Shown piece after piece: positions 1 to 64,000 of a stretch of 64,000 nt of DNA. The stretch is from the NCBI RefSeq assembly GCF_944801835.1, contig NZ_CALYLN010000002.1, forward strand, positions 124,001 through 188,000. The letters are read 5' to 3'. The notes beneath the pieces are model-generated. The model worked only from the letters and a program-made list of their open reading frames with translations, searched no databases and was not told the origin of the DNA. Source of the stretch: Bartonella sp. B1099. Lineage in GTDB: Bacteria; Pseudomonadota; Alphaproteobacteria; Rhizobiales; Rhizobiaceae. Position 1 is the first letter of the stretch. Each line of letters starts with the position of its first letter. A program made the position numbers and the translations under genes.

Positions 1-1457
1 TCTTGTTCATTAAAGAAAAGGCCGAGTTTTGAACGGCGCCATAACACATCTTCACATGTTTTCGCCCATTCCTTTTCCATCAACCATTTTACTTCTACTT
101 CATAAAGCCCATGTCCAAAATCTTTCCCTCTATCCGCCTTACCATCTGCAAATATCACCAATGCTTCCGTACCATAGGAGCGCGCAAGTCTGCGGTGTGT
201 AAAAGCATCTAAATCTGGCGTCAGAAGAGCAATTCTATTTTCGATTATATCTAATTGGTTATAAAGAAAATCACCTCCAGGAAGGACTGCATTAGCCGTC
301 CATGGTGTTCCCTTTTTACCAAGCGCTTTTTCAACGAATTTCATCGCATCTTCAGCTAATTTACGATAAGTTGTAATTTTTCCACCATAAAGATTAAGAA
401 TCTTTGGTGTACTTCCTGTTCCCATTTCTTTTAAAACATAATCGCGCGTAATTTCTTGTGCTTTTGAAGATCCATCATCATAGAGTGGGCGAACTCCAGA
501 GTAAGACCAAACAATCGCTTTAGACGACACTGATTGTATGAAATATTCACTGGCTGCTGCGCAAATATAATCGATCTCTGCATCAGTAATATGAACATTG
601 GCTGGATTTCCCTGATAATTACAATCCGTAGTTCCAAGCAAGGTAAAATCTTCTTGATACGGAATAGCAAATATAATACGCCCATCACCATTTTGAAAAA
701 TATAAGCACGATCATGCGTATAAAGCTTCGGAACCAAAATATGAGAGCCTCTAACAAGCCGTACTGGTGGATGTTCTTTACAATCTAATACGCTTGTCAA
801 AACATGATCAATCCACGGTCCTGTCATATTCGCGACATAAGAGGCTGTGACACTGTATTCTTTACCACTTAACTTATCTTGTAAAACAATACGCCATTTT
901 TTACCTTCTTTTTTTAAAGAGAGAACTTCTGTCCGTACTTTTATATCTGCTCCGCACTTTTCTGCATCACGCGCATTGGCAATGACTAAACGGGCATCAT
1001 CGACTCTGGCATCAGAATATTCAAAACCTCTCTGATATTCTTTCTTCAGTGTAGAGCGAAACTTTTTTGAAAAATTAATCGTTTTACTGCGCCACAATTT
1101 TTGATTCCATTTCCCTAAATAATCATAAATAAAAAGTCCAAAACGTAACATCCAAGCAGGGCGCAATTTTTTATGATAAGGAAGAAGAAAACGCAAAGGA
1201 CGCACAATATGTGGAGCCATACGTAAAATGATCTCCCGTTCTTTTAACGCTTCACGAACAAGTTTGAACTCATAGTGTTCAAGATAACGAAGCCCCCCAT
1301 GAATAAGCTTTGTTGATGCACTCGATGTTCCCGATGCAAGATCATTCATTTCAGCTAATCCTACTTTAAAACCGCGGCCAGCTGCATCTCTTGCCAATCC
1401 ACACCCGTTTATCCCTCCCCCAATGATAAACAGCTCATAATGCGTTGTGGTTTTCAT
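1..1457 (-). CDS. glpD: Aerobic glycerol-3-phosphate dehydrogenase, C-terminus cut by window edge
   Basis: FAD-dependent enzyme that oxidises glycerol 3-phosphate to dihydroxyacetone phosphate at the inner membrane and feeds electrons to quinone. I read one uninterrupted reverse frame over the whole stretch. It begins MKTTTHYELFIIGGGINGCG, a dinucleotide-binding GGGINGCG motif at residues 13-20. It continues with the typical TSSASTKLIHGGLRYLE segment and, near the missing end, the LYGGKITTYRKLAEDAM segment. About 485 codons are visible, and the family is about 500 residues, so only the last few are missing. Another in-frame ATG lies 15 bases upstream (1472). I prefer 1457 because the upstream choice has no clear ribosome site. 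Family assignment is firm. Confidence 0.95.
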   Translation of the reverse strand, partial: MKTTTHYELFIIGGGINGCGLARDAAGRGFKVGLAEMNDLASGTSSASTKLIHGGLRYLEHYEFKLVREALKEREIILRMAPHIVRPLRFLLPYHKKLRPAWMLRFGLFIYDYLGKWNQKLWRSKTINFSKKFRSTLKKEYQRGFEYSDARVDDARLVIANARDAEKCGADIKVRTEVLSLKKEGKKWRIVLQDKLSGKEYSVTASYVANMTGPWIDHVLTSVLDCKEHPPVRLVRGSHILVPKLYTHDRAYIFQNGDGRIIFAIPYQEDFTLLGTTDCNYQGNPANVHITDAEIDYICAAASEYFIQSVSSKAIVWSYSGVRPLYDDGSSKAQEITRDYVLKEMGTGSTPKILNLYGGKITTYRKLAEDAMKFVEKALGKKGTPWTANAVLPGGDFLYNQLDIIENRIALLTPDLDAFTHRRLARSYGTEALVIFADGKADRGKDFGHGLYEVEVKWLMEKEWAKTCEDVLWRRSKLGLFFNEQ

Positions 1458-1811
1458 AATTTCACTTTTCATTATTCTATTTTGTTTCACACGTCTCAAT
1501 AAAGTAACAGTAAAAAATCAATACAAGTGCACTTCATTGTATGCTCAACCTGCTTTTTTCCACAATAAATACCTATAAAAAATTTTTTGATACCCTTTTA
1601 TCAAAACAACATTTGACAAATTAAAGAGAGTTTTTTTATCTTTTGAAGAACATAATCTTTGCAAATGTGCATCATATAAAGTTTTTTAGAGAAAAATTGA
1701 TGTTTTTTGCTCATTCGTGAATAACGCTATAGCTAATGCTTTATTGCACAGAGATAACGCTTTTCATATAGTTCACTTAAATAACACGATAGAAAATATG
1801 AAGGGATACAG
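1458..1811. other. Divergent intergenic region glpD / dsbA-like gene
   Basis: About 350 bases of AT-rich sequence between two genes that read away from each other, so it must hold both promoters. I see no open frame of note, no strong hairpin and no recognised operator. Confidence 0.5.
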
Positions 1812-2684
1812 ATGACTCATCAAGTTCACAACTCAAAAGTAACACTTGTTTCAAAAGTTTTAGCTTCTGTTATGTTGAGTATTTTATTTTTTTTCCCTTC
1901 TTTATCAAATGCAACATCACACCCCAAAACAGCAAATCATTTAAACTCAGAAAATCTTAAAATACAACTTCTGGAAGATTCTAATTTTTTATCTAAGCTT
2001 AAAGAAAAAGTTACACCCCATATTGATCCTCATCATATTCAACAAATTGTGAGAGAGTATCTTCTTACTCATCCAGAAATTATGATTGAAATGCAGCTTA
2101 TCCTTCAAGACAAGTTAGAAAAACAGAATGAATATGAAAGTGAAAGACAAGCCTCTATCATCCATTTATTAGAAAAGGAGATTTTTCACTCTCCTCATGA
2201 CGCTATTTTGGGCAATCCAAATGGCAAAAAAGTGCTTGTTGATTTTTTTGATTACAATTGTCAACATTGTAAAAGTTCCTATTCAGATATAGAAGACTTG
2301 ATAAGAAAGTCCCCAGATCTACGAGTCATTATCAAGGATTTGCCAATTTTAGGACCTGATTCTATAGCGGTCCATACCATTGCCTATGCATTTCGAAAAA
2401 AATTTCCAGAAAAATATCCACAGTTTCACAAAGCGCTTTTAATGCATCAGGGGCGTGTAAATAAAGCTAAAGCTATAAAAATAGCTGTTTCATTAGGAGC
2501 AGATGAAAAAAAACTCCGTAATGCAATAAAAGATCCTAATCTACAAAACGCCTTTAGAGAAAATATTCAAATTGCCACTCAGCTTCATATTACGGGAACA
2601 CCTTCTTACATTATCGGTAATAAAATACTCATCGGTGCAGCCAGCCGAGATATTCTAAAACAAGCGATAGACAATACACAATGA
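1812..2684 (+). CDS. Periplasmic DsbA/Com1-like thiol oxidoreductase
   Basis: Exported thioredoxin-fold protein of the DsbA family (27 kDa outer membrane protein Com1 type), likely acting on disulfides in the periplasm. Residues 10-35 form a signal peptide (hydrophobic core LASVMLSILFFF, cleavage near SNA). A helical spacer follows, then the thioredoxin-like domain with active site C150-Q-H-C153 in the context FFDYNCQHCKSS. A GTPSY segment near residue 265 supplies the cis-proline expected in this fold. The start is supported by AAGGGATACAG just upstream. It lies upstream of accBC in the same direction but 250 bases away, so it is probably a separate transcript. The specific substrate is unknown. 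Confidence 0.85.
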   Translation: MTHQVHNSKVTLVSKVLASVMLSILFFFPSLSNATSHPKTANHLNSENLKIQLLEDSNFLSKLKEKVTPHIDPHHIQQIVREYLLTHPEIMIEMQLILQDKLEKQNEYESERQASIIHLLEKEIFHSPHDAILGNPNGKKVLVDFFDYNCQHCKSSYSDIEDLIRKSPDLRVIIKDLPILGPDSIAVHTIAYAFRKKFPEKYPQFHKALLMHQGRVNKAKAIKIAVSLGADEKKLRNAIKDPNLQNAFRENIQIATQLHITGTPSYIIGNKILIGAASRDILKQAIDNTQ

Positions 2685-2937
2685 ATAACTGTTTTATACC
2701 TAATCTATTTTAGGAAGAATACTGTAAATGAAGTGATTTTATGCTTTCTCTTTTTTGACAACAGGCTTATAAATGCAATTTTGCGTAAAGCAGATGCGGG
2801 GTTAAAATTGCAAAGTATAATGACTTAAAGGAAATAAAAATCTTTAAAGCCTCAAAAGATACCATCCCTAATCTAGAGATGTTCAGTCATAGAATGAGAT
2901 AATGGCGATCTTTATTGATCAAGGAGTTAGAAATAAA

Positions 2938-3438
2938 ATGGCAACGAAAAAAATAGATTCGGCAAAATATACCGCAATTGATACGAAAATTATTCGCGAT
3001 CTTGCTGAAATTTTGAATGACACGAATTTAACGAATATTGAAGTTGAGCAAGGAGAACTTCGTATTTTTGTTTCACGTCAAAATACCTCTACTTCTTCTG
3101 AACAAGCAATTTATTCACCTGTTGCTACTCCTAGTTTTTCTATAGCATCTTCTCCAGTCCCAACATCCGAATCTCCCATACAATCTCCCCAAGAAGATAA
3201 ATCAAAAAATACAATAACCTCCCCAATGGTTGGGACAGCTTATCTTGCCCCTTCACCGGGTGCTCAGCCATTTGTAGAAGTAGGGCAAGATGTTTCTGAA
3301 GGAGAGACGTTACTGATCATTGAAGCCATGAAAACAATGAATCAGATTTCGTCACCACGCTCAGGCAAAGTAACCACTGTTCTTGTCAAAGATGGCCAAC
3401 CTGTTGAGTTTGGTGAACCACTTATTATTGTTGAATAA
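2938..3438 (+). CDS. accB: Biotin carboxyl carrier protein of acetyl-CoA carboxylase
   Basis: Carries the biotin that shuttles carboxyl groups between AccC and the carboxyltransferase, the first step of fatty acid synthesis. The protein is 166 residues from the ATG at 2938, chosen over the in-frame ATG at 2902 because AAGGAG lies at 2921-2926. A Pro/Ser-rich linker (about residues 60-95) precedes the biotinyl domain. That domain holds the motif [11 protein letters not shown] with the biotinylated lysine at residue 132. MKT instead of MKM is usual in alphaproteobacteria. accC follows after 14 bases, so the two form an operon. Confidence 0.96.
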
Positions 3439-3452
3439 AGCGAGAGGCAACT

Positions 3453-4811
3453 ATGATTCGAAAAATCCTCATTGCTAATCGGGGAGAAATTGCTCTTCGC
3501 GTTTTACGTGCATGTAAAGAACTTGGTATAAAAACCGTAGCTGTTCACTCTACTGCTGATGCAGATGCAATGCATGTTCGTCTTGCTGACGAAAGTGTCT
3601 GTATTGGCCCTCCTCCCGCTCGCGATTCTTATTTGAGTATTCAGCAAATTATAGCTGCTTGTGAAATTACAGGAGCTGACGCAGTTCATCCAGGTTATGG
3701 CTTTCTTTCTGAAAATGCAAAATTTGCAGATGTTTTAGAAGCCCATGATATTACATTCATCGGCCCAACGGCTGCTCATATTCGAATCATGGGCGATAAA
3801 ATTGAAGCCAAAAAAACTGCCAAAAAACTTGGTATTCCCGTCGTTCCTGGTTCAGATGGAGCTGTCACAGAAGAATCAGGTGCTTTACGCACTGCTCGTG
3901 AAATTGGTTATCCCGTTATTATCAAAGCCTCTGCCGGTGGTGGTGGGCGTGGTATGAAAGTCGTTCATTCTGAACAAGAGTTTTCGATAGCGCTTAAAAC
4001 AACGCGTTCAGAAGCGAAAGCAGCTTTTGGTGATGATGCTGTTTATATAGAAAAATATTTAGAAAAACCCCGTCATATTGAAATTCAAATCATAGGTGAT
4101 GGTGCAGGAAATGCTATTCATTTAGGAGAACGTGATTGTTCACTTCAACGACGGCATCAAAAAGTATGGGAAGAAGCAACGTCACCTGCACTTAATGAAA
4201 CTGAAAGAAAAAAGATTGGTAGTATTGTTGCAAATGCTTGTGCTCAACTTGGATACCGTGGAGCTGGTACTGTCGAATTTCTTTATGAAAATGGTGAGTT
4301 CTATTTCATTGAAATGAATACGCGTTTACAAGTCGAACATCCTGTAACTGAAGCAATTACAGGTATAGATTTAGTCCATGAACAAATTCATATTGCATCA
4401 GGCTGCAAACTTTCAGTGACACAAGATGATGTTTGTTTCTTCGGTCACGCCATTGAATGCCGTATTAATGCAGAGGATCCTCTTACCTTTACCCCATCGC
4501 CGGGAACCATTACACACTTTCATACCCCTGGCGGTCTAGGAATTCGTGTTGATTCAGGTGCTTATTCAGGTTATCGGATTCCTCCTTATTATGATAGCAT
4601 GATTGGAAAACTGATTGTTCATGGGCGTACCCGTTTAGAATGTATGATGCGTTTACGGCGTGCTTTAGATGAGTTTGTCGTCGATGGGATAAAAACGACA
4701 CTTCCTCTCTTTCGTGATCTCATTAACAATCAAGATGTTGCAGACGGTAATTATAACATTCACTGGCTAGAGAAGTATCTTTCTCAGCAATCAACTTCTT
4801 CAGACCTTTAA
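3453..4811 (+). CDS. accC: Biotin carboxylase subunit of acetyl-CoA carboxylase
   Basis: ATP-dependent carboxylation of the biotin on AccB. Length (452 residues) matches the family. The N-terminal domain starts [16 protein letters not shown] and contains [10 protein letters not shown] (79-88). The ATP-grasp domain has the glycine-rich loop AGGGGRGMK (161-169) and the catalytic segment [14 protein letters not shown] near 290-300. The C-terminal domain closes with a KTTLPLF segment near residue 420. It is cotranscribed with accB. I see no defect and no clear terminator downstream. Confidence 0.97.
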
Positions 4812-5000
4812 TTCAAAAAAATATTAGCTTATCATCAGATTCTATAAGCAAGGATAATTTCAACGTTGCTGTAAACATTGTAAAAAAAGAAATAAACTGA
4901 TTATTTTTTATTTGTTATATAATTTTCTTTTAATATGTACAAAAATTGGTAATTTTTTGTTTTCCTTTTTATGAGTTTGTGCTAACTCCTACATGGTCAC

Positions 5001-5076
<76 letters not shown>

Positions 5077-5162
5077 TATTTTGTGTTTAACATATTGAAA
5101 TATATATATTTTTTCATTTGATTCTCTTTTTTAAGACCACCTTTCAGACCACCCTTTACGGT

Positions 5163-5381
5163 TTATACAATTTTATCTAATTTGTTGTTATTTGCTCCGT
5201 ATTTTTCTTTGGAGTGAAGGCTAGAATCTCTTTTTTTTCTCCACCTTACTGCTCTCCCTAGCTTATATAGCTCTGGAAATAACCCTTGAAGCACCCAATT
5301 GCGAATCGTTGTTGTTGATACACTAAAAAGCTCTGCACATTCACGGGTTGTTACATATCTATCACGATCATCAAATATCAT
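5163..5381 (-). pseudogene. AlpA/excisionase-like HTH protein, C-terminus probably frameshifted
   Basis: Small winged-HTH DNA-binding protein of the MerR/AlpA type. The N-terminal half reads YVTTRECAELFSVSTTTIRN, a normal helix-turn-helix, followed by GRAVRWRK. Directly after this is a run of eight A on the coding strand (T at 5231-5238). With one A fewer the frame would continue KKEILAFTPKKNTEQITTN and stop, which resembles ordinary AlpA tails. The actual reading gives an unrelated basic tail of about 20 residues. I infer a one-base insertion. The DNA-binding part is intact, so it could still work. It is the last gene of the leftward early block. Confidence 0.6.
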
Positions 5382-5415
5382 CTCATGACCTTTTTTTTAT
5401 GTTACATAAATGGGT

Positions 5416-5443
5416 GGGAGTGCTGGGAGGAGAGAGCACCCCC
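5416..5443. terminator. Hairpin between yqaJ and the alpA-like gene
   Basis: GGGAGTGCT and AGCACCCCC pair over nine positions with one mismatch around a 10-base loop. A hairpin rich in G and C also follows the second yqaJ copy near 39425-39460, so the element seems to belong to the module. It lacks a clean T run. Terminator or mRNA-stabilising role is inference. Confidence 0.45.
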
Positions 5444-5524
5444 ATAACATCAAGCGGCTTTTGTCAAAATCTTTTGCATCTCTTGCTCTATTTCTGCTAA
5501 AAAATTTTCAACTGCTTGATTGAT

Positions 5525-6073
5525 TTATTTAATTTGTTCTTCATCACGATTGATGCATTTGATCTTCATTCTCAAATTAGTAGATTTACCTACAAAGTTT
5601 GGATTATAGCTAACAAAATCACACCATTTGCGCCCCGTACAAGCCATTTGAAATTGCATTTGTGCGTGATATTCAGGCTTGATATTACTATCGATAAAGA
5701 AGCGTAGATGGTTTGGTGGTTGCGGGCATTTAACCTCTACTAAACCGTCTTCACCAACAAATCCATCAGGACTTGCACCAGCCATTGGGATTGTGGGATG
5801 TTGAATGAAACCGCACCCTGTGACCTCTGTATCATAAATAAAGGCATATTCTCTCAAGGCATCTTCTTCATGTTCAATGCCCCATTGCATAGCGGGTGTT
5901 ATATAAGATTGGCTTATTTCCTCTGTTAATCGCTCTGTCATAAGTTTTATTTTGTAGTCTTCATATTTGCTTGTAGGTATTCCCTTGGCTGTTTTACTGA
6001 GTACGTTATAAACGTTTGAAGCGGTGACTTTACCTAAACGGGCTTGAAACCATTCTGCTGTTCTTTGTTCCAT
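5525..6073 (-). CDS. YqaJ-family phage recombination exonuclease, cut short by an in-frame stop
   Basis: Lambda-exonuclease-like (PD-(D/E)XK) nuclease of the YqaJ family, which resects double-stranded ends for phage recombination. The N-terminus QRTAEWFQARLGKVTASN is the family signature. Catalytic residues are likely in GASPDGFVGEDGLVEVKCP (D, then E-x-K). The protein ends DEEQIK-stop. The frame continues for 23 more codons after the TAA at 5525-5527 to the TGA near 5453, reading INQAVENFLAEIEQEMQK. The same stretch is coding in the paralogue at 39 kb, where the codon at the stop is GAG or GAA. Catalytic residues precede the stop, so activity may survive. It pairs with the ERF annealase immediately upstream. 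Confidence 0.85.
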   Translation of the reverse strand: MEQRTAEWFQARLGKVTASNVYNVLSKTAKGIPTSKYEDYKIKLMTERLTEEISQSYITPAMQWGIEHEEDALREYAFIYDTEVTGCGFIQHPTIPMAGASPDGFVGEDGLVEVKCPQPPNHLRFFIDSNIKPEYHAQMQFQMACTGRKWCDFVSYNPNFVGKSTNLRMKIKCINRDEEQIK

Positions 6074-6074
6074 T

Positions 6075-6839
6075 TCACACCGCCTTTTGTTGCTCTTGTT
6101 GTGCTTTATTCATTTGAGAGCGTTTCTTTTTTTTCAAAGCAAACAAAACGGTTTGTGCTTGTTTATAAGACATCTGTGTTAGGGTTTTTACTCCTATGAA
6201 AGAAATAATATCGCTTTCCTTTGCTTGTGTCTGTTCCATTAATTCTTTGATTTCATTCATCTGTTCAGAAGAGATACCAGCAAGAATTGTGGCTCCATCT
6301 GTATCGTCTTCTTTTCTTGCTACATTAAGAAGCATGCCTAGCAGGTATCTTCGTGCATAGGTAATTGTAGAGCCAACCGCTTGTATGCTGTTTTTGCTCC
6401 CTGTAGTGTCAAAGGGAAATGTTCCTTCTGTTGATATTTTATTCCCTGATTTATGTGTTAAAGTCATTTCTACGGTTATACCGTTTGAGTTCTGTGCTTT
6501 GATCTGAGAAAACAAGGCAAAGTGGTGTTTTGCAAGAGTTTCCTTGATTGCATCAATATATTTATCAAGTGTTGTATAGATACTTTTAGTATGTGTATTA
6601 AGGGCATTTTGTTCGATGTTTTTATATTCCATTTGCATAGCAGAAAGATCACGGACAAAGTCCTGGCGCTCTTGTCGTTCTATCTCCTTTTCTCGCAATT
6701 CAAGAAGGCTCTTGAGACGCTCCAGATCGACATCACTTTGTAAAGCTCTTTCTAAAATAAGCTCCATAGCTGTAGAGTTGGTTTCACAAGCGTTTGTTTT
6801 TTCCACTAATTCCGTTTGTGTGGTACTTAGTTCTCTCAT
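6075..6839 (-). CDS. ERF-family single-strand annealing protein
   Basis: Phage recombinase that anneals complementary single strands, the partner of the exonuclease encoded next to it (1-base gap). I recognise the ERF core: QNALNTHTKSIYTTLDKYID, then GTFPFDTTGSKNSIQAVGST, followed by ITYARRYLLGMLLNVARKED and DDTDGA. Residues 25-75 are charged and probably coiled. I start at 6839 (MRELSTTQ) because GGAGG lies seven bases before it. A longer start at 6869 lacks such a site. The protein has 254 residues and no visible defect. Confidence 0.85.
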   Translation of the reverse strand: MRELSTTQTELVEKTNACETNSTAMELILERALQSDVDLERLKSLLELREKEIERQERQDFVRDLSAMQMEYKNIEQNALNTHTKSIYTTLDKYIDAIKETLAKHHFALFSQIKAQNSNGITVEMTLTHKSGNKISTEGTFPFDTTGSKNSIQAVGSTITYARRYLLGMLLNVARKEDDTDGATILAGISSEQMNEIKELMEQTQAKESDIISFIGVKTLTQMSYKQAQTVLFALKKKKRSQMNKAQQEQQKAV

Positions 6840-6990
6840 CTTGATTTCCTCCATTAAAGCGCAACTCACCCGTGGCGTGAATCACGCATGTGTTAAAAGT
6901 TGTTTGGTTTGGTTAGAAGCCTGCCTTTAAAAGCTATGTGATATTGGTCCCCTCCCCGCCTGTAAAACGAGGAGGTGAATCAATTTTTAC

Positions 6991-7515
6991 TTAAGCCGCT
7001 TTAACGACAGATCTTGCTAAGACCTGTTTTGCTTCTTTAATTAACGCTTTATATTTTCTGTTCTCTTCATCTACTCTAAAAGCATCAACAAGACGAACAT
7101 GGATAGGACCTAAAAGATACAAAGCTTTTTCACCAGCGTTCATACCCTCCCAATAACTTGGTAAATCAAAACGTGTATCTTCATAATCAGTAGATTGGCT
7201 TTTTAACTTTTTCTCACATTCAATAAAGTAACGGCGTGCTTGTCGTCCTTTTTCATTACGTTCAACCATTGAGAGTTCTTTCGCCATATCTAATGTGAGG
7301 TGATATTCTACTGCTACGGCATTGTTCGCTTCCATTTTTTTGTGGAAGCGAATAAAATCCTGTCCTTCAAGAAAAGAATAAGCAGCAATACGTTTTTTCA
7401 TCCAAGTAGAAAAATCTTGTTTGCTTTCCAAAAATGCATGCAAATTACGTGCATTAACTGTTTGAACAGTTTCCCGATCAATAATTTGTTCTGATATTTT
7501 AATGAGAGTGTTCAT
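6991..7515 (-). CDS. AntA/AntB-type phage antirepressor
   Basis: 174 residues. The first 75 residues (NARNLHAFLESKQDFSTWMK, then RIAAYSFLEGQDFI, then VEYHLTLDMAKELSMVERN) are the AntA domain found in phage antirepressors. The tail (RQARRYFIECEKKLK onward) is the usual ARRYFI continuation. Family members bind and inactivate phage repressors. The target here is unknown, and no repressor gene of this island is visible. It lies in the leftward early block 115 bases before the annealase start. Confidence 0.8.
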   Translation of the reverse strand: MNTLIKISEQIIDRETVQTVNARNLHAFLESKQDFSTWMKKRIAAYSFLEGQDFIRFHKKMEANNAVAVEYHLTLDMAKELSMVERNEKGRQARRYFIECEKKLKSQSTDYEDTRFDLPSYWEGMNAGEKALYLLGPIHVRLVDAFRVDEENRKYKALIKEAKQVLARSVVKAA

Positions 7516-7543
7516 AATGAACTCCTATGCAATTAGATGTTTT

Positions 7544-7861
7544 TCATTGACACTCCATAAGAATGCCGGGCGCTGAAAAACACGGTGCATAGTCCGTCGT
7601 TACGCTTTTCCCATAAGGGTATTGTATAGCGTAACCACACCCGACAAGGTCATTATATGCGTGTAACATAGAATGAGTCAAAGCCTTTAATGTGCGGAAA
7701 ATAAACTGTTTCGGCAATTCATCCGCTATGCATTTTAAGTGTTTTTCAAGCACCTGATTTGAGGATATATATACTGATAGTATATTGTCAATTAAAAAAT
7801 TAAAAATTTGACGCAAATAAACTTTGATTGTTTCATTAGTGAGTTTATATTTCTTTTCCAT
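7544..7861 (-). CDS. Hypothetical prophage protein, possible chimera
   Basis: 105 residues of unknown function. The first 14 residues (MEKKYKLTNETIKV) closely match the start of the next gene's product (KKKYELTDETTEV). The rest is unrelated and lacks the beta-helix repeats, which suggests recombination between two genes. A Cys at 79 and a Tyr/Pro-rich end (GYAIQYPYGKSVTTDY) are visible, with no signal peptide or membrane span. It sits 28 bases from the antirepressor gene. Confidence 0.5.
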   Translation of the reverse strand: MEKKYKLTNETIKVYLRQIFNFLIDNILSVYISSNQVLEKHLKCIADELPKQFIFRTLKALTHSMLHAYNDLVGCGYAIQYPYGKSVTTDYAPCFSAPGILMECQ

Positions 7862-7871
7862 GATTATTTTC

Positions 7872-8423
7872 CTACCTTAAAGCAGTGTCGTTACCGGATT
7901 CTTCTGTATTTTCGGTTACTTGTGCATCATCAGAAACCAAGGCATTCCCATAAATACAGTTGTTGCCAAAAAACCATGCACTCCCATAAATACTAGCTTT
8001 GCCGTAAATCTTCATATTACCAGAAATCTTTGCTTTACCGAAAACCTGCGCATTGTCATAAACCTTGGCTTTGCCAAAAACTTCGGCATTGCTCCCCACG
8101 CTAGCAGAGCCATAAACTTCAGTATTGCCATTAACCACAGCATTATCGAAAACTTTGGCATATTCATAAACTTTGGCATGATCACAAACATGAGAATCGT
8201 CAAAAACCTTGGCATCACCAAAAATCTGTGCATGACCATAAACCTTGGCATTATCACCAATCCAGCAATTGCCTTCATGACTTAAGTTATCTTCTTTTTC
8301 TATAAAGCCACCAAGATCACCTTTTTTCACATCTCCAAAGTCTCGTAATGCTTTAATTCTATAAAGTGTCTTAAAGCCAACTTCGGTTGTCTCATCAGTA
8401 AGTTCGTATTTCTTTTTTATCAT
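7872..8423 (-). CDS. Prophage protein with parallel beta-helix repeats
   Basis: 183 residues. The N-terminal part (TLYRIKALRDFGDVKKGDLG and GFIEKEDNLSHEGNCWIGDN) is a head common in phage-borne repeat proteins. Residues 50-170 consist of about 20 hexapeptide-like units of the form NAKVYG / NAQVFG / DAKVFD, the pattern of a left-handed or polymer-forming beta helix. GGAGG lies seven bases before the ATG. Such proteins recur in Bartonella prophages but I know of no proven role. It may be a structural or surface adaptor. The repeat periodicity leaves long open frames on the other strand, which I reject as genes. Confidence 0.75.
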   Translation of the reverse strand: MIKKKYELTDETTEVGFKTLYRIKALRDFGDVKKGDLGGFIEKEDNLSHEGNCWIGDNAKVYGHAQIFGDAKVFDDSHVCDHAKVYEYAKVFDNAVVNGNTEVYGSASVGSNAEVFGKAKVYDNAQVFGKAKISGNMKIYGKASIYGSAWFFGNNCIYGNALVSDDAQVTENTEESGNDTALR

Positions 8424-8435
8424 GATAACCTCCTC

Positions 8436-8556
8436 TTAATGCATGCTTTGTCTTTTAAGCTCTTGAGACAGCAGCCCCATGCCTTTTGTGGTAATTTTTG
8501 CGCAAGGAATGACTTTTTCTATTCCACTGGCGGTTTGAAGTGTGAAAATATCACAA
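8436..8556 (-). pseudogene. C-terminal fossil of a phage gene facing the lysozyme start
   Basis: Reading the minus strand from within the lysozyme start, a clean frame of about 40 codons runs ...FTLQTASGIEKVIPCAKI, then TTKGMGLLSQELKRQSMH-stop. Its stop lies eight bases before the ribosome site of the repeat-protein gene, as a normal upstream gene would. No start codon remains, because the frame runs into lysozyme sequence. I read it as the tail of a former upstream gene of the early operon, joined by recombination to the lysis cassette. Product family not recognised. Confidence 0.45.
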
Positions 8557-9201
8557 GAAGGGTTTGCACTCATAAAACAATGGGAAGGCTTGCGCCTCAA
8601 TGCTTATAAAGACGCCATCGGTGTGTGGACAATCGGTTATGGACATACAAACAGTGCCGGAAAACCTTTTGTTCACAAGGGCATGACAATTACTGAAAAA
8701 CAAGCCGAAGATCTTCTTTGTAAAGATTTAAGTCAATTTGAAAATGCCGTTGAACGCACTGTTACAGTTTCATTAACGGATGAACAATTCGCGGCATTGG
8801 TTTCCTTTTGCTATAATGTAGGAACAACAGCTTTTTGCAATTCTACACTGCTAAAAAAGCTTAATAACGGTGAATATGAAGCAGTCCCGGCTGAATTACA
8901 AAAATGGACCAAAGCGGGTGGTAAACGCTTGCAAGGTCTCGTACACCGGCGTGTCGCAGAAGCAGGATTATGGGCGAAAGGCGCTTATGTTTCCTCTAAC
9001 TACCAAACGGTAGAAACAAAGGATTCAACAACGCTCTTTAAAGCAGAAGCATTGGCACCAGTCATTGGTTCTTTTTCAGGTCTTGGCGGCTTGTTAGCAG
9101 GCAATGGTCCAGTGCAATGGGCACTTGCCACCATCATGGTTCTAGCTGCAGGTGTTGGTCTTTTCTTTGTTGCCAAACGCTTTCAGGAGCACCGACTATG
9201 A
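8542..9201 (+). CDS. Phage endolysin, GH24 lysozyme with C-terminal membrane anchor
   Basis: T4-type muramidase that cleaves peptidoglycan at lysis. The catalytic triad pattern E-8-D-5-T is present as E15, D24, T30 in WEGLRLNAYKDAIGVWTIGY. The remaining family segments (FAALVSFCYNVGTTAF, GKRLQGLVHRRVAE) follow. Unusually the protein extends past residue 155 and ends in a hydrophobic helix (about 193-210, ALATIMVLAAGVGLFFVA) plus a short basic tail, so it is likely tethered to the inner membrane or has holin-like character. The start is a GTG without a good ribosome site, at a recombination junction. Its stop overlaps the next start (ATGA). Confidence 0.9.
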   Translation: MKISQEGFALIKQWEGLRLNAYKDAIGVWTIGYGHTNSAGKPFVHKGMTITEKQAEDLLCKDLSQFENAVERTVTVSLTDEQFAALVSFCYNVGTTAFCNSTLLKKLNNGEYEAVPAELQKWTKAGGKRLQGLVHRRVAEAGLWAKGAYVSSNYQTVETKDSTTLFKAEALAPVIGSFSGLGGLLAGNGPVQWALATIMVLAAGVGLFFVAKRFQEHRL

Positions 9202-9425
9202 TCTTATGGATGAAAAAAAATCTGCTGTTAACAGGTGCGGCTTTTGCCGCTTTTTTTATGGCTTTAGCCAAAGCTTTTACCCTTGGCAAAAAAGCAGAAC
9301 AGCAAAAGCAAATAGAAAAAACTTTAAAGGCAGCAAAAACACGTCTGGAGATAGAAAATGAAGTTAACAAAAAAACTGATGCTGATGTGCGCGCTGCTCT
9401 CTCTCGTTGGTTGCGCAACAAATAA
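9198..9425 (+). CDS. Probable inner-membrane spanin (Rz-like)
   Basis: 75 residues beginning MILWMKKNLLLTGAAF. One N-terminal membrane helix (about 7-25) is followed by a charged coiled coil (KKAEQQKQIEKTLKAAKTR and on). This is the layout of an inner-membrane spanin subunit, which with an outer-membrane lipoprotein fuses the two membranes at the last step of phage lysis. It overlaps the lysozyme by four bases, and the lipoprotein gene begins within its 3' end in another frame. The assignment rests on architecture and context, because spanins are not conserved in sequence. Confidence 0.7.
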   Translation: MILWMKKNLLLTGAAFAAFFMALAKAFTLGKKAEQQKQIEKTLKAAKTRLEIENEVNKKTDADVRAALSRWLRNK

Positions 9426-9561
9426 GTATGTCTCTTGTGTTGGTTGGTTACCCATTTATTTAAACAAAAGAGATGTTAACGTCATCAGTTCAAGCTTAGC
9501 AAGAGATATCTTAAAACATAACACCCTAGGTGAACGTTTGTGTGGATGGAAACATGGCTAG
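9358..9561 (+). CDS. Probable outer-membrane spanin lipoprotein (Rz1-like)
   Basis: 67 residues with a lipoprotein signal (KKLMLMCALLSLVGC, lipidated Cys at 19). The mature domain is about 49 residues with a RDVNVISSSLARDILKHN-x-x-x-x-x-x-C-G-W pattern that recurs in small phage lipoproteins of lysis cassettes. GGAG lies about seven bases before the ATG. The first 68 bases overlap the 3' end of the inner spanin gene in another frame, as in Rz/Rz1. The mature part has four cysteines, so disulfide-linked dimers are possible. Confidence 0.75.
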   Translation: MKLTKKLMLMCALLSLVGCATNKYVSCVGWLPIYLNKRDVNVISSSLARDILKHNTLGERLCGWKHG

Positions 9562-9709
9562 AAGAAAAACAAGAGACGATATAGAGCTTACAGAAGCGGA
9601 AAAAGAAATCCTTCAAGAAATCATCATGACCTACAAAAGTGTAAAGGTGATGTCTCGTTATACGAAATGGATTGTACTCATTATACTCTTATTAGCGCTT
9701 GATTTTTGA
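9554..9709 (+). CDS. Small C-terminally anchored membrane protein of the lysis cassette
   Basis: 51 residues, MARRKTRDDIELTEAEKEIL..., ending in a hydrophobic helix WIVLIILLLALDF. It overlaps the lipoprotein gene by eight bases, so translation is probably coupled. The cytoplasmic, charged N-terminus with a tail anchor could be a holin or antiholin component, but nothing in the sequence proves it. Three successive overlapping genes after the lysozyme argue that this frame is real despite its size. Confidence 0.6.
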   Translation: MARRKTRDDIELTEAEKEILQEIIMTYKSVKVMSRYTKWIVLIILLLALDF

Positions 9710-9987
9710 ATGGGTTATTAGAAGGCAAAAAAATTAAACCACCTTTTAAAACCCTATCATCACGCTATCAGATGGTATTGAGATAGTACTAAAATACGAA
9801 TCATTGCTGCTTTTTTGAGGCACATTTTTGGCACTAAATCACCATACCCTATGAGTTTAAGAAAATTAATTCTTAATAATTAAGAATCTGAGTAAGCATT
9901 CCTTACCTCCTCATCATCACTCAAAATCAACAATCTCTTTCTTTATCATGAGATAGTATTGATAATGCATAAAATTTCGAAAGATAA

Positions 9988-10010
9988 AGGTCCTATCAAA
10001 AATAGGACCT
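9988..10010 (-). terminator. Probable terminator of the hemin-binding-type porin gene
   Basis: AGGTCCTA and TAGGACCT form a perfect 8-base stem around a 7-base loop, 33 bases past the porin stop. On the minus strand the stem is followed by TTTATCTTTC. The rest of 9710-10042 shows no gene. It contains a short AT-rich dyad (taattcttaataattaagaa) near 9870. Confidence 0.7.
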
Positions 10011-10042
10011 CTTAAACTTGAGCTTCTTTATTTCCACAAAAA

Positions 10043-10936
10043 CTAGAATTTGTAAGCTATTCCTGCACGAAAATCATTCGTCTTATACTTAACTTCAATC
10101 TCGTCTTTAAATTTCTTTTTACCAAAATCTGAGTAACGATATTCCGCACGTACAACAAGATTATCTGTCATTGCAAAATCAACACCACCACCGAGCGTAT
10201 AACCAATCATCGTTTTTGTAGTATCCACTGTCTTATTAAAGGGATCATCTCCTGTAATGACTGTTGATAAAATATCTTCAAACTGTCCATAAGCGACACC
10301 ACCAGCAATATAAGGCATCACCCGACCAGCAGAAAACCCAACACGTATCCGTGTGGCACCTGTCCATTTTTGTTTTAATGTATGATTAAAAGTTAAACTA
10401 TTTTTCTCTTCTTTATTCTCTGGATCAGATTGAGAAGAGCCTCCGTGTTTACTGATAAAGTTGACCTTTTTCCCATTTCCATCTTCTGTATCTTCAGTAT
10501 CAGTGCTCGATCCAGCAGAACCAGATTTCTCAGCTTGAAATTTCGTTTTTGTATCCTTTTTTTCCGTTAAAAGGATATCCGTATCAAGCCCAACAATCAA
10601 ATTATTACCAAGATCAAAATTAACACCCGCATATAAACCACCTACAAATCCAGAAAGTTCAGGCTTATACTGTTTCTCAAGGGGCACCCATGGCTTAGTT
10701 TTACTCTCCTCATCAGGATAGAGAGGAATATCAACATCACGCGTTGTTCCAGAAACTTTACTTGAAAAGCCACCAATTTGACCTCCAAAATAAAAACCAG
10801 CCCAAGAAAAAGGTGAAGAAGCAACAACCTCTGAAACAACATGTACTGGCTCTTCCGGCGCCACCACATCGGCAGCCTGTACGATAGAAGGTGAAATAAA
10901 AGAAAAAATAGATGCTGTTAGAAATTTCGTATTCAT
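10043..10936 (-). CDS. Outer membrane beta-barrel, hemin-binding protein (Hbp/Pap31) family
   Basis: Omp25/Omp31-type porin-like barrel. In Bartonella this family binds hemin and contributes to surface antigenicity. The start MNTKFLTASIFSF (10936, preceded by GGGGTATAATTTT) gives a 21-residue signal peptide ending VQA. The mature protein has the motif FSWAGFYFGGQIGGFSS. A large charged loop follows at residues 115-170 (Lys, Glu, Ser, Gly rich), then VRAEYRYSDFGKKKF, and the chain ends AGIAYKF with the terminal Phe needed for barrel assembly. The charged loop looks like an exposed, variable one. Which Hbp paralogue (A-E) it is cannot be told here. Confidence 0.88.
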   Translation of the reverse strand: MNTKFLTASIFSFISPSIVQAADVVAPEEPVHVVSEVVASSPFSWAGFYFGGQIGGFSSKVSGTTRDVDIPLYPDEESKTKPWVPLEKQYKPELSGFVGGLYAGVNFDLGNNLIVGLDTDILLTEKKDTKTKFQAEKSGSAGSSTDTEDTEDGNGKKVNFISKHGGSSQSDPENKEEKNSLTFNHTLKQKWTGATRIRVGFSAGRVMPYIAGGVAYGQFEDILSTVITGDDPFNKTVDTTKTMIGYTLGGGVDFAMTDNLVVRAEYRYSDFGKKKFKDEIEVKYKTNDFRAGIAYKF

Positions 10937-10951
10937 AAAATTATACCCCAT

Positions 10952-11450
10952 TGCTAAATTTAAATATAATCAAAAATCACATTTAGAAAAACAAAGTTTT
11001 ATAAAATATTATACCAAAAATCGCATTTACTCCTTTATAGTTACATTTAAAATAATCACTATATAAATACATCATTACATCAAAATTGAAGTTTAGCAAA
11101 TAAATTTTAATAAATTCAAAAATATTAGAACTTAAATACTTAAAATAATAAATATTTAATAAAAGTATCTATTGTATATTTTAAAATGAGAAAATATAAA
11201 ACATTTTGTATTAAAATTATCTCAATAAAAAATACAAAAAAGAATATTTCATGTCTCTTTTAATGAGATAAATTCTTAAAATTGCTAAAAATGATGTAAT
11301 TATTTTTATAAAACAAATATTTATTAAAATTATTATAAATATAACTCAATATTTTATATCAAAAATATATAATATAGATTCTCTCTATATAGAGTAAAAA
11401 AATATCTTACACGAAACTCATCCCTTTTTTTCCTATCATTTTCAAAAGGT
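10952..11450. promoter_or_regulatory. Long AT-rich leader upstream of the porin gene
   Basis: About 500 bases of extremely AT-rich DNA with no supported gene. It starts at the porin's upstream side and runs to the 3' end of the 90-residue gene. Many A/T tracts of 4-6 bases suggest intrinsic curvature. hbp genes are known to respond to heme, oxygen and temperature. I cannot identify an operator by eye. Confidence 0.4.
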
Positions 11451-11516
11451 AACATGGAACACGTGCAAGTTTATTTCCTTCTAAAAATTGTTTCCAAACA
11501 AAAGTTTTCAATCATT

Positions 11517-11789
11517 TTATTTAAAAATTGCTCTTCCCCTACTAATTTCTATAATGTCGTCTGCCTTTATTACAAAACGGTCTTTATTAGGAAAAGTAAT
11601 AAAGCATCCCTTCATACAAATTGTTATGATTTGATGTGTATTTAAAGAAAACTTTGAAGGTATACTTCCTTCGACAATAATGAGAGACTGCATCTTTAAA
11701 TCCGTATTTTTTACTGTTGCAGCAAAAGACGTTATGGCAAAATTATTCAACAGAATACTTGTCATCAAAGCGTAAATATATTTTAGCAT
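11517..11789 (-). CDS. Small exported protein of unknown function
   Basis: 90 residues with a signal peptide (about 1-23, ALMTSILLNNFAITSFA). The mature part is about 67 residues with two Cys (ICMKGCFITFPNKDRF) that could form a disulfide, followed by ADDIIEI. The start overlaps the end of the MscS gene by seven bases, so it is translated with it. It may be a periplasmic partner of the channel, which is inference from linkage only. Confidence 0.65.
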   Translation of the reverse strand: MLKYIYALMTSILLNNFAITSFAATVKNTDLKMQSLIIVEGSIPSKFSLNTHQIITICMKGCFITFPNKDRFVIKADDIIEISRGRAIFK

Positions 11790-14158
11790 TCTAAGATTCC
11801 TTCCTCAGCAAAGCGCTTATATAAGACAAATCGAAGAGTATTAGTTACATGAGAAGGTGCGGTAATATTAGGTATATAAATAGCCAAATTAAAGGAAAAG
11901 CTCTTATTATCAAATGCTGTAAAACTCACCTGTGGGAGAGGATTTTTTAAAACACCTTCTGTCGAAGAAGCAATCTCTAATAAAATTTCAACAACATGTT
12001 CTGGAGCAACCTTAGATGACACAGTCACTGGAATATCAATTCTTCCTACTTTATCGCGCCGTGTCCAATTACTAACGTTATTATTAATAAGGCTTGAATT
12101 GGGAATAATAATCGTTTTACGCTGAATGGTCTCAAGTTCTGTTGCTCGTACACTAATACGCTTAACGACCCCCCCTACTGATCCGGATTCTATATAATCC
12201 CCTATTTTAAATGGTCTTCCAACTAAAATAATAAGTCCAGAGACAAAGTTTTGAACAATATTCTGTAAACCAAAACCTATACCAAGTGAAAGTCCTCCAG
12301 CAATAAGAGCAAAATTTCTAAGATCCAAACCTGCCATTGATAATCCTGTCAAAGCAGACAGAACAACGCCTCCATAACTTATCACTGTTTTGATAGAGTT
12401 ACGGACACCAGAATCGAATTCTCCATGGTCCAACACTACATGATCTAACCAATCAATAAATCGACGAATAAGAAACCAACAAACACCAAAAGAAATAATT
12501 CCTGTGACAAGAGAAATCAAAGAGAGAGTCATATTTCCGATCTGAAAACCGCTCACCGATTGCCACAAAACTGCTTTCAAATCAGAATAGGAAAATCCAA
12601 ACTGTGCAGCGATTGGCATTGCACAAAATACAACAACAAATAAATTGAGAAAAACGCTTAAAATAATTCCCAATTGATTCATTATTTTTTCTTCTAAATG
12701 AAACCTCTGCATCAAAAAATGACCAACAGTTGTCTTCATAAATTGTCCTTTAGTTCCAATTATTTGAGCGCTTTTTATGCCTAAATACATGAGAACTAAA
12801 AATGCTCCACCAATCATAATTTGCTGCATAATAAAACGCGCGAGACCAACATAACCTAAAAAATTTAACACAAAGAGCAATAATCCCAAGGCAATAAAAG
12901 GAATGCGTATATAAAATGGCCAAAAATATGGTTTTCTTTTTTCTCCTTGAAAACGCCCACGACTAAACCGCAAAGGCACAAATGCTATTATAAACAGCAA
13001 TATCGCGACAAGAAAAACAGCAATAAAACTTTTAGCAATTGTCAAAGATAGAGGTGCTGAAATAATTTGATAAATACTATCAAAAACAGCATCAAATGCC
13101 AAAACGCCCCCTAAAGAAGTGAATAAAATTACTAATTGATAAGCAGACGATGGTGCAACATTGAAAAGACGTATATGGGGCATATTCGATGATAAAAGAA
13201 CAACTGCTAAGCGATTGATTAAAAAGACTAAAATAATTTGACAACCGATCGTATTAAAAACAGTTGTAAGCTTACCTGGATCTAAATTAAAATTACGAAA
13301 CAAAAACAACACAAGATAAACGCAAAGAACACAGATAAGCGAAGGGAGGAGAACTGAAATAAAGGAGATCAATAAGCGTTGTAAATAGGATATCTCCTCA
13401 TTAGACTTGGTAAAATGGCAATACACATGGACAAGAATCTTACGAGAAAAATATGAAAGTCCCAAAGTGATAAAAAGTGGAATCAAAAAGCAAAGAAAAA
13501 GTTGTAACAGTTTGAAATAAAAGATAAAACTCCACCAAGAACTCAACAGAAAAAGAAAATCTGATGAAGCTTCTTTTGTTTTCTGGATAAGATGCTTAAT
13601 CATCGGGATCGAAAATTCAAGCCTATCGGTCAGTGTGCGTTTAAAAAGCTCACGAGATTGAAAAATAGAAAGTTCAGCTATTCTATTTGTCGCCAAAAAA
13701 ATTGCTTCAAACCGAAGCATAGTACGATTGATTTTAGCTTTTTGCTCTATCAAGTAAGTGTATTCCTTCACTGAGCTTTTCAGTTTTTTTACGTCATGAT
13801 GAAGCTCGGTTAATTGATCAAGAAGAGCATTAATTTCATTAAGAGGAGAACGCAAAACAAATGCTGCCTCGAGCGCACGTTCACTGATATCTTGTGCACG
13901 TAAGCGCAATTCTTCCAAAGCACGTTCATCTTCTAATTTTCTGTCAAAATCTCTTTTTAAAGTTTCAGTACTTTCTTCAAGGTTCTCAATAATTAACTGT
14001 TGTTGTTGAATAATTTCATCAACTGAATAAGAAGCTATTGTCTGTTCGACAATTGTATTGCGCGCCCCCTCATTTCCCCATGCGCCAGAATTAAAAACAA
14101 CGACAATCCCCAAAAGAAGGAAAAATATATGGGTATTTTTTCTACAAAATGAATACAT
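11783..14158 (-). CDS. Large MscS-family mechanosensitive channel
   Basis: 791 residues. A signal peptide is followed by a periplasmic coiled-coil region (about 30-190, Glu/Leu rich), many membrane helices (about 205-600), and the MscS core with the pore helix and vestibule: AGGLSLGIGFGLQNIVQNFV, GRPFKIGDYIES, TIIIPNSSLINNNVSNW. Members release solutes on hypo-osmotic shock. The size and periplasmic coiled coil resemble the MscK/YbdG-like large subgroup of rhizobia rather than the 280-residue MscS. It is cotranscribed with the small exported protein. Gating and ion preference cannot be read from the sequence. Confidence 0.9.
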   Translation of the reverse strand: MYSFCRKNTHIFFLLLGIVVVFNSGAWGNEGARNTIVEQTIASYSVDEIIQQQQLIIENLEESTETLKRDFDRKLEDERALEELRLRAQDISERALEAAFVLRSPLNEINALLDQLTELHHDVKKLKSSVKEYTYLIEQKAKINRTMLRFEAIFLATNRIAELSIFQSRELFKRTLTDRLEFSIPMIKHLIQKTKEASSDFLFLLSSWWSFIFYFKLLQLFLCFLIPLFITLGLSYFSRKILVHVYCHFTKSNEEISYLQRLLISFISVLLPSLICVLCVYLVLFLFRNFNLDPGKLTTVFNTIGCQIILVFLINRLAVVLLSSNMPHIRLFNVAPSSAYQLVILFTSLGGVLAFDAVFDSIYQIISAPLSLTIAKSFIAVFLVAILLFIIAFVPLRFSRGRFQGEKRKPYFWPFYIRIPFIALGLLLFVLNFLGYVGLARFIMQQIMIGGAFLVLMYLGIKSAQIIGTKGQFMKTTVGHFLMQRFHLEEKIMNQLGIILSVFLNLFVVVFCAMPIAAQFGFSYSDLKAVLWQSVSGFQIGNMTLSLISLVTGIISFGVCWFLIRRFIDWLDHVVLDHGEFDSGVRNSIKTVISYGGVVLSALTGLSMAGLDLRNFALIAGGLSLGIGFGLQNIVQNFVSGLIILVGRPFKIGDYIESGSVGGVVKRISVRATELETIQRKTIIIPNSSLINNNVSNWTRRDKVGRIDIPVTVSSKVAPEHVVEILLEIASSTEGVLKNPLPQVSFTAFDNKSFSFNLAIYIPNITAPSHVTNTLRFVLYKRFAEEGILEC

Positions 14159-14331
14159 ATCTACCTTAGATACACAAAAAGGATTTTAACCCCCTCCTTT
14201 AAATAGAGTATAAAGCAGATATTTTCAACTTTTGTAGAATAATCTTATAAAAGCTTTCCCTTATCCTATAATACTGATAAAAAGGATAATCGTAAGGCTG
14301 AACTTAATAAGATTAAAGAAGGTACTCTTGC

Positions 14332-14730
14332 ATGCTTTTTTTGTACCTCTATTGCAAAAAAGAAAATTTGCTCCCTTTGATGAGCTGGATTTTTCTATCC
14401 AGTTTGGGTGTATTTTTGATGAGTAACTTAGGAACGCGTGCCTCTTCAATCAAACAATCACACGCCGATAATATCATTAGGAATATTATTAAAACGAATA
14501 GATTTGATTTACAAAACACACACAATAAGTGTGATCAGTTGAATGTTCTAACAACTGAAACCAAAAAAATTGTAACATTCCATGTAGAATCTATTTTTAT
14601 GAGGACCTTTCAAAAAATCCTCACATTGGAACTCTTTTTAATAAAAATTCCAGCTAGTTATAAACAACTTCATAACGTCAAAGCACAATATTTCTCAAAT
14701 AAACGGGCTCCTCCCAATGAATACACCTAA
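14332..14730 (+). CDS. Hypothetical small protein upstream of secDF, doubtful
   Basis: 132 codons open, or 116 from the internal ATG (MSWIFLSSLGVFLMSNLG, which could be a signal peptide). I recognise no domain. The remainder is basic with no motifs, and no ribosome site is convincing. It lies in a 660-base spacer between the MscS gene and secDF and reads toward secDF. It may be a lineage-specific exported protein or a chance frame. The rest of the spacer (14159-14331, 14731-14821) shows nothing else. Confidence 0.3.
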   Translation: MLFLYLYCKKENLLPLMSWIFLSSLGVFLMSNLGTRASSIKQSHADNIIRNIIKTNRFDLQNTHNKCDQLNVLTTETKKIVTFHVESIFMRTFQKILTLELFLIKIPASYKQLHNVKAQYFSNKRAPPNEYT

Positions 14731-14821
14731 TTTTCTTCCTTGAATTATAAAACAATCATCTTATTTTACTTGTGCTTTTAACTTTGAATCACTGTTAGAT
14801 TGCCTATTAGCGGAATATATC

Positions 14822-17335
14822 ATGCGTACACCTGGTTGGTTAACTACTCTTTATTGCTTTATCCTTTTAAGCAGCATTTATATTGCCTTACCCAATTTAT
14901 TTTCACACGAACAAGTTAAAAATTCGAAATTCTTACCCGATACCCGTGTAGCGCTTGGTCTTGATCTTCAAGGAGGCTCTTCTCTCCTGCTTGAGGTTGA
15001 TAGCAAAACGTTAAAACGCGATCAATTACACATCGTTTTAAGCAACGTGCGCAATACATTGCGTGAAAAGCAAATCCGTACCTCAAGTGTTCGTATCGTC
15101 GAAGATAGCGTCATTGCCGTTATTTCTGATGCATCACAAACTGAAAAAGCTCTCTCAGCCTTAAAAACATTAATAACACCCATACACAGTAGTTTTGGGA
15201 CGACAGAACATAACATCACCATCAGTGCTCAAAATGAAATGCTTCGTGTCACATTAACGGAAGCGGGAATAAAAGATCGTGTAAGTAACGCCATTGAACA
15301 AAGCTTAGAAATCATCCGTCGCCGTATCGATCAAGTTGGTGTTTCAGAACCAGCGATCCAAAAGGTTGGAAATGACCGTATTATGGTCCAATTACCTGGC
15401 TTACAAGATCCAAAACAACTACGAGATCTTTTAGGCACAACCGCTAAGATGAGTTTTCATCTTGTTCCCTCTAATGTGGACCCCAATAATCCCCCTATAG
15501 GTGTTTCTATTCTTCCTGGATATACTGATGAAACACAACGCTATGCAATTTATGATCAAATTGCCTTAGATGGAAATGTCCTTAAAGACGCCCGCGCTGG
15601 TTTTGACCCGCAAATGCCAGGACGTTCTATTATTTCATTTACATTAGATTCTGCTGGTGCAAAAATATTTGCCGATATAACACGACAAAATATTAATCGT
15701 CCTTTTGCCATTGTTCTGGATCATAAGGTTTTAACCGCTCCTACCATCAATAGTGTCATTCCCAATGGGCAAGGTCAAATTACAGGAAACTTTGCCCCCA
15801 AAGAAGCCTCAACTCTGGCTGCTCTGCTCCGCGCTGGTTCTCTCCCTGCTCCACTCACAGTCATTGAAGAGAGAACGGTAGGTCCAAATCTTGGTGCTGA
15901 TGCGATCCAAATGGGACTTTACACCGGCATAATCGGTTTTATACTTGTTGCAATTTTTATTTTTCTTCTCTACCGAATTTGGGGGCTCATTGCCAATATA
16001 GCCCTAGCGCTCCACACGATTTTAACATTTGCAGCCCTTAGTCTTCTCGGTGCGACGCTGACCCTGCCTGGTATTGCTGGTATTATCTTAGGCATCGGTA
16101 TTGCCGTTGATGCAAATATTCTCATCAATGAACGTATCCGTGAAGAAAGTCGAAAAGGTGTAAGTGCTTTTGCAGCTCTAGATCGTGGTTTTAAACAGGC
16201 TTTTGCAACCATTGTTGATGCAAATGTTACGGCAATTATAGCGACTGTTTTACTCTTTTGGTTTGGTACCGGTCCCGTTCGTGGTTTTGCCGTAACCATG
16301 TTGCTTGGGATTATCATCTCCATGTTCACAAATATTACCATTGTACGCATCATCATGATTTGGATTGTTCGTAAATGGAAAATTAAAAAATTGCATATTC
16401 ACTCTGCTTTCAACATTCTCCCCCAAAATACAACTTTCCACTTTATGAAAGCGCGATTCATTGGGATTGGTGTCTCAATTATTTTATCAATAGCTTCAGT
16501 TTTTCTCTTTTTTAAGCCTGGCTTGAATTTTGGAATTGATTTTATTGGTGGCAGCCAAATGAGTATTACCACGAAAGTACCAGCAGACCTAGCAACCCTG
16601 CGCTCCAAGCTTTCTACCCTTAATATTGGGGAAATTAGCCTGCAAAATATCGATAACGAAAACACCGTACTCATTCGCATGCAGAAACAAAGTGGGAGCG
16701 AAGCACAACAAACCATCGCCATTGATAAGGTCAAAATAGCTGTACAAAATATCTATCCTGATACCACATTTGATCAAATAGAAGTTGTTGGCCCCAAAAT
16801 TTCAGGCGAACTTGCCACAGCTGCATTTACGGCTGTTATTCTTGCCGCTATTGCCATGACTCTCTATATATGGTTACGCTTCGAGTGGTTTTTTGCTATT
16901 GGAGCCATTGTCACACTCATTCTAGACACCACAAAAATGATCGGCTTTTTTGCTTTATTTCAATTTGATTTTAATTTAACAGCCATCGCTGCACTCTTAA
17001 CAATTGTTGGATATTCTATAAATGATAAGGTTGTCGTCTATGATAGGATGCGCGAAAATATGCGTCTTTATAAAAAAATGCCATTGCGCGAACTGATTGA
17101 TCTGTCCATTAATCAGGTTCTTGTTCGTTGTTTTTTTACATCCGCCACAACAATTCTTGCTATGCTTCCTATGGCGATATGGGGTGGAAGTGCCGTTCAT
17201 AATTTTGCATTGCCCATAGTCTTTGGGATTATTGTTGCAACATCATCTTCTATCTTTATTGCTGCTCCTATTTTACTCCTACTAGGAAATTGGTGGCGTG
17301 AACGAAATAATCGTGTAAATATGAAAGCGAAATGA
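14822..17335 (+). CDS. secDF: Fused protein-export membrane protein SecDF
   Basis: 837 residues joining SecD and SecF, RND-fold proteins that use proton motive force to complete Sec translocation. The SecD half has an N-terminal helix, DTRVALGLDLQGGSSLLLEV near residue 40, a large periplasmic part with RRRIDQVGVSEPAIQ, and helices with GIGIAVDANILINERIREE. The SecF half begins near residue 540 with GLNFGIDFIGGSQM and ends with the TIVGYSINDKVVVYDRMREN helices. Separate secD and secF genes are common in other bacteria. The fused form is usual in several rhizobial lineages. No defect seen. Confidence 0.95.
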   Translation: MRTPGWLTTLYCFILLSSIYIALPNLFSHEQVKNSKFLPDTRVALGLDLQGGSSLLLEVDSKTLKRDQLHIVLSNVRNTLREKQIRTSSVRIVEDSVIAVISDASQTEKALSALKTLITPIHSSFGTTEHNITISAQNEMLRVTLTEAGIKDRVSNAIEQSLEIIRRRIDQVGVSEPAIQKVGNDRIMVQLPGLQDPKQLRDLLGTTAKMSFHLVPSNVDPNNPPIGVSILPGYTDETQRYAIYDQIALDGNVLKDARAGFDPQMPGRSIISFTLDSAGAKIFADITRQNINRPFAIVLDHKVLTAPTINSVIPNGQGQITGNFAPKEASTLAALLRAGSLPAPLTVIEERTVGPNLGADAIQMGLYTGIIGFILVAIFIFLLYRIWGLIANIALALHTILTFAALSLLGATLTLPGIAGIILGIGIAVDANILINERIREESRKGVSAFAALDRGFKQAFATIVDANVTAIIATVLLFWFGTGPVRGFAVTMLLGIIISMFTNITIVRIIMIWIVRKWKIKKLHIHSAFNILPQNTTFHFMKARFIGIGVSIILSIASVFLFFKPGLNFGIDFIGGSQMSITTKVPADLATLRSKLSTLNIGEISLQNIDNENTVLIRMQKQSGSEAQQTIAIDKVKIAVQNIYPDTTFDQIEVVGPKISGELATAAFTAVILAAIAMTLYIWLRFEWFFAIGAIVTLILDTTKMIGFFALFQFDFNLTAIAALLTIVGYSINDKVVVYDRMRENMRLYKKMPLRELIDLSINQVLVRCFFTSATTILAMLPMAIWGGSAVHNFALPIVFGIIVATSSSIFIAAPILLLLGNWWRERNNRVNMKAK

Positions 17336-17435
17336 AAATGTTCTTTGATACATATGATACATCATTTCTCTCTTCTCGAAGAAATAAGAGGCATTTTCGT
17401 TCATTCGCTTTTTGATCAAGAATAGTAAATAATCC

Positions 17436-19163
17436 ATGCTCCACGACACACCACTTATCACAACCATTGTTGCCGGTTTATGTTTAGCATTTCTTTTGGG
17501 AATGATTGCTAGCCGTTTGCGGATTTCACCCCTTGTGGGCTATTTGTTAGCTGGTGTTATTGTGGGCCCCAATACAGGTGGATTTAAAATAGATTCCGTT
17601 ATTATCAATCAACTTGCTGAAATTGGTATTATTTTGCTCATGTTTGGTGTTGGGCTCCACTTTTCCTTAAAAGACCTTTTATCTGTCAAAGCGATTGCTG
17701 TCCCCGCTGCTATTGCCCAGATGGCATTTTCTGCTTTTTTAGGCTTATGTCTTGGTCTGATTATGGGATGGGGTCTTAGCGGAAGTTTGATCTTCGGTCT
17801 TGCTTTATCCATAGCAAGTACTGTTATCCTGTTACGTGCTTTGCAAGAGCGTCATCTTATTGAAACAGAAAAAGGCCGTATTGCCGTTGGATGGTTGATT
17901 ATTGAGGATTTAGCAATGGTCCTTATACTTGTCCTCATCCCATCCTTGGCAAGCACCCTCAACAATACAAACAAAGAAGCATTAGACCCTCTCGTTCAAT
18001 GGTTGGATTTAAGTATTTGGGGTGTTTTTGGTCTCACCATCCTGAAAGTCATTCTATTTATCGCATTAATGCTCGTCATTGGGCGACGCGTCATCCCATG
18101 GCTTTTAAAAATGAGCGCACAATCGGGATCACGTGAATTATTCCGTCTCAGCGTCTTTGCCATTGCCCTAGGCGTAGCTTTCGGAGCCGCTCATTTATTT
18201 GGTGTTTCTCTTTCTCTTGGTGCTTTTTTTGCCGGTATGGTCATGAGCGAATCAGAATTGAGTCACCGCGCTGCTGAAGAATCCTTACCACTACGCGATG
18301 CCTTTTCTGTTCTCTTTTTTGTTTCTGTAGGCATGTTATTTGATCCAGGAAAACTCTTGACTCATTTTTTTCCTCTTTTAGCAACCTTATTCATTATTGT
18401 GATTGGAAAATCTGCTGTTGCCTTTTTCATTGTTAAAGCTTTTCGCTATTCGAATGCAACGGCTTTGACGATTGCTGCAAGCCTTGCTCAAATCGGAGAA
18501 TTTTCCTTTATCCTTGCTGGTTTAAGTCTAAGCTTAGGACTTTTAAACAATGACGCTCATGATTTAATTCTTGGAGGAGCAATTTTTTCTATTTTGCTCA
18601 ATCCTCTTGTTTTCATTGCCTGTAACAAAATAAAAAAACGTCTAGAAAAAATTTCTGTCTCTTCACAAAATACCCAAACAATTATTGATATTGATCCACA
18701 AGATCCTGACCAAGATTTTTTACAAATGACCATAAAAAACAACCATATCGTCATTATTGGCTATGGTCGTATTGGTCAATGTATTGCATTATCTTTAGTA
18801 AATAGAGATCAACCCATAGTGATTGTGGAAGAATCAAAACGCCTCGCTGATAAAGCAATTGCCGATGGCTTTGAGGTTATTTGTGGTAATATCATTCAAC
18901 AAGAAATAATGAACGCAGCCAATATAAATAATGCACATAAAGTTGTTATTACAATGCGAAGTACCATTGAAGTCGGAGAATGTATCGTGAATATACGTGA
19001 TATGCAGAAGGATATCCAGATAATCACACATGCATTATCCGACACAGAAACAGCTTATCTCATTGATTTAGGGGCTGATGTTGTAGTAACGGATGATGAA
19101 GAAATTGCCAATGGCATTATAGGGCATATAACAGAACAAAGGTCTGTAAAAAAATATGCATAA
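17436..19163 (+). CDS. CPA2-type cation/proton antiporter with RCK/TrkA-N domain (KefB/YbaL-like)
   Basis: 575 residues. About 12 membrane helices (1-395) carry antiporter motifs such as SPLVGYLLAGVIVGPNTGGF and LFFVSVGMLFDP. A cytoplasmic Rossmann domain follows (about 430-575): HIVIIGYGRIGQCIALSLV binds NAD(H), and VEESKRLADKAIADGFEVI matches TrkA-N. Such proteins exchange K+ or Na+ for H+. No KefF/KefG ancillary gene is adjacent, and the ion is unknown. It lies 100 bases after secDF. Confidence 0.9.
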   Translation: MLHDTPLITTIVAGLCLAFLLGMIASRLRISPLVGYLLAGVIVGPNTGGFKIDSVIINQLAEIGIILLMFGVGLHFSLKDLLSVKAIAVPAAIAQMAFSAFLGLCLGLIMGWGLSGSLIFGLALSIASTVILLRALQERHLIETEKGRIAVGWLIIEDLAMVLILVLIPSLASTLNNTNKEALDPLVQWLDLSIWGVFGLTILKVILFIALMLVIGRRVIPWLLKMSAQSGSRELFRLSVFAIALGVAFGAAHLFGVSLSLGAFFAGMVMSESELSHRAAEESLPLRDAFSVLFFVSVGMLFDPGKLLTHFFPLLATLFIIVIGKSAVAFFIVKAFRYSNATALTIAASLAQIGEFSFILAGLSLSLGLLNNDAHDLILGGAIFSILLNPLVFIACNKIKKRLEKISVSSQNTQTIIDIDPQDPDQDFLQMTIKNNHIVIIGYGRIGQCIALSLVNRDQPIVIVEESKRLADKAIADGFEVICGNIIQQEIMNAANINNAHKVVITMRSTIEVGECIVNIRDMQKDIQIITHALSDTETAYLIDLGADVVVTDDEEIANGIIGHITEQRSVKKYA

Positions 19164-19203
19164 TCATGAAAATTTATAGAAAACTAAAAATGGATAAAGA
19201 AGC

Positions 19204-20157
19204 GTGAAAATAAAGCAATTTATATGGCCCTTAATTGGTATCTTAGCAATGCTGATATCTATTCGGATTCTTTATATAAAGCTCTCTGCCATTTCGTTCA
19301 CAGACGTATTGGAACGCTTGAGCGATTTAAATGCACAGCACTGGTTATTAGCCTGTTTATGTTCCCTGCTTGCTTATGCTGCTCTTGCTGGCTACGATCG
19401 TATTGCCTTGCAACATCTAGGCCATAAAATTTCTTGGATTTTCATCGCTATCTGTTCATTTACAACTTACGCTCTTTCACACAATATCGGTGCTTCCGTT
19501 TTTTCTGGTGCCGTCGTGCGTTATCGTGCCTATAAAATGAAAGGATTAAATGGAACAGAAATCGCCATATTAGTAGGTTTTTGTTCTTTTACTTTTGTCA
19601 TCGGCACAATCTTACTGTTAGGGATCGTTTTGGTTCTGCAACCCGAAATTATCACCCTCATTCATGAAGGGCTTCCTGAATGGCTTGGAACGACAGTTGG
19701 GGGCATTTTACTCAGTTGCATAGCACTTTATACGTTTGGGAGTTGGCTTCAATTGAAACCCTTACGCTTGGGCAAGAAAATTCAGCTTTCCTATCCACGG
19801 CTAAAAATTGTTATTCAACAGCTCCTCATTAGCCCTCTAGAGCTTTTAGGAGCAGCAGGAATTATATATGCTGTTCTCCCCTACAATGCAGATATTCATT
19901 TTATTTCTGTTCTTGGCGTTTTCTTAGCATCTTTTACGATAACACTTCTCTCCAATGCGCCAGCAGGAGGCGTAGGCGTTCTTGAAGCGCTCTTCATAAC
20001 AGGTATGCCCCATATAAACCCAACCGATGTTATCGCAGCACTTATTGTTTTTAGAATACTTTATTTGATCATACCACTCATCATTTCATTATTCGTGGTC
20101 GCCATCTTTGAAGCGCAACAATATTGGAAAAGAGCCCCTAAAACACCCCCTAAATAA
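19204..20157 (+). CDS. Integral membrane protein of the LPG synthase N-terminal (flippase-like, UPF0104) family
   Basis: 317 residues with about eight membrane helices. Family segments include HNIGASVFSGAVVRYRAYKM, where the conserved R/Y-rich stretch lies, and SNAPAGGVGVLEALFITGMP. The domain occurs as the flippase part of MprF and as stand-alone proteins of unknown lipid substrate. The catalytic aminoacyltransferase domain of MprF is absent, so it does not make lysyl-phosphatidylglycerol on its own. GTG start preceded by AAAGAAG. It follows the antiporter after 40 bases, so probably the same transcript. Confidence 0.85.
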   Translation: MKIKQFIWPLIGILAMLISIRILYIKLSAISFTDVLERLSDLNAQHWLLACLCSLLAYAALAGYDRIALQHLGHKISWIFIAICSFTTYALSHNIGASVFSGAVVRYRAYKMKGLNGTEIAILVGFCSFTFVIGTILLLGIVLVLQPEIITLIHEGLPEWLGTTVGGILLSCIALYTFGSWLQLKPLRLGKKIQLSYPRLKIVIQQLLISPLELLGAAGIIYAVLPYNADIHFISVLGVFLASFTITLLSNAPAGGVGVLEALFITGMPHINPTDVIAALIVFRILYLIIPLIISLFVVAIFEAQQYWKRAPKTPPK

Positions 20158-20511
20158 ATAAAAGACTATCAATGGCTTCTTGTGTGTGTGCCTATCAATG
20201 ATATAATCATTGCCGGAGTTCAGTTGCATCTGTAAATTAATACAATCATTATTTTTTATTTATCTTTTTGCCTTCGAACTTGAAATGCCCCCTTTATAAG
20301 AAGCTGATTCTAAAAAAACGGAGAAATATTTATCTATTTTCCTTCAAAAAAAAATGCCCATAAACTTGAAAATAGTTATCCGTGTAAAAAACAATCGTTT
20401 CTACAACATATAACATATTGATTTATAAATATAATTTATCTTTATTCAACTTGAATGAAACCCTTGAATACTGTAAAATTTTCTCATTTCAAATCTCTTC
20501 CACATTGAATC

Positions 20512-20712
20512 AATCAAAACCCTTCGCTTGCATGTTATAAACGGGAAGAGCCTTATGGCATAAAACTGTACAAAAAGACTAAAAACGCCTTTCTTGCTTA
20601 TAAAGAGTCTCAAGTACCAAGAGCTGTTGGAATACCATTGGAAGCTGGCAAACAGTATGGTGGTATCGGATTGTTCCTCCTCCCCAATTTCATTGAACCT
20701 CTTATATCTTAA
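20512..20712 (+). pseudogene. Start-less 66-codon open fragment, probable gene remnant
   Basis: An open frame (NQNPSLACYKREEPYGIKLY..., KNAFLAYKESQVPRAVGI..., GIGLFLLPNFIEPLIS-stop) has a stop directly upstream and no start codon. A related but more broken stretch lies at 47.75-47.92 kb (shared words around AAAGACTAAAAA-GC, CAAGTA-CCAAG-GCTTGTTG and GTTCCTCC). I infer two fossils of one gene family. The rest of 20158-20755 shows nothing. Confidence 0.35.
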
Positions 20713-20755
20713 AAAATTTCAAGCAATCAACAAATTATTTATAATATAAAATAAA

Positions 20756-20831
<76 letters not shown>

Positions 20832-21172
20832 ATAAGCTTCCCAAAAGATGAGCTAAAAAATGAGAATGAGCGTTTCTATAACGCTCCTAAGGGTGGATGT
20901 CTAGATATTTTGTTGTTTTTTATATAGCCTCATTGTCTGCAGGGCTTAAAATATGCTATTGACCACTTGATCTTATATAAAAATAAACCCATTATAAGAA
21001 GCTCTATACATAAATATTCTGATTGTTATACAGAACCTATAATTGGAGGATTATCGAGCATAATGCCCGAGCAAAATTTAGAGGAACCTTCTTGTCGTTA
21101 TCAGCGGAATGGGGCGTCGCTTTGTTTTATCAATAATCATATGCGTTTAGGAAATATTTTTCTGTTTTTCCC

Positions 21173-21199
21173 TTTGAATGTAAGTTTTTTACATTCAAA
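21173..21199. promoter_or_regulatory. Perfect 11-bp hairpin in the terC leader
   Basis: TTTGAATGTAA and TTACATTCAAA pair fully around a 5-base loop, about 80 bases before the TerC-family start. No T run follows, so a terminator is not obvious. It could be an mRNA structure or protein site. The 20832-21277 spacer otherwise shows only a TTG-initiated frame that I do not credit. I looked for the yybP-ykoY manganese riboswitch consensus and did not find it. Confidence 0.5.
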
Positions 21200-21277
21200 A
21201 TTCATGATCCAATATGCGAATAAAAGCCCATGATTTTTTTGTCAATCGCGCGCTTTTAAGCTTTTAAAAGGTGAGAA

Positions 21278-22846
21278 ATGATGGAATGGATCACTGATCC
21301 CCATGCGTGGTTTGGTTTGGTCACGTTGGTTTTCCTCGAAATTGTTTTAGGAATAGATAACCTTATCTTTATTGCAATTTTAGCTGAAAAATTGCCACTA
21401 CATTTGCGTGACCGAGCACGCTTGATAGGTCTTACTTTAGCATTAATCATGCGGCTTTTCCTTCTTACAGTTATTGGATGGGTTATGAGACTCGATATGG
21501 TCATTCTTTCACTTTCATCTTTTGTCTTTAGTTGGCATAGCTTTATTTTAATTGGTGGAGGAGCCTTTTTGCTGGCAAAAGGAACGTTAGAATTACATGA
21601 AAGGTTAGAAGGAGTATCACATGAAAGAAAAACAGGCGTTGCTTATGCTGTTTTTTGGCAAGTAATTGTTCAAGTCGTGGTGCTGGATGCTGTTTTTTCA
21701 CTCGATAGTATTATTACCGCAACAGGTATGATTGCAAAAGAACAAGCAGCCGTTATGTATATCGCAGTTATTACTGCTATGGGAGTCATGATGTGTGGCT
21801 CGGGCTCTCTTATGCGTTTTATTAATCGTCATCCCACTATTGTAATCCTTTGTCTTGGATTTTTGATGATGATTGGTTTTACGCTCATTGTTGAAGGATT
21901 CGGTTTTCATATTCCCAAAGGGTATTTGTATGCTGCTATTGGTTTTTCTGTTCTCATCGAAGCTTTTAATCAAATTGGACGTCGTAACCGTGAAAAGATG
22001 ATTACAACGAATGATCTACGCAGTAGAACAGCTGATGCTGTTTTAAGGCTCTTAGGAGGAGGAAGTAAAGATAGTCATCTTGCTGAAACTGTAGATGTCA
22101 TTGCGGAACAAGCCGCAGCTTCTGAGTTATTTAGACCAGAAGAAAAAGAGATGATTCGTGGTGTTCTCGATTTAGCAGATCGTCCTGTTCGCTCTATCAT
22201 GTCGCCGCGCAATGAGATTGAGTGGTTAGATTTAAATGCTGATGAAAATGAAATGCGTGAAGAATTACAAAAGGTTAAACATAGCCGCTTAATTCTTGCG
22301 CGTGAAAAAGTGGATGAATTTGTTGGCGTTGCGTTAACAAAAGATCTTCTTTTGAATCTGGCTGAGGGTAAAAAGATTAATTGGAAAAAAGCAATGCGAG
22401 AACCGCTTGTTGTTCATGAAAACACAAGTGTTTTACGATTGATGGAACAATTACGCCATTCTTCGATTCAGCTTGCAATTATTGTTGATGAGCATGGCTC
22501 TTTTGAAGGAATTGCAACACCAACCGATATTCTTGAAGCTATTGCAGGAGATTTTCCTGATGACGATGAAGAGCTCATGATCGCAGAACAACTTGAAAAT
22601 GGCAGCCTTCTTGTAGAGGGATACGCTGATATCCGCCGTTTAAGTGGTTATCTTGGACGAAATCTTGTTGATGAGGCAGATCGTTATACGACTCTGGCAG
22701 GCTTTATGCTTTGGCAATTTGGTCATTTGCCGAATGAAGGGGAAAGTTTTGAAACCGATGGTTTACGCTTTAAAGTGATTGAAATGGAACGCCGAAACAT
22801 ATCTAAAATTCTTATTTCTCCACTTGTGTTACCAGAAAAAAGCTAA
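21278..22846 (+). CDS. TerC-family membrane protein with CBS pair and CorC/HlyC domain
   Basis: 522 residues. A TerC domain of seven or so helices (1-230) contains the acidic motifs EIVLGIDNLIFIAIL and VVVLDAVFSLDSIITATGM, which resemble metal-coordinating sites. Two CBS motifs follow (about 305-425, DRPVRSIMSPRNEIEWLDL and ILEAIAGDFPDDDEE nearby), then a transporter-associated CorC/HlyC domain (about 440-520). The layout is that of E. coli YoaE/YegH. TerC proteins are linked to Mn2+ export or metalation of exported enzymes. AAGGTGAG precedes the ATG. Substrate not determined. Confidence 0.9.
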   Translation: MMEWITDPHAWFGLVTLVFLEIVLGIDNLIFIAILAEKLPLHLRDRARLIGLTLALIMRLFLLTVIGWVMRLDMVILSLSSFVFSWHSFILIGGGAFLLAKGTLELHERLEGVSHERKTGVAYAVFWQVIVQVVVLDAVFSLDSIITATGMIAKEQAAVMYIAVITAMGVMMCGSGSLMRFINRHPTIVILCLGFLMMIGFTLIVEGFGFHIPKGYLYAAIGFSVLIEAFNQIGRRNREKMITTNDLRSRTADAVLRLLGGGSKDSHLAETVDVIAEQAAASELFRPEEKEMIRGVLDLADRPVRSIMSPRNEIEWLDLNADENEMREELQKVKHSRLILAREKVDEFVGVALTKDLLLNLAEGKKINWKKAMREPLVVHENTSVLRLMEQLRHSSIQLAIIVDEHGSFEGIATPTDILEAIAGDFPDDDEELMIAEQLENGSLLVEGYADIRRLSGYLGRNLVDEADRYTTLAGFMLWQFGHLPNEGESFETDGLRFKVIEMERRNISKILISPLVLPEKS

Positions 22847-23273
22847 TTCTTTTGATCCATAAGGTTAAGTAAAAAGATTTTTCTTCATGATGAGAAAGTG
22901 AAAAGAATAAGAAATTGATAACTTAATTGTATTGTCCTTATTTTATATTTTTTAAGCGGAAAGAATGAATGTACAAAAATTAAGTTATCAATAAATTTTC
23001 AGTACAAAAAAGTTTTCACTGATGATTTGCAAAGAGCGCTAAAAGGAAAAATGGTGCATAATTAGGTCATTAATCTCAAAAATGATAATTTTATACAACA
23101 TATTGATGCATAATTATTATTTACCATTTTTTTTATTAAAATACTCCGCCATCTTCACATCCAGAAAGCTTCTTTCAACCATCAAATTGCCGTGTTAGAT
23201 TGCCATCATTGATGCATTCACTGAACTGATGAAGAGACTTTAGAGATTTGATACTTATCGATTATAGAGAAAA
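22847..23273. other. Gene-free spacer after the TerC-family gene
   Basis: AT-rich, no supported frame, no hairpin with a T tract. The sequence looks like decayed DNA leading into the dehydrogenase pseudogene. Confidence 0.4.
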
Positions 23274-23925
23274 ATGACAATGAAAATTGCTATAACCGAT
23301 AGAATAACTCAAATGAGTGAGTTTAAAAAAATCTAAGAAAAATTGATGTCTTATTAATCTGGCATGCAAAAATAACAGAAAAAGCAGCTAAAAAACACAG
23401 TGTTGAATTGGCTAATATCCTTCTTGTATAGATAAAGTCACTGATGATTTAGCAAAAAATATAATAAAACATAGCAAAAAAACAATCTTAAAATGTTCCG
23501 TTCAAAGCATAAAACCATTGAGTTAGCCGAATTCAAAAAAAATAGGGAAAGCAACACTAGAACGTTAAAGCCTTTTGGATTCAAAATTATTGCCTATGAA
23601 CCATATACTAATGAAGCTCTCGCTAAATCACTCAACTTCAAAATTTTAAAAGATATGAATACACATCCAAGATAATCTAATGTGATATCACGACATTGCC
23701 CTCTTCCCAACAAAACATATAGAAATGATTAATTCAGGATTCCTCAAAAAGAGTAAGAAAAAGCTATCTTTGTGAATACCGCAAAGGATAAAATCCTCAG
23801 CGATTTTGATTTCTTAGAGAAGCATCTAGGCAAAAATCCTGAGTTCTCCACGCGTTCCTTGATGTTCTTCCTGTAAAACCCCACCCAATAGCCTACTCTC
23901 TCATTAAAAACTTGGAGAGACAATG
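23274..23925 (+). pseudogene. Decayed D-isomer-specific 2-hydroxyacid dehydrogenase
   Basis: Pieces of one NAD-dependent dehydrogenase appear in order but in different frames. These are an N-terminus MTMKIAITDRITQMSEF (stop soon after), then KPFGFKIIAYEPYTNEALAK (the region after the NAD-binding fold), then INSGFLKKSKK, then KAIFVNTAKDKILSD, then LDVLPVKPHPIAYSL. Several stops and at least two frame changes make it inactive, and the cofactor-binding GxGxxG part is missing. The intact FAH-family gene follows directly, so the pair was probably a short catabolic operon. Confidence 0.75.
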
Positions 23926-24063
23926 CTGACTGTTTATTATCAATAATTGATCATTAATCCACACAATGCATATTTTTTACAAAGCTCATAGATCGATATG
24001 AGAAAAGATATTGTTTCCCTAGTGATATCTTTTCGATATAAAAGAAGAATTTGGAGATTTCCT

Positions 24064-24672
24064 ATGATTAATAATATTTACTGCGTCGGATATAATTATG
24101 TTAAACATGCACATGAACTGGGTAATGTTGTTCAAGATGAACCTGTTATCTTTAGCAAACCGAATAGTTCACTCATCTTAGGAAATCAAATTGATCTTCC
24201 TGATTTTTCCAAAGAAATTCATTTCGAAACTGAAATTGTGCTCAGAATCTCAAAGGATACTTTTATGGTCGATGAAAGGAAAGCTGAAGAATGTTACGAT
24301 GCTGTAGCGGTAGGTCTTGATCTAACCGCTAGAGATTTGCAAACAAAACTGAAAGAAAAAAAGCTTCCTTGGCTTTTATCTAAAGGTTTTAAAGGAGCCG
24401 CATACGTCTCTGACTTCATAAACAAAGAAAAAATAAACAACCCAATAACTTTTGAAATGAAGTTGAATGGAGAAACGAGACAACTTGGCAATACGAAAGA
24501 TATGATTTTTAGCTTTAGAAAAATAATATCATTCTTAAGTCGCTACATTCAGTTACAAAGTAATGATATCATCTATACAGGCACTCCACAGGGCGTAGGA
24601 AAACTTTCCTCATATGATGAAATAGAACTGTATCTCGAAGAAAAATTAATTTCAGAAATAAAGGTCAAATGA
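24064..24672 (+). CDS. Fumarylacetoacetate hydrolase (FAH) family protein
   Basis: 202 residues, a typical single-domain FAH-family hydrolase or decarboxylase such as acylpyruvases. Metal ligands are likely E55 and E57 in HFETEIVLRISKD and D84 or so in AVAVGLDLTARDLQ. The closing motif YTGTPQGVGKL is present. I start at the ATG at 24064 with GGAGATTTCCT before it. An in-frame ATG at 23998 would add 22 basic residues outside the family. The neighbouring dehydrogenase gene is dead, so its original pathway is at least partly lost. Substrate unknown. Confidence 0.82.
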   Translation: MINNIYCVGYNYVKHAHELGNVVQDEPVIFSKPNSSLILGNQIDLPDFSKEIHFETEIVLRISKDTFMVDERKAEECYDAVAVGLDLTARDLQTKLKEKKLPWLLSKGFKGAAYVSDFINKEKINNPITFEMKLNGETRQLGNTKDMIFSFRKIISFLSRYIQLQSNDIIYTGTPQGVGKLSSYDEIELYLEEKLISEIKVK

Positions 24673-25278
24673 ATCATCAAATACTCCCCTTTTTCATAGT
24701 CTCATTTTTTAGTTATATCCCCCAGTTTCAATATGGCTCTTATCATCGATAATGCTACGAAACAGGAAAGAAAAAAGCTGAACTCTCCTCTGTTCCTTTG
24801 TGAAAAAAGGGGCTCCTTTTTACTTATGATAGCATCATAAAAATAAAAAAAGTGATTTTAGAAAGCACTTAAATTTTTGATCATTAAAGACTTTTCCCTA
24901 AACTAAGATGACAATTCTCTAACGCTCCTTGAGAAAAAATTAAAACACTCTCTTATGAATAACAACATACTGATTATAAAGTCATAAAGAAAGTCTAACA
25001 ATTCCCAGAAATAATTTTAAAGGAGCACTCTATCGAGTCCTTTTTATGAGCCATTTATTTGTTATTAAAACAATAAAAAGCGCCCTCTTCAAATATCTGT
25101 TATGTTATTTTAAGAGAAAAACATTCTTTTTTTTCAAAACTATATTCTTTTCTTTATCCACACAAAATCATAAAAAATGTTTTTTTCCTTTACACCTCAT
25201 TTATATCATGCTTCGATACGAAATATACCTTTTTAGTGTCATTTAATCTCAAAATAATTCAAAGGGAACCCCCAAAAA
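24673..25278. other. Spacer upstream of cycA copy 1, 3' part duplicated
   Basis: About 600 AT-rich bases. A 66-codon frame at 25046-25246 is low-complexity (Phe/Lys/Leu) and not credited. The last 130 bases are clearly related to 27260-27395 in front of the second permease copy (shared AAAATCATA, GGAAC...CCCAAAAATGAA), so the promoter and leader were duplicated with the gene. Confidence 0.5.
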
Positions 25279-26679
25279 ATGAATGGTAAACAAAATTTAA
25301 AAGATGATCCTCAAAAGAAACTACAACGTGGCCTCGATAATCGTCACGTACAACTTATAGCCCTCGGTGGGGCTATTGGAACAGGACTCTTCATGGGATC
25401 AGGAAAAACAATTAGTGTAGCAGGCCCTTCTATCATACTTGTTTATGCTATTATTGGATGTGCCCTATACTTTGTCATGCGTGCGATGGGAGAATTATTG
25501 CTTTCTAATTCACAATATCGATCTCTTATTGATTTTTCAACCGATATGCTAGGACCGGGAATCGCTTTTTTTGTTGGTTGGAACTATTGGTTAAGCTGGG
25601 TTGTGACTGGAGCAGCAGATATTATTGCTATCATTAATTATATGCATTTCTGGTGGCCAACACTTAATCCATGGATTGTTGTTTTTGCTTGTATTGGTTT
25701 CTTTTTAATCCTCAACCTCCTTGCCGTAAAGTTTTTCGGTGAACTTGAATTCTGGTTTGGTCTTATCAAAGTTGTAGCAATTTTAGCATTAGTTATTGTT
25801 GGATTTTATATGATTGCTACAGGCTTTACCTCTCCAAATGGTACGGTTGCTTCTCTCAGTCACGTATGGAATGGTGGAGACATATTCCCCCGAGGGATTA
25901 CCGGTTTTTTTGCCGGATTTCAAATTGCCATTTTTTCTTTTGTTGGGATTGAAATTGCTGGAACAACGGCAGCAGAAGTCAAAGAGCCTAAAAAAGTTCT
26001 TCCTAAAGCAATTAATGCAATACCGGTTCGTATTGTCCTTTTTTACATCCTGTCTCTTGCTGTAATTATGTCTGTTACACCTTGGAACCAAATTGTTCCA
26101 GAAAAAAGCCCCTTTGTCTCCATGTTTTGGCTTGCAGGCATTCCAATAGCTGCGGGTTTGGTCAATTTTGTTGTTCTCACCTCAGCAGCGTCTTCAGCCA
26201 ATAGTGGTATTTTTTCGACTAGCCGCATGATATACGGGCTTGCAACACAAAAAGGTGCCCCTCCAATTTTGGGCAAACTTTCTAAATACCGTGTTCCAGC
26301 CAATGCTCTGTTCTTTTCCTGTCTATGTATTTTACTAGGATACACAATTGCCTCATCATCTCCAAGCATCATAAGTGCTTTTACAATTGTAACCTGCATT
26401 TCAGCGATTGCATTTTTATTCGTATGGTCCGTTATTTTAATTAGCTATATTGTGTATCGTCGCAATCACCCTCATCTACATGCTGAATCCGTCTACAAAA
26501 TGCCGGGAGGTCCCATTATGTGCGGGGTTGTATTAGTTTTTTTTGCTTTTATGCTCTATTTGTTGACATTAGAACATGACACCCTAACAGCTTTAAAATA
26601 CAGTATCTTTTGGTTTATTTTCTTAGGCATAATGTACTTTATGTTTATAAGAAAAAAAATTGCTCCAAAAAATAAATAA
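25279..26679 (+). CDS. cycA: APC-family D-serine/D-alanine/glycine permease, copy 1
   Basis: 466 residues, 12 predicted membrane helices. Strong resemblance to E. coli CycA through the first helices (ALGGAIGTGLFMGSGKTIS, VMRAMGELLLSN, WVVTGAADIIAI) and the central segment GFFAGFQIAIFSFVGIE with TTAAEVKEP. It imports glycine, D-alanine, D-serine or related amino acids with protons. AAGGGAACC precedes the start. It ends in a terminator and is followed by a second copy of about 75-80 percent protein identity by eye. Exact substrate range may differ between copies. Confidence 0.9.
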   Translation: MNGKQNLKDDPQKKLQRGLDNRHVQLIALGGAIGTGLFMGSGKTISVAGPSIILVYAIIGCALYFVMRAMGELLLSNSQYRSLIDFSTDMLGPGIAFFVGWNYWLSWVVTGAADIIAIINYMHFWWPTLNPWIVVFACIGFFLILNLLAVKFFGELEFWFGLIKVVAILALVIVGFYMIATGFTSPNGTVASLSHVWNGGDIFPRGITGFFAGFQIAIFSFVGIEIAGTTAAEVKEPKKVLPKAINAIPVRIVLFYILSLAVIMSVTPWNQIVPEKSPFVSMFWLAGIPIAAGLVNFVVLTSAASSANSGIFSTSRMIYGLATQKGAPPILGKLSKYRVPANALFFSCLCILLGYTIASSSPSIISAFTIVTCISAIAFLFVWSVILISYIVYRRNHPHLHAESVYKMPGGPIMCGVVLVFFAFMLYLLTLEHDTLTALKYSIFWFIFLGIMYFMFIRKKIAPKNK

Positions 26680-26696
26680 GATCATACAAAACATTT

Positions 26697-26726
26697 CAAA
26701 AAAGGGTAACTAAGGTTACCCTTTTT
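26697..26726 (+). terminator. Rho-independent terminator of cycA copy 1
   Basis: AAAGGGTAAC and GTTACCCTTT form a perfect 10-base stem around TAAG and are flanked by A and T runs. The same stem recurs after copy 2. Confidence 0.9.
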
Positions 26727-27391
26727 CTACTTAACCTTCTTCTGATACCACAAAAGAAGAAGATTCCTCTCAGCACCGATTTGTAAACAATCTGACCTGT
26801 TAAAGGAAGTGCTACTGACCACTTATATAGTTCTACCCTACATAAAGCTCCAGCAAAGCCTCCCCCGAATACTGACCACACATTCTTAAAATACCTAAAA
26901 TGTATAAAATTTTCTATGCTTTATCACTGCTCTCAACAAGGGTTGTTGTACGGCATAATAGGATAAGACACGAGCTATTCTGCAAAGAATTTTCTATAAA
27001 ACTTCACCTACCTTGGTGACTAAAAATATTTAGATTATACTTCCCTCCCCCAAAAAACTATAAAAATATTTTTTATTTTTAAATAAATTATAATTTTATT
27101 TTAAAAAATATTTTAAGTATATTTTTATAAAAAATTATTTTATCAAAATAAATAATACTATATATTTAATATTACCATGTATAAATAATAAAAATTAAAA
27201 TTTTATACTAAAATTCATATGACAATAATTTTTATAAAATAATTATTTCATTAATTAATAAAATTTTTTCTTTATTTATATAAAATCATAGAAAAAATTC
27301 TTTACTCATCAGCTATATCGTGTTCCGATAGAAGGTATTATCTTTTTAGGATAATTTTTATTTCAAAATAACTAAAGGGAACTTCCCAAAA
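26727..27391. other. Very AT-rich spacer between the two permease copies
   Basis: No supported gene. From 27050 to 27260 the DNA is almost pure A/T. The last 130 bases repeat the leader of copy 1. Confidence 0.5.
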
Positions 27392-27428
27392 ATGAACAAA
27401 CAAAATTTAGAAAAAAACTAAGAAGAAA

Positions 27429-28781
27429 TTGCAACGTGGACTCCATAACCGCCACATACAACTTATAGCCCTTGGTGGAGCGATTGGAACAGGTCTCTTT
27501 ATGGGATCAGGAAAAACAATCAGTGTAGCAGGTCCCTCAATCCTCCTCGTTTATGCGATTATTGGTTGTGCTCTATACTTTGTCATGCGTGCTATGGGAG
27601 AATTATTGCTTTCTAATACGCAATATCGATCTTTTATTGACTTCTCGACCGATCTTCTAGGGCCATGTGCTGGATTCTTCATCGGCTGGACATATTGGTT
27701 GTGTTGGATTGTTACTGGAACTGCTGAAATTATTGCTATTGTCAGTTATGCACACTTTTGGTGGCCTGAACTTAATCCATGGATTCCTGTTATCATTGGT
27801 CTTATGTCCTTTTTAATCCTTAACCTCGTCGCCGTAAAACTCTTTGGGGAACTTGAATTTTGGTTTGGTTTTATCAAAATCATAGCAATTTTAGTTTTAA
27901 TTGTTGTGGGATTTTATATGATCTTCACCGGTTTTATCTCTCCAAACGGTACAATTGCTTCCTTTAGCAATATATGGAATGGAGGAAACCTTTTCCCGCG
28001 AGGGATTACAGGTTTTTTTGCTGGGTTTCAAATTGTTATTTTTGCTTTTGTTGGCATTGAGCTGGCAGGAACAGCAGCAGCTGAAGTAAAAGAGCCTCAA
28101 ACAGCCCTACCGCAAGCTGTCAATTCAATACCAATCCGCATTGTATTCTTTTATATTTTCTCTCTTCTTGTGATTATGTCTGTGACGCCTTGGGATCAAA
28201 TCAGTCCAGATAAAAGCCCTTTTGTAACAATGTATTCCCTTATTGGTATCCCAACTGCTGCTGGTTTAATGAACTTTGTTGTCCTCACAGCAGCCGCTTC
28301 TTCCGCAAATAGTGGAATTTTTTCTACCAGCCGTATGGTATATGGGCTAGCAACACAAAAAGGGGCTCCTAAATTTTTAGGAAAGCTTTCTCGTAATCAC
28401 GTTCCAGCCAACGCATTATTCTTTTCATGTTTATGCATCCTACTAGGTTATGCGGTTGTAACGTTATCTCAAACCCTCATAGCTGCTTTTACAATTGTTA
28501 CAACAATTGCCGCAACGTTGTTTATATTTGTATGGTCTATCATTTTGATCAGCTATATCGTCTATCGTCGCAACCGTCCTCTCCAGCATGCTGTCTCTCC
28601 CTATAAAATGCCAGGGGGTGTTATTATGTGTTGGGCGCTTCTCGTTTTCTTTGCATTCATTATTTATTTATTGTCATTAGAAGCAGATACTGCCATAGCT
28701 TTAAAATACACTCCAGCATGGTTTATATTTTTAGGCATTATATATTTTCTTTTTGGAAGAAAAAATTATGCGAAAACTTAA
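27429..28781 (+). CDS. APC-family amino acid permease, copy 2, normal start codon out of frame
   Basis: 450 residues, same CycA-type helices as copy 1 (ALGGAIGTGLFMGSGKTIS, GFFAGFQIVIFAFVGIELAG). The homologous ATG at 27392 reads MNKQNLEKN-stop. Right before the stop is a run of seven A (27411-27417), and skipping one base there would enter the permease frame. In that frame no ATG or GTG precedes the first helix. A TTG at 27429 is the only plausible start and has a weak AAGAAG in front. All helices are intact, so the protein may work if initiated. The alternatives are a silenced copy or slippage in the A run. Confidence 0.75.
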   Translation: MQRGLHNRHIQLIALGGAIGTGLFMGSGKTISVAGPSILLVYAIIGCALYFVMRAMGELLLSNTQYRSFIDFSTDLLGPCAGFFIGWTYWLCWIVTGTAEIIAIVSYAHFWWPELNPWIPVIIGLMSFLILNLVAVKLFGELEFWFGFIKIIAILVLIVVGFYMIFTGFISPNGTIASFSNIWNGGNLFPRGITGFFAGFQIVIFAFVGIELAGTAAAEVKEPQTALPQAVNSIPIRIVFFYIFSLLVIMSVTPWDQISPDKSPFVTMYSLIGIPTAAGLMNFVVLTAAASSANSGIFSTSRMVYGLATQKGAPKFLGKLSRNHVPANALFFSCLCILLGYAVVTLSQTLIAAFTIVTTIAATLFIFVWSIILISYIVYRRNRPLQHAVSPYKMPGGVIMCWALLVFFAFIIYLLSLEADTAIALKYTPAWFIFLGIIYFLFGRKNYAKT

Positions 28782-28828
28782 AAAATAAAGCCCTTTAAAC
28801 AATAAAGCTTGTGTTGCAAGAAAACATA

Positions 28829-28859
28829 TAAAAAAGGGTAACTCAAGTTACCCTTTTTT
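28829..28859. terminator. Bidirectional terminator between cycA copy 2 and ilvC
   Basis: AAAAAGGGTAACT and AGTTACCCTTTTT form a perfect stem with a 2-4 base loop, A and T runs on both sides, between two convergent genes. Confidence 0.9.
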
Positions 28860-28909
28860 GATATTTATCTATAAAATTATAAACGTGATAAAATATCTCT
28901 GGGGAGACT

Positions 28910-30987
<2,078 letters not shown>

Positions 30988-31722
30988 TTATGATAATAAC
31001 CGAAGAAAACGCTGAACAGTCTCATGCATTCCATACTCTAACGCATCAGCAATAAGCCCATGGCCAATAGAAACTTCATCAAGCCAAGGAATATTTTTGA
31101 CCAGAGCTGCAAGATTCATAATCGTCAGATCATGCCCTGCATTCATACCTAACTGCAACTCTTTCGCTCTTTTTGCCGCTAAAACAAGTTTATAGAGCTC
31201 TTGATCTTGTTTTATTTTATTCTGAAATGCACCACCGTAAGGTCCGGTGTAAAACTCTACACGATCAGCCCCTATTGCTTTAGCAATATCAAGACCATCG
31301 ATAGAAGGATTAGCAAACAATGATACACGAATCTTTCTTTTTTTTAAATGCTGAAGAATAGGGGCTAAAAATTCTGCATTCTGAGCAAAATTCCATCCAT
31401 GATCAGAGGTTGATTGATCTGGATCATCAGGAACAAGAGTGATCTGGTCTGCATAGTTTTCAGCAACATTCAAAAACTGATCACTTGGATAACCTTCAAT
31501 ATTAAACTCAGCCGTAGGAAAAGTGTTCTTTATTAAACCGTATATATCTGGCAAATCAGCAAAACGAATATGCCTTTCATCGGGGCGCGGATGAACCGTC
31601 AACCCTGTCGCTCCAGCAGCAAGCGCTATATGCCCAATATTCTTGATACTTGGCCACGGAAGATTACGTCGATTGCGCAAAACAGCAACAGCATTAAGAT
31701 TAACCGAAAGTTTTACCGCCAT
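30988..31722 (-). CDS. pdxJ: Pyridoxine 5'-phosphate synthase
   Basis: Condenses 1-deoxy-D-xylulose 5-phosphate with 3-amino-2-oxopropyl phosphate in vitamin B6 synthesis. From [19 protein letters not shown] (start 31722, GGAAATGGGC before it) the protein is 244 residues, the family length. Recognised segments are [54 protein letters not shown] and [13 protein letters not shown]. The open frame reaches 31797 but the extra 25 residues are not family-like. The helicase gene ends... begins 85 bases upstream on the same strand. Confidence 0.95.
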
Positions 31723-31806
31723 GCCCATTTCCATTTTTCTATAGTGTGTAACAAGATAGAAAAAAGACATTTTCCATCTGAAACTTAGATGATACACATA
31801 TTTTTT

Positions 31807-32928
31807 CTATCGGACAATCGTTAAACACTCTGCTGCGCGGGTAATTCCCGTATAAAGCCAGCGTGCATACATATCACGAAAGGCAAAACTTTCATCAAAC
31901 AAAACGACATTGTTCCATTGAGAACCTTGCGCTTTATGAACCGTCAAAGCATACCCATAATCAAAATCATCATATCGCTTTTTTAATGCCCACGAAATTT
32001 CCTGATCAGGATTTTCAAAGGCTGCTTTTAAAAGTTTAATCTTTGTTACCCCACGCTCACTTTCTTCTGGTTTCACAAGAAGATTAATACTTGGTTTAAC
32101 TGTCTCTTTCTGTGAAGTCATCACCTTCCATAAAGAGCCATTTAACAAACCTTTAGGAGGATCATTTCGCAAACACACAAGCTTATCTCCCGCTTGCGGA
32201 TAATTTGCTGTAAATCCCTTTAACATACGCAAACGCTGATTATAAAGGTGGCGTGTACGATTAATCCCGACCAAGACCTGATCCGCATCCAAAACCAATT
32301 GTTGATTAACCTCTTTACGTGTCACAACGCGCGCTTCTCCATAATCACCATAAGCAATATCGCGTCCTTCACGTACATCCATAGCAAGACGTATAATCGG
32401 ATTATCTCGCGCTTGTCGATGAATTTCTGAGAGAAGAAAATCTGGTTCCCCATTGGAAAAAAAGCCTCCACCTGAAATAGGAGGCAATTGACCTGGATCA
32501 CCAAGAACAAGAATTGGCGTCCGAAAACTCATTAAATCACGCGCCAATTGTTCATCGACCATCGAGCACTCATCAACAATAATGAGTTTAGCTTGTGCAG
32601 CCGCACTTCTTCGATTTAATGTAAATGTTGGAGCAATAGACTTTTTTCCCGTAATTTCATCGGAAACTTCCTCTTCTCCACGCGGACAATAAATCAGCGA
32701 ATGAATCGTACAAGCATTGCTTGCACCTTTAGAACGCAAAACCTGCGCCGCCTTGCCCGTAAAAGCAGCAAACTGAACAGAACCATCAACTGTCTCTGCA
32801 AAATAGCGCGCAAGCGTCGTCTTACCCGTTCCCGCATAGCCAAAAAGGCGAAAAAGAGGAGAACGCCCTTCCCTCAACCATGCGGCCACAGCCTTCAATG
32901 CATTATTCTGTTCTGACGAAAACTGCAT
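31807..32928 (-). CDS. RecD-like/Dda-type superfamily 1 ATP-dependent DNA helicase
   Basis: 373 residues. Walker A is FGYAGTGKTTLAR near 29-41, the Walker B region is KLIIVDECSMVDEQLARDL, motif III is LVLGDPGQLPPISGGGFF, and the C-terminal UvrD-C2 part is YALTVHKAQGSQWNNVVLFDE with LYTGITRAAECL. It is a short stand-alone helicase, not the RecD subunit of RecBCD (which is longer). A housekeeping repair role is likely. The second accessory island begins about 85 bases from its start. Confidence 0.88.
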   Translation of the reverse strand: MQFSSEQNNALKAVAAWLREGRSPLFRLFGYAGTGKTTLARYFAETVDGSVQFAAFTGKAAQVLRSKGASNACTIHSLIYCPRGEEEVSDEITGKKSIAPTFTLNRRSAAAQAKLIIVDECSMVDEQLARDLMSFRTPILVLGDPGQLPPISGGGFFSNGEPDFLLSEIHRQARDNPIIRLAMDVREGRDIAYGDYGEARVVTRKEVNQQLVLDADQVLVGINRTRHLYNQRLRMLKGFTANYPQAGDKLVCLRNDPPKGLLNGSLWKVMTSQKETVKPSINLLVKPEESERGVTKIKLLKAAFENPDQEISWALKKRYDDFDYGYALTVHKAQGSQWNNVVLFDESFAFRDMYARWLYTGITRAAECLTIVR

Positions 32929-33015
32929 GATTTATCAAAATAAGATTCGTATAAAAAGAGCAAGCATTAAAAAACATGATCAAAAAAACTGTCATTAAGA
33001 ATTTCTCATACACAG

Positions 33016-33915
33016 GCTGAAGCAATAAGAAATCTCCATTACTTAAAAGATATTGCTTTAGATGCTTTTGAAAGTGGTAAAGCTGAATTAAAAGGGGATG
33101 GTAAGAATGGGAACTGGTTTATACCTTTAAAAATTCATATTCTCCTTAAATTAGGCTGTCTGCCGGTTTCAGAAATTACACAAACAGAGATACGCGATAC
33201 GCTTGCCCCTATTTGGCATACAAAAGCTGGAACTGCTCGAACAGCAGTGATACGTCTTAATCTTTGTCTCAAACATGCGGCTGCGTTAGGCTTGAATGTT
33301 GATTTACAAGCAACAGAAAAAGCAAAAGCTCTCTTAGGAAAACAACGCCATAAGGTCACTAATAGACCAGCCATGAATTGGAAAGAGGTGCCGGCTTTTT
33401 ATAAAACGCTTTGCGAAGCATCAACTCTAACACATTTAGCTTTGCGTTTGCTTATTCTTACAGGGGTTCGTAGAAATTCCTTATGTCATATTCATAAAGA
33501 TCAAGTTGAGGGAGATATATGGACTATCCCTGCTGAAAATATGAAAGGAAGGCGGGATGCTACAACAGAATTTCGTGTTCCCTTATCATCAGAGGCATTA
33601 GAAATATTAAAACAAGCGCGTCTGCTTTCTCGCAATGATTTTTTCTTTTCTGCAACCGGTCGTGGTCCCTTCTCTGAGAAATGTATGGCTCAATATATGA
33701 AACGTAATAAACTTGAAGCCTGCCCCCATGGTTTTCGCTCTAGTTTACGCAATTGGCTTGCTGAAACAACCGATGCCCCCTATGAGGTTGCTGAAACCAT
33801 TCTAAGTCATACGGTTGGGGGTAAAGTAGAGCGTGCCTATCGTCGTACTGATTATTTAGAACAGCGCCGTGTCTATATGGATACATGGGCGGCATATGTT
33901 GCGGGTCAATCTTAA
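33016..33915 (+). pseudogene. Tyrosine integrase, N-terminal third deleted
   Basis: The open frame begins ...EAIRNLHYLKDIALDAFESG and equals residues 91 to the end of the full-length integrase at 37631-38797. The catalytic domain is complete, with ILTGVRRNSL (Arg I), HGFRSSLRNW (His-x-x-Arg), LSHTVGGKVERAYRR and the Tyr in RTDYLEQ nearby. The arm-binding N-terminus is missing, and only a GTG at 33247 could start a shorter product. It is cut at the island edge, 88 bases from the helicase gene start. Confidence 0.8.
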
Positions 33916-34125
33916 GATATGGGGTGCATAACCCCATGATCTGTGGATAACTTTATCTCTCCCTTCTCTCATTCTTTCTCAATAAGATTCATAAATTATA
34001 ACATTAGAAATTATATAATAAAATACTGTTTTCTATAAACTAAATACCTTTCAAATGATGAAAAAATATAGTTAATAAATACTTATGATTTGTTCTCATT
34101 TTTTAATATTTGAAAGGATTTTACT

Positions 34126-34326
34126 ATGATAGAAAATGATATTCTTTTAACAGACCGTGAAAGTGCAAAACTGCTTCATATGAGTGTCTCAACTTTCCGC
34201 CGTCATGTGACCAATGGCTCTTTACCAAAACCTTTAAAATTTGGTTTTTTATCCCGTTGGTTACAATCGGATCTTTTGAATGTTATCGAACAAGCAAAAC
34301 AGCAACGTCAAAGTGATGCGGCATAA
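34126..34326 (+). CDS. AlpA-type excisionase/regulator, copy A
   Basis: 66 residues, winged HTH (LTDRESAKLLHMSVSTFRRH). Protein is identical to the one at 37220-37420. AlpA proteins activate or assist excision by the linked integrase. TGAAAGGATTTTACT precedes the ATG. A hairpin (CCTTGTC at 34332-34338, GACAAGG at 34350-34356, then CTTTTC) ends the transcript. Confidence 0.85.
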   Translation: MIENDILLTDRESAKLLHMSVSTFRRHVTNGSLPKPLKFGFLSRWLQSDLLNVIEQAKQQRQSDAA

Positions 34327-34396
34327 AAAAACCTTGTCACATAAGGATGGACAAGGCTTTTCATTTTCACACGATGATTATGGATAGCAGAGTCCG

Positions 34397-34420
34397 TCCT
34401 ATGATGCAATCATTATAGGA
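34397..34420. promoter_or_regulatory. Near-palindrome before the primase start (left copy)
   Basis: TCCTATGATGCAATCATTATAGGA has 9 of 10 paired positions. The same element lies at 37125-37148 before the intact primase. It ends seven bases before the ATG, so it may be an operator or a structure that controls translation. Its function is inferred. Confidence 0.5.
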
Positions 34421-34426
34421 TCAAAA

Positions 34427-34549
34427 ATGTCTTCTTATATAAATGCTTGGGGCATCACAAATGCCTTGCATGGGGTTTGGTATGGGCGTTATGGACTTGC
34501 CCGTTGTCCAGCCCATGATGATCAATTGCCTAGCTTATTCATTGAATAA
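34427..34549 (+). pseudogene. Truncated start of a Toprim primase gene
   Basis: 40 codons, MSSYINAWGITNALHGVWYG... up to HDDQLPSL, match the start of the intact primase at 36219-37115, then FIE-stop is new sequence. The break at 34541 marks the left edge of the unique cargo segment. Confidence 0.75.
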
Positions 34550-34572
34550 ATTAGCGTATCTTATAAACTATG

Positions 34573-34845
34573 CTAATTAGCAGCTTTAAAGTTTTCTAAA
34601 ATATTAAAAGAAAAATCCGCTATGTGAGAAAACTTAGGTGTCAATAACAATTCCCCTGCTCTGTTCTTTCGATTAAAGTACCAAGCTTTATATTTGCACC
34701 ACTCTTTTCTTCTATTGATAGTTTCTCTTTCAATATGGAGTGGAACAAAACCATTTTTGTTAGCATATTCTAACAATCCCAAGTTTTTGATTGTCTGTAT
34801 CTTGTTATCATAAGAAACACGTAAACGAACGTAAAATTTTGTCAT
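34573..34845 (-). CDS. Hypothetical 90-residue protein of the cargo segment
   Basis: Reads MTKFYVRLRVSYDNKIQTIK and is basic, with a central ETINRRKEWCKYKAWYFNRK. No domain recognised, no signal peptide. It is transcribed away from the two-gene unit that starts at 34989, with about 140 bases between them. An in-frame TTG at 34851 is an alternative start. No clear ribosome site, so moderate doubt remains. Confidence 0.45.
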   Translation of the reverse strand: MTKFYVRLRVSYDNKIQTIKNLGLLEYANKNGFVPLHIERETINRRKEWCKYKAWYFNRKNRAGELLLTPKFSHIADFSFNILENFKAAN

Positions 34846-34988
34846 GTTCAATAAAAAATGATTAAAGATAAAAGCAGATATCTTATTTTCATTTCAAACA
34901 ACAAATTGAAAAATTCATAGGAAATTTGATTGATCAGATTTAACCATTAGATTAATATTTCAAGACAAATTACAGAAAGGAATTTCCT

Positions 34989-35294
34989 ATGCAAAAGAAA
35001 TTACCCAAAAGTTATATGACAGATGCTGAACGTGAAGAATTACGAGCAGGCGGGTTAGATCAAGACTGTATTTATCTCTCTGAATCAGAAGCGGCTGACC
35101 GTGCTAACGATAGCAAAGCAGCATGGGAATGGTTGGCAATGACTGAACCTCCAGCACATACACTTTTGTTTCTTAAAAAGCGGCATGGAGCACAATTTAT
35201 TCGTGATATGGGATTTTCTACTAAAGATGCTGATAAAGAATATGGTCCCGATTGGTTAGATAAAGATATTATCGTAGGAGGCCATCATTTCTAA
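34989..35294 (+). CDS. Hypothetical 101-residue protein, first gene of the cargo unit
   Basis: Starts MQKKLPKSYMTDAEREELRA after a good site (AAAGGAATTTCCT). It is acidic in the middle (YLSESEAADRANDSKAAWEW), with PAHTLLFLKKRHGAQFIRDM and an acidic end. It has no Cys-rich site, membrane span or DNA-binding motif I can name. The second gene overlaps its last eight bases with its own strong Shine-Dalgarno, so the two are cotranscribed and probably interact. The layout (two short overlapping genes inside a mobile segment) fits toxin-antitoxin or antidefence pairs, but no motif supports a named family. Confidence 0.65.
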   Translation: MQKKLPKSYMTDAEREELRAGGLDQDCIYLSESEAADRANDSKAAWEWLAMTEPPAHTLLFLKKRHGAQFIRDMGFSTKDADKEYGPDWLDKDIIVGGHHF

Positions 35295-35820
35295 AGAATT
35301 TGACGAGTTAGAACGTATTTTTGTTCGCGAAAATGGTTATATAAAAAGACTCAATGAAGCATTGATGACCAAGAAACTACATGGTGTGCGAAATGATTTA
35401 TGGAGTTATCTTCGTAACATTGGGAAAAGCGGTGATTTATCATTACTTATTGATACGGAACGTAGTCTTGTAGAAAATGATTTGCTAAGATATGCTAACA
35501 GCAAGGCTATGACTAGTAGTCTTAAAACAGCATTGACTGAAATTGATACTATTAAGAAGCATGTAGCGTTTGTAGAAAATCCTAAGAAATATGAGGTGAT
35601 AAATGAAGCTTATAGTTTATCTAAAAATCGTAAAGGTGGATTGCCTTATGATGAAGCACGTCAAGCAATGGCATCGCATTATGCAAGGCTTGGAAATCTG
35701 GACAAAGCACGTTTAACGGACATTGAAAAGTCTATCATTGATGCGAGAAGAGAAAATATCAAGGCAATGCAAAAACTCTACGAAAAGATGCAAACCAAAG
35801 CGATTGGTATAGATTTCTAA
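35287..35820 (+). CDS. Hypothetical helical protein, second gene of the cargo unit, probable ATT start
   Basis: The frame opens right after a TAG at 35275 and runs ISKEFDELERIFVRENGYIK... to KAIGIDF-stop. No ATG, GTG or TTG occurs until 35362 (TTG-ATG), which has no ribosome site. At 35276-35281 is a perfect AGGAGG, five bases before ATT at 35287, so I start there (177 residues). The shorter form from 35362 has 152. The protein looks all-helical with Lys/Glu-rich ends (YDEARQAMASHYARLGNLDK, SIIDARRENIKAMQKLYEKM) and no recognised domain. The start codon is inferred. Confidence 0.6.
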   Translation: MSKEFDELERIFVRENGYIKRLNEALMTKKLHGVRNDLWSYLRNIGKSGDLSLLIDTERSLVENDLLRYANSKAMTSSLKTALTEIDTIKKHVAFVENPKKYEVINEAYSLSKNRKGGLPYDEARQAMASHYARLGNLDKARLTDIEKSIIDARRENIKAMQKLYEKMQTKAIGIDF

Positions 35821-35931
35821 CTCAATAGCCTACTCATAACAAAGCTTTTTACATTAATTTATTCACACATCTTTAAAAGTAATACCTAAATGAAATATCC
35901 CTGCTGAATATAATCGTCCTAATTTCTTTCT

Positions 35932-36222
35932 CTATACGCCATTGCCAATGACAGCAGCCAAACCACATAAAGCAGAGACAGCAATAAAATCTATTGGAGC
36001 CTGTTGACGCTCTGAAACGTCATAAATGTAGTCCATGAATGGCATTAGGAGCTGTAATGGATTAAAAGGTTCGACGGGTAAAAGAGCCGTAGCAATCGGT
36101 TTTAATTCCCCCCAACCATTTTGTTGCAAGGCTTGTTCATAAGGAATGGCTTTTAAACAAGCATTATCGTTATCATTGACGGGGGCATTATTCTCTAAAA
36201 TATTTTTATTATCTTGTTTCAT
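35932..36222 (-). pseudogene. Truncated DUF3987 (phage/plasmid helicase-primase type) protein
   Basis: 96 residues. After a variable head the chain shows PFNPLQLLMPFMDYIYDVSE and APIDFIAVSALCGLAAVIGN, the usual beginning of DUF3987 replication proteins, which are several hundred residues long. It breaks off after IGNGV where the unique segment begins. Its start overlaps the primase stop by three to four bases, so it was the next gene in the replication operon. Confidence 0.75.
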
Positions 36223-37115
36223 ATTACGTACCTTGAATAATAGAGAAAATCATTGAAATCGGTTCCTTTTGGAGCTTGCATGATAAAGACCTCAAAGCCT
36301 TGCCTATAAGCACGCTTTGCTAGGGTAAAACTCGCTTTACGACCCGCATCATCCCCATCCATTGCAATTGTCAGACGCCCTTTTATCGGGGGTAAATTCA
36401 CACGCATCATGCCACTGGTGGAAAGAGACGACCATAAATTAACGGGCTCTGATAACAACCCAGACAGCAACGCCAGCCCCGTTTCAATGCCTTCACAAAT
36501 AACCAGATGTTTTGGATTGGCTTGACTTAAATGCACAGCACCGCCCATGACAGAACCCAACATGGCTTTTGCTGGTTTCTGATCTGTTTTGCAGCCATTG
36601 GCTTGTAAAAAGGTCCTATGAATGGCAAAGGAACCAGCCCCCTTAACAAGAGCCACCAACGCGGGCAGTGTCATTCCTAATGGGTGCGGACATTTGTCGT
36701 GAAAGCGTAAATCAGCAGGCAACTCACACGTGATCCCCCGCATGCGTAAATAGGTTTCTGCTAAAGTATTTTTGATCGGTTGGCTTTGTTGCCAAATCGC
36801 TTTTGCTCTTTCTGCTTTCTGTTTTGTTTCTTTGAAATCAGCACAAAACTGTTTTGAGAAAGAAAGCGTATGATCATAAGCTTTATCAAAAAAGGCTTGT
36901 TTCCCCAGTAAGCCAATTCTTGTGAGCGCTTGTATGATCTCTCTAAAAGAACAGCCAGCATAACAAGTGAGTAAGAGACGCCCATCATTTCCATTGGTAA
37001 TAGATAAGCTAGGCAATTGATCATCATGAGCAGGGCAACGGGCAAGTCCATAACGCCCATACCAAATCCCATGCAAGGCATTTGTAATGCCCTGCGCATT
37101 CGTAAAAGAAAACAT
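36219..37115 (-). CDS. Toprim-domain primase of a mobile element
   Basis: 298 residues. An N-terminal zinc-ribbon-like part (CPAHDDQLPSLSITNGNDGR..., CYAGC; Cys/His ligands at about 28-58) resembles phage P4-type primases. The C-terminal Toprim domain has VICEGIETGLALLSGL (Glu) and TIAMDGDDAGRKAS (DxD). It would prime DNA synthesis of the element. Intact here, truncated in the left repeat. It follows the AlpA gene in one operon with a near-palindrome before the start. Confidence 0.82.
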   Translation of the reverse strand: MFSFTNAQGITNALHGIWYGRYGLARCPAHDDQLPSLSITNGNDGRLLLTCYAGCSFREIIQALTRIGLLGKQAFFDKAYDHTLSFSKQFCADFKETKQKAERAKAIWQQSQPIKNTLAETYLRMRGITCELPADLRFHDKCPHPLGMTLPALVALVKGAGSFAIHRTFLQANGCKTDQKPAKAMLGSVMGGAVHLSQANPKHLVICEGIETGLALLSGLLSEPVNLWSSLSTSGMMRVNLPPIKGRLTIAMDGDDAGRKASFTLAKRAYRQGFEVFIMQAPKGTDFNDFLYYSRYVI

Positions 37116-38530
37116 ATTTTTTGATCCTATAATGATTGCATCATAGGACGGACTCTGCTATCCATAATCATCGTGTGAAAATGAAAAGCCTTGTCCATCC
37201 TTATGTGACAAGGTTTTTTTTATGCCGCATCACTTTGACGTTGCTGTTTTGCTTGTTCGATTACATTCAAGAGATCCGATTGTAACCAACGGGATAAAAA
37301 ACCAAATTTTAAAGGTTTTGGAAGAGAGCCATTGGTCACATGACGGCGGAAAGTTGAGACACTCATATGAAGCAGTTTTGCACTTTCACGGTCTGTTAAA
37401 AGAATATCATTTTCTATCATAGTAAAATCCTTTCAAATATTAAAAAATGAGAACAAATCATAAGCATTTATTAACCATATTTTTGCATCATTTGAAAGGT
37501 ATTTAGTTTATAGAAAACAGTATTTTATCATATATTTTCTAATGCGATAATTTATGAATCTTATTGAGACGATATGAGAGAAAAGAGAGCTAAAGTTATC
37601 CACAGATAATGGGGTATTACACCCCATATCTTAAGATTGACCTGTGACATAAGCCGCCCATTTATCCATATAAACACGGCGCTGTTCTAAATAATCTGTA
37701 CGACGATAAGCACGTTCCACTTGCCCTCCAACTGTATGACTTAGAATGGTTTCAGCGACTTCATAGGGGGCATCGGTTGTTTCAGCAAGCCAATTGCGTA
37801 AACTAGAACGAAAACCATGGGGGCAGGCTTCAAGTCCAATTTTTTTCATATATTTTGACATACACTTATCAGCAAGGGGACCACGACCTCTAGCAGAAAA
37901 AAAGAAATCATTGCGAGAAAGCAGGCGCGCTTGTTTTAATATTTCCAATGCCTCTGATGATAAAGGCACGCGAAATTCTGTTGTCGTATCACGTCGACCT
38001 TTCATATTTTCAGCAGGGATAGTCCATATATCCCCATCAACTTGATCTTTATGAATATGACATAAAGGAAAAGTACGAACCCCTGTCAGAATAAGCAAAC
38101 GCAAAGCCAGTTGTGTCATTGTTGTTTTTTGACAAAGTGTTTTATAAAAAGCAGGAACATCTTTCCAATCCATGGCTGGTAAATTTTTGACTTTATGACG
38201 TTGTTTACCTAAGAGCGCGCGTGCTTTTTCTGTTGCTTGTAAATCAACATCTAACCCTAATGCAGCCGCGTGTTTAAGACAAAGATTGAAACGAATAAGA
38301 GCTCTATTAGCTGTTCCAGCTTTTGAATGCCAAATAGGGGCAAGTGTATTGCGTATCTCTGTTTTGGTAATCTCAGAAACCGGCAGACAGCCTAATTTAG
38401 GGAGAATATGAAGGCGTAATGGTAAAAACCAATCCCCAGTTTTACCATCATTTTTTAATTCAGCTTTACGACTTTCAAAAGCATCTAAAGCAATATCTTT
38501 TAAATAATGAAGATTGCTTATTGCTTCACG
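37004..38530 (-). repeat. Inverted repeat, right arm (about 1.5 kb)
   Basis: Opposite-orientation partner of 33016-34541. Both arms contain integrase codons, the spacer with GATATGGGGTGT, the AlpA gene, its hairpin and the palindrome before the primase. Divergence is higher in the integrase than in the AlpA part. Confidence 0.85.
37220..37420 (-). CDS. AlpA-type excisionase/regulator, copy B
   Basis: 66 residues, protein identical to copy A at 34126-34326. It lies between the integrase and the primase and is read in the same direction as both. The near identity against more divergent flanks suggests recent conversion or selection. A hairpin (CCTTGTC...GACAAGG, 37191-37212) follows the gene. 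Confidence 0.85.
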   Translation of the reverse strand: MIENDILLTDRESAKLLHMSVSTFRRHVTNGSLPKPLKFGFLSRWLQSDLLNVIEQAKQQRQSDAA

Positions 38531-38797
38531 CTTTTGTTTTTCACGTTCTTTAATGGGGTCACGACCCTCACGAAGAATAGAACGCCACCCCGTTGCCAAT
38601 TCACGCGCTTGTTTTAAAGAGACATCTCTCAAGGCACCCAAGTCCATTTCGCGGCGCCACCCGTGAAGGGTATAACGATAAATCCATTGAGCACCTCCAT
38701 CTTTACGCTTATGGAGTAACAAGCCGGCACCATCATTATATTTGCCAGCTCCCAATGTTGCGACAGATCTTGCATTAAGACGGTTCATAAGGACCAT
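37631..38797 (-). CDS. Full-length tyrosine integrase
   Basis: 388 residues from MVLMNRLNARSVATLGAG (start 38797; AAAGGAGTAAAA before it, longer frame to 38833 rejected). The N-terminal DUF4102-like arm-binding part carries GGAQWIYRYTLHGWRREMDL and ALRDVSLKQAREL. A core-binding domain and a catalytic domain follow, with LTGVR (Arg I), HGFRSSLRNWLAE (His-Arg), LSHTVGG and the nucleophile Tyr in RRTDY or AYRR nearby. P4-type enzymes usually integrate at tRNA or similar genes. No tRNA is next to it, so the present location results from rearrangement or another site. Confidence 0.9.
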   Translation of the reverse strand: MVLMNRLNARSVATLGAGKYNDGAGLLLHKRKDGGAQWIYRYTLHGWRREMDLGALRDVSLKQARELATGWRSILREGRDPIKEREKQKREAISNLHYLKDIALDAFESRKAELKNDGKTGDWFLPLRLHILPKLGCLPVSEITKTEIRNTLAPIWHSKAGTANRALIRFNLCLKHAAALGLDVDLQATEKARALLGKQRHKVKNLPAMDWKDVPAFYKTLCQKTTMTQLALRLLILTGVRTFPLCHIHKDQVDGDIWTIPAENMKGRRDTTTEFRVPLSSEALEILKQARLLSRNDFFFSARGRGPLADKCMSKYMKKIGLEACPHGFRSSLRNWLAETTDAPYEVAETILSHTVGGQVERAYRRTDYLEQRRVYMDKWAAYVTGQS

Positions 38798-38976
38798 TTT
38801 TACTCCTTTCTTATACAAATTTAATCCACACACTCATCCCACTTGTTATGTGCAAATGAGTGGTTTTGATTAATTCAAGATAGAGAGATTTGAAATGAGA
38901 GAATCTTACGTTATTCGAAGGTCTAATTCAATATGAATAACGATAGATTATCTTTATAAATCAATATCTTGTAGAT

Positions 38977-39416
38977 ATGAGATGGGGAATTGAACATAAG
39001 AAGATGCCTTGAGAGAATATGCATTCATTTATGATATTGAAGTCACAAGGTGCGGCTTTATTCAACACCCCACAATAAAAATGGCGGGGGCTAGCCCTGA
39101 TGGTCTGATTGATGAAGATGGGTTAATCGAAATCAAATGTCCTAGATCGACTAATCATATGCGGTTCATTATCGATAACGAAATCAAACCAGAATATCTT
39201 GCACAAATGCAGTTTCAAATGGCTTGTACGGGGCGCAAATGGTGTGATTTTATCAGTTATGACCCACGTTTTACGAGCGATTCATCTCTCTTTCGTATGA
39301 AAATCAAACGCATCCACCGTGATGAAAAGAAAATTGAAGAGATTAATCAAGCGGTTGAAAGCTTTTTAGCAGAAATAGAACGAGAGATACAAAGAATCTC
39401 AACTAAAGCCGCCTGA
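38977..39416 (+). pseudogene. Second yqaJ copy, 5' truncated and frameshifted
   Basis: Homology to the 5.5-6.0 kb exonuclease begins with ATGAGATGGGGAATTGAACA. There CATGAAGAAGATGCC of the intact copy reads CATAAGAAGATGCC, a one-base loss giving a stop at 39010. The rest (REYAFIYDIEVTRCGF to EIQRISTKAA) is open and includes the nuclease residues GASPDGLIDEDGLIEIKCP. About the first 65 residues are missing. A TTG at 39009 could start the fragment. This copy keeps the C-terminal 23 residues that the other lost to a stop. Confidence 0.8.
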
Positions 39417-39477
39417 ACTTTTGGGGGGCTTTGTTCTCGCATATTCCCTAGCCCCCACCCATATAAGGAAATTAAAC

Positions 39478-39942
39478 ATGTGTAATACCAAAGATGAGAA
39501 GCCTTGTTTTTTTACCATTGGTTATGAAGGAAAATCACTAGACCATTATCTGAATTGCCTCATAGAAAACAATGTTAAAATTTTGTGTGATGTTCGTAAA
39601 AATCCAATAAGTAGAAAACATGGTTTTTCAAAAAGGCAATTAGAGAAAGCTGTAAGCAACATTGGCATTGAATATATACACTTGCCTGAACTTGGAATTG
39701 CCTCTGAAAAAAGACGCAATCTGAAAACACGAGAAGATTATGAACATCTTTTTGAAGATTATCAAAATACAACTCTTAAGGATAATCTTCATGCAATAGA
39801 AAAATTATACCAGATTTTTTTAGATAAAAAACGTGTTGCTATTACTTGTTTTGAATCTGATGTGTGCATGTGTCATAGGGGAGAAATTACGACGGCTATT
39901 ACACAACTAACAAATTGGAAATATGAAATTAAGCACATCTAA
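39478..39942 (+). CDS. DUF488 family protein
   Basis: 154 residues from MCNTKDEKPCFFTIGYEGKS (start 39478, AAGGAA before it). Family hallmarks are TIGYEGKSLDHYLNCLIEN, CDVRKNPISRKHGFSKRQLE, YIHLPELGI and the closing ITCFESDVCMCHRGEITTAI. The conserved Cys/His end suggests a metal or catalytic site. DUF488 has no settled function. It sits at the place that the AlpA-like gene occupies after the first yqaJ copy. Confidence 0.85.
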   Translation: MCNTKDEKPCFFTIGYEGKSLDHYLNCLIENNVKILCDVRKNPISRKHGFSKRQLEKAVSNIGIEYIHLPELGIASEKRRNLKTREDYEHLFEDYQNTTLKDNLHAIEKLYQIFLDKKRVAITCFESDVCMCHRGEITTAITQLTNWKYEIKHI

Positions 39943-40071
39943 CACATAACTTGCAATTTTTTAAACCGAAAGTGCTCTATAACACCTCTATCTCCACCCT
40001 TTCCTAACATTTTTCAACCCATTCGTGATTCACACCACGGGTGAATTGCACCTAAATTAAGGGGAACTGAC

Positions 40072-40287
40072 ATGGCACACCGCCCACCTATCATAACCCA
40101 ACCAGCCATTGCACGCGCTTTAAGAGAAGCAAAAAAACAAGGGTGTGAACTCATAGAAATAAACTGCTTATCTATCTTAAATCCGATAGTATTGGTCATG
40201 GAAAACGCATTAGAATCCGCGGAACCTATGGAACACAAGAGTTTGTTGATAAATACAAAAGTGCACTTGCCGAATTGCAAGGCATAA
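40072..40287 (+). CDS. Short ORF preceding an integrase, probably fused by deletion
   Basis: The start MAHRPPIITQPAIARALREA (GGGGAACTGAC before it) resembles small proteins encoded just ahead of rhizobial phage integrases. After about residue 31 (CELIEI) the frame runs antisense-like into integrase sequence in the wrong frame, so the tail (to 71 residues) is unlikely to be native. I infer that a deletion joined this gene to the integrase. Confidence 0.45.
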   Translation: MAHRPPIITQPAIARALREAKKQGCELIEINCLSILNPIVLVMENALESAEPMEHKSLLINTKVHLPNCKA

Positions 40288-41162
40288 TCCCTCCAAAACC
40301 TAAAACCGGCAAACTAATTGAGGGGTCATTCGCATGGCTGCTTAAACAATATTTTAATAGTGTCAATTGGTACAGCCTTGCTAAAGGCACGAAAAGACAA
40401 AGAGAACTCATTCTTATGAAGGTATGCGATACTATAGGAAATATTCTATACCAAGCAATTGATAAGAAACATATTATAGCTGGTGTTGAACGCCGTAAAG
40501 AAACACCATCAGCAGCTCAAAATTTTCTGAAAGCCCTTAATGGACTTTTTAATTGGCCGATTGACCAAGGTCTTTTAGAAAATAATCCAGCTTTAGGCGT
40601 TAAAAGACCAGCCCTTCACAATAAAGATGGATTTGCTGTTTGGACAGAAGAAGATGTTGAGAAATATTGTCAACATTGGTCTGTCGGTACCCATGAACGC
40701 GTTTGGATTGATGTTCTTTTATATACGGGGTTGCATCGTGGTGATGCGGTTCGTATCGGTTGGAAAGATGTAACAAATAACATCATTCACCTAAAAACAG
40801 AGAAAAGTAAATTCCAAACAGATGTTTTTCTTCCGATTTTGCCTGAACTAGCCAAAACGCTTGAAGCTGGTCCTATTGGAGATGAAACATTCATTTGTGG
40901 TAAAGAAGGTAAGAAGCTCGTTAAAGAAAGTTTTGGAAACTTGTTTAGAAGCGCTTGTAATACAGCAGGCATCAAAAAATCAGCGCATGGATTGAGAAAA
41001 TTAGCAGCAACACGCGCAGCTAACTCTGGTGCAACTGTCTCACAACTCAAGGCAATTTTTGGCTGGACAGAAGACCAAATGGCATCTCTTTATACCAAGA
41101 ACGCAGATCGTAAAAGACTAGCTCTTGAAGCTATAAAAAAGCTTCAAAAAAATGAGGAATAG
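40275..41162 (+). CDS. Tyrosine integrase, 5' end damaged
   Basis: 295 residues from a TTG. Open frame extends back to 40149 (HGKRIRIRGTYGTQEFVDKY is recognisable integrase N-terminus) without ATG, GTG or TTG. The core-binding part (FLKALNGLFNWPIDQGLLEN, NPALGVKRP) and catalytic part are intact: LLYTGLHRGDAVRIGWKDV (Arg replaced in context by LHRGD, the usual form), HGLRKLAATRAANSG, and LYTKNADRKRLA with the Tyr. A different subfamily from the 37.6 kb integrase. Whether it is translated is uncertain. Confidence 0.75.
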   Translation: MQGIIPPKPKTGKLIEGSFAWLLKQYFNSVNWYSLAKGTKRQRELILMKVCDTIGNILYQAIDKKHIIAGVERRKETPSAAQNFLKALNGLFNWPIDQGLLENNPALGVKRPALHNKDGFAVWTEEDVEKYCQHWSVGTHERVWIDVLLYTGLHRGDAVRIGWKDVTNNIIHLKTEKSKFQTDVFLPILPELAKTLEAGPIGDETFICGKEGKKLVKESFGNLFRSACNTAGIKKSAHGLRKLAATRAANSGATVSQLKAIFGWTEDQMASLYTKNADRKRLALEAIKKLQKNEE

Positions 41163-41437
41163 AAGCAAAAAAAAACATAATAGAATCAATATTTTCCTAT
41201 TCCCTTACATTAAACATAAGTATTTTATTTTACTTACTATTTATTCGCCTCTTCTGCCTCTCACTCCTTTAAAATCATCAGATATTCTTCTGCATACGAT
41301 ATGGTTAATATATTTTTTCTCTTTGGTATAGCACTTAGAATACTCTATGAGCTGATATTGTAAAAACGAAAGAAAGAGAAAAATAACTGCAATTTAAATG
41401 CACTGTTTACGATTAAAGGGAAAATGTTTTTTTCACT

Positions 41438-41932
41438 TTAACATTCTTTTTTAAAAAGATGTGGGCTTTCAACAATAAGCTTTTCTCGCGCTTTTTGTAA
41501 TTGTTTAATGACTTCATCAATTTTTGATGGAGAACAAAGAGCTTCTTCACTATTCAAAAAATGCAGCTTTTCCTTCCCCTCATATAAACATTGCATTTGA
41601 GACTGAAGTATTCTAACTTCTTGAAAGAAAAGACGTCCAGTTTCCTTAAAACCATTATTAAGTGAAAAAAGTTGATCGGAAATAGAGAGCAAAATTTGTT
41701 TTAAAAAGCGCTCATTTTCTTGGCGTTTGCGATATTCTAAAATAAGAGCATGGCTTATTTCATCTAATTGTTTTTTTGTAGAATCAATTTGACGCAATAA
41801 ATTTGGTTTTTCCCCCATATCACCTTTTCTCACCTTCACAAGCATAGCATGAATTTCTAATAACTTCATTGCGGAATGAGATAAATAATCAACAACTGTA
41901 GGTGTATTGGTATAGCTTTTCCATGTAATCAT
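41438..41932 (-). CDS. Hypothetical coiled-coil protein
   Basis: 164 residues from MITWKSYTNTPTVVDYLSHS (AGGTGGGG eight bases upstream). A longer frame to 42031 exists but adds an unrelated basic head. Nearly all helical and charged (LLRQIDSTKKQLDEISHALI, YRKRQENERFLKQILLSISD), a likely coiled coil, ending in KKEC. No domain recognised and no signal peptide from this start. It follows the DUF900 gene on the same strand after about 130 bases. Confidence 0.55.
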   Translation of the reverse strand: MITWKSYTNTPTVVDYLSHSAMKLLEIHAMLVKVRKGDMGEKPNLLRQIDSTKKQLDEISHALILEYRKRQENERFLKQILLSISDQLFSLNNGFKETGRLFFQEVRILQSQMQCLYEGKEKLHFLNSEEALCSPSKIDEVIKQLQKAREKLIVESPHLFKKEC

Positions 41933-42066
41933 CACAACCCCACCTAATAACAGTTTTTTACACCTCATCCCGCTATTTATTTTTATTTTACAAAGCCATT
42001 CTAAAGAAAGTGCTAAAAAATATTTCTCCAATACATTATTCGATAGTCCCCACTCCTCTTTTTTTA

Positions 42067-43254
42067 CTATCGACCTGGAATCCGTGGAGAGAGAAAACGT
42101 AAAGGTGTATAAAGGATAAGATGTGTTGTTTTTTCTAACACACTACTACCATCTGCAAGAAGAGCTTGGCTAGGTGACAATTCCGTACCTTGCATAATTG
42201 TTGAAGCCAAAGAACCTTCTCGAGAAAGAGCCATTAATGTTGGTGAAGAGGCAAAGACATTATGTGCTCCCCCATCCACATGAGAGAAATCAAGAACAGC
42301 TATTCCATTTTTACGCAACATCTCAATGTCTGAACCATCACCCACACGATGATGTCCCCCCGTAAGACGTCCTGAAACAGCGAGAGCTTTATCTGCTCTA
42401 GATACTAAAATTGCTGTTGGCTGTGGAAGTTTTTTTATATCATTAAGTTGGCGCTCAAATACATCAATATCAATATCTGGTGCAGCCATTAATAAACTTG
42501 TAATACGATGAATAGGCTTATATTTTCCCTGTAGAGCTAAAGTTCTAAATGCCTCCATTATAACAAAATTGCCCATAGAATGTGCAATAACTGAAATCTG
42601 ATCAGCATTGGTTTCACTAATAAGTGTCAAAAGCTCTATTAATCCATCACGGGCAAAATTAGCGCTGTCACGGTCATAAATATAAAGAGGAACTGATCCA
42701 GCAGAAGGCCAAGAATAATGTACAGCGACAACATTTAAAGAATAATCGTGCGTAAACTGTGCCGTACGAAATGTACCATCTGCAAAATTATTATTATATC
42801 CATGGATAAAAAGAAAAATTTCTCTTTTTCCTTTTGGCTTTTTTGCTAAAGCAGCATTTAATTGTTGTTTAAACTGTTCTTTATTATCATATTTTTGCAA
42901 TGAGACTGCTGCAAAATACTTATCATGCGTAGGTTTATAAGCATTTATTTCAACAACTCCCTTTACATGTTGCTGAGGAATTCCTACGTCAACGCGATTA
43001 TAATGTACTTTGTTTGATCGCTCTGAGCCATAAGGCAGAGCATAATTATTTTGCATCATACGACTTGTTGCAACATACACTGAAACGATGGCTTTTGGAG
43101 AAATTGGTTTTCCCTCAACTTCTCTTTCTACTGCAGTCATAGAAGGCGTTGCATGCACCCCATGCCAAAGGACAGCACGCGAATCACTACATGCTGATAA
43201 TAAAGAAATACAAATAAGAAGTGTTAAATATCTTAGAATCACTCTACTTCTCAC
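42067..43254 (-). CDS. DUF900 alpha/beta-hydrolase lipoprotein
   Basis: 395 residues from a GTG (GGTGGAG five bases upstream). This gives an ideal lipoprotein signal RVILRYLTLLICISLLSAC with lipidated Cys at 22. The alpha/beta-hydrolase core shows FLFIHGYNNNFADGTFRTAQ, the nucleophile elbow ISVIAHSMGNFVIMEAF (Ser) and DFSHVDGGAHNVFASSP for the catalytic His. Family members are putative esterases with unknown substrates. The longer start at 43299 would disturb the signal. Confidence 0.85.
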   Translation of the reverse strand: MRSRVILRYLTLLICISLLSACSDSRAVLWHGVHATPSMTAVEREVEGKPISPKAIVSVYVATSRMMQNNYALPYGSERSNKVHYNRVDVGIPQQHVKGVVEINAYKPTHDKYFAAVSLQKYDNKEQFKQQLNAALAKKPKGKREIFLFIHGYNNNFADGTFRTAQFTHDYSLNVVAVHYSWPSAGSVPLYIYDRDSANFARDGLIELLTLISETNADQISVIAHSMGNFVIMEAFRTLALQGKYKPIHRITSLLMAAPDIDIDVFERQLNDIKKLPQPTAILVSRADKALAVSGRLTGGHHRVGDGSDIEMLRKNGIAVLDFSHVDGGAHNVFASSPTLMALSREGSLASTIMQGTELSPSQALLADGSSVLEKTTHLILYTPLRFLSPRIPGR

Positions 43255-43453
43255 TGCAACTCCACCCCACCTACAAAAAATATAACGTTTTAAATGCACA
43301 GATAAAGGAATAAAAAATGAACAATTATGAAGAAAACGCTAAAAATAACACACAAAGAAATATTTTTCTATAATGGGAAATATTTTTCTATAATTTGCAT
43401 AGACCACCTCTCTCTACATAACTTCTTCTCATTACAGAGAAATTAATTGTCAA

Positions 43454-43538
43454 TGGTGCGGTCGAGAAGACTCGAACTTCCACGGGTTGCCCCACAGCGA
43501 CCTCAACGCTGCGCGTCTACCAATTCCGCCACGACCGC
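43454..43538 (-). tRNA. tRNA-Leu (anticodon GAG)
   Basis: On the minus strand GCGGTCG pairs with CGACCGC. Class II tRNA with variable arm (TGTGGGGCAACCCGTG). The anticodon stem CAGCG/CGCTG encloses TTGAGGT. CCA encoded. Confidence 0.95.
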
Positions 43539-43674
43539 ACGTGGTTAAGCAAAACACTTTAGTTTTCAGCCTTTAACAAATCATAAAGAAAGGTACAAGC
43601 CAATTTTCTCTTTCCTATAATTTATTTTATCCAAATGATTTATAACTTAATAAAGATTACTAAAAATATGGGCT

Positions 43675-44298
43675 TTACGATGATCTTTGAACCATCATCA
43701 TAAAATGAGCTTGTGCAGCGTGATCTTTTTCATAATAACCATGAAATTTTTTTGTAATTGTTGTAGATCCCTGTTTTTGGATTCCTCTCATAGCCATACA
43801 CATGTGCTCAGCCTCGATCAATACGGCTACACCACGAGGTTTCAGGTACATTTCTAAAGCATGAGCCACTTGTGCTGTCATCGCTTCTTGTGTTTGTAAA
43901 CGACGAGAAAAAATATCTACAATACGCGCAATTTTTGAAAGTCCAACAATTTTTGCATCAGGAAGATAGGCTATGTGCGCTTTTCCAATAATCGGAATCA
44001 TATGATGTTCACAGTGCGAATAAAAAGGAATATTTTTTACGATTACCGACTCATTGTATCCTGAAACCTCTTCAAAAACTGTTCCTAAGGTTTCTTCAAC
44101 TGATTGACGATAACCATTAAAAAGCTCGCGATATGCCTTGGCTATACGTTTTGGAGTCTCTAAAAGCCCTTCTCTCCTTGGATTTTCCCCTACCCATAAG
44201 AGTAATGTACGAATCGCTTCTTCCACCTCTTCAAAACTCGGACGCTTTTCTTCAGATAAAAAAGAATCCTCTGCGCCTTCTTTAACAACATTACGCAT
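43675..44298 (-). CDS. folE: GTP cyclohydrolase I
   Basis: Converts GTP to dihydroneopterin triphosphate, the first step of folate (pterin) synthesis. 207 residues, family length. Zn-site and core motifs: [20 protein letters not shown] (Cys, His), [40 protein letters not shown] (second Cys). Single gene, divergent from the IscU-like gene. No defect. Confidence 0.96.
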
Positions 44299-44423
44299 TC
44301 AAAAACTCCAACCTTACTCTATACAAAACATTTGCTATAGACCTATTTCATTTTGTATAATCTTTATATAAGCGAATTAAAAGTTTAAACAATCACGTCT
44401 CTCAAAATTTCAGGCAATAGCGC

Positions 44424-44861
44424 ATGAGTGACAATATCTATAGTGATAAAATACTTGAATATGCTGCGCATATAGGCAGAATTGGGCGTCTTAATAATCC
44501 TGATGCAACATCAAAAAAATATGCACATCCTTGCGGCTCAACAATCACTGTGGATTTAAAAGTGGAAGATCATATCGTGATAGATTTCGCTCATGAAATA
44601 CACGCATGTGTGTTAGGGCAAGCCTCAGCATCACTTTTAGCATCTCATATCATCGGACAAACAACACAAGATCTTAAAGTATTACGTAAAGTTATCTACC
44701 AAATGCTAACGCAGGATGGCCCTTCTCCTCAAGCTCCCTTTGAGGATTTTTCTTGCTTACAGCCCCTTAAAAACTATAAAGTACGCCATGCTGCAACACT
44801 ACTACCCTTTGATGCAACGATAGACTGTATTCAACAAATTGAAAAAAACAGAAGAAAATAA
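44424..44861 (+). CDS. IscU/NifU-like iron-sulfur scaffold protein
   Basis: 145 residues. Retains the three-Cys plan of the scaffold family: HPCGSTITVDLKVED, HACVLGQASASLLASHIIGQ and DFSCLQPL, but differs from canonical IscU around the second Cys (HACVLGQ instead of GCxAS). This divergent form is common in rhizobia next to yidD. It is translated with yidD, whose ATG abuts its stop. The exact role in Fe-S assembly is unproven. Confidence 0.8.
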   Translation: MSDNIYSDKILEYAAHIGRIGRLNNPDATSKKYAHPCGSTITVDLKVEDHIVIDFAHEIHACVLGQASASLLASHIIGQTTQDLKVLRKVIYQMLTQDGPSPQAPFEDFSCLQPLKNYKVRHAATLLPFDATIDCIQQIEKNRRK

Positions 44862-45212
44862 ATGCTCAAATCACAGTTTCGACAAAAAAAACTGACTCGA
44901 AATTACACAGGTGCTTGGCAAAAAACACCTGGACGATTACTGGGTATTTTCTTAATACGTTTCTATCAAATAACACTTTCGAGTCTTATAGGAAATCAGT
45001 GTCGCCATGCCCCAACTTGTTCAGAATATATATATGAAGCGATCGCACGCCATGGGCTTTGGGCTGGTGCATGGATGGGGCTCTTTCGTATCATACGTTG
45101 TGGTCCCTTTGGAACAGATGGCTTTGATCCAGTACCTCCGTCACTCGGAAATTCTTGCTGTTTTTATAAACCTTGGCGTTACTGGAAAATTTCTGAAAAA
45201 CACACCAAATAA
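44862..45212 (+). CDS. yidD: Membrane protein insertion efficiency factor YidD
   Basis: 116 residues. Conserved core: FLIRFYQITLSSLIGNQCRH, then APTCSEYIYEAIARHGLWAG, then RIIRCGPFGTDGFDPVP. An amphipathic helix at the start binds the inner membrane, where YidD helps YidC-dependent insertion. Basic tail. It starts immediately after the IscU-like gene's stop, without a gap. Confidence 0.93.
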   Translation: MLKSQFRQKKLTRNYTGAWQKTPGRLLGIFLIRFYQITLSSLIGNQCRHAPTCSEYIYEAIARHGLWAGAWMGLFRIIRCGPFGTDGFDPVPPSLGNSCCFYKPWRYWKISEKHTK

Positions 45213-45324
45213 TCCTTTTCTTTTTTCATATGTATTGATAGAAGAGTTAATCTATAAGCTTTTTACTCAGTTTTCACGAAACCATCCGCAATCGTTGGCG
45301 GAATTGGATTAAAGGGGTGTTTTT

Positions 45325-47301
45325 ATGTCTTGCTCTATTTTTCTTTCTTTTCCCGATGGTTCAAAACGTAATTACCCCGCCGAAATGACAGGCTTGGAAT
45401 TAGCAGAATCCATTTCTAAATCACTCGCAAAAAAAGCCGTCGCCTATAGTCTTGATGGCATCATGCGAGATCTATCAGATCCATTAGCAGAGTCTGGTCA
45501 AATAGAGATTATTACCCGAGAAGATGCACGTGCTCTTGAACTCATAAGGCATGATTGCGCCCATGTTCTTGCTGAAGCAGTGCAAGAACTTTTTCCTGAA
45601 ACGCAAGTAACAATAGGTCCTGTAATTGAGAATGGGTTCTATTATGATTTTGCACGCCAACAACCTTTCACACTAGATGATCTCAGCGTCATTGAAAAGA
45701 AAATGCGTGAAATTATCCAACGCAATAGACCTTTTAGAAAAGAAATTTGGTCTCGTGAAAAAGCAAGAAGAGTTTTTTCTGAGAAAAAGGAATTTTATAA
45801 AGTTAAACTTATTGAGAGCATTCCAGAAAATCAAGATTTAAAAATCTATTATCAAGGGGAGTGGTTTGATCTTTGTCGCGGACCGCACATGCAATCTACA
45901 GGGCAAATTGGAAATGCTTTTAAATTAATGAAAGTCGCAGGCGCTTACTGGCGTGGCGATGCCAATAATCCAATGCTCACGAGAATTTATGGAACAGCAT
46001 TTGCAAACGAAAATGACTTAAAAGCCTATCTCCATATGCTAGAAGAAGCCGAAAAACGTGATCATCGCCGCTTGGGACGTGAAATGGATTTATTTCATTT
46101 TCAAGAAGAAGGACCAGGAATGATTTTTTGGCACCAAAAAGGCTGGAAAATGTTCCAAAATTTGATCAATTATATGCGTAGACGCCTTGATGATCATCAA
46201 TATGCCGAAGTAAATGCACCACAAGTTCTCGATAGATCACTTTGGGAAATATCGGGGCATTGGGGCTGGTATAAGGAAAACATGTTCAAAGCAATTCCAG
46301 CCGCAGAAGATTCAGACCATGGGAATGTTTATGCCCTTAAACCAATGAATTGTCCTGGTCATGTGCAAATTTTTAAACATGGTTTAAAATCTTATCGTGA
46401 TTTGCCTATTAGGCTTGCTGAATTTGGTCTTGTTCATCGTTATGAGCCTTCAGGCTCTTTGCATGGTCTTATGCGTGTGCGTGGTTTTACACAAGACGAT
46501 GCACATATTTTTTGTACTGATGAACAATTAGCCGATGAATGTCTTAGTATTAATGATCTTATTTTATCAACGTATGCGGATTTTGGTTTTAAAGAAATTA
46601 GTCTTAAGCTTTCAACACGTCCAGAAAAACGCGTTGGATCTGATACATTATGGGATCATGCAGAAAATATCATGGAGTCTGTCCTTAAAACAATTGAAAC
46701 AAAATCTGCGGGACAAATCAAAACAAGTATCCTCCCAGGTGAGGGAGCCTTTTATGGTCCAAAATTTGAATATACATTAAAGGATGCTATCGGTCGTGAA
46801 TGGCAGTGTGGAACAACACAAATAGACTTTAATCTTCCTGAACGTTTTGGTGCATTCTATATTGATAAAGATTCAGAAAAACGCCAGCCTGTTATGATCC
46901 ATCGCGCCATTTTTGGATCAATGGAACGTTTTCTTGGTATATTAATCGAAAATTTTGCTGGACATATGCCTCTTTGGCTTTCTCCTGAACAAATTGTTGT
47001 CGCAACAATTACATCCGAAGCAAATGAATATGCCCAAAAAATAACGGCAAGACTTAAAGCTGCTGGGCTTTCAGCAACGATAGATCTCCGCAATGAAAAA
47101 ATTAACTATAAAATACGAGAACATTCTTTACAAAAAGTTCCCGTCATTTTGGTCTGTGGCAAACGTGAAGCTGAAACAAACAGCGTCAATATGCGTCGCT
47201 TAGGAAGCCCAAATCAAACCCTTTTATCTGTAGAAGATGCAATTAAGCAACTTTCAAATGAAGCCACGCCTCCAGATTTACAGCGTGTAATAAATGCATA
47301 A
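45325..47301 (+). CDS. thrS: Threonine-tRNA ligase
   Basis: 658 residues. TGS domain (1-65), editing domain with [18 protein letters not shown] (about 75-92) and the second half [14 protein letters not shown], class II core with [18 protein letters not shown]-type motif 1, [14 protein letters not shown] (Zn ligand Cys), motif 2 [20 protein letters not shown] and motif 3 near [17 protein letters not shown], then an anticodon-binding domain. Attaches Thr to tRNA and proofreads Ser. Complete. AAAGGGGTGT precedes the ATG. Confidence 0.97.
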
Positions 47302-48372
47302 CATCATACAAGGTGGTAAGACATCAATTTTTTTACTGTAAATCGTGAATTTTTGTACAAAATCAAAAGATTTGTCAGTGTTGTGTTTTTCAGTTTCATA
47401 CATGATGACCAATCATCAGTAAAAAATTACGTGATCACACTTTACGAGGCAAGTTGGTAAAAAATTGAATGTAAAAGCTGTAAGTTATTTAAATACAAAA
47501 ATTATAGATATAGAAAGATAACGTCGTGATCATGGATAGATCATTACGATAATTGCATCAATATCAAGAAAAAAACTAAAAATAAGATTATCATAAATAC
47601 GTAGATTAATCGAATAATGATGTATTCTCTTCTTAATATATGATTTCATAAAAAAGATATAATAATTTGATTTATAATGATAATATAACGTCATTGATAT
47701 TAAAAAACATCTCAAATATCATAGGATTTCTTTCACTTTAAATTTGTTTACGCTGCAGCAATCAAAATCATTCGTTTGCACGTGACAAGTGAGAAGGCAC
47801 GTGTGAATGAAAAATTTAGAAAAGACTAAAAATGCTTAAACCGTTTCAAGTATCCAAGGGCTTGTTGCAATATTGGGTGCTGATAAAATGTGTGTTCCTC
47901 CTTCACAAACGTAAAAATAGTTGAATTTGACATTATAGTATTCATTCATGGGAGGCTGTCGCGAAATGGGCTTGAGAATCTTAAGAAATGATCTCTTTTA
48001 AACAAGGACGTAAATGACAACCCAATAGCGCTCTACAAAAACATCCCGCAATCTACATTGATAAGATATCGCTTTAACTTCCCTTAAGAGTTATAAAACT
48101 AAATCAAAGGAGAATGACAAAATTCGCTGTTCATTCTTTTCTCTCTTCATATTTGACCAGATTAAAAACTCTTCCTAAAAAAACAATCAACTATGCACAC
48201 GAGGTATATGAGTTGCTCGTTAACATAGTAAATCTCGAGCCACATTTATAAAGCGTCTAAATATCTTAAAATACCTTGCGGCGCTAAACGCTAAATACTG
48301 ATTTATAAAAAACTTTTAAAACGCATGTTTTTCTAAAAAAAGAAGCACAATATAAAATAAAAAACATTATTG
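47302..48372. other. 1 kb spacer after thrS with gene fossils
   Basis: No intact gene. Around 47745-47920 the DNA shares scattered words with the remnant at 20512-20712 and is broken by stops. A fragment reads LVAILGADKMCVPPSQT. No RNA gene or clear terminator recognised. Confidence 0.4.
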
Positions 48373-48876
48373 TTATCGTGCTCTATCAAGAACACGCTTA
48401 CATTCAATGAGTTCAAACAGGATTTCTTGCAACAATGCTTTATCGGTTTTATCTTTGTAAAGATTCACAGAACCAACAGAGGTTTCTCCCTCATTTCTCA
48501 TAAAACTCAAAAGCCCAAAAGAAGATTTCTTAGGTTTATTGCTCATATTTTCAAAAGTTTGTCCTGCATGTTTTTTCTCTATGACAACATTCATAGCATC
48601 AAGATCGCCATTACCAAATGCAGTCACAAAAGCAACACCATTTTCTTTCAAAAGGCGCTGCACACCTTTTATCGTATAACCCTGATCGTACAATAACTGC
48701 TTAATACCATTGAGCAAATCAACATCGACTGGACGATAGTAACGCCTCCCTCCTCCACGTTTCATTGGTTTAATCTGCCTAAAACGTGTTTCCCAGAATC
48801 TTAAGACATGCTGCGGAAGCTCCAATAATTCGGCTACTTCGCTAATTGTGCGAAAAGCATCAGAGCTTTTATCCAT
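48373..48876 (-). CDS. MerR-family transcriptional regulator
   Basis: 167 residues. N-terminal winged [23 protein letters not shown], then [20 protein letters not shown], then [20 protein letters not shown]. The C-terminal part (about 90-167) is a Lys-rich, variable segment with [20 protein letters not shown] and no metal-binding Cys, so it is not a heavy-metal sensor. It has a conserved place next to ihfA in rhizobia, which suggests a housekeeping target. Effector unknown. Confidence 0.9.
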
Positions 48877-49035
48877 TTTGCAACACCTTATCTAAAACAC
48901 GACAAATGGTTTGATAATGATTCATTACGTCTCAATTTCTCAACAAGATTAGTCAAAAAACAGCTTTTTTAAAAAAGCATAGGTCTTTATTTTATACATT
49001 TCTTAACAAATACCAAACATTATTACAGCATTTAT

Positions 49036-49359
49036 TTATGAGATATCATTTTTCTGTCTAGCACGATGCGAATCTAAAATTCTCTGTTTAAGGATATTTG
49101 CAGCCTTAAACGTCACAACACGTCGCGGCGGAATAGGTGCTTCAACACCTGTTTTTGGATTGCGTCCAATACGTTCATTCTTACTGCGAACCTGAAAAGT
49201 TGCAAAAGAAGATAATTTAACCGCTTCACCTCTTACAAGTGAGTTGCAAATCTCATCCAAAACCAATTCGACCAAAGCTGCTGATTCAGTATGTGACAAG
49301 CCCACTTTTTTACAAACTACGCTCGCTAAATCTGCACGCGTTACTGTCTTACTTGTCAT
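49036..49359 (-). CDS. ihfA: Integration host factor subunit alpha
   Basis: 107 residues from [18 protein letters not shown] (AGGTGG five bases before the ATG; an in-frame GTG at 49368 is too close). HU/IHF fold with the DNA-bending arm [20 protein letters not shown] and [10 protein letters not shown]. It pairs with IhfB (not in this window) to bend DNA in recombination, replication and transcription. It follows fabH on the same strand. Confidence 0.94.
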
Positions 49360-49436
49360 TATAACCACCTATTAAAATATTAAAAATTACAAAATGACTT
49401 ATACGTTTTATTCAAATATGGTCAAGTAACCATCAT

Positions 49437-50411
49437 TTACCAACGAACAAGAATTGCTCCCCATGTAAATCCACCTCCCATGGCTTCTAACATGATAAGA
49501 TCTCCTTTTTTTATCCTTCCATCGCAAAGAGCTGTTGTTAAAGCCAATGGAACTGATGCTGCAGACGTGTTACCATGTTGATTAATGGTAATCACAACTT
49601 TATCTGGTGAAATTTTCAGCTTTTTAGCAGATGCTTCAATAATGCGCTTATTAGCCTGGTGAGGGACAAACCAATCGAGTTGTGAAGAATCCATACCTGC
49701 AGCTGCAAAACAATCATCAACCACATCTGTTATCATACCAACAGCATATTTAAAAACTTCTCGTCCTTCCATACGCAAATAACCTGTCGTTTGTGTTGTT
49801 GAAGGTCCACCATCAACATACAACTTATCGATATAAGCACCATCAGAACGCAATTTTGCAGACAATATACCACGCTCAAAAGCATCTTGCCCTTCAACTT
49901 CTTGCGCTTCCAAAACAGCAGCCCCTGCACCATCACCAAACAAAACACATGTTGTACGGTCTTCCCAATCTAAAATTCGAGAAAATGTATCGGACCCAAT
50001 CACTAAAATTCTTTTAGCGGCTCCACAGCGTAAATAAGAATCTCCCGTTGTTAAAGCAAAAATAAAACCAGAGCAAACAGCTTGAATATCAAAAGCAAAT
50101 CCATGGCTCATTCCCAAAGCATACTGAATTTCAACAGCAGAAGCAGGAAACGTACGATTTGGCGTTGAGGTTGCTAAAATAATACAATCAATATCCTTTA
50201 TTGTAAGACCAGCATTTATAAGAGCTGCTTGCGCAGCTTCAACGCCTAAAGAAACCGTTGTTTCATTTTCATTGGCAATATAACGTTGATGTATTCCTGT
50301 ACGTTGAACAATCCATGAATCTGACGTTTCAACAAACTTTGCAATCTCATCATTTGATAAACTTCTTTTCGGCAAAGCACTTCCTACACCACATATAATT
50401 GATCGAATCAT
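49437..50411 (-). CDS. fabH: Beta-ketoacyl-ACP synthase III
   Basis: 324 residues. Starts fatty acid synthesis by condensing acetyl-CoA with malonyl-ACP. Catalytic triad seen as Cys in [17 protein letters not shown], His in [16 protein letters not shown] and Asn in [17 protein letters not shown]. Also [16 protein letters not shown] near the start. Lies 50 bases after plsX in the same operon, the usual rhizobial order. Confidence 0.96.
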
Positions 50412-50460
50412 TCAGCTCTCACCTTTTCTTCAAACTTTTTATTTCCATTATAAGAGCTCA

Positions 50461-51531
50461 TCATAAGGATTCTCCACTCATCACCACTTCATCTTCCTGA
50501 TCAAAAAATGTATCTTTATTCTCATGAAACCGCCGTAAATCAGCCGTTATTTTTTGTAAAAGTCCATTATTAACCATTTCATAACCAACACGAATAGCAG
50601 AAGCAAAGCCATGAGCATTAGCACTGCCATGACTTTTTATGACAACACCATTCAAACCTAAAAGCACGCCTCCATTCACCCTATCGGGATCCATTTTATT
50701 TTTCAGTGTACGAAAAGCCCCCCGCGATAAAAAATAACCAAGAGATGTTAAAAAAGAACTGCGCAAGGCAGAATTTAAAATCTCTGCTATCTGTCGCGCG
50801 GTTCCTTCTGCAGTTTTTAAAGCAATATTACCAGAAAACCCTTCTGTTACAACAACATCGACTGTCCCTTTTCCAATGTCATTGCCCTCAACAAATCCTT
50901 TATATTCCAATCCTTCTAATTGCACTTCACGCAATATCATGCCTGCTTTTTTTATTTCATAAAGTCCTTTAACCTCTTCCACCCCCACATTTAAAAGTCC
51001 AACACTTGGTTTTTCAGTATGATATAAAGCGCGAAACATCCCCGCTCCCATAACCGCCAAATCAACCAATTGACGAGCAGATGCACCAATCGTTGCTCCA
51101 ATATCTAAAACGATACTCTCCCTGCGAAGGGTTGGCCAGATACCCGCAATACCAGGACGTTCAGCCTCTGCCAACATTTTTAAACAAAAATAAGACATGG
51201 CCATAAGCGCCCCCGTATTACCAGCAGAAACGCAAGCATCAGCTTCACCATTTTTTACCGCTTCAATGGCATACCACATTGATGATTTACCACGTCCATT
51301 GCGAAGGGCTTGGCTTGGCTTTTCATCCATGCGTGTATAGCTTTCTGTAGGATAAAAGCGCGATACAGAATCCAAATGGGGATATTTTTTTAAAACCGGT
51401 CGAACGACCTCCTCTATCCCATAAAACAGAAAATAAACATCTGATAAATATTTTTGGACAATTGCTGCTCCTGCAATAGCTGCTTCTGGACCGTAATCAC
51501 CACCCATGACATCCACAGAAATTCTAATCAC
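50461..51531 (-). CDS. plsX: Phosphate acyltransferase
   Basis: Makes acyl-phosphate from acyl-ACP for phospholipid synthesis. From the GTG at 51531 the chain begins [20 protein letters not shown], which aligns with other PlsX starts. A GTG five codons earlier (51546) is possible. Further segments are [40 protein letters not shown] and [19 protein letters not shown]. 356 residues, normal length. Confidence 0.94.
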
Positions 51532-51687
51532 GCTTTCATATCCCACATCTTTTCATTTACATTTTTAAATGCATATTATGATTTTGGGTGACTAAACACT
51601 CATAAAACATATCTTGCAAAAACAGTTCCGCAGAAAATACCGTTTTTATCATAGCATACAATAGATAATTTTTTTATGTTTTTACAA

Positions 51688-52245
51688 TCACTTCCAACTT
51701 TTCAAAACAGAAAATGGCGAAAGCTTTTGCTCTGCTTCTTCTAAATTTTTAACCACATGCATTTTTATCCCCTCTTTACGTGGATAATGATTAATAGACA
51801 ACTCAAAAAACTCTTCCATGATTGCACCAATATCAATTCGATCATTATAAAATACTTCCGGTGTATCAAGCCCTTCCACATCTAAAAACAATTCTCGTGT
51901 ATCTTCTGATATTTTGGGCTTCGTTAAATTTGAATCTTCGGGAACAAAAACAACCTCAATATTTTCACGGAGAATATTTTCTAATGGTTCTAATGTAACA
52001 ACACATAACTGTATTATATGCGCTTGCAACAAACCTTTTATACGCACACCGCGTTTTTTCCACGGAAGAATATGGAATTTTCCCTCACAAGATTTTACTT
52101 CAACTAAATCATGGTTTTGGGCTAAATGTGTACATTCTTTTTTGTTTGCACAAAGATGAACTCTTAACCCTTTAGCAGGAAGAGAACGGACGCATATTGG
52201 ATAGGCCAAAGCAAATGCCATTTGAGAAACATTTTGAACATTCAT
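51688..52245 (-). CDS. DUF177 (YceD-like) protein
   Basis: 185 residues with the DUF177 core IIQLCVVTLEPLENILRENI, followed by EVVFVPE and a conserved DIGAIMEEFFELSINHYPRK. In E. coli YceD precedes rpmF and plsX and is linked to 23S rRNA processing. Here rpmF is absent between it and plsX. It is divergent from bamE. GGGAGTTATCA precedes the start. Confidence 0.85.
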   Translation of the reverse strand: MNVQNVSQMAFALAYPICVRSLPAKGLRVHLCANKKECTHLAQNHDLVEVKSCEGKFHILPWKKRGVRIKGLLQAHIIQLCVVTLEPLENILRENIEVVFVPEDSNLTKPKISEDTRELFLDVEGLDTPEVFYNDRIDIGAIMEEFFELSINHYPRKEGIKMHVVKNLEEAEQKLSPFSVLKSWK

Positions 52246-52458
52246 TGATAACTCCCAAACATGAAAATCTATAAAGCACAGTACTTTTATTTAGCTCAAG
52301 TATATTTCGTTCATTTTTTTCTTTTCTAAAGAAATTCTATATGGCATAATTTGTCTTATAACAGGGAAACTCAATGTAAGCTACGGTAGATTAAACTAAA
52401 ATTAGAAAAAACTTGAGGTTGCCTTCTTGTCGTACATCTCAGTATAAAGGAGATATCA

Positions 52459-52947
52459 TTGTTTCAAATGCCTCACATAATGGCCTTAATCAAACGCAAA
52501 TTGTTGGTGGGTTTATCAATAGCAAGCATCGTAACACTTGCAGGTTGCAGTCTTCTTGATTCTTCAGGGTCAAGCCAAATTTATAGAGAGGGCTATATTC
52601 TTGATAAAAATGCTCTAAGTTCTATTTCTGTTGGCTCAAGTCAAGAGCAAGTTCTTTTAACTTTAGGAACACCTTCATTAAAAACAAAATATGATAATGA
52701 AGTTTTTTATTACATCTCACAAACACGTTATCGTGGGATGCAGTTTATGAAAACAAAGATTATTGACCGCAAAGTTTTAGCTATTTACTTCAATAAAAAC
52801 AATCAGGTTGCAAAGGTTGCTCACTATGGTCTACAAGATGGTCAAGTATTTGATTTCATGACGCAAACAACACCAACATTAACAAAAGAACATCCCTTCT
52901 TAATTCAAATTATAAAAGGCCCTGCGAATCTACCACCCCCTAGGTAA
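52459..52947 (+). CDS. bamE: Outer membrane assembly lipoprotein BamE (SmpA/OmlA)
   Basis: 162 residues. Lipoprotein signal with box VTLAGC (Cys at 30). BamE fold with LSSISVGSSQEQVLLTLGTP and FYYISQTRYRGMQF, a small subunit of the Bam complex that inserts outer membrane barrels. The start is TTG at 52459, chosen since AGGAG lies six bases before it. The ATG at 52468 is 15 bases from that site. It ends before a strong bidirectional hairpin. Confidence 0.9.
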   Translation: MFQMPHIMALIKRKLLVGLSIASIVTLAGCSLLDSSGSSQIYREGYILDKNALSSISVGSSQEQVLLTLGTPSLKTKYDNEVFYYISQTRYRGMQFMKTKIIDRKVLAIYFNKNNQVAKVAHYGLQDGQVFDFMTQTTPTLTKEHPFLIQIIKGPANLPPPR

Positions 52948-52972
52948 AAGATATCGTTTACTTCCCGTTCAA

Positions 52973-53007
52973 TATGATGAGGTCTGATGTTATCAGACCT
53001 CATCATA
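52973..53007. terminator. Strong bidirectional hairpin between bamE and nusB
   Basis: A perfect 16-base stem (TATGATGAGGTCTGAT against ATCAGACCTCATCATA) with a 3-base loop lies between two convergent genes. T-rich flanks are short. Position and strength support termination of both transcripts. Confidence 0.85.
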
Positions 53008-53023
53008 TGAGAAAATATCGCGA

Positions 53024-53494
53024 TTAAGAGCGGATTTTTTTTGCCATACTATCAAGAACTGCATTAACAAGTTTTGGCTCATCCCCTTCAAAAAACGCTT
53101 TAGCTATATCAACATATTCATTCATGACGACCGCAACAGGAACATCTTTACGGTTGATCAGCTCCCATAAAGCGGCTCGTAAAATTGCTCGCAATATAGA
53201 ATCAAGACGTGAAAGAGACCATTCTGAAGAAAGCTGTTGATGAAGCAGAGGATCAAGCTGCTTTTGGTCTTTTACAACACCCATTATAATCGCCAAAAAC
53301 CATTGAAAATCAGCTTCAAGATACTGGTCTCCATCAATATCTTTTCCCAAACGATAAGCCTCATACTCCGCAGCCGTTTCCATCACTCCCGAACCTACAA
53401 TATCCATTTGATAGAGAGCCTGAACCGCAGCCAGCCTTGCTGCTCCACGTTTATTGGCTGAACGCGGAAAATGTCTGCTTTTTATATCAGCCAT
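53024..53494 (-). CDS. nusB: Transcription antitermination factor NusB
   Basis: 156 residues, all-helical NusB fold: [20 protein letters not shown] at the start, [20 protein letters not shown] and [20 protein letters not shown]. Acts with NusE/S10 on rRNA operon boxA. It lies two bases after ribH on the minus strand, the last gene of the riboflavin operon. Confidence 0.95.
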
Positions 53495-53496
53495 AT

Positions 53497-53952
53497 TTAA
53501 CGATTATCTCCAAATCTCTTTTTTAGAGCGATCATACATAAAGCAGCTTCAGCTGCAAAACCACCTTTATTTTTGCCATCTTGTTTTGCGCGTACCCATG
53601 CTTGCTCTTTATTTTCAACAGTTAAAATACCATTTCCAATAGCTAAATGCTTATGAACGGTTAAATCCATCAAGGACCGACAAGAATCGTTGGCAACAAT
53701 TTCAAAGTGATATGTCTCCCCCCGAATAACACAACCCAGTGCAACATAACCATCATAAGATATCTTATTTTGTTCAGCAAAAGCTATTGCAGCTGGTATT
53801 TCTAAGGCTCCTGGAACTGTTATAATATCATAACGTGCTTCAGCTTTTTGCAAGGCATTCACAGCCCCTTTCAAAAGCGCATCAGAAATCTCTTCATAAA
53901 AACGTGCTTCAACAATCAATACGTGAGGCCTTTTACGTATCTCTTTCATCAT
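53497..53952 (-). CDS. ribH: 6,7-dimethyl-8-ribityllumazine synthase
   Basis: 151 residues from [20 protein letters not shown] (GGAA seven bases upstream; longer frame to 54021 rejected because it adds a hydrophobic head). Motifs: [38 protein letters not shown] (catalytic His) and [16 protein letters not shown]. It makes the lumazine for riboflavin synthase, encoded just upstream. Confidence 0.94.
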
Positions 53953-54033
53953 AATGAAATTCCATAAAAAACGAATCAAAAAACTCAAAGGTATAGAGCA
54001 TAAAATTCTAAAAACGATCAATAGAATTGTAGC

Positions 54034-54651
54034 TTATTCATCGTCTCTTTTAAAAGCAAAAAGCTTAACAGCATAACGAGCAAGTTGGTCAATTTCCAAA
54101 TTGACCCAATCTCCAATTTTAGCTTCTCCCCATGTTGTCACTTCAAGTGTATGGCGAATAATAAGAACATCAAAAACACAACCCTCCACACTATTAACAG
54201 TCAAAGACGTTCCATTAAGAGCAACTGATCCCTTAGGTACAATGAAAGGCATAAATTGTCTTGAAACTTTTAAATAAAAACGAATTGCATCTCCTTCATT
54301 TTTTTGTTCAATGATTTCAGCTAAACCATCAATATGACCAGAAACCAAATGCCCTCCCATTTCATCACCCAATCGAAGCGAACGCTCTAAATTAACAAAA
54401 GTTCCTTTTTTCCATTGGGCAAGATTTGTTAAACGTAATGTTTCTTCCCACGCCTCAACAACAAACCAATTGGAATCTCCTTGTTTAAAACCTCGTTCCA
54501 CAACGGTTAGACAAATTCCTGAACACGCAATTGATGCACCAATTACTAAGCTTTCTATAGCATAGCGTGTAGAAATCTTTACACGCATCCCCTGCTTTAA
54601 AGATTGAACATCTTCAACACAACCGATATCCGTTATAATTCCTGTGAACAT
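54034..54651 (-). CDS. ribE: Riboflavin synthase alpha subunit
   Basis: 205 residues with two lumazine-binding repeats: [20 protein letters not shown] and GGHLVSGHIDGLAEIIEQKN. Catalytic N-terminus MFTGII intact, and IACSGICLTVVERGF and VALNGTSLTVNSVEG are the matching sites of each repeat. Converts two lumazine molecules to riboflavin and a pyrimidine. Overlaps ribD by 19 bases. Confidence 0.95.
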   Translation of the reverse strand: MFTGIITDIGCVEDVQSLKQGMRVKISTRYAIESLVIGASIACSGICLTVVERGFKQGDSNWFVVEAWEETLRLTNLAQWKKGTFVNLERSLRLGDEMGGHLVSGHIDGLAEIIEQKNEGDAIRFYLKVSRQFMPFIVPKGSVALNGTSLTVNSVEGCVFDVLIIRHTLEVTTWGEAKIGDWVNLEIDQLARYAVKLFAFKRDDE

Positions 54652-55763
54652 AATGTCTTACGTCTCCATTTATAAAAACGGTCATTTCCAAACATTTTTG
54701 TCTCAACCTCATGAAATTGCGAGAGATAATTTTCAAAATGAGGAGCTTCAATACGTTTTTTTCCTAAAACAACGGGACTATAAAAACATATCAAATGATC
54801 AATACAACCAGCACTCAAAAACTTTTCTCCTGTCTTTACGCCCCCTTCCAGTAAAACACTATTAATCCCATGTTTATAAAGCATCTGTAAAAGAGAAAAA
54901 GGTTCTACAAAACCATTATTCATCTCTATCGAATAAACAGACACGCCATATTGCTCCAATGCATTTTTTTTGCTTTTCTTTGAAAGATCCTCATTACAAA
55001 TAACCCATGTAGGAATTTTTATGGCTGTTTGGACAACTTTCGCATCAAGAGGAATAGATAAATCTGCATCCAAAATAATACGAATTGGCGAGCGAGCTTC
55101 CATTCCTGGCAAACGGCAATTGAGTTGTGGATCATCGGCTAATATAGTCCCAATACCAACGATAATAGCGTTGTTTTGAGCCCGTAGAATATGCGTATGG
55201 GTATGGGAAAGCGTTCCACTAATTTGTATTCCCCCCTCTTCTTTTTTTCCCACACTATTATCGGCAGAAATTGCCATTTTTAAAGTAACAGCACAGCGTT
55301 GCATCTTTCTTATACACCAATGCGTCCATAAGGATTCAAAAGCCTTTTCAGCTAAAATGCCCTCAACGACTTCAATACCCGCTGAACGCAAAAGAGCAAG
55401 ACCACGACCATCTACACGCTTGTCACAATCAGTCAAAGCAACAACAACTCGGGAAATACCTGAATCAATAAGGGCATTAACACACGGCGAAGTTTTTCCA
55501 TAATGTGCGCAAGGTTCTAAAGTAACATAAGCAGTTGCTCCTTGAGCCAAAGAGCCGGCCATGCGTAAAGCTTGCACTTCTGCATGAGGTTTCCCATGAC
55601 GAGCAGTTACGCCATAGCCAACAATAAATGGTCCCGCACCGCCATCATTTTGCACAATTAGCGCACCCACGGAAGGATTCTCACCTGTAAGTCCCACATG
55701 ACGCTCTGCTAAACGGATAGCGGCAGCCATAAACCGTTCATCTTGCACTTTTTTATTCATCAA
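54633..55763 (-). CDS. ribD: Bifunctional riboflavin deaminase/reductase
   Basis: 376 residues. Deaminase domain (1-145): [11 protein letters not shown] and [20 protein letters not shown] carry the Zn ligands His, Cys, Cys and the catalytic Glu. Reductase domain (about 155-375): [20 protein letters not shown] and [14 protein letters not shown]. It performs two successive steps of riboflavin synthesis. It overlaps nrdR by four bases and ribE by 19, so translation is coupled. Confidence 0.95.
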
Positions 55764-56236
55764 AACGAGTTTTCTGTATCCGTTATACCTTTTGACAACT
55801 CATCGATAATATCGTGAAAATCGCTTGCATTACGAAAATCTCGGTACACAGAAGCAAAACGGATATAAGCAATATCATCAATTCTTTTTAATGCTTCCAT
55901 TACAAGATGCCCAATTTTTTCTGAAGAAACCTCTGGTTCCCCCAAACTCTCAAGCTGGCGTACAATGCCAGAAATTGCCCGTTCAATACGATCAGGATCA
56001 ATATTGCGCTTTCGTACAGCCACATCAACTGATCGCATTAATTTATCACGATCAAATGGCTCACATCGTCCACTTTTTTTAGTAACCAAGAGCTCACGCA
56101 ATTGAACACGTTCAAAAGTTGTAAAACGACCACCGCAAACGGAACACACACGACGGCGGCGAATCACCGCCCCCTCTTCTGCTGGACGTGAGTCTTTAAC
56201 CTGTGTATCCTCATATTGACAGTACGGACAGCGCAT
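55760..56236 (-). CDS. nrdR: Transcriptional repressor NrdR
   Basis: 158 residues. Zinc ribbon C3-x-x-C6 and C31-x-x-C34 ([26 protein letters not shown]), then an ATP-cone (REQL-like [20 protein letters not shown]). It represses ribonucleotide reductase genes in response to ATP/dATP. The position between glyA and ribD is typical of rhizobia. It starts 12 bases after glyA. Confidence 0.96.
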
Positions 56237-56248
56237 CTCTTTTTATCC

Positions 56249-57562
56249 TTAACGCGTGCTAAGATAAGAATAAAGAGGAAATTGATTCGTTATATCTTTC
56301 ACCTTTTTCTTAACAGCCATTTCAACGGCGTGATTATCTTCATCACTGTTTGCGTTTCGAAGACCATCAAGAACTTCTGAAATCAGATGACCAACTTGAG
56401 CAAACTCTTTTTCTAAGAAACCACGTGTTGTGGCAGCAGGTGATCCCAAACGAATTCCCGATGTTATAGATGGCGTTTCAGGGTCAAAAGGAACGCCATT
56501 TTTATTGCAGGTCATATGAGCGCGTCCCAAAGCCAATTCAGCACGTTTTCCTGTTAGATTTTTCGAACGTAAATCAACCAACAATAAATGATTGTCTGTA
56601 CCGCCAGAAACGATATTAAAACCATTATTCTGTAATGTTTTTGCTAAAGTTTTCGCATTAGCGACAACATTGGCACTATAACTTTTGAAAGAAGGATGCA
56701 AAGCCTCCTTAAATGCGACAGCCTTTGCCGCAATCACATGCATTAAAGGCCCCCCTTGAAGACCAGGAAAAATAGCAGAATTAATTTTTTTGGATAAAGC
56801 CTCATCATTTGTCAATATCAAACCACCCCGAGGACCCCGAAGCGATTTATGTGTTGTTGTCGTTACAATATGTGCATGGGGAACAGGGGAAGGATGCACG
56901 CCACCAGCAACAAGACCAGCAATATGAGACATATCAACAAGGAGATAAGCACCGATCTCATTTGCAATTTCACGGAATCGTTCCCAATCCCAGAATCGAG
57001 GATAAGATGAGCCCCCTGCTATAATAAGTTTGGGTTTGCGTTCTTTTGCAAGCCGCTCAACCTCATCCATATCAATAATCTGATCTTCTTGACGTACACT
57101 ATAGGAAACAACATCAAACCATTTTCCCGACATATTGACAGATGAACCATGCGTAAGGTGACCACCAGCATTTAAATCCAATCCCATAAATGTGTCACCA
57201 GGCTGGAGTAATGCCAGAAAGACAGCCTGATTCATTTGGCTGCCAGAATTGGGTTGCACATTTGCAAAAACAGCACCAAAAAGCTGTTTTGCTCTTTCGA
57301 TGGCTAAATCTTCAACGACATCGACAAATTGACACCCACCATAGTAGCGCTTTCTTGGATAACCTTCTGCATATTTATTGGTTAAAACAGACCCCTGTGC
57401 TTCAAGAACTGCTCTTGAAACAATATTCTCTGAGGCAATCAGCTCAATCTCATGTTGTTGCCGCTCAAACTCCCCTCTAATGGCATTAAAAATTTCACCA
57501 TCAACTGTCTGTAAATTATCATTAAAAAAGCGCTTTTGTGCGTCATTTTCTTGCTGAGTCAT
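56249..57562 (-). CDS. glyA: Serine hydroxymethyltransferase
   Basis: 437 residues from [17 protein letters not shown] (ATG at 57562, AGGA nine bases away; ATG at 57571 overlaps the ribosome site). PLP enzyme linking serine/glycine to one-carbon folate metabolism. [20 protein letters not shown]-like start, [20 protein letters not shown], and the PLP lysine in [14 protein letters not shown] (TTTTHK). Complete. Head gene of the nrdR-rib-nusB run. Confidence 0.96.
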
Positions 57563-57903
57563 AAAACACATTCCTAATATTGAAAAATAAAGTCACTAAA
57601 CGATAACACAGCAAACCATGCAAACCAAACATTTTAAACCACTTACACTCAAAAATACTGATACAAACAACTATCTTATTCCTCGTCATAGAAACAGCAA
57701 AAAAATTCGCTCATAAGAAGAGTGAAAAATGAAGTTAAGTTTCTTCTTTTACGCCCTTATTGATACCTTTTACAAAAAATATCTATAATCTAAAGAGATT
57801 CAATAAGTTAATGATTATTATTTAAGTTGGTAATGATCTAAAATAATTTATAATGAGAAAAACTGGATATTGTTGAGATAAGTTAAGACAAGGCAAGTTA
57901 AGA
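57563..57903. promoter_or_regulatory. Divergent promoter region glyA / argC
   Basis: 340 AT-rich bases between divergent genes, with no frame and no strong hairpin. A short repeat gttaagacaaggcaagttaag lies directly before the argC start. Confidence 0.45.
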
Positions 57904-58836
57904 ATGGTAACCAAAGTTTTTATTGATGGTGAACACGGCACAACCGGACTACAAATACAAAAACGCTTAGAGAAACGTACAGATTTAAAACTACTCTCTC
58001 TTGCTCATAAGGATCGCCATAACGTTCATCTGCGGCAAGACTATCTTACTCAAACGGATATTGCTATTTTATGTCTTCCAGATGACGCAGCACGTAAAAC
58101 AGTTCATTGGCTAAAAAAGAATAAAAACATTAGGGTTATTGATAGCTCAACAGCTCACCGTGTTGCCCCAAACTGGGTCTACGGTTTTCCTGAAATGACA
58201 GCAGGCCAAAAAAAACGTATTCAAGCAGCCCATTACGTCTCTAATCCTGGATGTTATCCCACAGGTGCCATTAGCTTGATTCGCCCCCTTCGCGAAGCAG
58301 GATTGTTAGACGCCGATTATCCCATCTCGATTCATGCAATCTCCGGCTATACCGGTGGTGGAAAACAACTGATTACCCAAATGGAAAATCAATCTCAACA
58401 AAATATTCAGGAAAATTATTTTATCTATGGGCTCAATCTTGAACACAAACATGTGCCAGAAATTAAACTCCATGGACAAATTAATCAAACGCCGCTTTTT
58501 ATACCCAGTGTTGGTCGTTTTCCTCAAGGAATGATTGTGAATCTTCCACTACACCGCCATTTATTCACAAAATCAGCAAACTGTTCTGATCTGCGTGAAA
58601 TTCTTGCAAACCATTACGATGGACAAAACATCATTTCAGTGGCATCACAAGATGAAACGGCTTCTCTTCAAAGACTGAATCCAGAATGTTTTGCTCATAA
58701 AGATGGTATGAAACTGTTCGTATTTGGAAATGATCGCGAAGGAATTTTTAATCTCTGTGCTCTCTTCGATAACTTAGGAAAAGGCGCATCAGCTGCTGCT
58801 ATCCAAAACCTCGATTTAATGCTCTCAAGCAATTAA
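57904..58836 (+). CDS. argC: N-acetyl-gamma-glutamyl-phosphate reductase
   Basis: 310 residues, the short type 2 form. NADP-binding start KVFIDGEHGTTGLQIQKRLE, catalytic Cys in SNPGCYPTGAISLIRPL, and HAISGYTGGGKQLITQM. Third step of arginine synthesis. Separate from other arg genes in this window. Converges on ctaA without a visible terminator. Confidence 0.95.
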   Translation: MVTKVFIDGEHGTTGLQIQKRLEKRTDLKLLSLAHKDRHNVHLRQDYLTQTDIAILCLPDDAARKTVHWLKKNKNIRVIDSSTAHRVAPNWVYGFPEMTAGQKKRIQAAHYVSNPGCYPTGAISLIRPLREAGLLDADYPISIHAISGYTGGGKQLITQMENQSQQNIQENYFIYGLNLEHKHVPEIKLHGQINQTPLFIPSVGRFPQGMIVNLPLHRHLFTKSANCSDLREILANHYDGQNIISVASQDETASLQRLNPECFAHKDGMKLFVFGNDREGIFNLCALFDNLGKGASAAAIQNLDLMLSSN

Positions 58837-58857
58837 ACGCCATCTGGATACCAACGT

Positions 58858-59934
58858 TCATTCAACAACGCGATATGCCCCTTTTGTTGCTCGCCAGTGC
58901 GCAACCGCAAAACATAACACGGCTAATGCCATACTTTGATGAATGAGCCCTAAACTTATCGGAACCTCATGTAACAGCGTCAAAATACCTAAAAATGCTT
59001 GGATAATGATCATAACGCAGATAAGAAATGCTCGACGAGAGTGCGTTGAATGCGGAACATTTTTTTGCACATAGAAAGCATGAAGAGCCGAGACAACAAA
59101 TAAAAAATAAGCAAAAAACCGATGAATAAATTGAACTGTTAAGGGATTTTCGAATAAATTGATCCAGAAAGGACGATGCTGCAACAATCCATCAGGAATA
59201 ATCTGACCATCCATAAGGGGCCATGTATTATAGACTTTTCCAGCGTGAAGCCCTGCAACCAAAGCCCCCAAATAAATCTCTATCAAGACGAAAATAACGA
59301 GCCAAGCCGCAAAATATTGCACCTTCTGATTGGCTGGTTTTTCTGAATATTCTGCAAGTCCTCGAGATAAATAAGTAACAAAAATAATAACCAAACATGC
59401 CGTTATAAGATGAAATGCCAAACGATATTGGCTCACACTTGTTAGATTACTTTGCCCAATCCCTGAAGCAACCATCCACCAACCAATAAAGCCTTGAAAG
59501 GCGATAAGGATCGGCACAACAATAAGCGAGAGTAAAATATTTTTTTCAATACGCTTCGTCGCCCAAAACCAAATTAACCCCAATAAAGCGATAAGACCAA
59601 CAAGACGCCCGAGAATACGGTGCGCCCATTCCCACCAAAAAATGACCTTAAAAGCACTTAAAGTCATATCAGGATTAAGCAACTTATACTGCGTTATTTG
59701 TTGATACTTTAAAAATTCCTCTTGCCATTGATCCACACCAATCGGTGGAATAATACCATGAATTGGCTTCCATTCCGTTATTGATAATCCTGATCCTGTC
59801 AAACGGGTTGCGCCCCCTACCAAAACAATTGCTAAGCAAAGCAATAAAATAGAATAAAGCCACACCTGAATTTGCTTTCGATTTCTCTTTTGCACAGGTG
59901 TTAAAAAGTTATTGTTTAATCTTTTTATTGCCAT
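58858..59934 (-). CDS. ctaA: Heme A synthase
   Basis: 358 residues, eight membrane helices. GGATRLTGSGLSITEWKPIH is the family signature; heme-ligand histidines lie in FWWEWAHRILGRLVGLIALL and further helices (VQFIHRFFAYFLFVVSALHA, LGLIHQSMALAVLCFAVAHW). Converts heme O to heme A for cytochrome c oxidase. ATG at 59934 preferred to a TTG at 59961. Confidence 0.93.
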   Translation of the reverse strand: MAIKRLNNNFLTPVQKRNRKQIQVWLYSILLLCLAIVLVGGATRLTGSGLSITEWKPIHGIIPPIGVDQWQEEFLKYQQITQYKLLNPDMTLSAFKVIFWWEWAHRILGRLVGLIALLGLIWFWATKRIEKNILLSLIVVPILIAFQGFIGWWMVASGIGQSNLTSVSQYRLAFHLITACLVIIFVTYLSRGLAEYSEKPANQKVQYFAAWLVIFVLIEIYLGALVAGLHAGKVYNTWPLMDGQIIPDGLLQHRPFWINLFENPLTVQFIHRFFAYFLFVVSALHAFYVQKNVPHSTHSRRAFLICVMIIIQAFLGILTLLHEVPISLGLIHQSMALAVLCFAVAHWRATKGAYRVVE

Positions 59935-60079
59935 CTCTGATTGCCCCACGCTTCTCTCCAACTACAATGCATTTTTAAATTTAAACACAAAATCTTCGCA
60001 TGCTAGTATGTACTATAACTTTAGCAAAAAACAAGCGTACCACTATAACATGCGATACATATTTCTTTTTTTACAAAAT

Positions 60080-61906
60080 TCATAATGCAACAACACGATA
60101 CACAGTCTTTGGAAAGTGACTAACCATCCGTACCATCCAATCCTGTTCATTAAGAACAGTATTAGAAATATAATAGTCCGTTAGCTCTGCAAATTGCTCA
60201 AATCCATATTTAGGTTCGCTTGCCATCTCTAAAATGATAAAATCATACTCTTTTTTAAATTCTTGTAATATATGAGAAATATTATCTGAAAAACCGTGTG
60301 CAGAAACAGCGCTTGTTAACCCTTGAGGGAGAATATCAACCCCCGTATCATAATCACGGTAAATAACATCATGCATCTGAGCATGACCCGTTAAAATATC
60401 ACTCAGTCCCCGATGTGGGCCAATGACTTTCTCGATTTGTTGACCAGAGATATCAACCAACAAAATTGTTTTGTGTTCTTTTGTAAGATGAAGTGAAAGT
60501 TTTGCCGCTGTTCGTGCAGCCTCTGGTCCAATGATTGCAATAACCGTTGAAGCACGCCATTTCAAAACATCAGACAATCCCTCTATCGTAATAAAAGCTT
60601 CAAAATTTTTCATTTCTTGAGAAACTAAAATACTCTCATTCTTCTTGAGAGCATTTTCTTTTAATCTCAAATTCTCTTCTGAGAGTTGATCTTTTTTGCT
60701 TCTAAAGCATGGAGAAAATAACATTATTCCGAATAAAAGGGTGAAGAAGCTCACCAATGCACTTACAAGAATATTTTTTCCATAAAGAGTCATAAAAGAA
60801 ATTGGCACTAACTTTGTTGGTGTAACCACGTGGATCTTTGCATTTTGCAAGAGAAGAGAATCATCACTCAATCCCTGATATGAACCCATAACTTTTTCGC
60901 TCCCTTGAGCAGACTTATTCATTGCTTTATTTTGTGCATTGATCTCTGCTGTTATTTTATTTTCAAACGCGTTAAAGATTTGATTCAAAGATTGTGATTG
61001 ATCTTTTACAAAAAAGCCCATCTTTTTTTTGAGCTGTTTTTCCAACTCCGTTGCAATAATCTCATCGGAATGAACTTGCTCAACGATCTGTAAAATTTTA
61101 TTTTTTAATTGATGAGAAACCGCCTCTAATTCCGCAGTCATGGCCTTAATTTGAGGATGTGTCCACCCCAATTGCGCAGCCATATGTGCTCTTTGTGCTT
61201 CCAAGAGATCACGTTTAGATTCCAAAGATACAATTGCTGAATTGCCTGCAATAAGTGATAAAGCCAGTAAAGACTGCCCCTTTTCACGCATCATGTTAAT
61301 TGTTGAATTCAAACTTGTTAAATGAATACGCTTTAAAGTTGCTTGCATTAATTGCATCGAAAGATCATGAAGCTCTGTTTGTTTTACACCATGCTGAATA
61401 AAAGAATCAACAGAGGCACGAAATCCTTGCATGATATTAACGATTGCAGCATTATCATATCGTTTGTCTTTTAATTTCTCATTTAACAAAGACTGTTTTT
61501 GTTTTATGATTACTTGTGAAAATGTAGAAAACCAAGTTTCCACCCCCCGTTGAGCTGCTTCAAGTGTTTCAGCTTCGAAAGTAAGATTGATAAGATCACC
61601 ATGACGCGATAAACGGATATTTTCTTGTTTTTTTTTCTTATAAGAAGCACTTAAAGAAAAAGACGAATCATCTAAAAATATGGGCTGTGAAAACAAAAAG
61701 GCGATAATATTGTCTTGTTTTTCAATGGGTAATGGCTTTCCTACAGAATCAGATAATGAAAATACTAAAGTTGCTTGGTAACCACGAGGCTGAATAAAAT
61801 AATAAAACCAAATCAAAGAGATACACAGCACTTGCAACAGCAAAACAATCAAAATGTTTCGCCATACTGTACGTACGAACAGTCTTTTATTGCATTTAAG
61901 ACTCAT
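60080..61906 (-). CDS. Wzz/ExoP-like polysaccharide chain-length protein with degenerate kinase domain
   Basis: 608 residues. Cytoplasmic head, helix (about 18-40), a long periplasmic coiled coil (75-390, with LEAQRAHMAAQLGWTHPQIK typical of GumC/ExoP), helix (about 375-395), and a P-loop-like cytoplasmic domain (440-608). The Walker A position reads AIIGPEAARTAAKLSLHL and lacks the GK(S/T), whereas Walker A' ILLVDISGQ is partly kept. There is no tyrosine cluster at the end. So it likely binds polysaccharide machinery without ATP-dependent autophosphorylation. Substrate polymer unknown. ATG at 61906 chosen. Confidence 0.82.
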   Translation of the reverse strand: MSLKCNKRLFVRTVWRNILIVLLLQVLCISLIWFYYFIQPRGYQATLVFSLSDSVGKPLPIEKQDNIIAFLFSQPIFLDDSSFSLSASYKKKKQENIRLSRHGDLINLTFEAETLEAAQRGVETWFSTFSQVIIKQKQSLLNEKLKDKRYDNAAIVNIMQGFRASVDSFIQHGVKQTELHDLSMQLMQATLKRIHLTSLNSTINMMREKGQSLLALSLIAGNSAIVSLESKRDLLEAQRAHMAAQLGWTHPQIKAMTAELEAVSHQLKNKILQIVEQVHSDEIIATELEKQLKKKMGFFVKDQSQSLNQIFNAFENKITAEINAQNKAMNKSAQGSEKVMGSYQGLSDDSLLLQNAKIHVVTPTKLVPISFMTLYGKNILVSALVSFFTLLFGIMLFSPCFRSKKDQLSEENLRLKENALKKNESILVSQEMKNFEAFITIEGLSDVLKWRASTVIAIIGPEAARTAAKLSLHLTKEHKTILLVDISGQQIEKVIGPHRGLSDILTGHAQMHDVIYRDYDTGVDILPQGLTSAVSAHGFSDNISHILQEFKKEYDFIILEMASEPKYGFEQFAELTDYYISNTVLNEQDWMVRMVSHFPKTVYRVVAL

Positions 61907-62050
61907 CTTTATTTTAACCAGCAAAATACTTCTTCATATTTTTTTATTAAGAGAAAGTAGTAACTATCCTCTTAACTTGCTGTCATATTATTTTTGGATA
62001 AGAAAAATATAAAATTTGAGCAAAAAAGTTCAACAATAGCTTTAAAAAAC

Positions 62051-63394
62051 TTAATTCATATTTTTTTTTATATTCTCTAGTTGTTTTTTTGCTTCAAAAG
62101 TAAGAACAGCTCTAATAGTAACAGAGCCATCATCATGTCCTTCCTGCTTTATTTCTGCAGAGTTTTCATAAAACCAATCAATAAGTGACATTTCATGAGG
62201 TTTTAAAAGATACTCAATGCTTTGCACCTCTCCAAAAATTCGCTTTTCAATAGTTCTTAATAATTGATCGAGCCCATCCCCTTTAAGGGCTGATACCATG
62301 AGAGCCGGATTTAATCGTGTTTTTGCGCTCATTTGTAAAACATTCAATGCTTGCTCATCTAATATATCAATCTTATTCCAAACTTCTATGATATGTTCTG
62401 TATCATCAATATCGATATCAAGACTTGAAAGCACTTCTAAGACATCTTGGGCATGCGCACGATGATCAAGATCTGACATATCTCTTACATGAAGAATGAG
62501 ATCCGCTTCAACCACTTCTTCAAGGGTTGCTCTAAACGCTGCAATCAAGTTTGTTGGTAAATTAGAAATAAAACCTACAGTATCAGACAAAAGAATCGTT
62601 TTTCCATGGGGAAGAACAACTTTGCGCAAAGTCGGATCAAGCGTTGCAAATAACATATTCTTTGCTAAAACATCAGCACCGCTTAAACGGTTAAAAAGAG
62701 TTGATTTTCCTGTGTTCGTGTATCCAACCAAAGCAACAACAGGATAGGATGTTTTTTTTCTTTTTGCTCTATGAAGTGCACGCGTTTTAATAACCGTTTC
62801 CAATTCGCGGCGAATACGAATAATTTTCTCTTGTAAAAGACGCCTATCCGCTTCAATTTGCGTTTCACCAGGTCCACCTAGGAAACCGCGCCCTCCCCGT
62901 TGCCTTTCCAAGTGCGTCCAACTCCGCACAAGCCGCCCTTTTTGATAGGACAAATGTGCTAATTCTACTTGCAAAACCCCTTCTTTTGTTCGTGCACGAT
63001 CACCAAAAATCTCAAGAATCAAAGCTGTTCTATCGATAACTTTACAATTCCATAATTTTTCTAAATTACGCTGCTGTACTGGCGTTAAAAAGTGATCTAT
63101 AATCGCAAGCTCGATGGAATATTCATGGATATAATTGGCAAGCGCATCGGCTTTACCTTTTCCAAAGAGAGTTGCAGGACGAGGTGTTGCAATATTAATT
63201 GTTTCATAATTAACAACTTCTAACCTTATAGCACGCGCTAACCCTAATGCCTCTTGAACTCGGGAAGATCTAGAGCACTCTCTCAAAGAGTTTTCACTTC
63301 TATTTTCTTGAAAAAACGGTATCAAAACAAGTGCGCGCACTTGTTTCACAATTTGCGAACACACCCCTCCTAATCTCTCATTTTCATTTATCAT
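62051..63394 (-). CDS. hflX: GTPase HflX
   Basis: 447 residues. The HflX N-terminal domain has NIATPRPATLFGKGKADALA and GRGFLGGPGETQIEADRRLL. The GTPase domain has P-loop ALVGYTNTGKSTLFNRLS and G3 LLSDTVGFISNLPTNLIAAF. It binds ribosomes and helps split stalled 70S particles. It follows hfq, as in other rhizobia. Confidence 0.95.
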   Translation of the reverse strand: MINENERLGGVCSQIVKQVRALVLIPFFQENRSENSLRECSRSSRVQEALGLARAIRLEVVNYETINIATPRPATLFGKGKADALANYIHEYSIELAIIDHFLTPVQQRNLEKLWNCKVIDRTALILEIFGDRARTKEGVLQVELAHLSYQKGRLVRSWTHLERQRGGRGFLGGPGETQIEADRRLLQEKIIRIRRELETVIKTRALHRAKRKKTSYPVVALVGYTNTGKSTLFNRLSGADVLAKNMLFATLDPTLRKVVLPHGKTILLSDTVGFISNLPTNLIAAFRATLEEVVEADLILHVRDMSDLDHRAHAQDVLEVLSSLDIDIDDTEHIIEVWNKIDILDEQALNVLQMSAKTRLNPALMVSALKGDGLDQLLRTIEKRIFGEVQSIEYLLKPHEMSLIDWFYENSAEIKQEGHDDGSVTIRAVLTFEAKKQLENIKKNMN

Positions 63395-63448
63395 AGCAAT
63401 CTAAGTACTTTAAAAATGGGATAAGAGGTTTATCTTAAAATGATGTGT

Positions 63449-63688
63449 TTACTCAGGGCTTTCTCCTTCAAACATCTGTACAGGCTGTCCGGGCATAATT
63501 GTAGAAATAGCATGCTTATAAACCAATTGCGCGTGTCCATCTCGGCGCAAAAGGACACAAAAATTATCAAATGAAGTTACAATCCCTGTGAGTTTAACGC
63601 CATTAACAAGAAAAATGGTAAGGGAAATTTTTTGCTTACGCACCGTATTTAAAAATACATCTTGCAGGTGTTGTGATCGCTCTGCCAT
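63449..63688 (-). CDS. hfq: RNA chaperone Hfq
   Basis: 79 residues with Sm1 ([20 protein letters not shown]) and Sm2 ([17 protein letters not shown]). Forms a hexamer that pairs small RNAs with mRNAs. Start [20 protein letters not shown]. Upstream of hflX by 54 bases on the same strand. Confidence 0.97.
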
Positions 63689-64000
63689 TATTCTTACACC
63701 TTCATCTCGATTGCATAAAATATTCGTGCATGCATATCGACTGAAAAATATTCAATTGTCAACGTAGAAGCTTCAAATTTTAGCAACAAACAACTGGAAT
63801 ATTAGAAAAAACTGCTCTTTAAAGCAATAATTAAAGTACGGCTTATCAGAAGTTATCATTAAATTCAAAATTTTTCCACATTTACTTTTTTATGAACTTA
63901 CAGATAAGAAACAGATTTTTATACATCCTAAGCTATTACAGACGATGTACGAAATGATGAATCCCTTTTGTTGAGAATCAATAAAAGGAAGCAGACAACA
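63689..64000. promoter_or_regulatory. Upstream region of hfq to the window edge
   Basis: About 310 AT-rich bases with no frame and no hairpin of note. It must hold the hfq promoter. The next gene lies outside. Confidence 0.4.

Follow-up and report, generated by a model that had tools for sequence, protein, structure and literature searches.

The window, by which we mean the whole stretch of 64,000 nucleotides that was analyzed, is C2:124001-188000 of a Bartonella genome assembled into 5 contigs (2.29 Mb). Its segment 34541-35935 carries two genes on the forward strand, here called A and B, and the reversed remnant of a serine recombinase gene (Table 1). The two genes overlap by 8 nt, with B in the +1 frame relative to A, and this layout of two small overlapping genes (101 and 177 aa), which is that of type II toxin-antitoxin operons, is constant across intact copies. 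A first-pass annotation of the window had described three unrecognized genes between two breaks in replication genes; the layout of one reverse and two overlapping forward frames stood, and A and B are still without a family name, but the reverse frame turned out to be the recombinase remnant. Its product is 51% identical over 90 aa to the recombinase of plasmid pBT01, which matches Pfam Resolvase (3.5e-25); the remnant itself has no Pfam match, and its protein sequence is 100% identical in three places of the same genome. The product of the gene at 34126..34326 is presumably AlpA-like and is so named here. Our promoter scan did not list the conserved block at 34930-34958 and returned 7 sites versus 5.2 in shuffled sequences, and Rfam gave no match within 33000-39000.

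Table 1. Features in and around the segment (window positions)
Feature	Position	Strand	Basis or remark
Integrase 3' fragment	33018..33915	+	residues 103-400 of the copy at 37631-38833
Recurring stretch	33018..35935	+	two more places in own genome, A-B diverged there
AlpA-like helix-turn-helix protein (presumed)	34126..34326	+	HTH_17 match weak, under cut-off (Pfam)
Primase 5' stump	34427..34549	+	match ends right after LPSL; break common to other loci
Recombinase (resolvase) remnant, first ~90 residues	34573..34848	-	the 90-residue gene of the first-pass annotation (ORF 34573-34851)
Conserved block 5' of A, promoter-like TTGATC-17-TAATAT	34930..34958	+	alignment of 46 upstream regions; weak consensus score
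Gene A (101 aa); modelled as all-helical; putative antitoxin-like partner	34989..35294	+	ORF, homologues, model pLDDT 94.3
AGGAGG, predicted Shine-Dalgarno sequence of gene B	35276..35281	+	within gene A codons 96-98
Gene B (177 aa counted from ATT); modelled as a helical bundle; putative toxin-like protein	35287..35820	+	model pLDDT 88.2
ATT (AUU), predicted start codon of gene B	35287..35289	+	5 nt 3' of AGGAGG
YfjI/DUF3987 N-terminal fragment, residues 1-105, ending IGNGV	35932..36222	-	right break 35935/35936 private
Toprim primase, inverted copy	36219..37115	-	Pfam Toprim_3 1.5e-15
AlpA-like gene, inverted copy	37220..37420	-	ORF
Tyrosine integrase	37631..38833	-	Pfam Phage_integrase 2e-11

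The breaks named in the first-pass annotation, at LPSL in the primase copy at 34427 and at IGNGV in the DUF3987 copy, were both seen in our sequence matches. To place them, we counted loci with an AlpA gene, a primase stump, a recombinase remnant and A-B. The primase stump ends at residue 47-50 in 12 loci besides the window, two in the same genome and 10 in eight other genomes. On the right side, which is readable in 11 of the 12 (the sequence of L140 ends inside B), 10 loci resume in YfjI at residue 389-398 and L065 resumes at 477. In the 500-nt DNA alignment, the join of primase and remnant lies inside only part of the rows, and L066 and L136 begin just after it. Because the left break and the resumption in YfjI recur across loci, the insertion into a primase-YfjI replication operon is real and old, and this comparison supports the view that recombinase remnant, A and B form a unit that replaced the middle of the operon. 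The right break at 35935/35936, in contrast, was found only in the window among the loci examined, where it joins an inverted YfjI(1-105)-primase-AlpA-integrase block. On these alignments, the window copy alone was rearranged later at IGNGV, and that break is not an edge of the slot. The proposal of a cargo slot in a replication operon, with the same sharp edges between genomes, was supported for the left edge, which recurs in this and eight other genomes, and not for the right one.

We also observed that the integrase-AlpA-primase stretches at 33018-34538 and 37004-38528 flank the pair as inverted repeats of 89% identity, which could permit inversion, or could reflect an assembly misjoin at 35935/35936.

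The region 33018-35935 aligns with two further loci of the same genome, L010 and L012, at 89.5% identity over 2923 columns. Within these copies, A and B are only 76% and 68% identical to the window proteins. Since the DNA 5' of A is the same and A and B have diverged, it looks as if the A-B pair alone had been exchanged between copies. When L010:12313-15221 was set against 33018-35935 of the window, the aligned DNA 5' of A was the same in the three copies of this genome.

To define gene B, we followed its frame upstream. A TAG in ATAGGAGG closes the frame 14 nt before the stop of A, and the interval contains none of ATG, GTG and TTG. B is not confined to the part that follows the TTG at 35362: the frame is open from about 35278, and the likely start is ATT 35287. 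We then compared 33 distinct intact copies, leaving out the TTG-type copy L055. The codon at 35287 is ATT in 32 of the 33 and ACT in the other (L021/L137), and AGGAGG lies exactly 5 nt upstream of the start codon in 31, both elements falling within the last codons of A. The first canonical in-frame start, on the other hand, is not common to the copies: it takes 15 combinations of position and codon, anywhere from codon 4 to codon 63, and is preceded by a Shine-Dalgarno-like motif in 2 of 33 only. Downstream TTG, GTG or ATG codons were for this reason rejected as the start of B. AUC at 35284 was rejected as well, as the codon preceding ATT has 7 forms (ATC, ATT, AGT, ACC, GTC, AAC and AGC) and lies 2 nt from the Shine-Dalgarno sequence. 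What we found is a strong Shine-Dalgarno sequence before AUU with no canonical alternative, the arrangement of the infC kind.

The codon choices of A at the junction were examined as well. Ile96 is ATA in 32/33 copies (family usage 27%), Gly97 is GGA in 32/33 (29%), and Phe101 is TTC in 29/33 (11%), which makes codon 2 of B TCT; at His100, the wobble by itself is unremarkable, CAT being in any case the more frequent His codon (80%). These synonymous choices fit an AGGAGG-AUU signal. On the tree of A, we counted no wobble change at codon 96 and one at codon 97, versus 5 and 8 at two other Ile codons and 3-12 at five other Gly codons; zero change is not special to codon 96, being seen also at 4 of 51 conserved degenerate codons elsewhere. 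Codons 4-26 of B, which in many copies precede the first canonical start, gave pN 0.316 and pS 0.463 over 227 pairs, suggesting mild constraint in the B frame. The infC gene of this genome (L142, G000:C1:737791-738048 region) reads AAGGAG-CATAAACC-ATT with an 8 nt spacer, and its open frame has its first ATG at codon 8; as it appears to begin at ATT, AUU starts seem usable in this host. Taken as they stand, the alignments make AUU very probably the start of gene B.

A different route to B would be a programmed +1 frameshift near the A stop, stimulated by AGGAGG as in prfB and giving an A-B fusion. The B frame is indeed open 5' of the A stop in aligned intact copies, AGGAGG is conserved, and the A stop is directly preceded by TTC in 29/33. 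However, a slip from TTC to TCT would break the second base pair, and the better TTT-T occurs in only 4/33. In prfB, moreover, the Shine-Dalgarno sequence lies 3 nt from the last sense codon, unlike the 7 nt between AGGAGG and that codon here. Rhodanobacter and diverged Bartonella copies also start B separately, and we consider a frameshift very improbable. In the diverged Bartonella copies L064, L130, L051 and L055, a TTG lies at or adjoining the A stop, and in the Rhodanobacter pair the genes overlap as ATGA; our reading is that ordinary coupled starts gave way to a putative AUU start in the main Bartonella family. PGAP gives gene B differing, shortened starts on the plasmids pBT01, pBHa, pOE11-1 and pTLV-1, as it would if the true start were AUU.

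Next, we looked at the distribution of the pair. Among 71 Bartonella genomes, A has matches in 34 and B in 36 at E<=0.001, with fragments and the source genome counted, and full-length copies are 66-94% (A) and 55-81% (B) identical to the window proteins. The pair lies on plasmids and genomic islands, integrase islands among them, and often in several copies per genome. Five plasmid records matched, all from Bartonella. pBT01 has an intact pair; the conjugative plasmids pBHa, pOE11-1 and pTLV-1 have two A places each: a first (with a broken B on pOE11-1) before traG by a recombinase gene, and a second between traC and trbB. Several pairs are found on pVbh-type plasmids, and one replicon (G038:C2) has up to eleven A matches, some fragmentary. 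This comparison across replicons shows A-B as a unit that spreads on Bartonella plasmids and islands.

Outside the genus, relatives were rare. Two peptide patterns, run against 84,980 species genomes, returned 32 loci: 30 in Bartonella, one in Pseudoxanthomonas (A only) and one in Rhodanobacter (both genes). Draws of genomes from the order (3/397), class (1/289) and phylum (2/398) gave matches in Bartonella only, and draws around Rhodanobacter gave A in 4/398 of the order and B in 1/233 of the family; all of these are samples, not censuses. In two further genomes of the Rhodanobacter order, A has no B match nearby and lies beside a TraI/LPD7 relaxase gene (L145) or a NikA/TraJ-like gene (L146). 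We found no relative of A or B among viral contigs and phage records; searches of the open-access literature gave no account of the A-B pair or of any toxin-antitoxin gene that starts at AUU.

We then asked how the pair decays. At the 72 A places among the loci examined, both genes are open in 38, A is open with B broken or absent in 23, and both are broken in 11; no place has a broken A with an open B. The expectation that the two overlapping genes travel together is borne out by the 38. A place was scored as "A open" if the frame, flanks counted, reached 100 codons or more, and the 23 include L113 and L123, which have no in-frame ATG, and L126, with only 91 codons. Of nine B pieces without A nearby, eight are fragments and one is full length (G054:C80, L060, 55% identity). 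The antitoxin-like gene thus outlasts the toxin-like gene and not the reverse, by 23 to 0 and one B without A. At the 23 places where A alone is open, the B frames stop at 20 distinct lengths. If hits are assumed to fall in proportion to gene length, and the lone B is scored as a counterexample, so few A-only losses have P=0.0003, a value that overstates independence because the copies are related. A stop in A would also silence a coupled B, so that the asymmetry could arise with a harmless B.

By nearest-neighbour count, the dN/dS of A is 0.27 at places with a broken B and 0.17 at those with an intact one, consistent with an A that is constrained and slightly relaxed once B is broken. Mean column identity is 81% for A versus 71% for B. 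Antitoxins are usually less conserved than toxins, and A-B shows the reverse. Scattered decayed copies had been named beforehand as the outcome that would speak against a cargo module, and this was partly seen: B or both genes are broken at 34 of the 72 places, and the adjoining recombinase gene is a remnant. That A-B is mere debris of decayed mobile genes is nevertheless scarcely credible, given 38 intact pairs, an A dN/dS of 0.17-0.27 and the synonymous sites kept at the junction. The pair decays as toxin-antitoxin pairs do, which makes an undescribed module of this type probable.

To see what A and B might be, we turned to profiles and structural models. Neither protein matched a named family in Pfam, NCBIfam, PHROG, PADLOC or PDB-sequence searches, and no toxin or antitoxin family reached the cut-off in Pfam, NCBIfam or PADLOC. 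With a view to autoregulation by a DNA-binding antitoxin, A was compared with Pfam profiles, which gave no DNA-binding domain; the conserved block lies upstream of A. The best PHROG match of B was a tape-measure protein (E=0.006), a coiled-coil-type match, and A had none; the proteins are not known phage structural genes, an outcome that the first-pass annotation had named as refuting. AlphaFold predicted A as all-helical and B as a helical bundle whose first helix spans 46 residues. In Foldseek, the best E for B was 0.35 (PDB) and 0.043 (BFVD), and for A 1.0 (PDB); VIA-align gave up to Z 10.4 for B (with the unrelated TTYH2) and up to 4.4 for A, values that helical bundles often reach. TPR-like helix pairs are seen in A, by weak structural similarity only.

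Across 38 B sequences including that of Rhodanobacter, 22 positions are invariant, among them R115, K116, D122, R125 and H131. HEPN RNases have the motif R-x4-6-H, and B has R125-x5-H131, although one such pair by chance is not improbable. With its all-helical bundle model and this pair of residues, B is like the HEPN RNase toxins; unlike them, it has no standout structural match, and A is not an MNT-type antitoxin by profile. No HEPN profile in Pfam matched B, and for this reason we did not file B under HEPN.

The setting of some copies also favors a toxin-antitoxin module. The pair of L064 lies between a PIN gene (Pfam 8.4e-07) and a PemK gene (2.3e-26), and HipA is found near the A-B loci L060 and L116. 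A CAP12/Pycsar-type TIR gene (L060:1787-2242) was seen beside the HipA and RepC-like genes near the lone B. L055 has its diverged pair in a prophage, with capsid protein E on one side and an AntA antirepressor on the other. HicA/HicB labels given by eye in L055 were dropped, as Pfam found nothing for the one tested. The same Bartonella prophage carries a YopJ-family acetyltransferase gene (L055:8166-9083, Pfam 2.1e-71). For pVbh, PMC5675462 reports 14 modules predicted as toxin-antitoxin systems, together with 4 orphan antitoxins. Some A-B copies may already be flagged there as candidate modules, in the S1 Fig that annotates every pVbh gene.

We considered whether the pair might instead be an accessory of plasmid transfer or replication (a regulator, relaxosome component or T4SS helper) that plasmids have duplicated. 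Pairs between traC and trbB, and between the recombinase gene and traG, on pBHa, pOE11-1 and pTLV-1 would fit such a role, as would copies directly 3' of repC (L047, L048, L049, L052, L053, L133 and others) and, in two Gammaproteobacteria, an A that adjoins a TraI-type relaxase gene (L145) or a NikA/TraJ-like gene (L146). Yet pBT, as described in an excerpt from PMC2938332, is without a T4SS, and pBT01 nonetheless has an intact pair, which speaks against a transfer function. Pairs are also found on pVbh-type plasmids, which have a VirB-type T4SS (PMC5675462, in excerpt), in the L055 prophage and in integrase islands, with no fixed neighbor. We regard an accessory of this sort as rather unlikely.

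Other mobile cargo (an anti-defense factor, a host regulator or an entry-exclusion pair, with A a chaperone-like partner of B) would be compatible with the absence of named matches, with many divergent copies per plasmid, which fit an arms race, and with the weakly TPR-like helix pairs of A. PADLOC returned nothing, although it covers defense rather than anti-defense, and the one-sided loss of B better suits a harmful B. Cargo of such a kind seems to us unlikely.

The explanation that we place first, with about half of our confidence, is that A-B is mobile two-gene cargo, probably toxin-antitoxin-like of type II, in which A would be protective and B harmful if produced by itself; the putative toxicity of B is suggested by the pattern of loss. 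Ribosomes that finish A would initiate B at AUU with low efficiency, as in infC. B would thus be scarce relative to A, and its output would follow initiation factor IF3. B would act inside the bacterium and be bound by A, and the plasmid or island would benefit through maintenance or competition. A more specific form of this proposal, a new toxin-antitoxin family whose R-x5-H (HEPN-like) RNase toxin is tied in its synthesis to IF3 by an AUU inside the antitoxin gene and so senses the state of translation initiation, is quite unlikely.

Gene B resembles infC and pcnB of E. coli and cvfC1 of Staphylococcus aureus in having an AUU start with a strong Shine-Dalgarno sequence. It differs from these in being mobile, multi-copy and the second gene of an operon, with a start, predicted from sequence, that lies inside the upstream gene. 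AUU starts are very rare in bacteria, with two E. coli genes given in the excerpted text of PMC9410913, and the known AUU-started genes have a low or IF3-sensitive output (PMC9410913 and PMC13009471, both in excerpt). VbhTA/FicTA, as far as excerpts from PMC5675462 describe it, is likewise a small overlapping pair carried by plasmids and islands of the same types, and its antitoxin-like gene can persist alone; A-B, in contrast, has no FIC or other known toxin domain, matches no known family and has the predicted AUU start. Also close are the recombinase-A-B sets of pBT01, pBHa, pOE11-1 and pTLV-1, which belong to the same family as the window pair and are annotated as hypothetical. Those are plasmid-borne with a longer recombinase, whereas the window pair lies in an integrase island beside a recombinase remnant.

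With AUU kept in 32/33 copies and AGGAGG in 31/33, the mobile A-B family would offer a natural instance, in many copies, of start-codon control in a gene other than infC. Should A-B prove to be a toxin-antitoxin system, current family libraries miss a large family of such modules on Bartonella plasmids.
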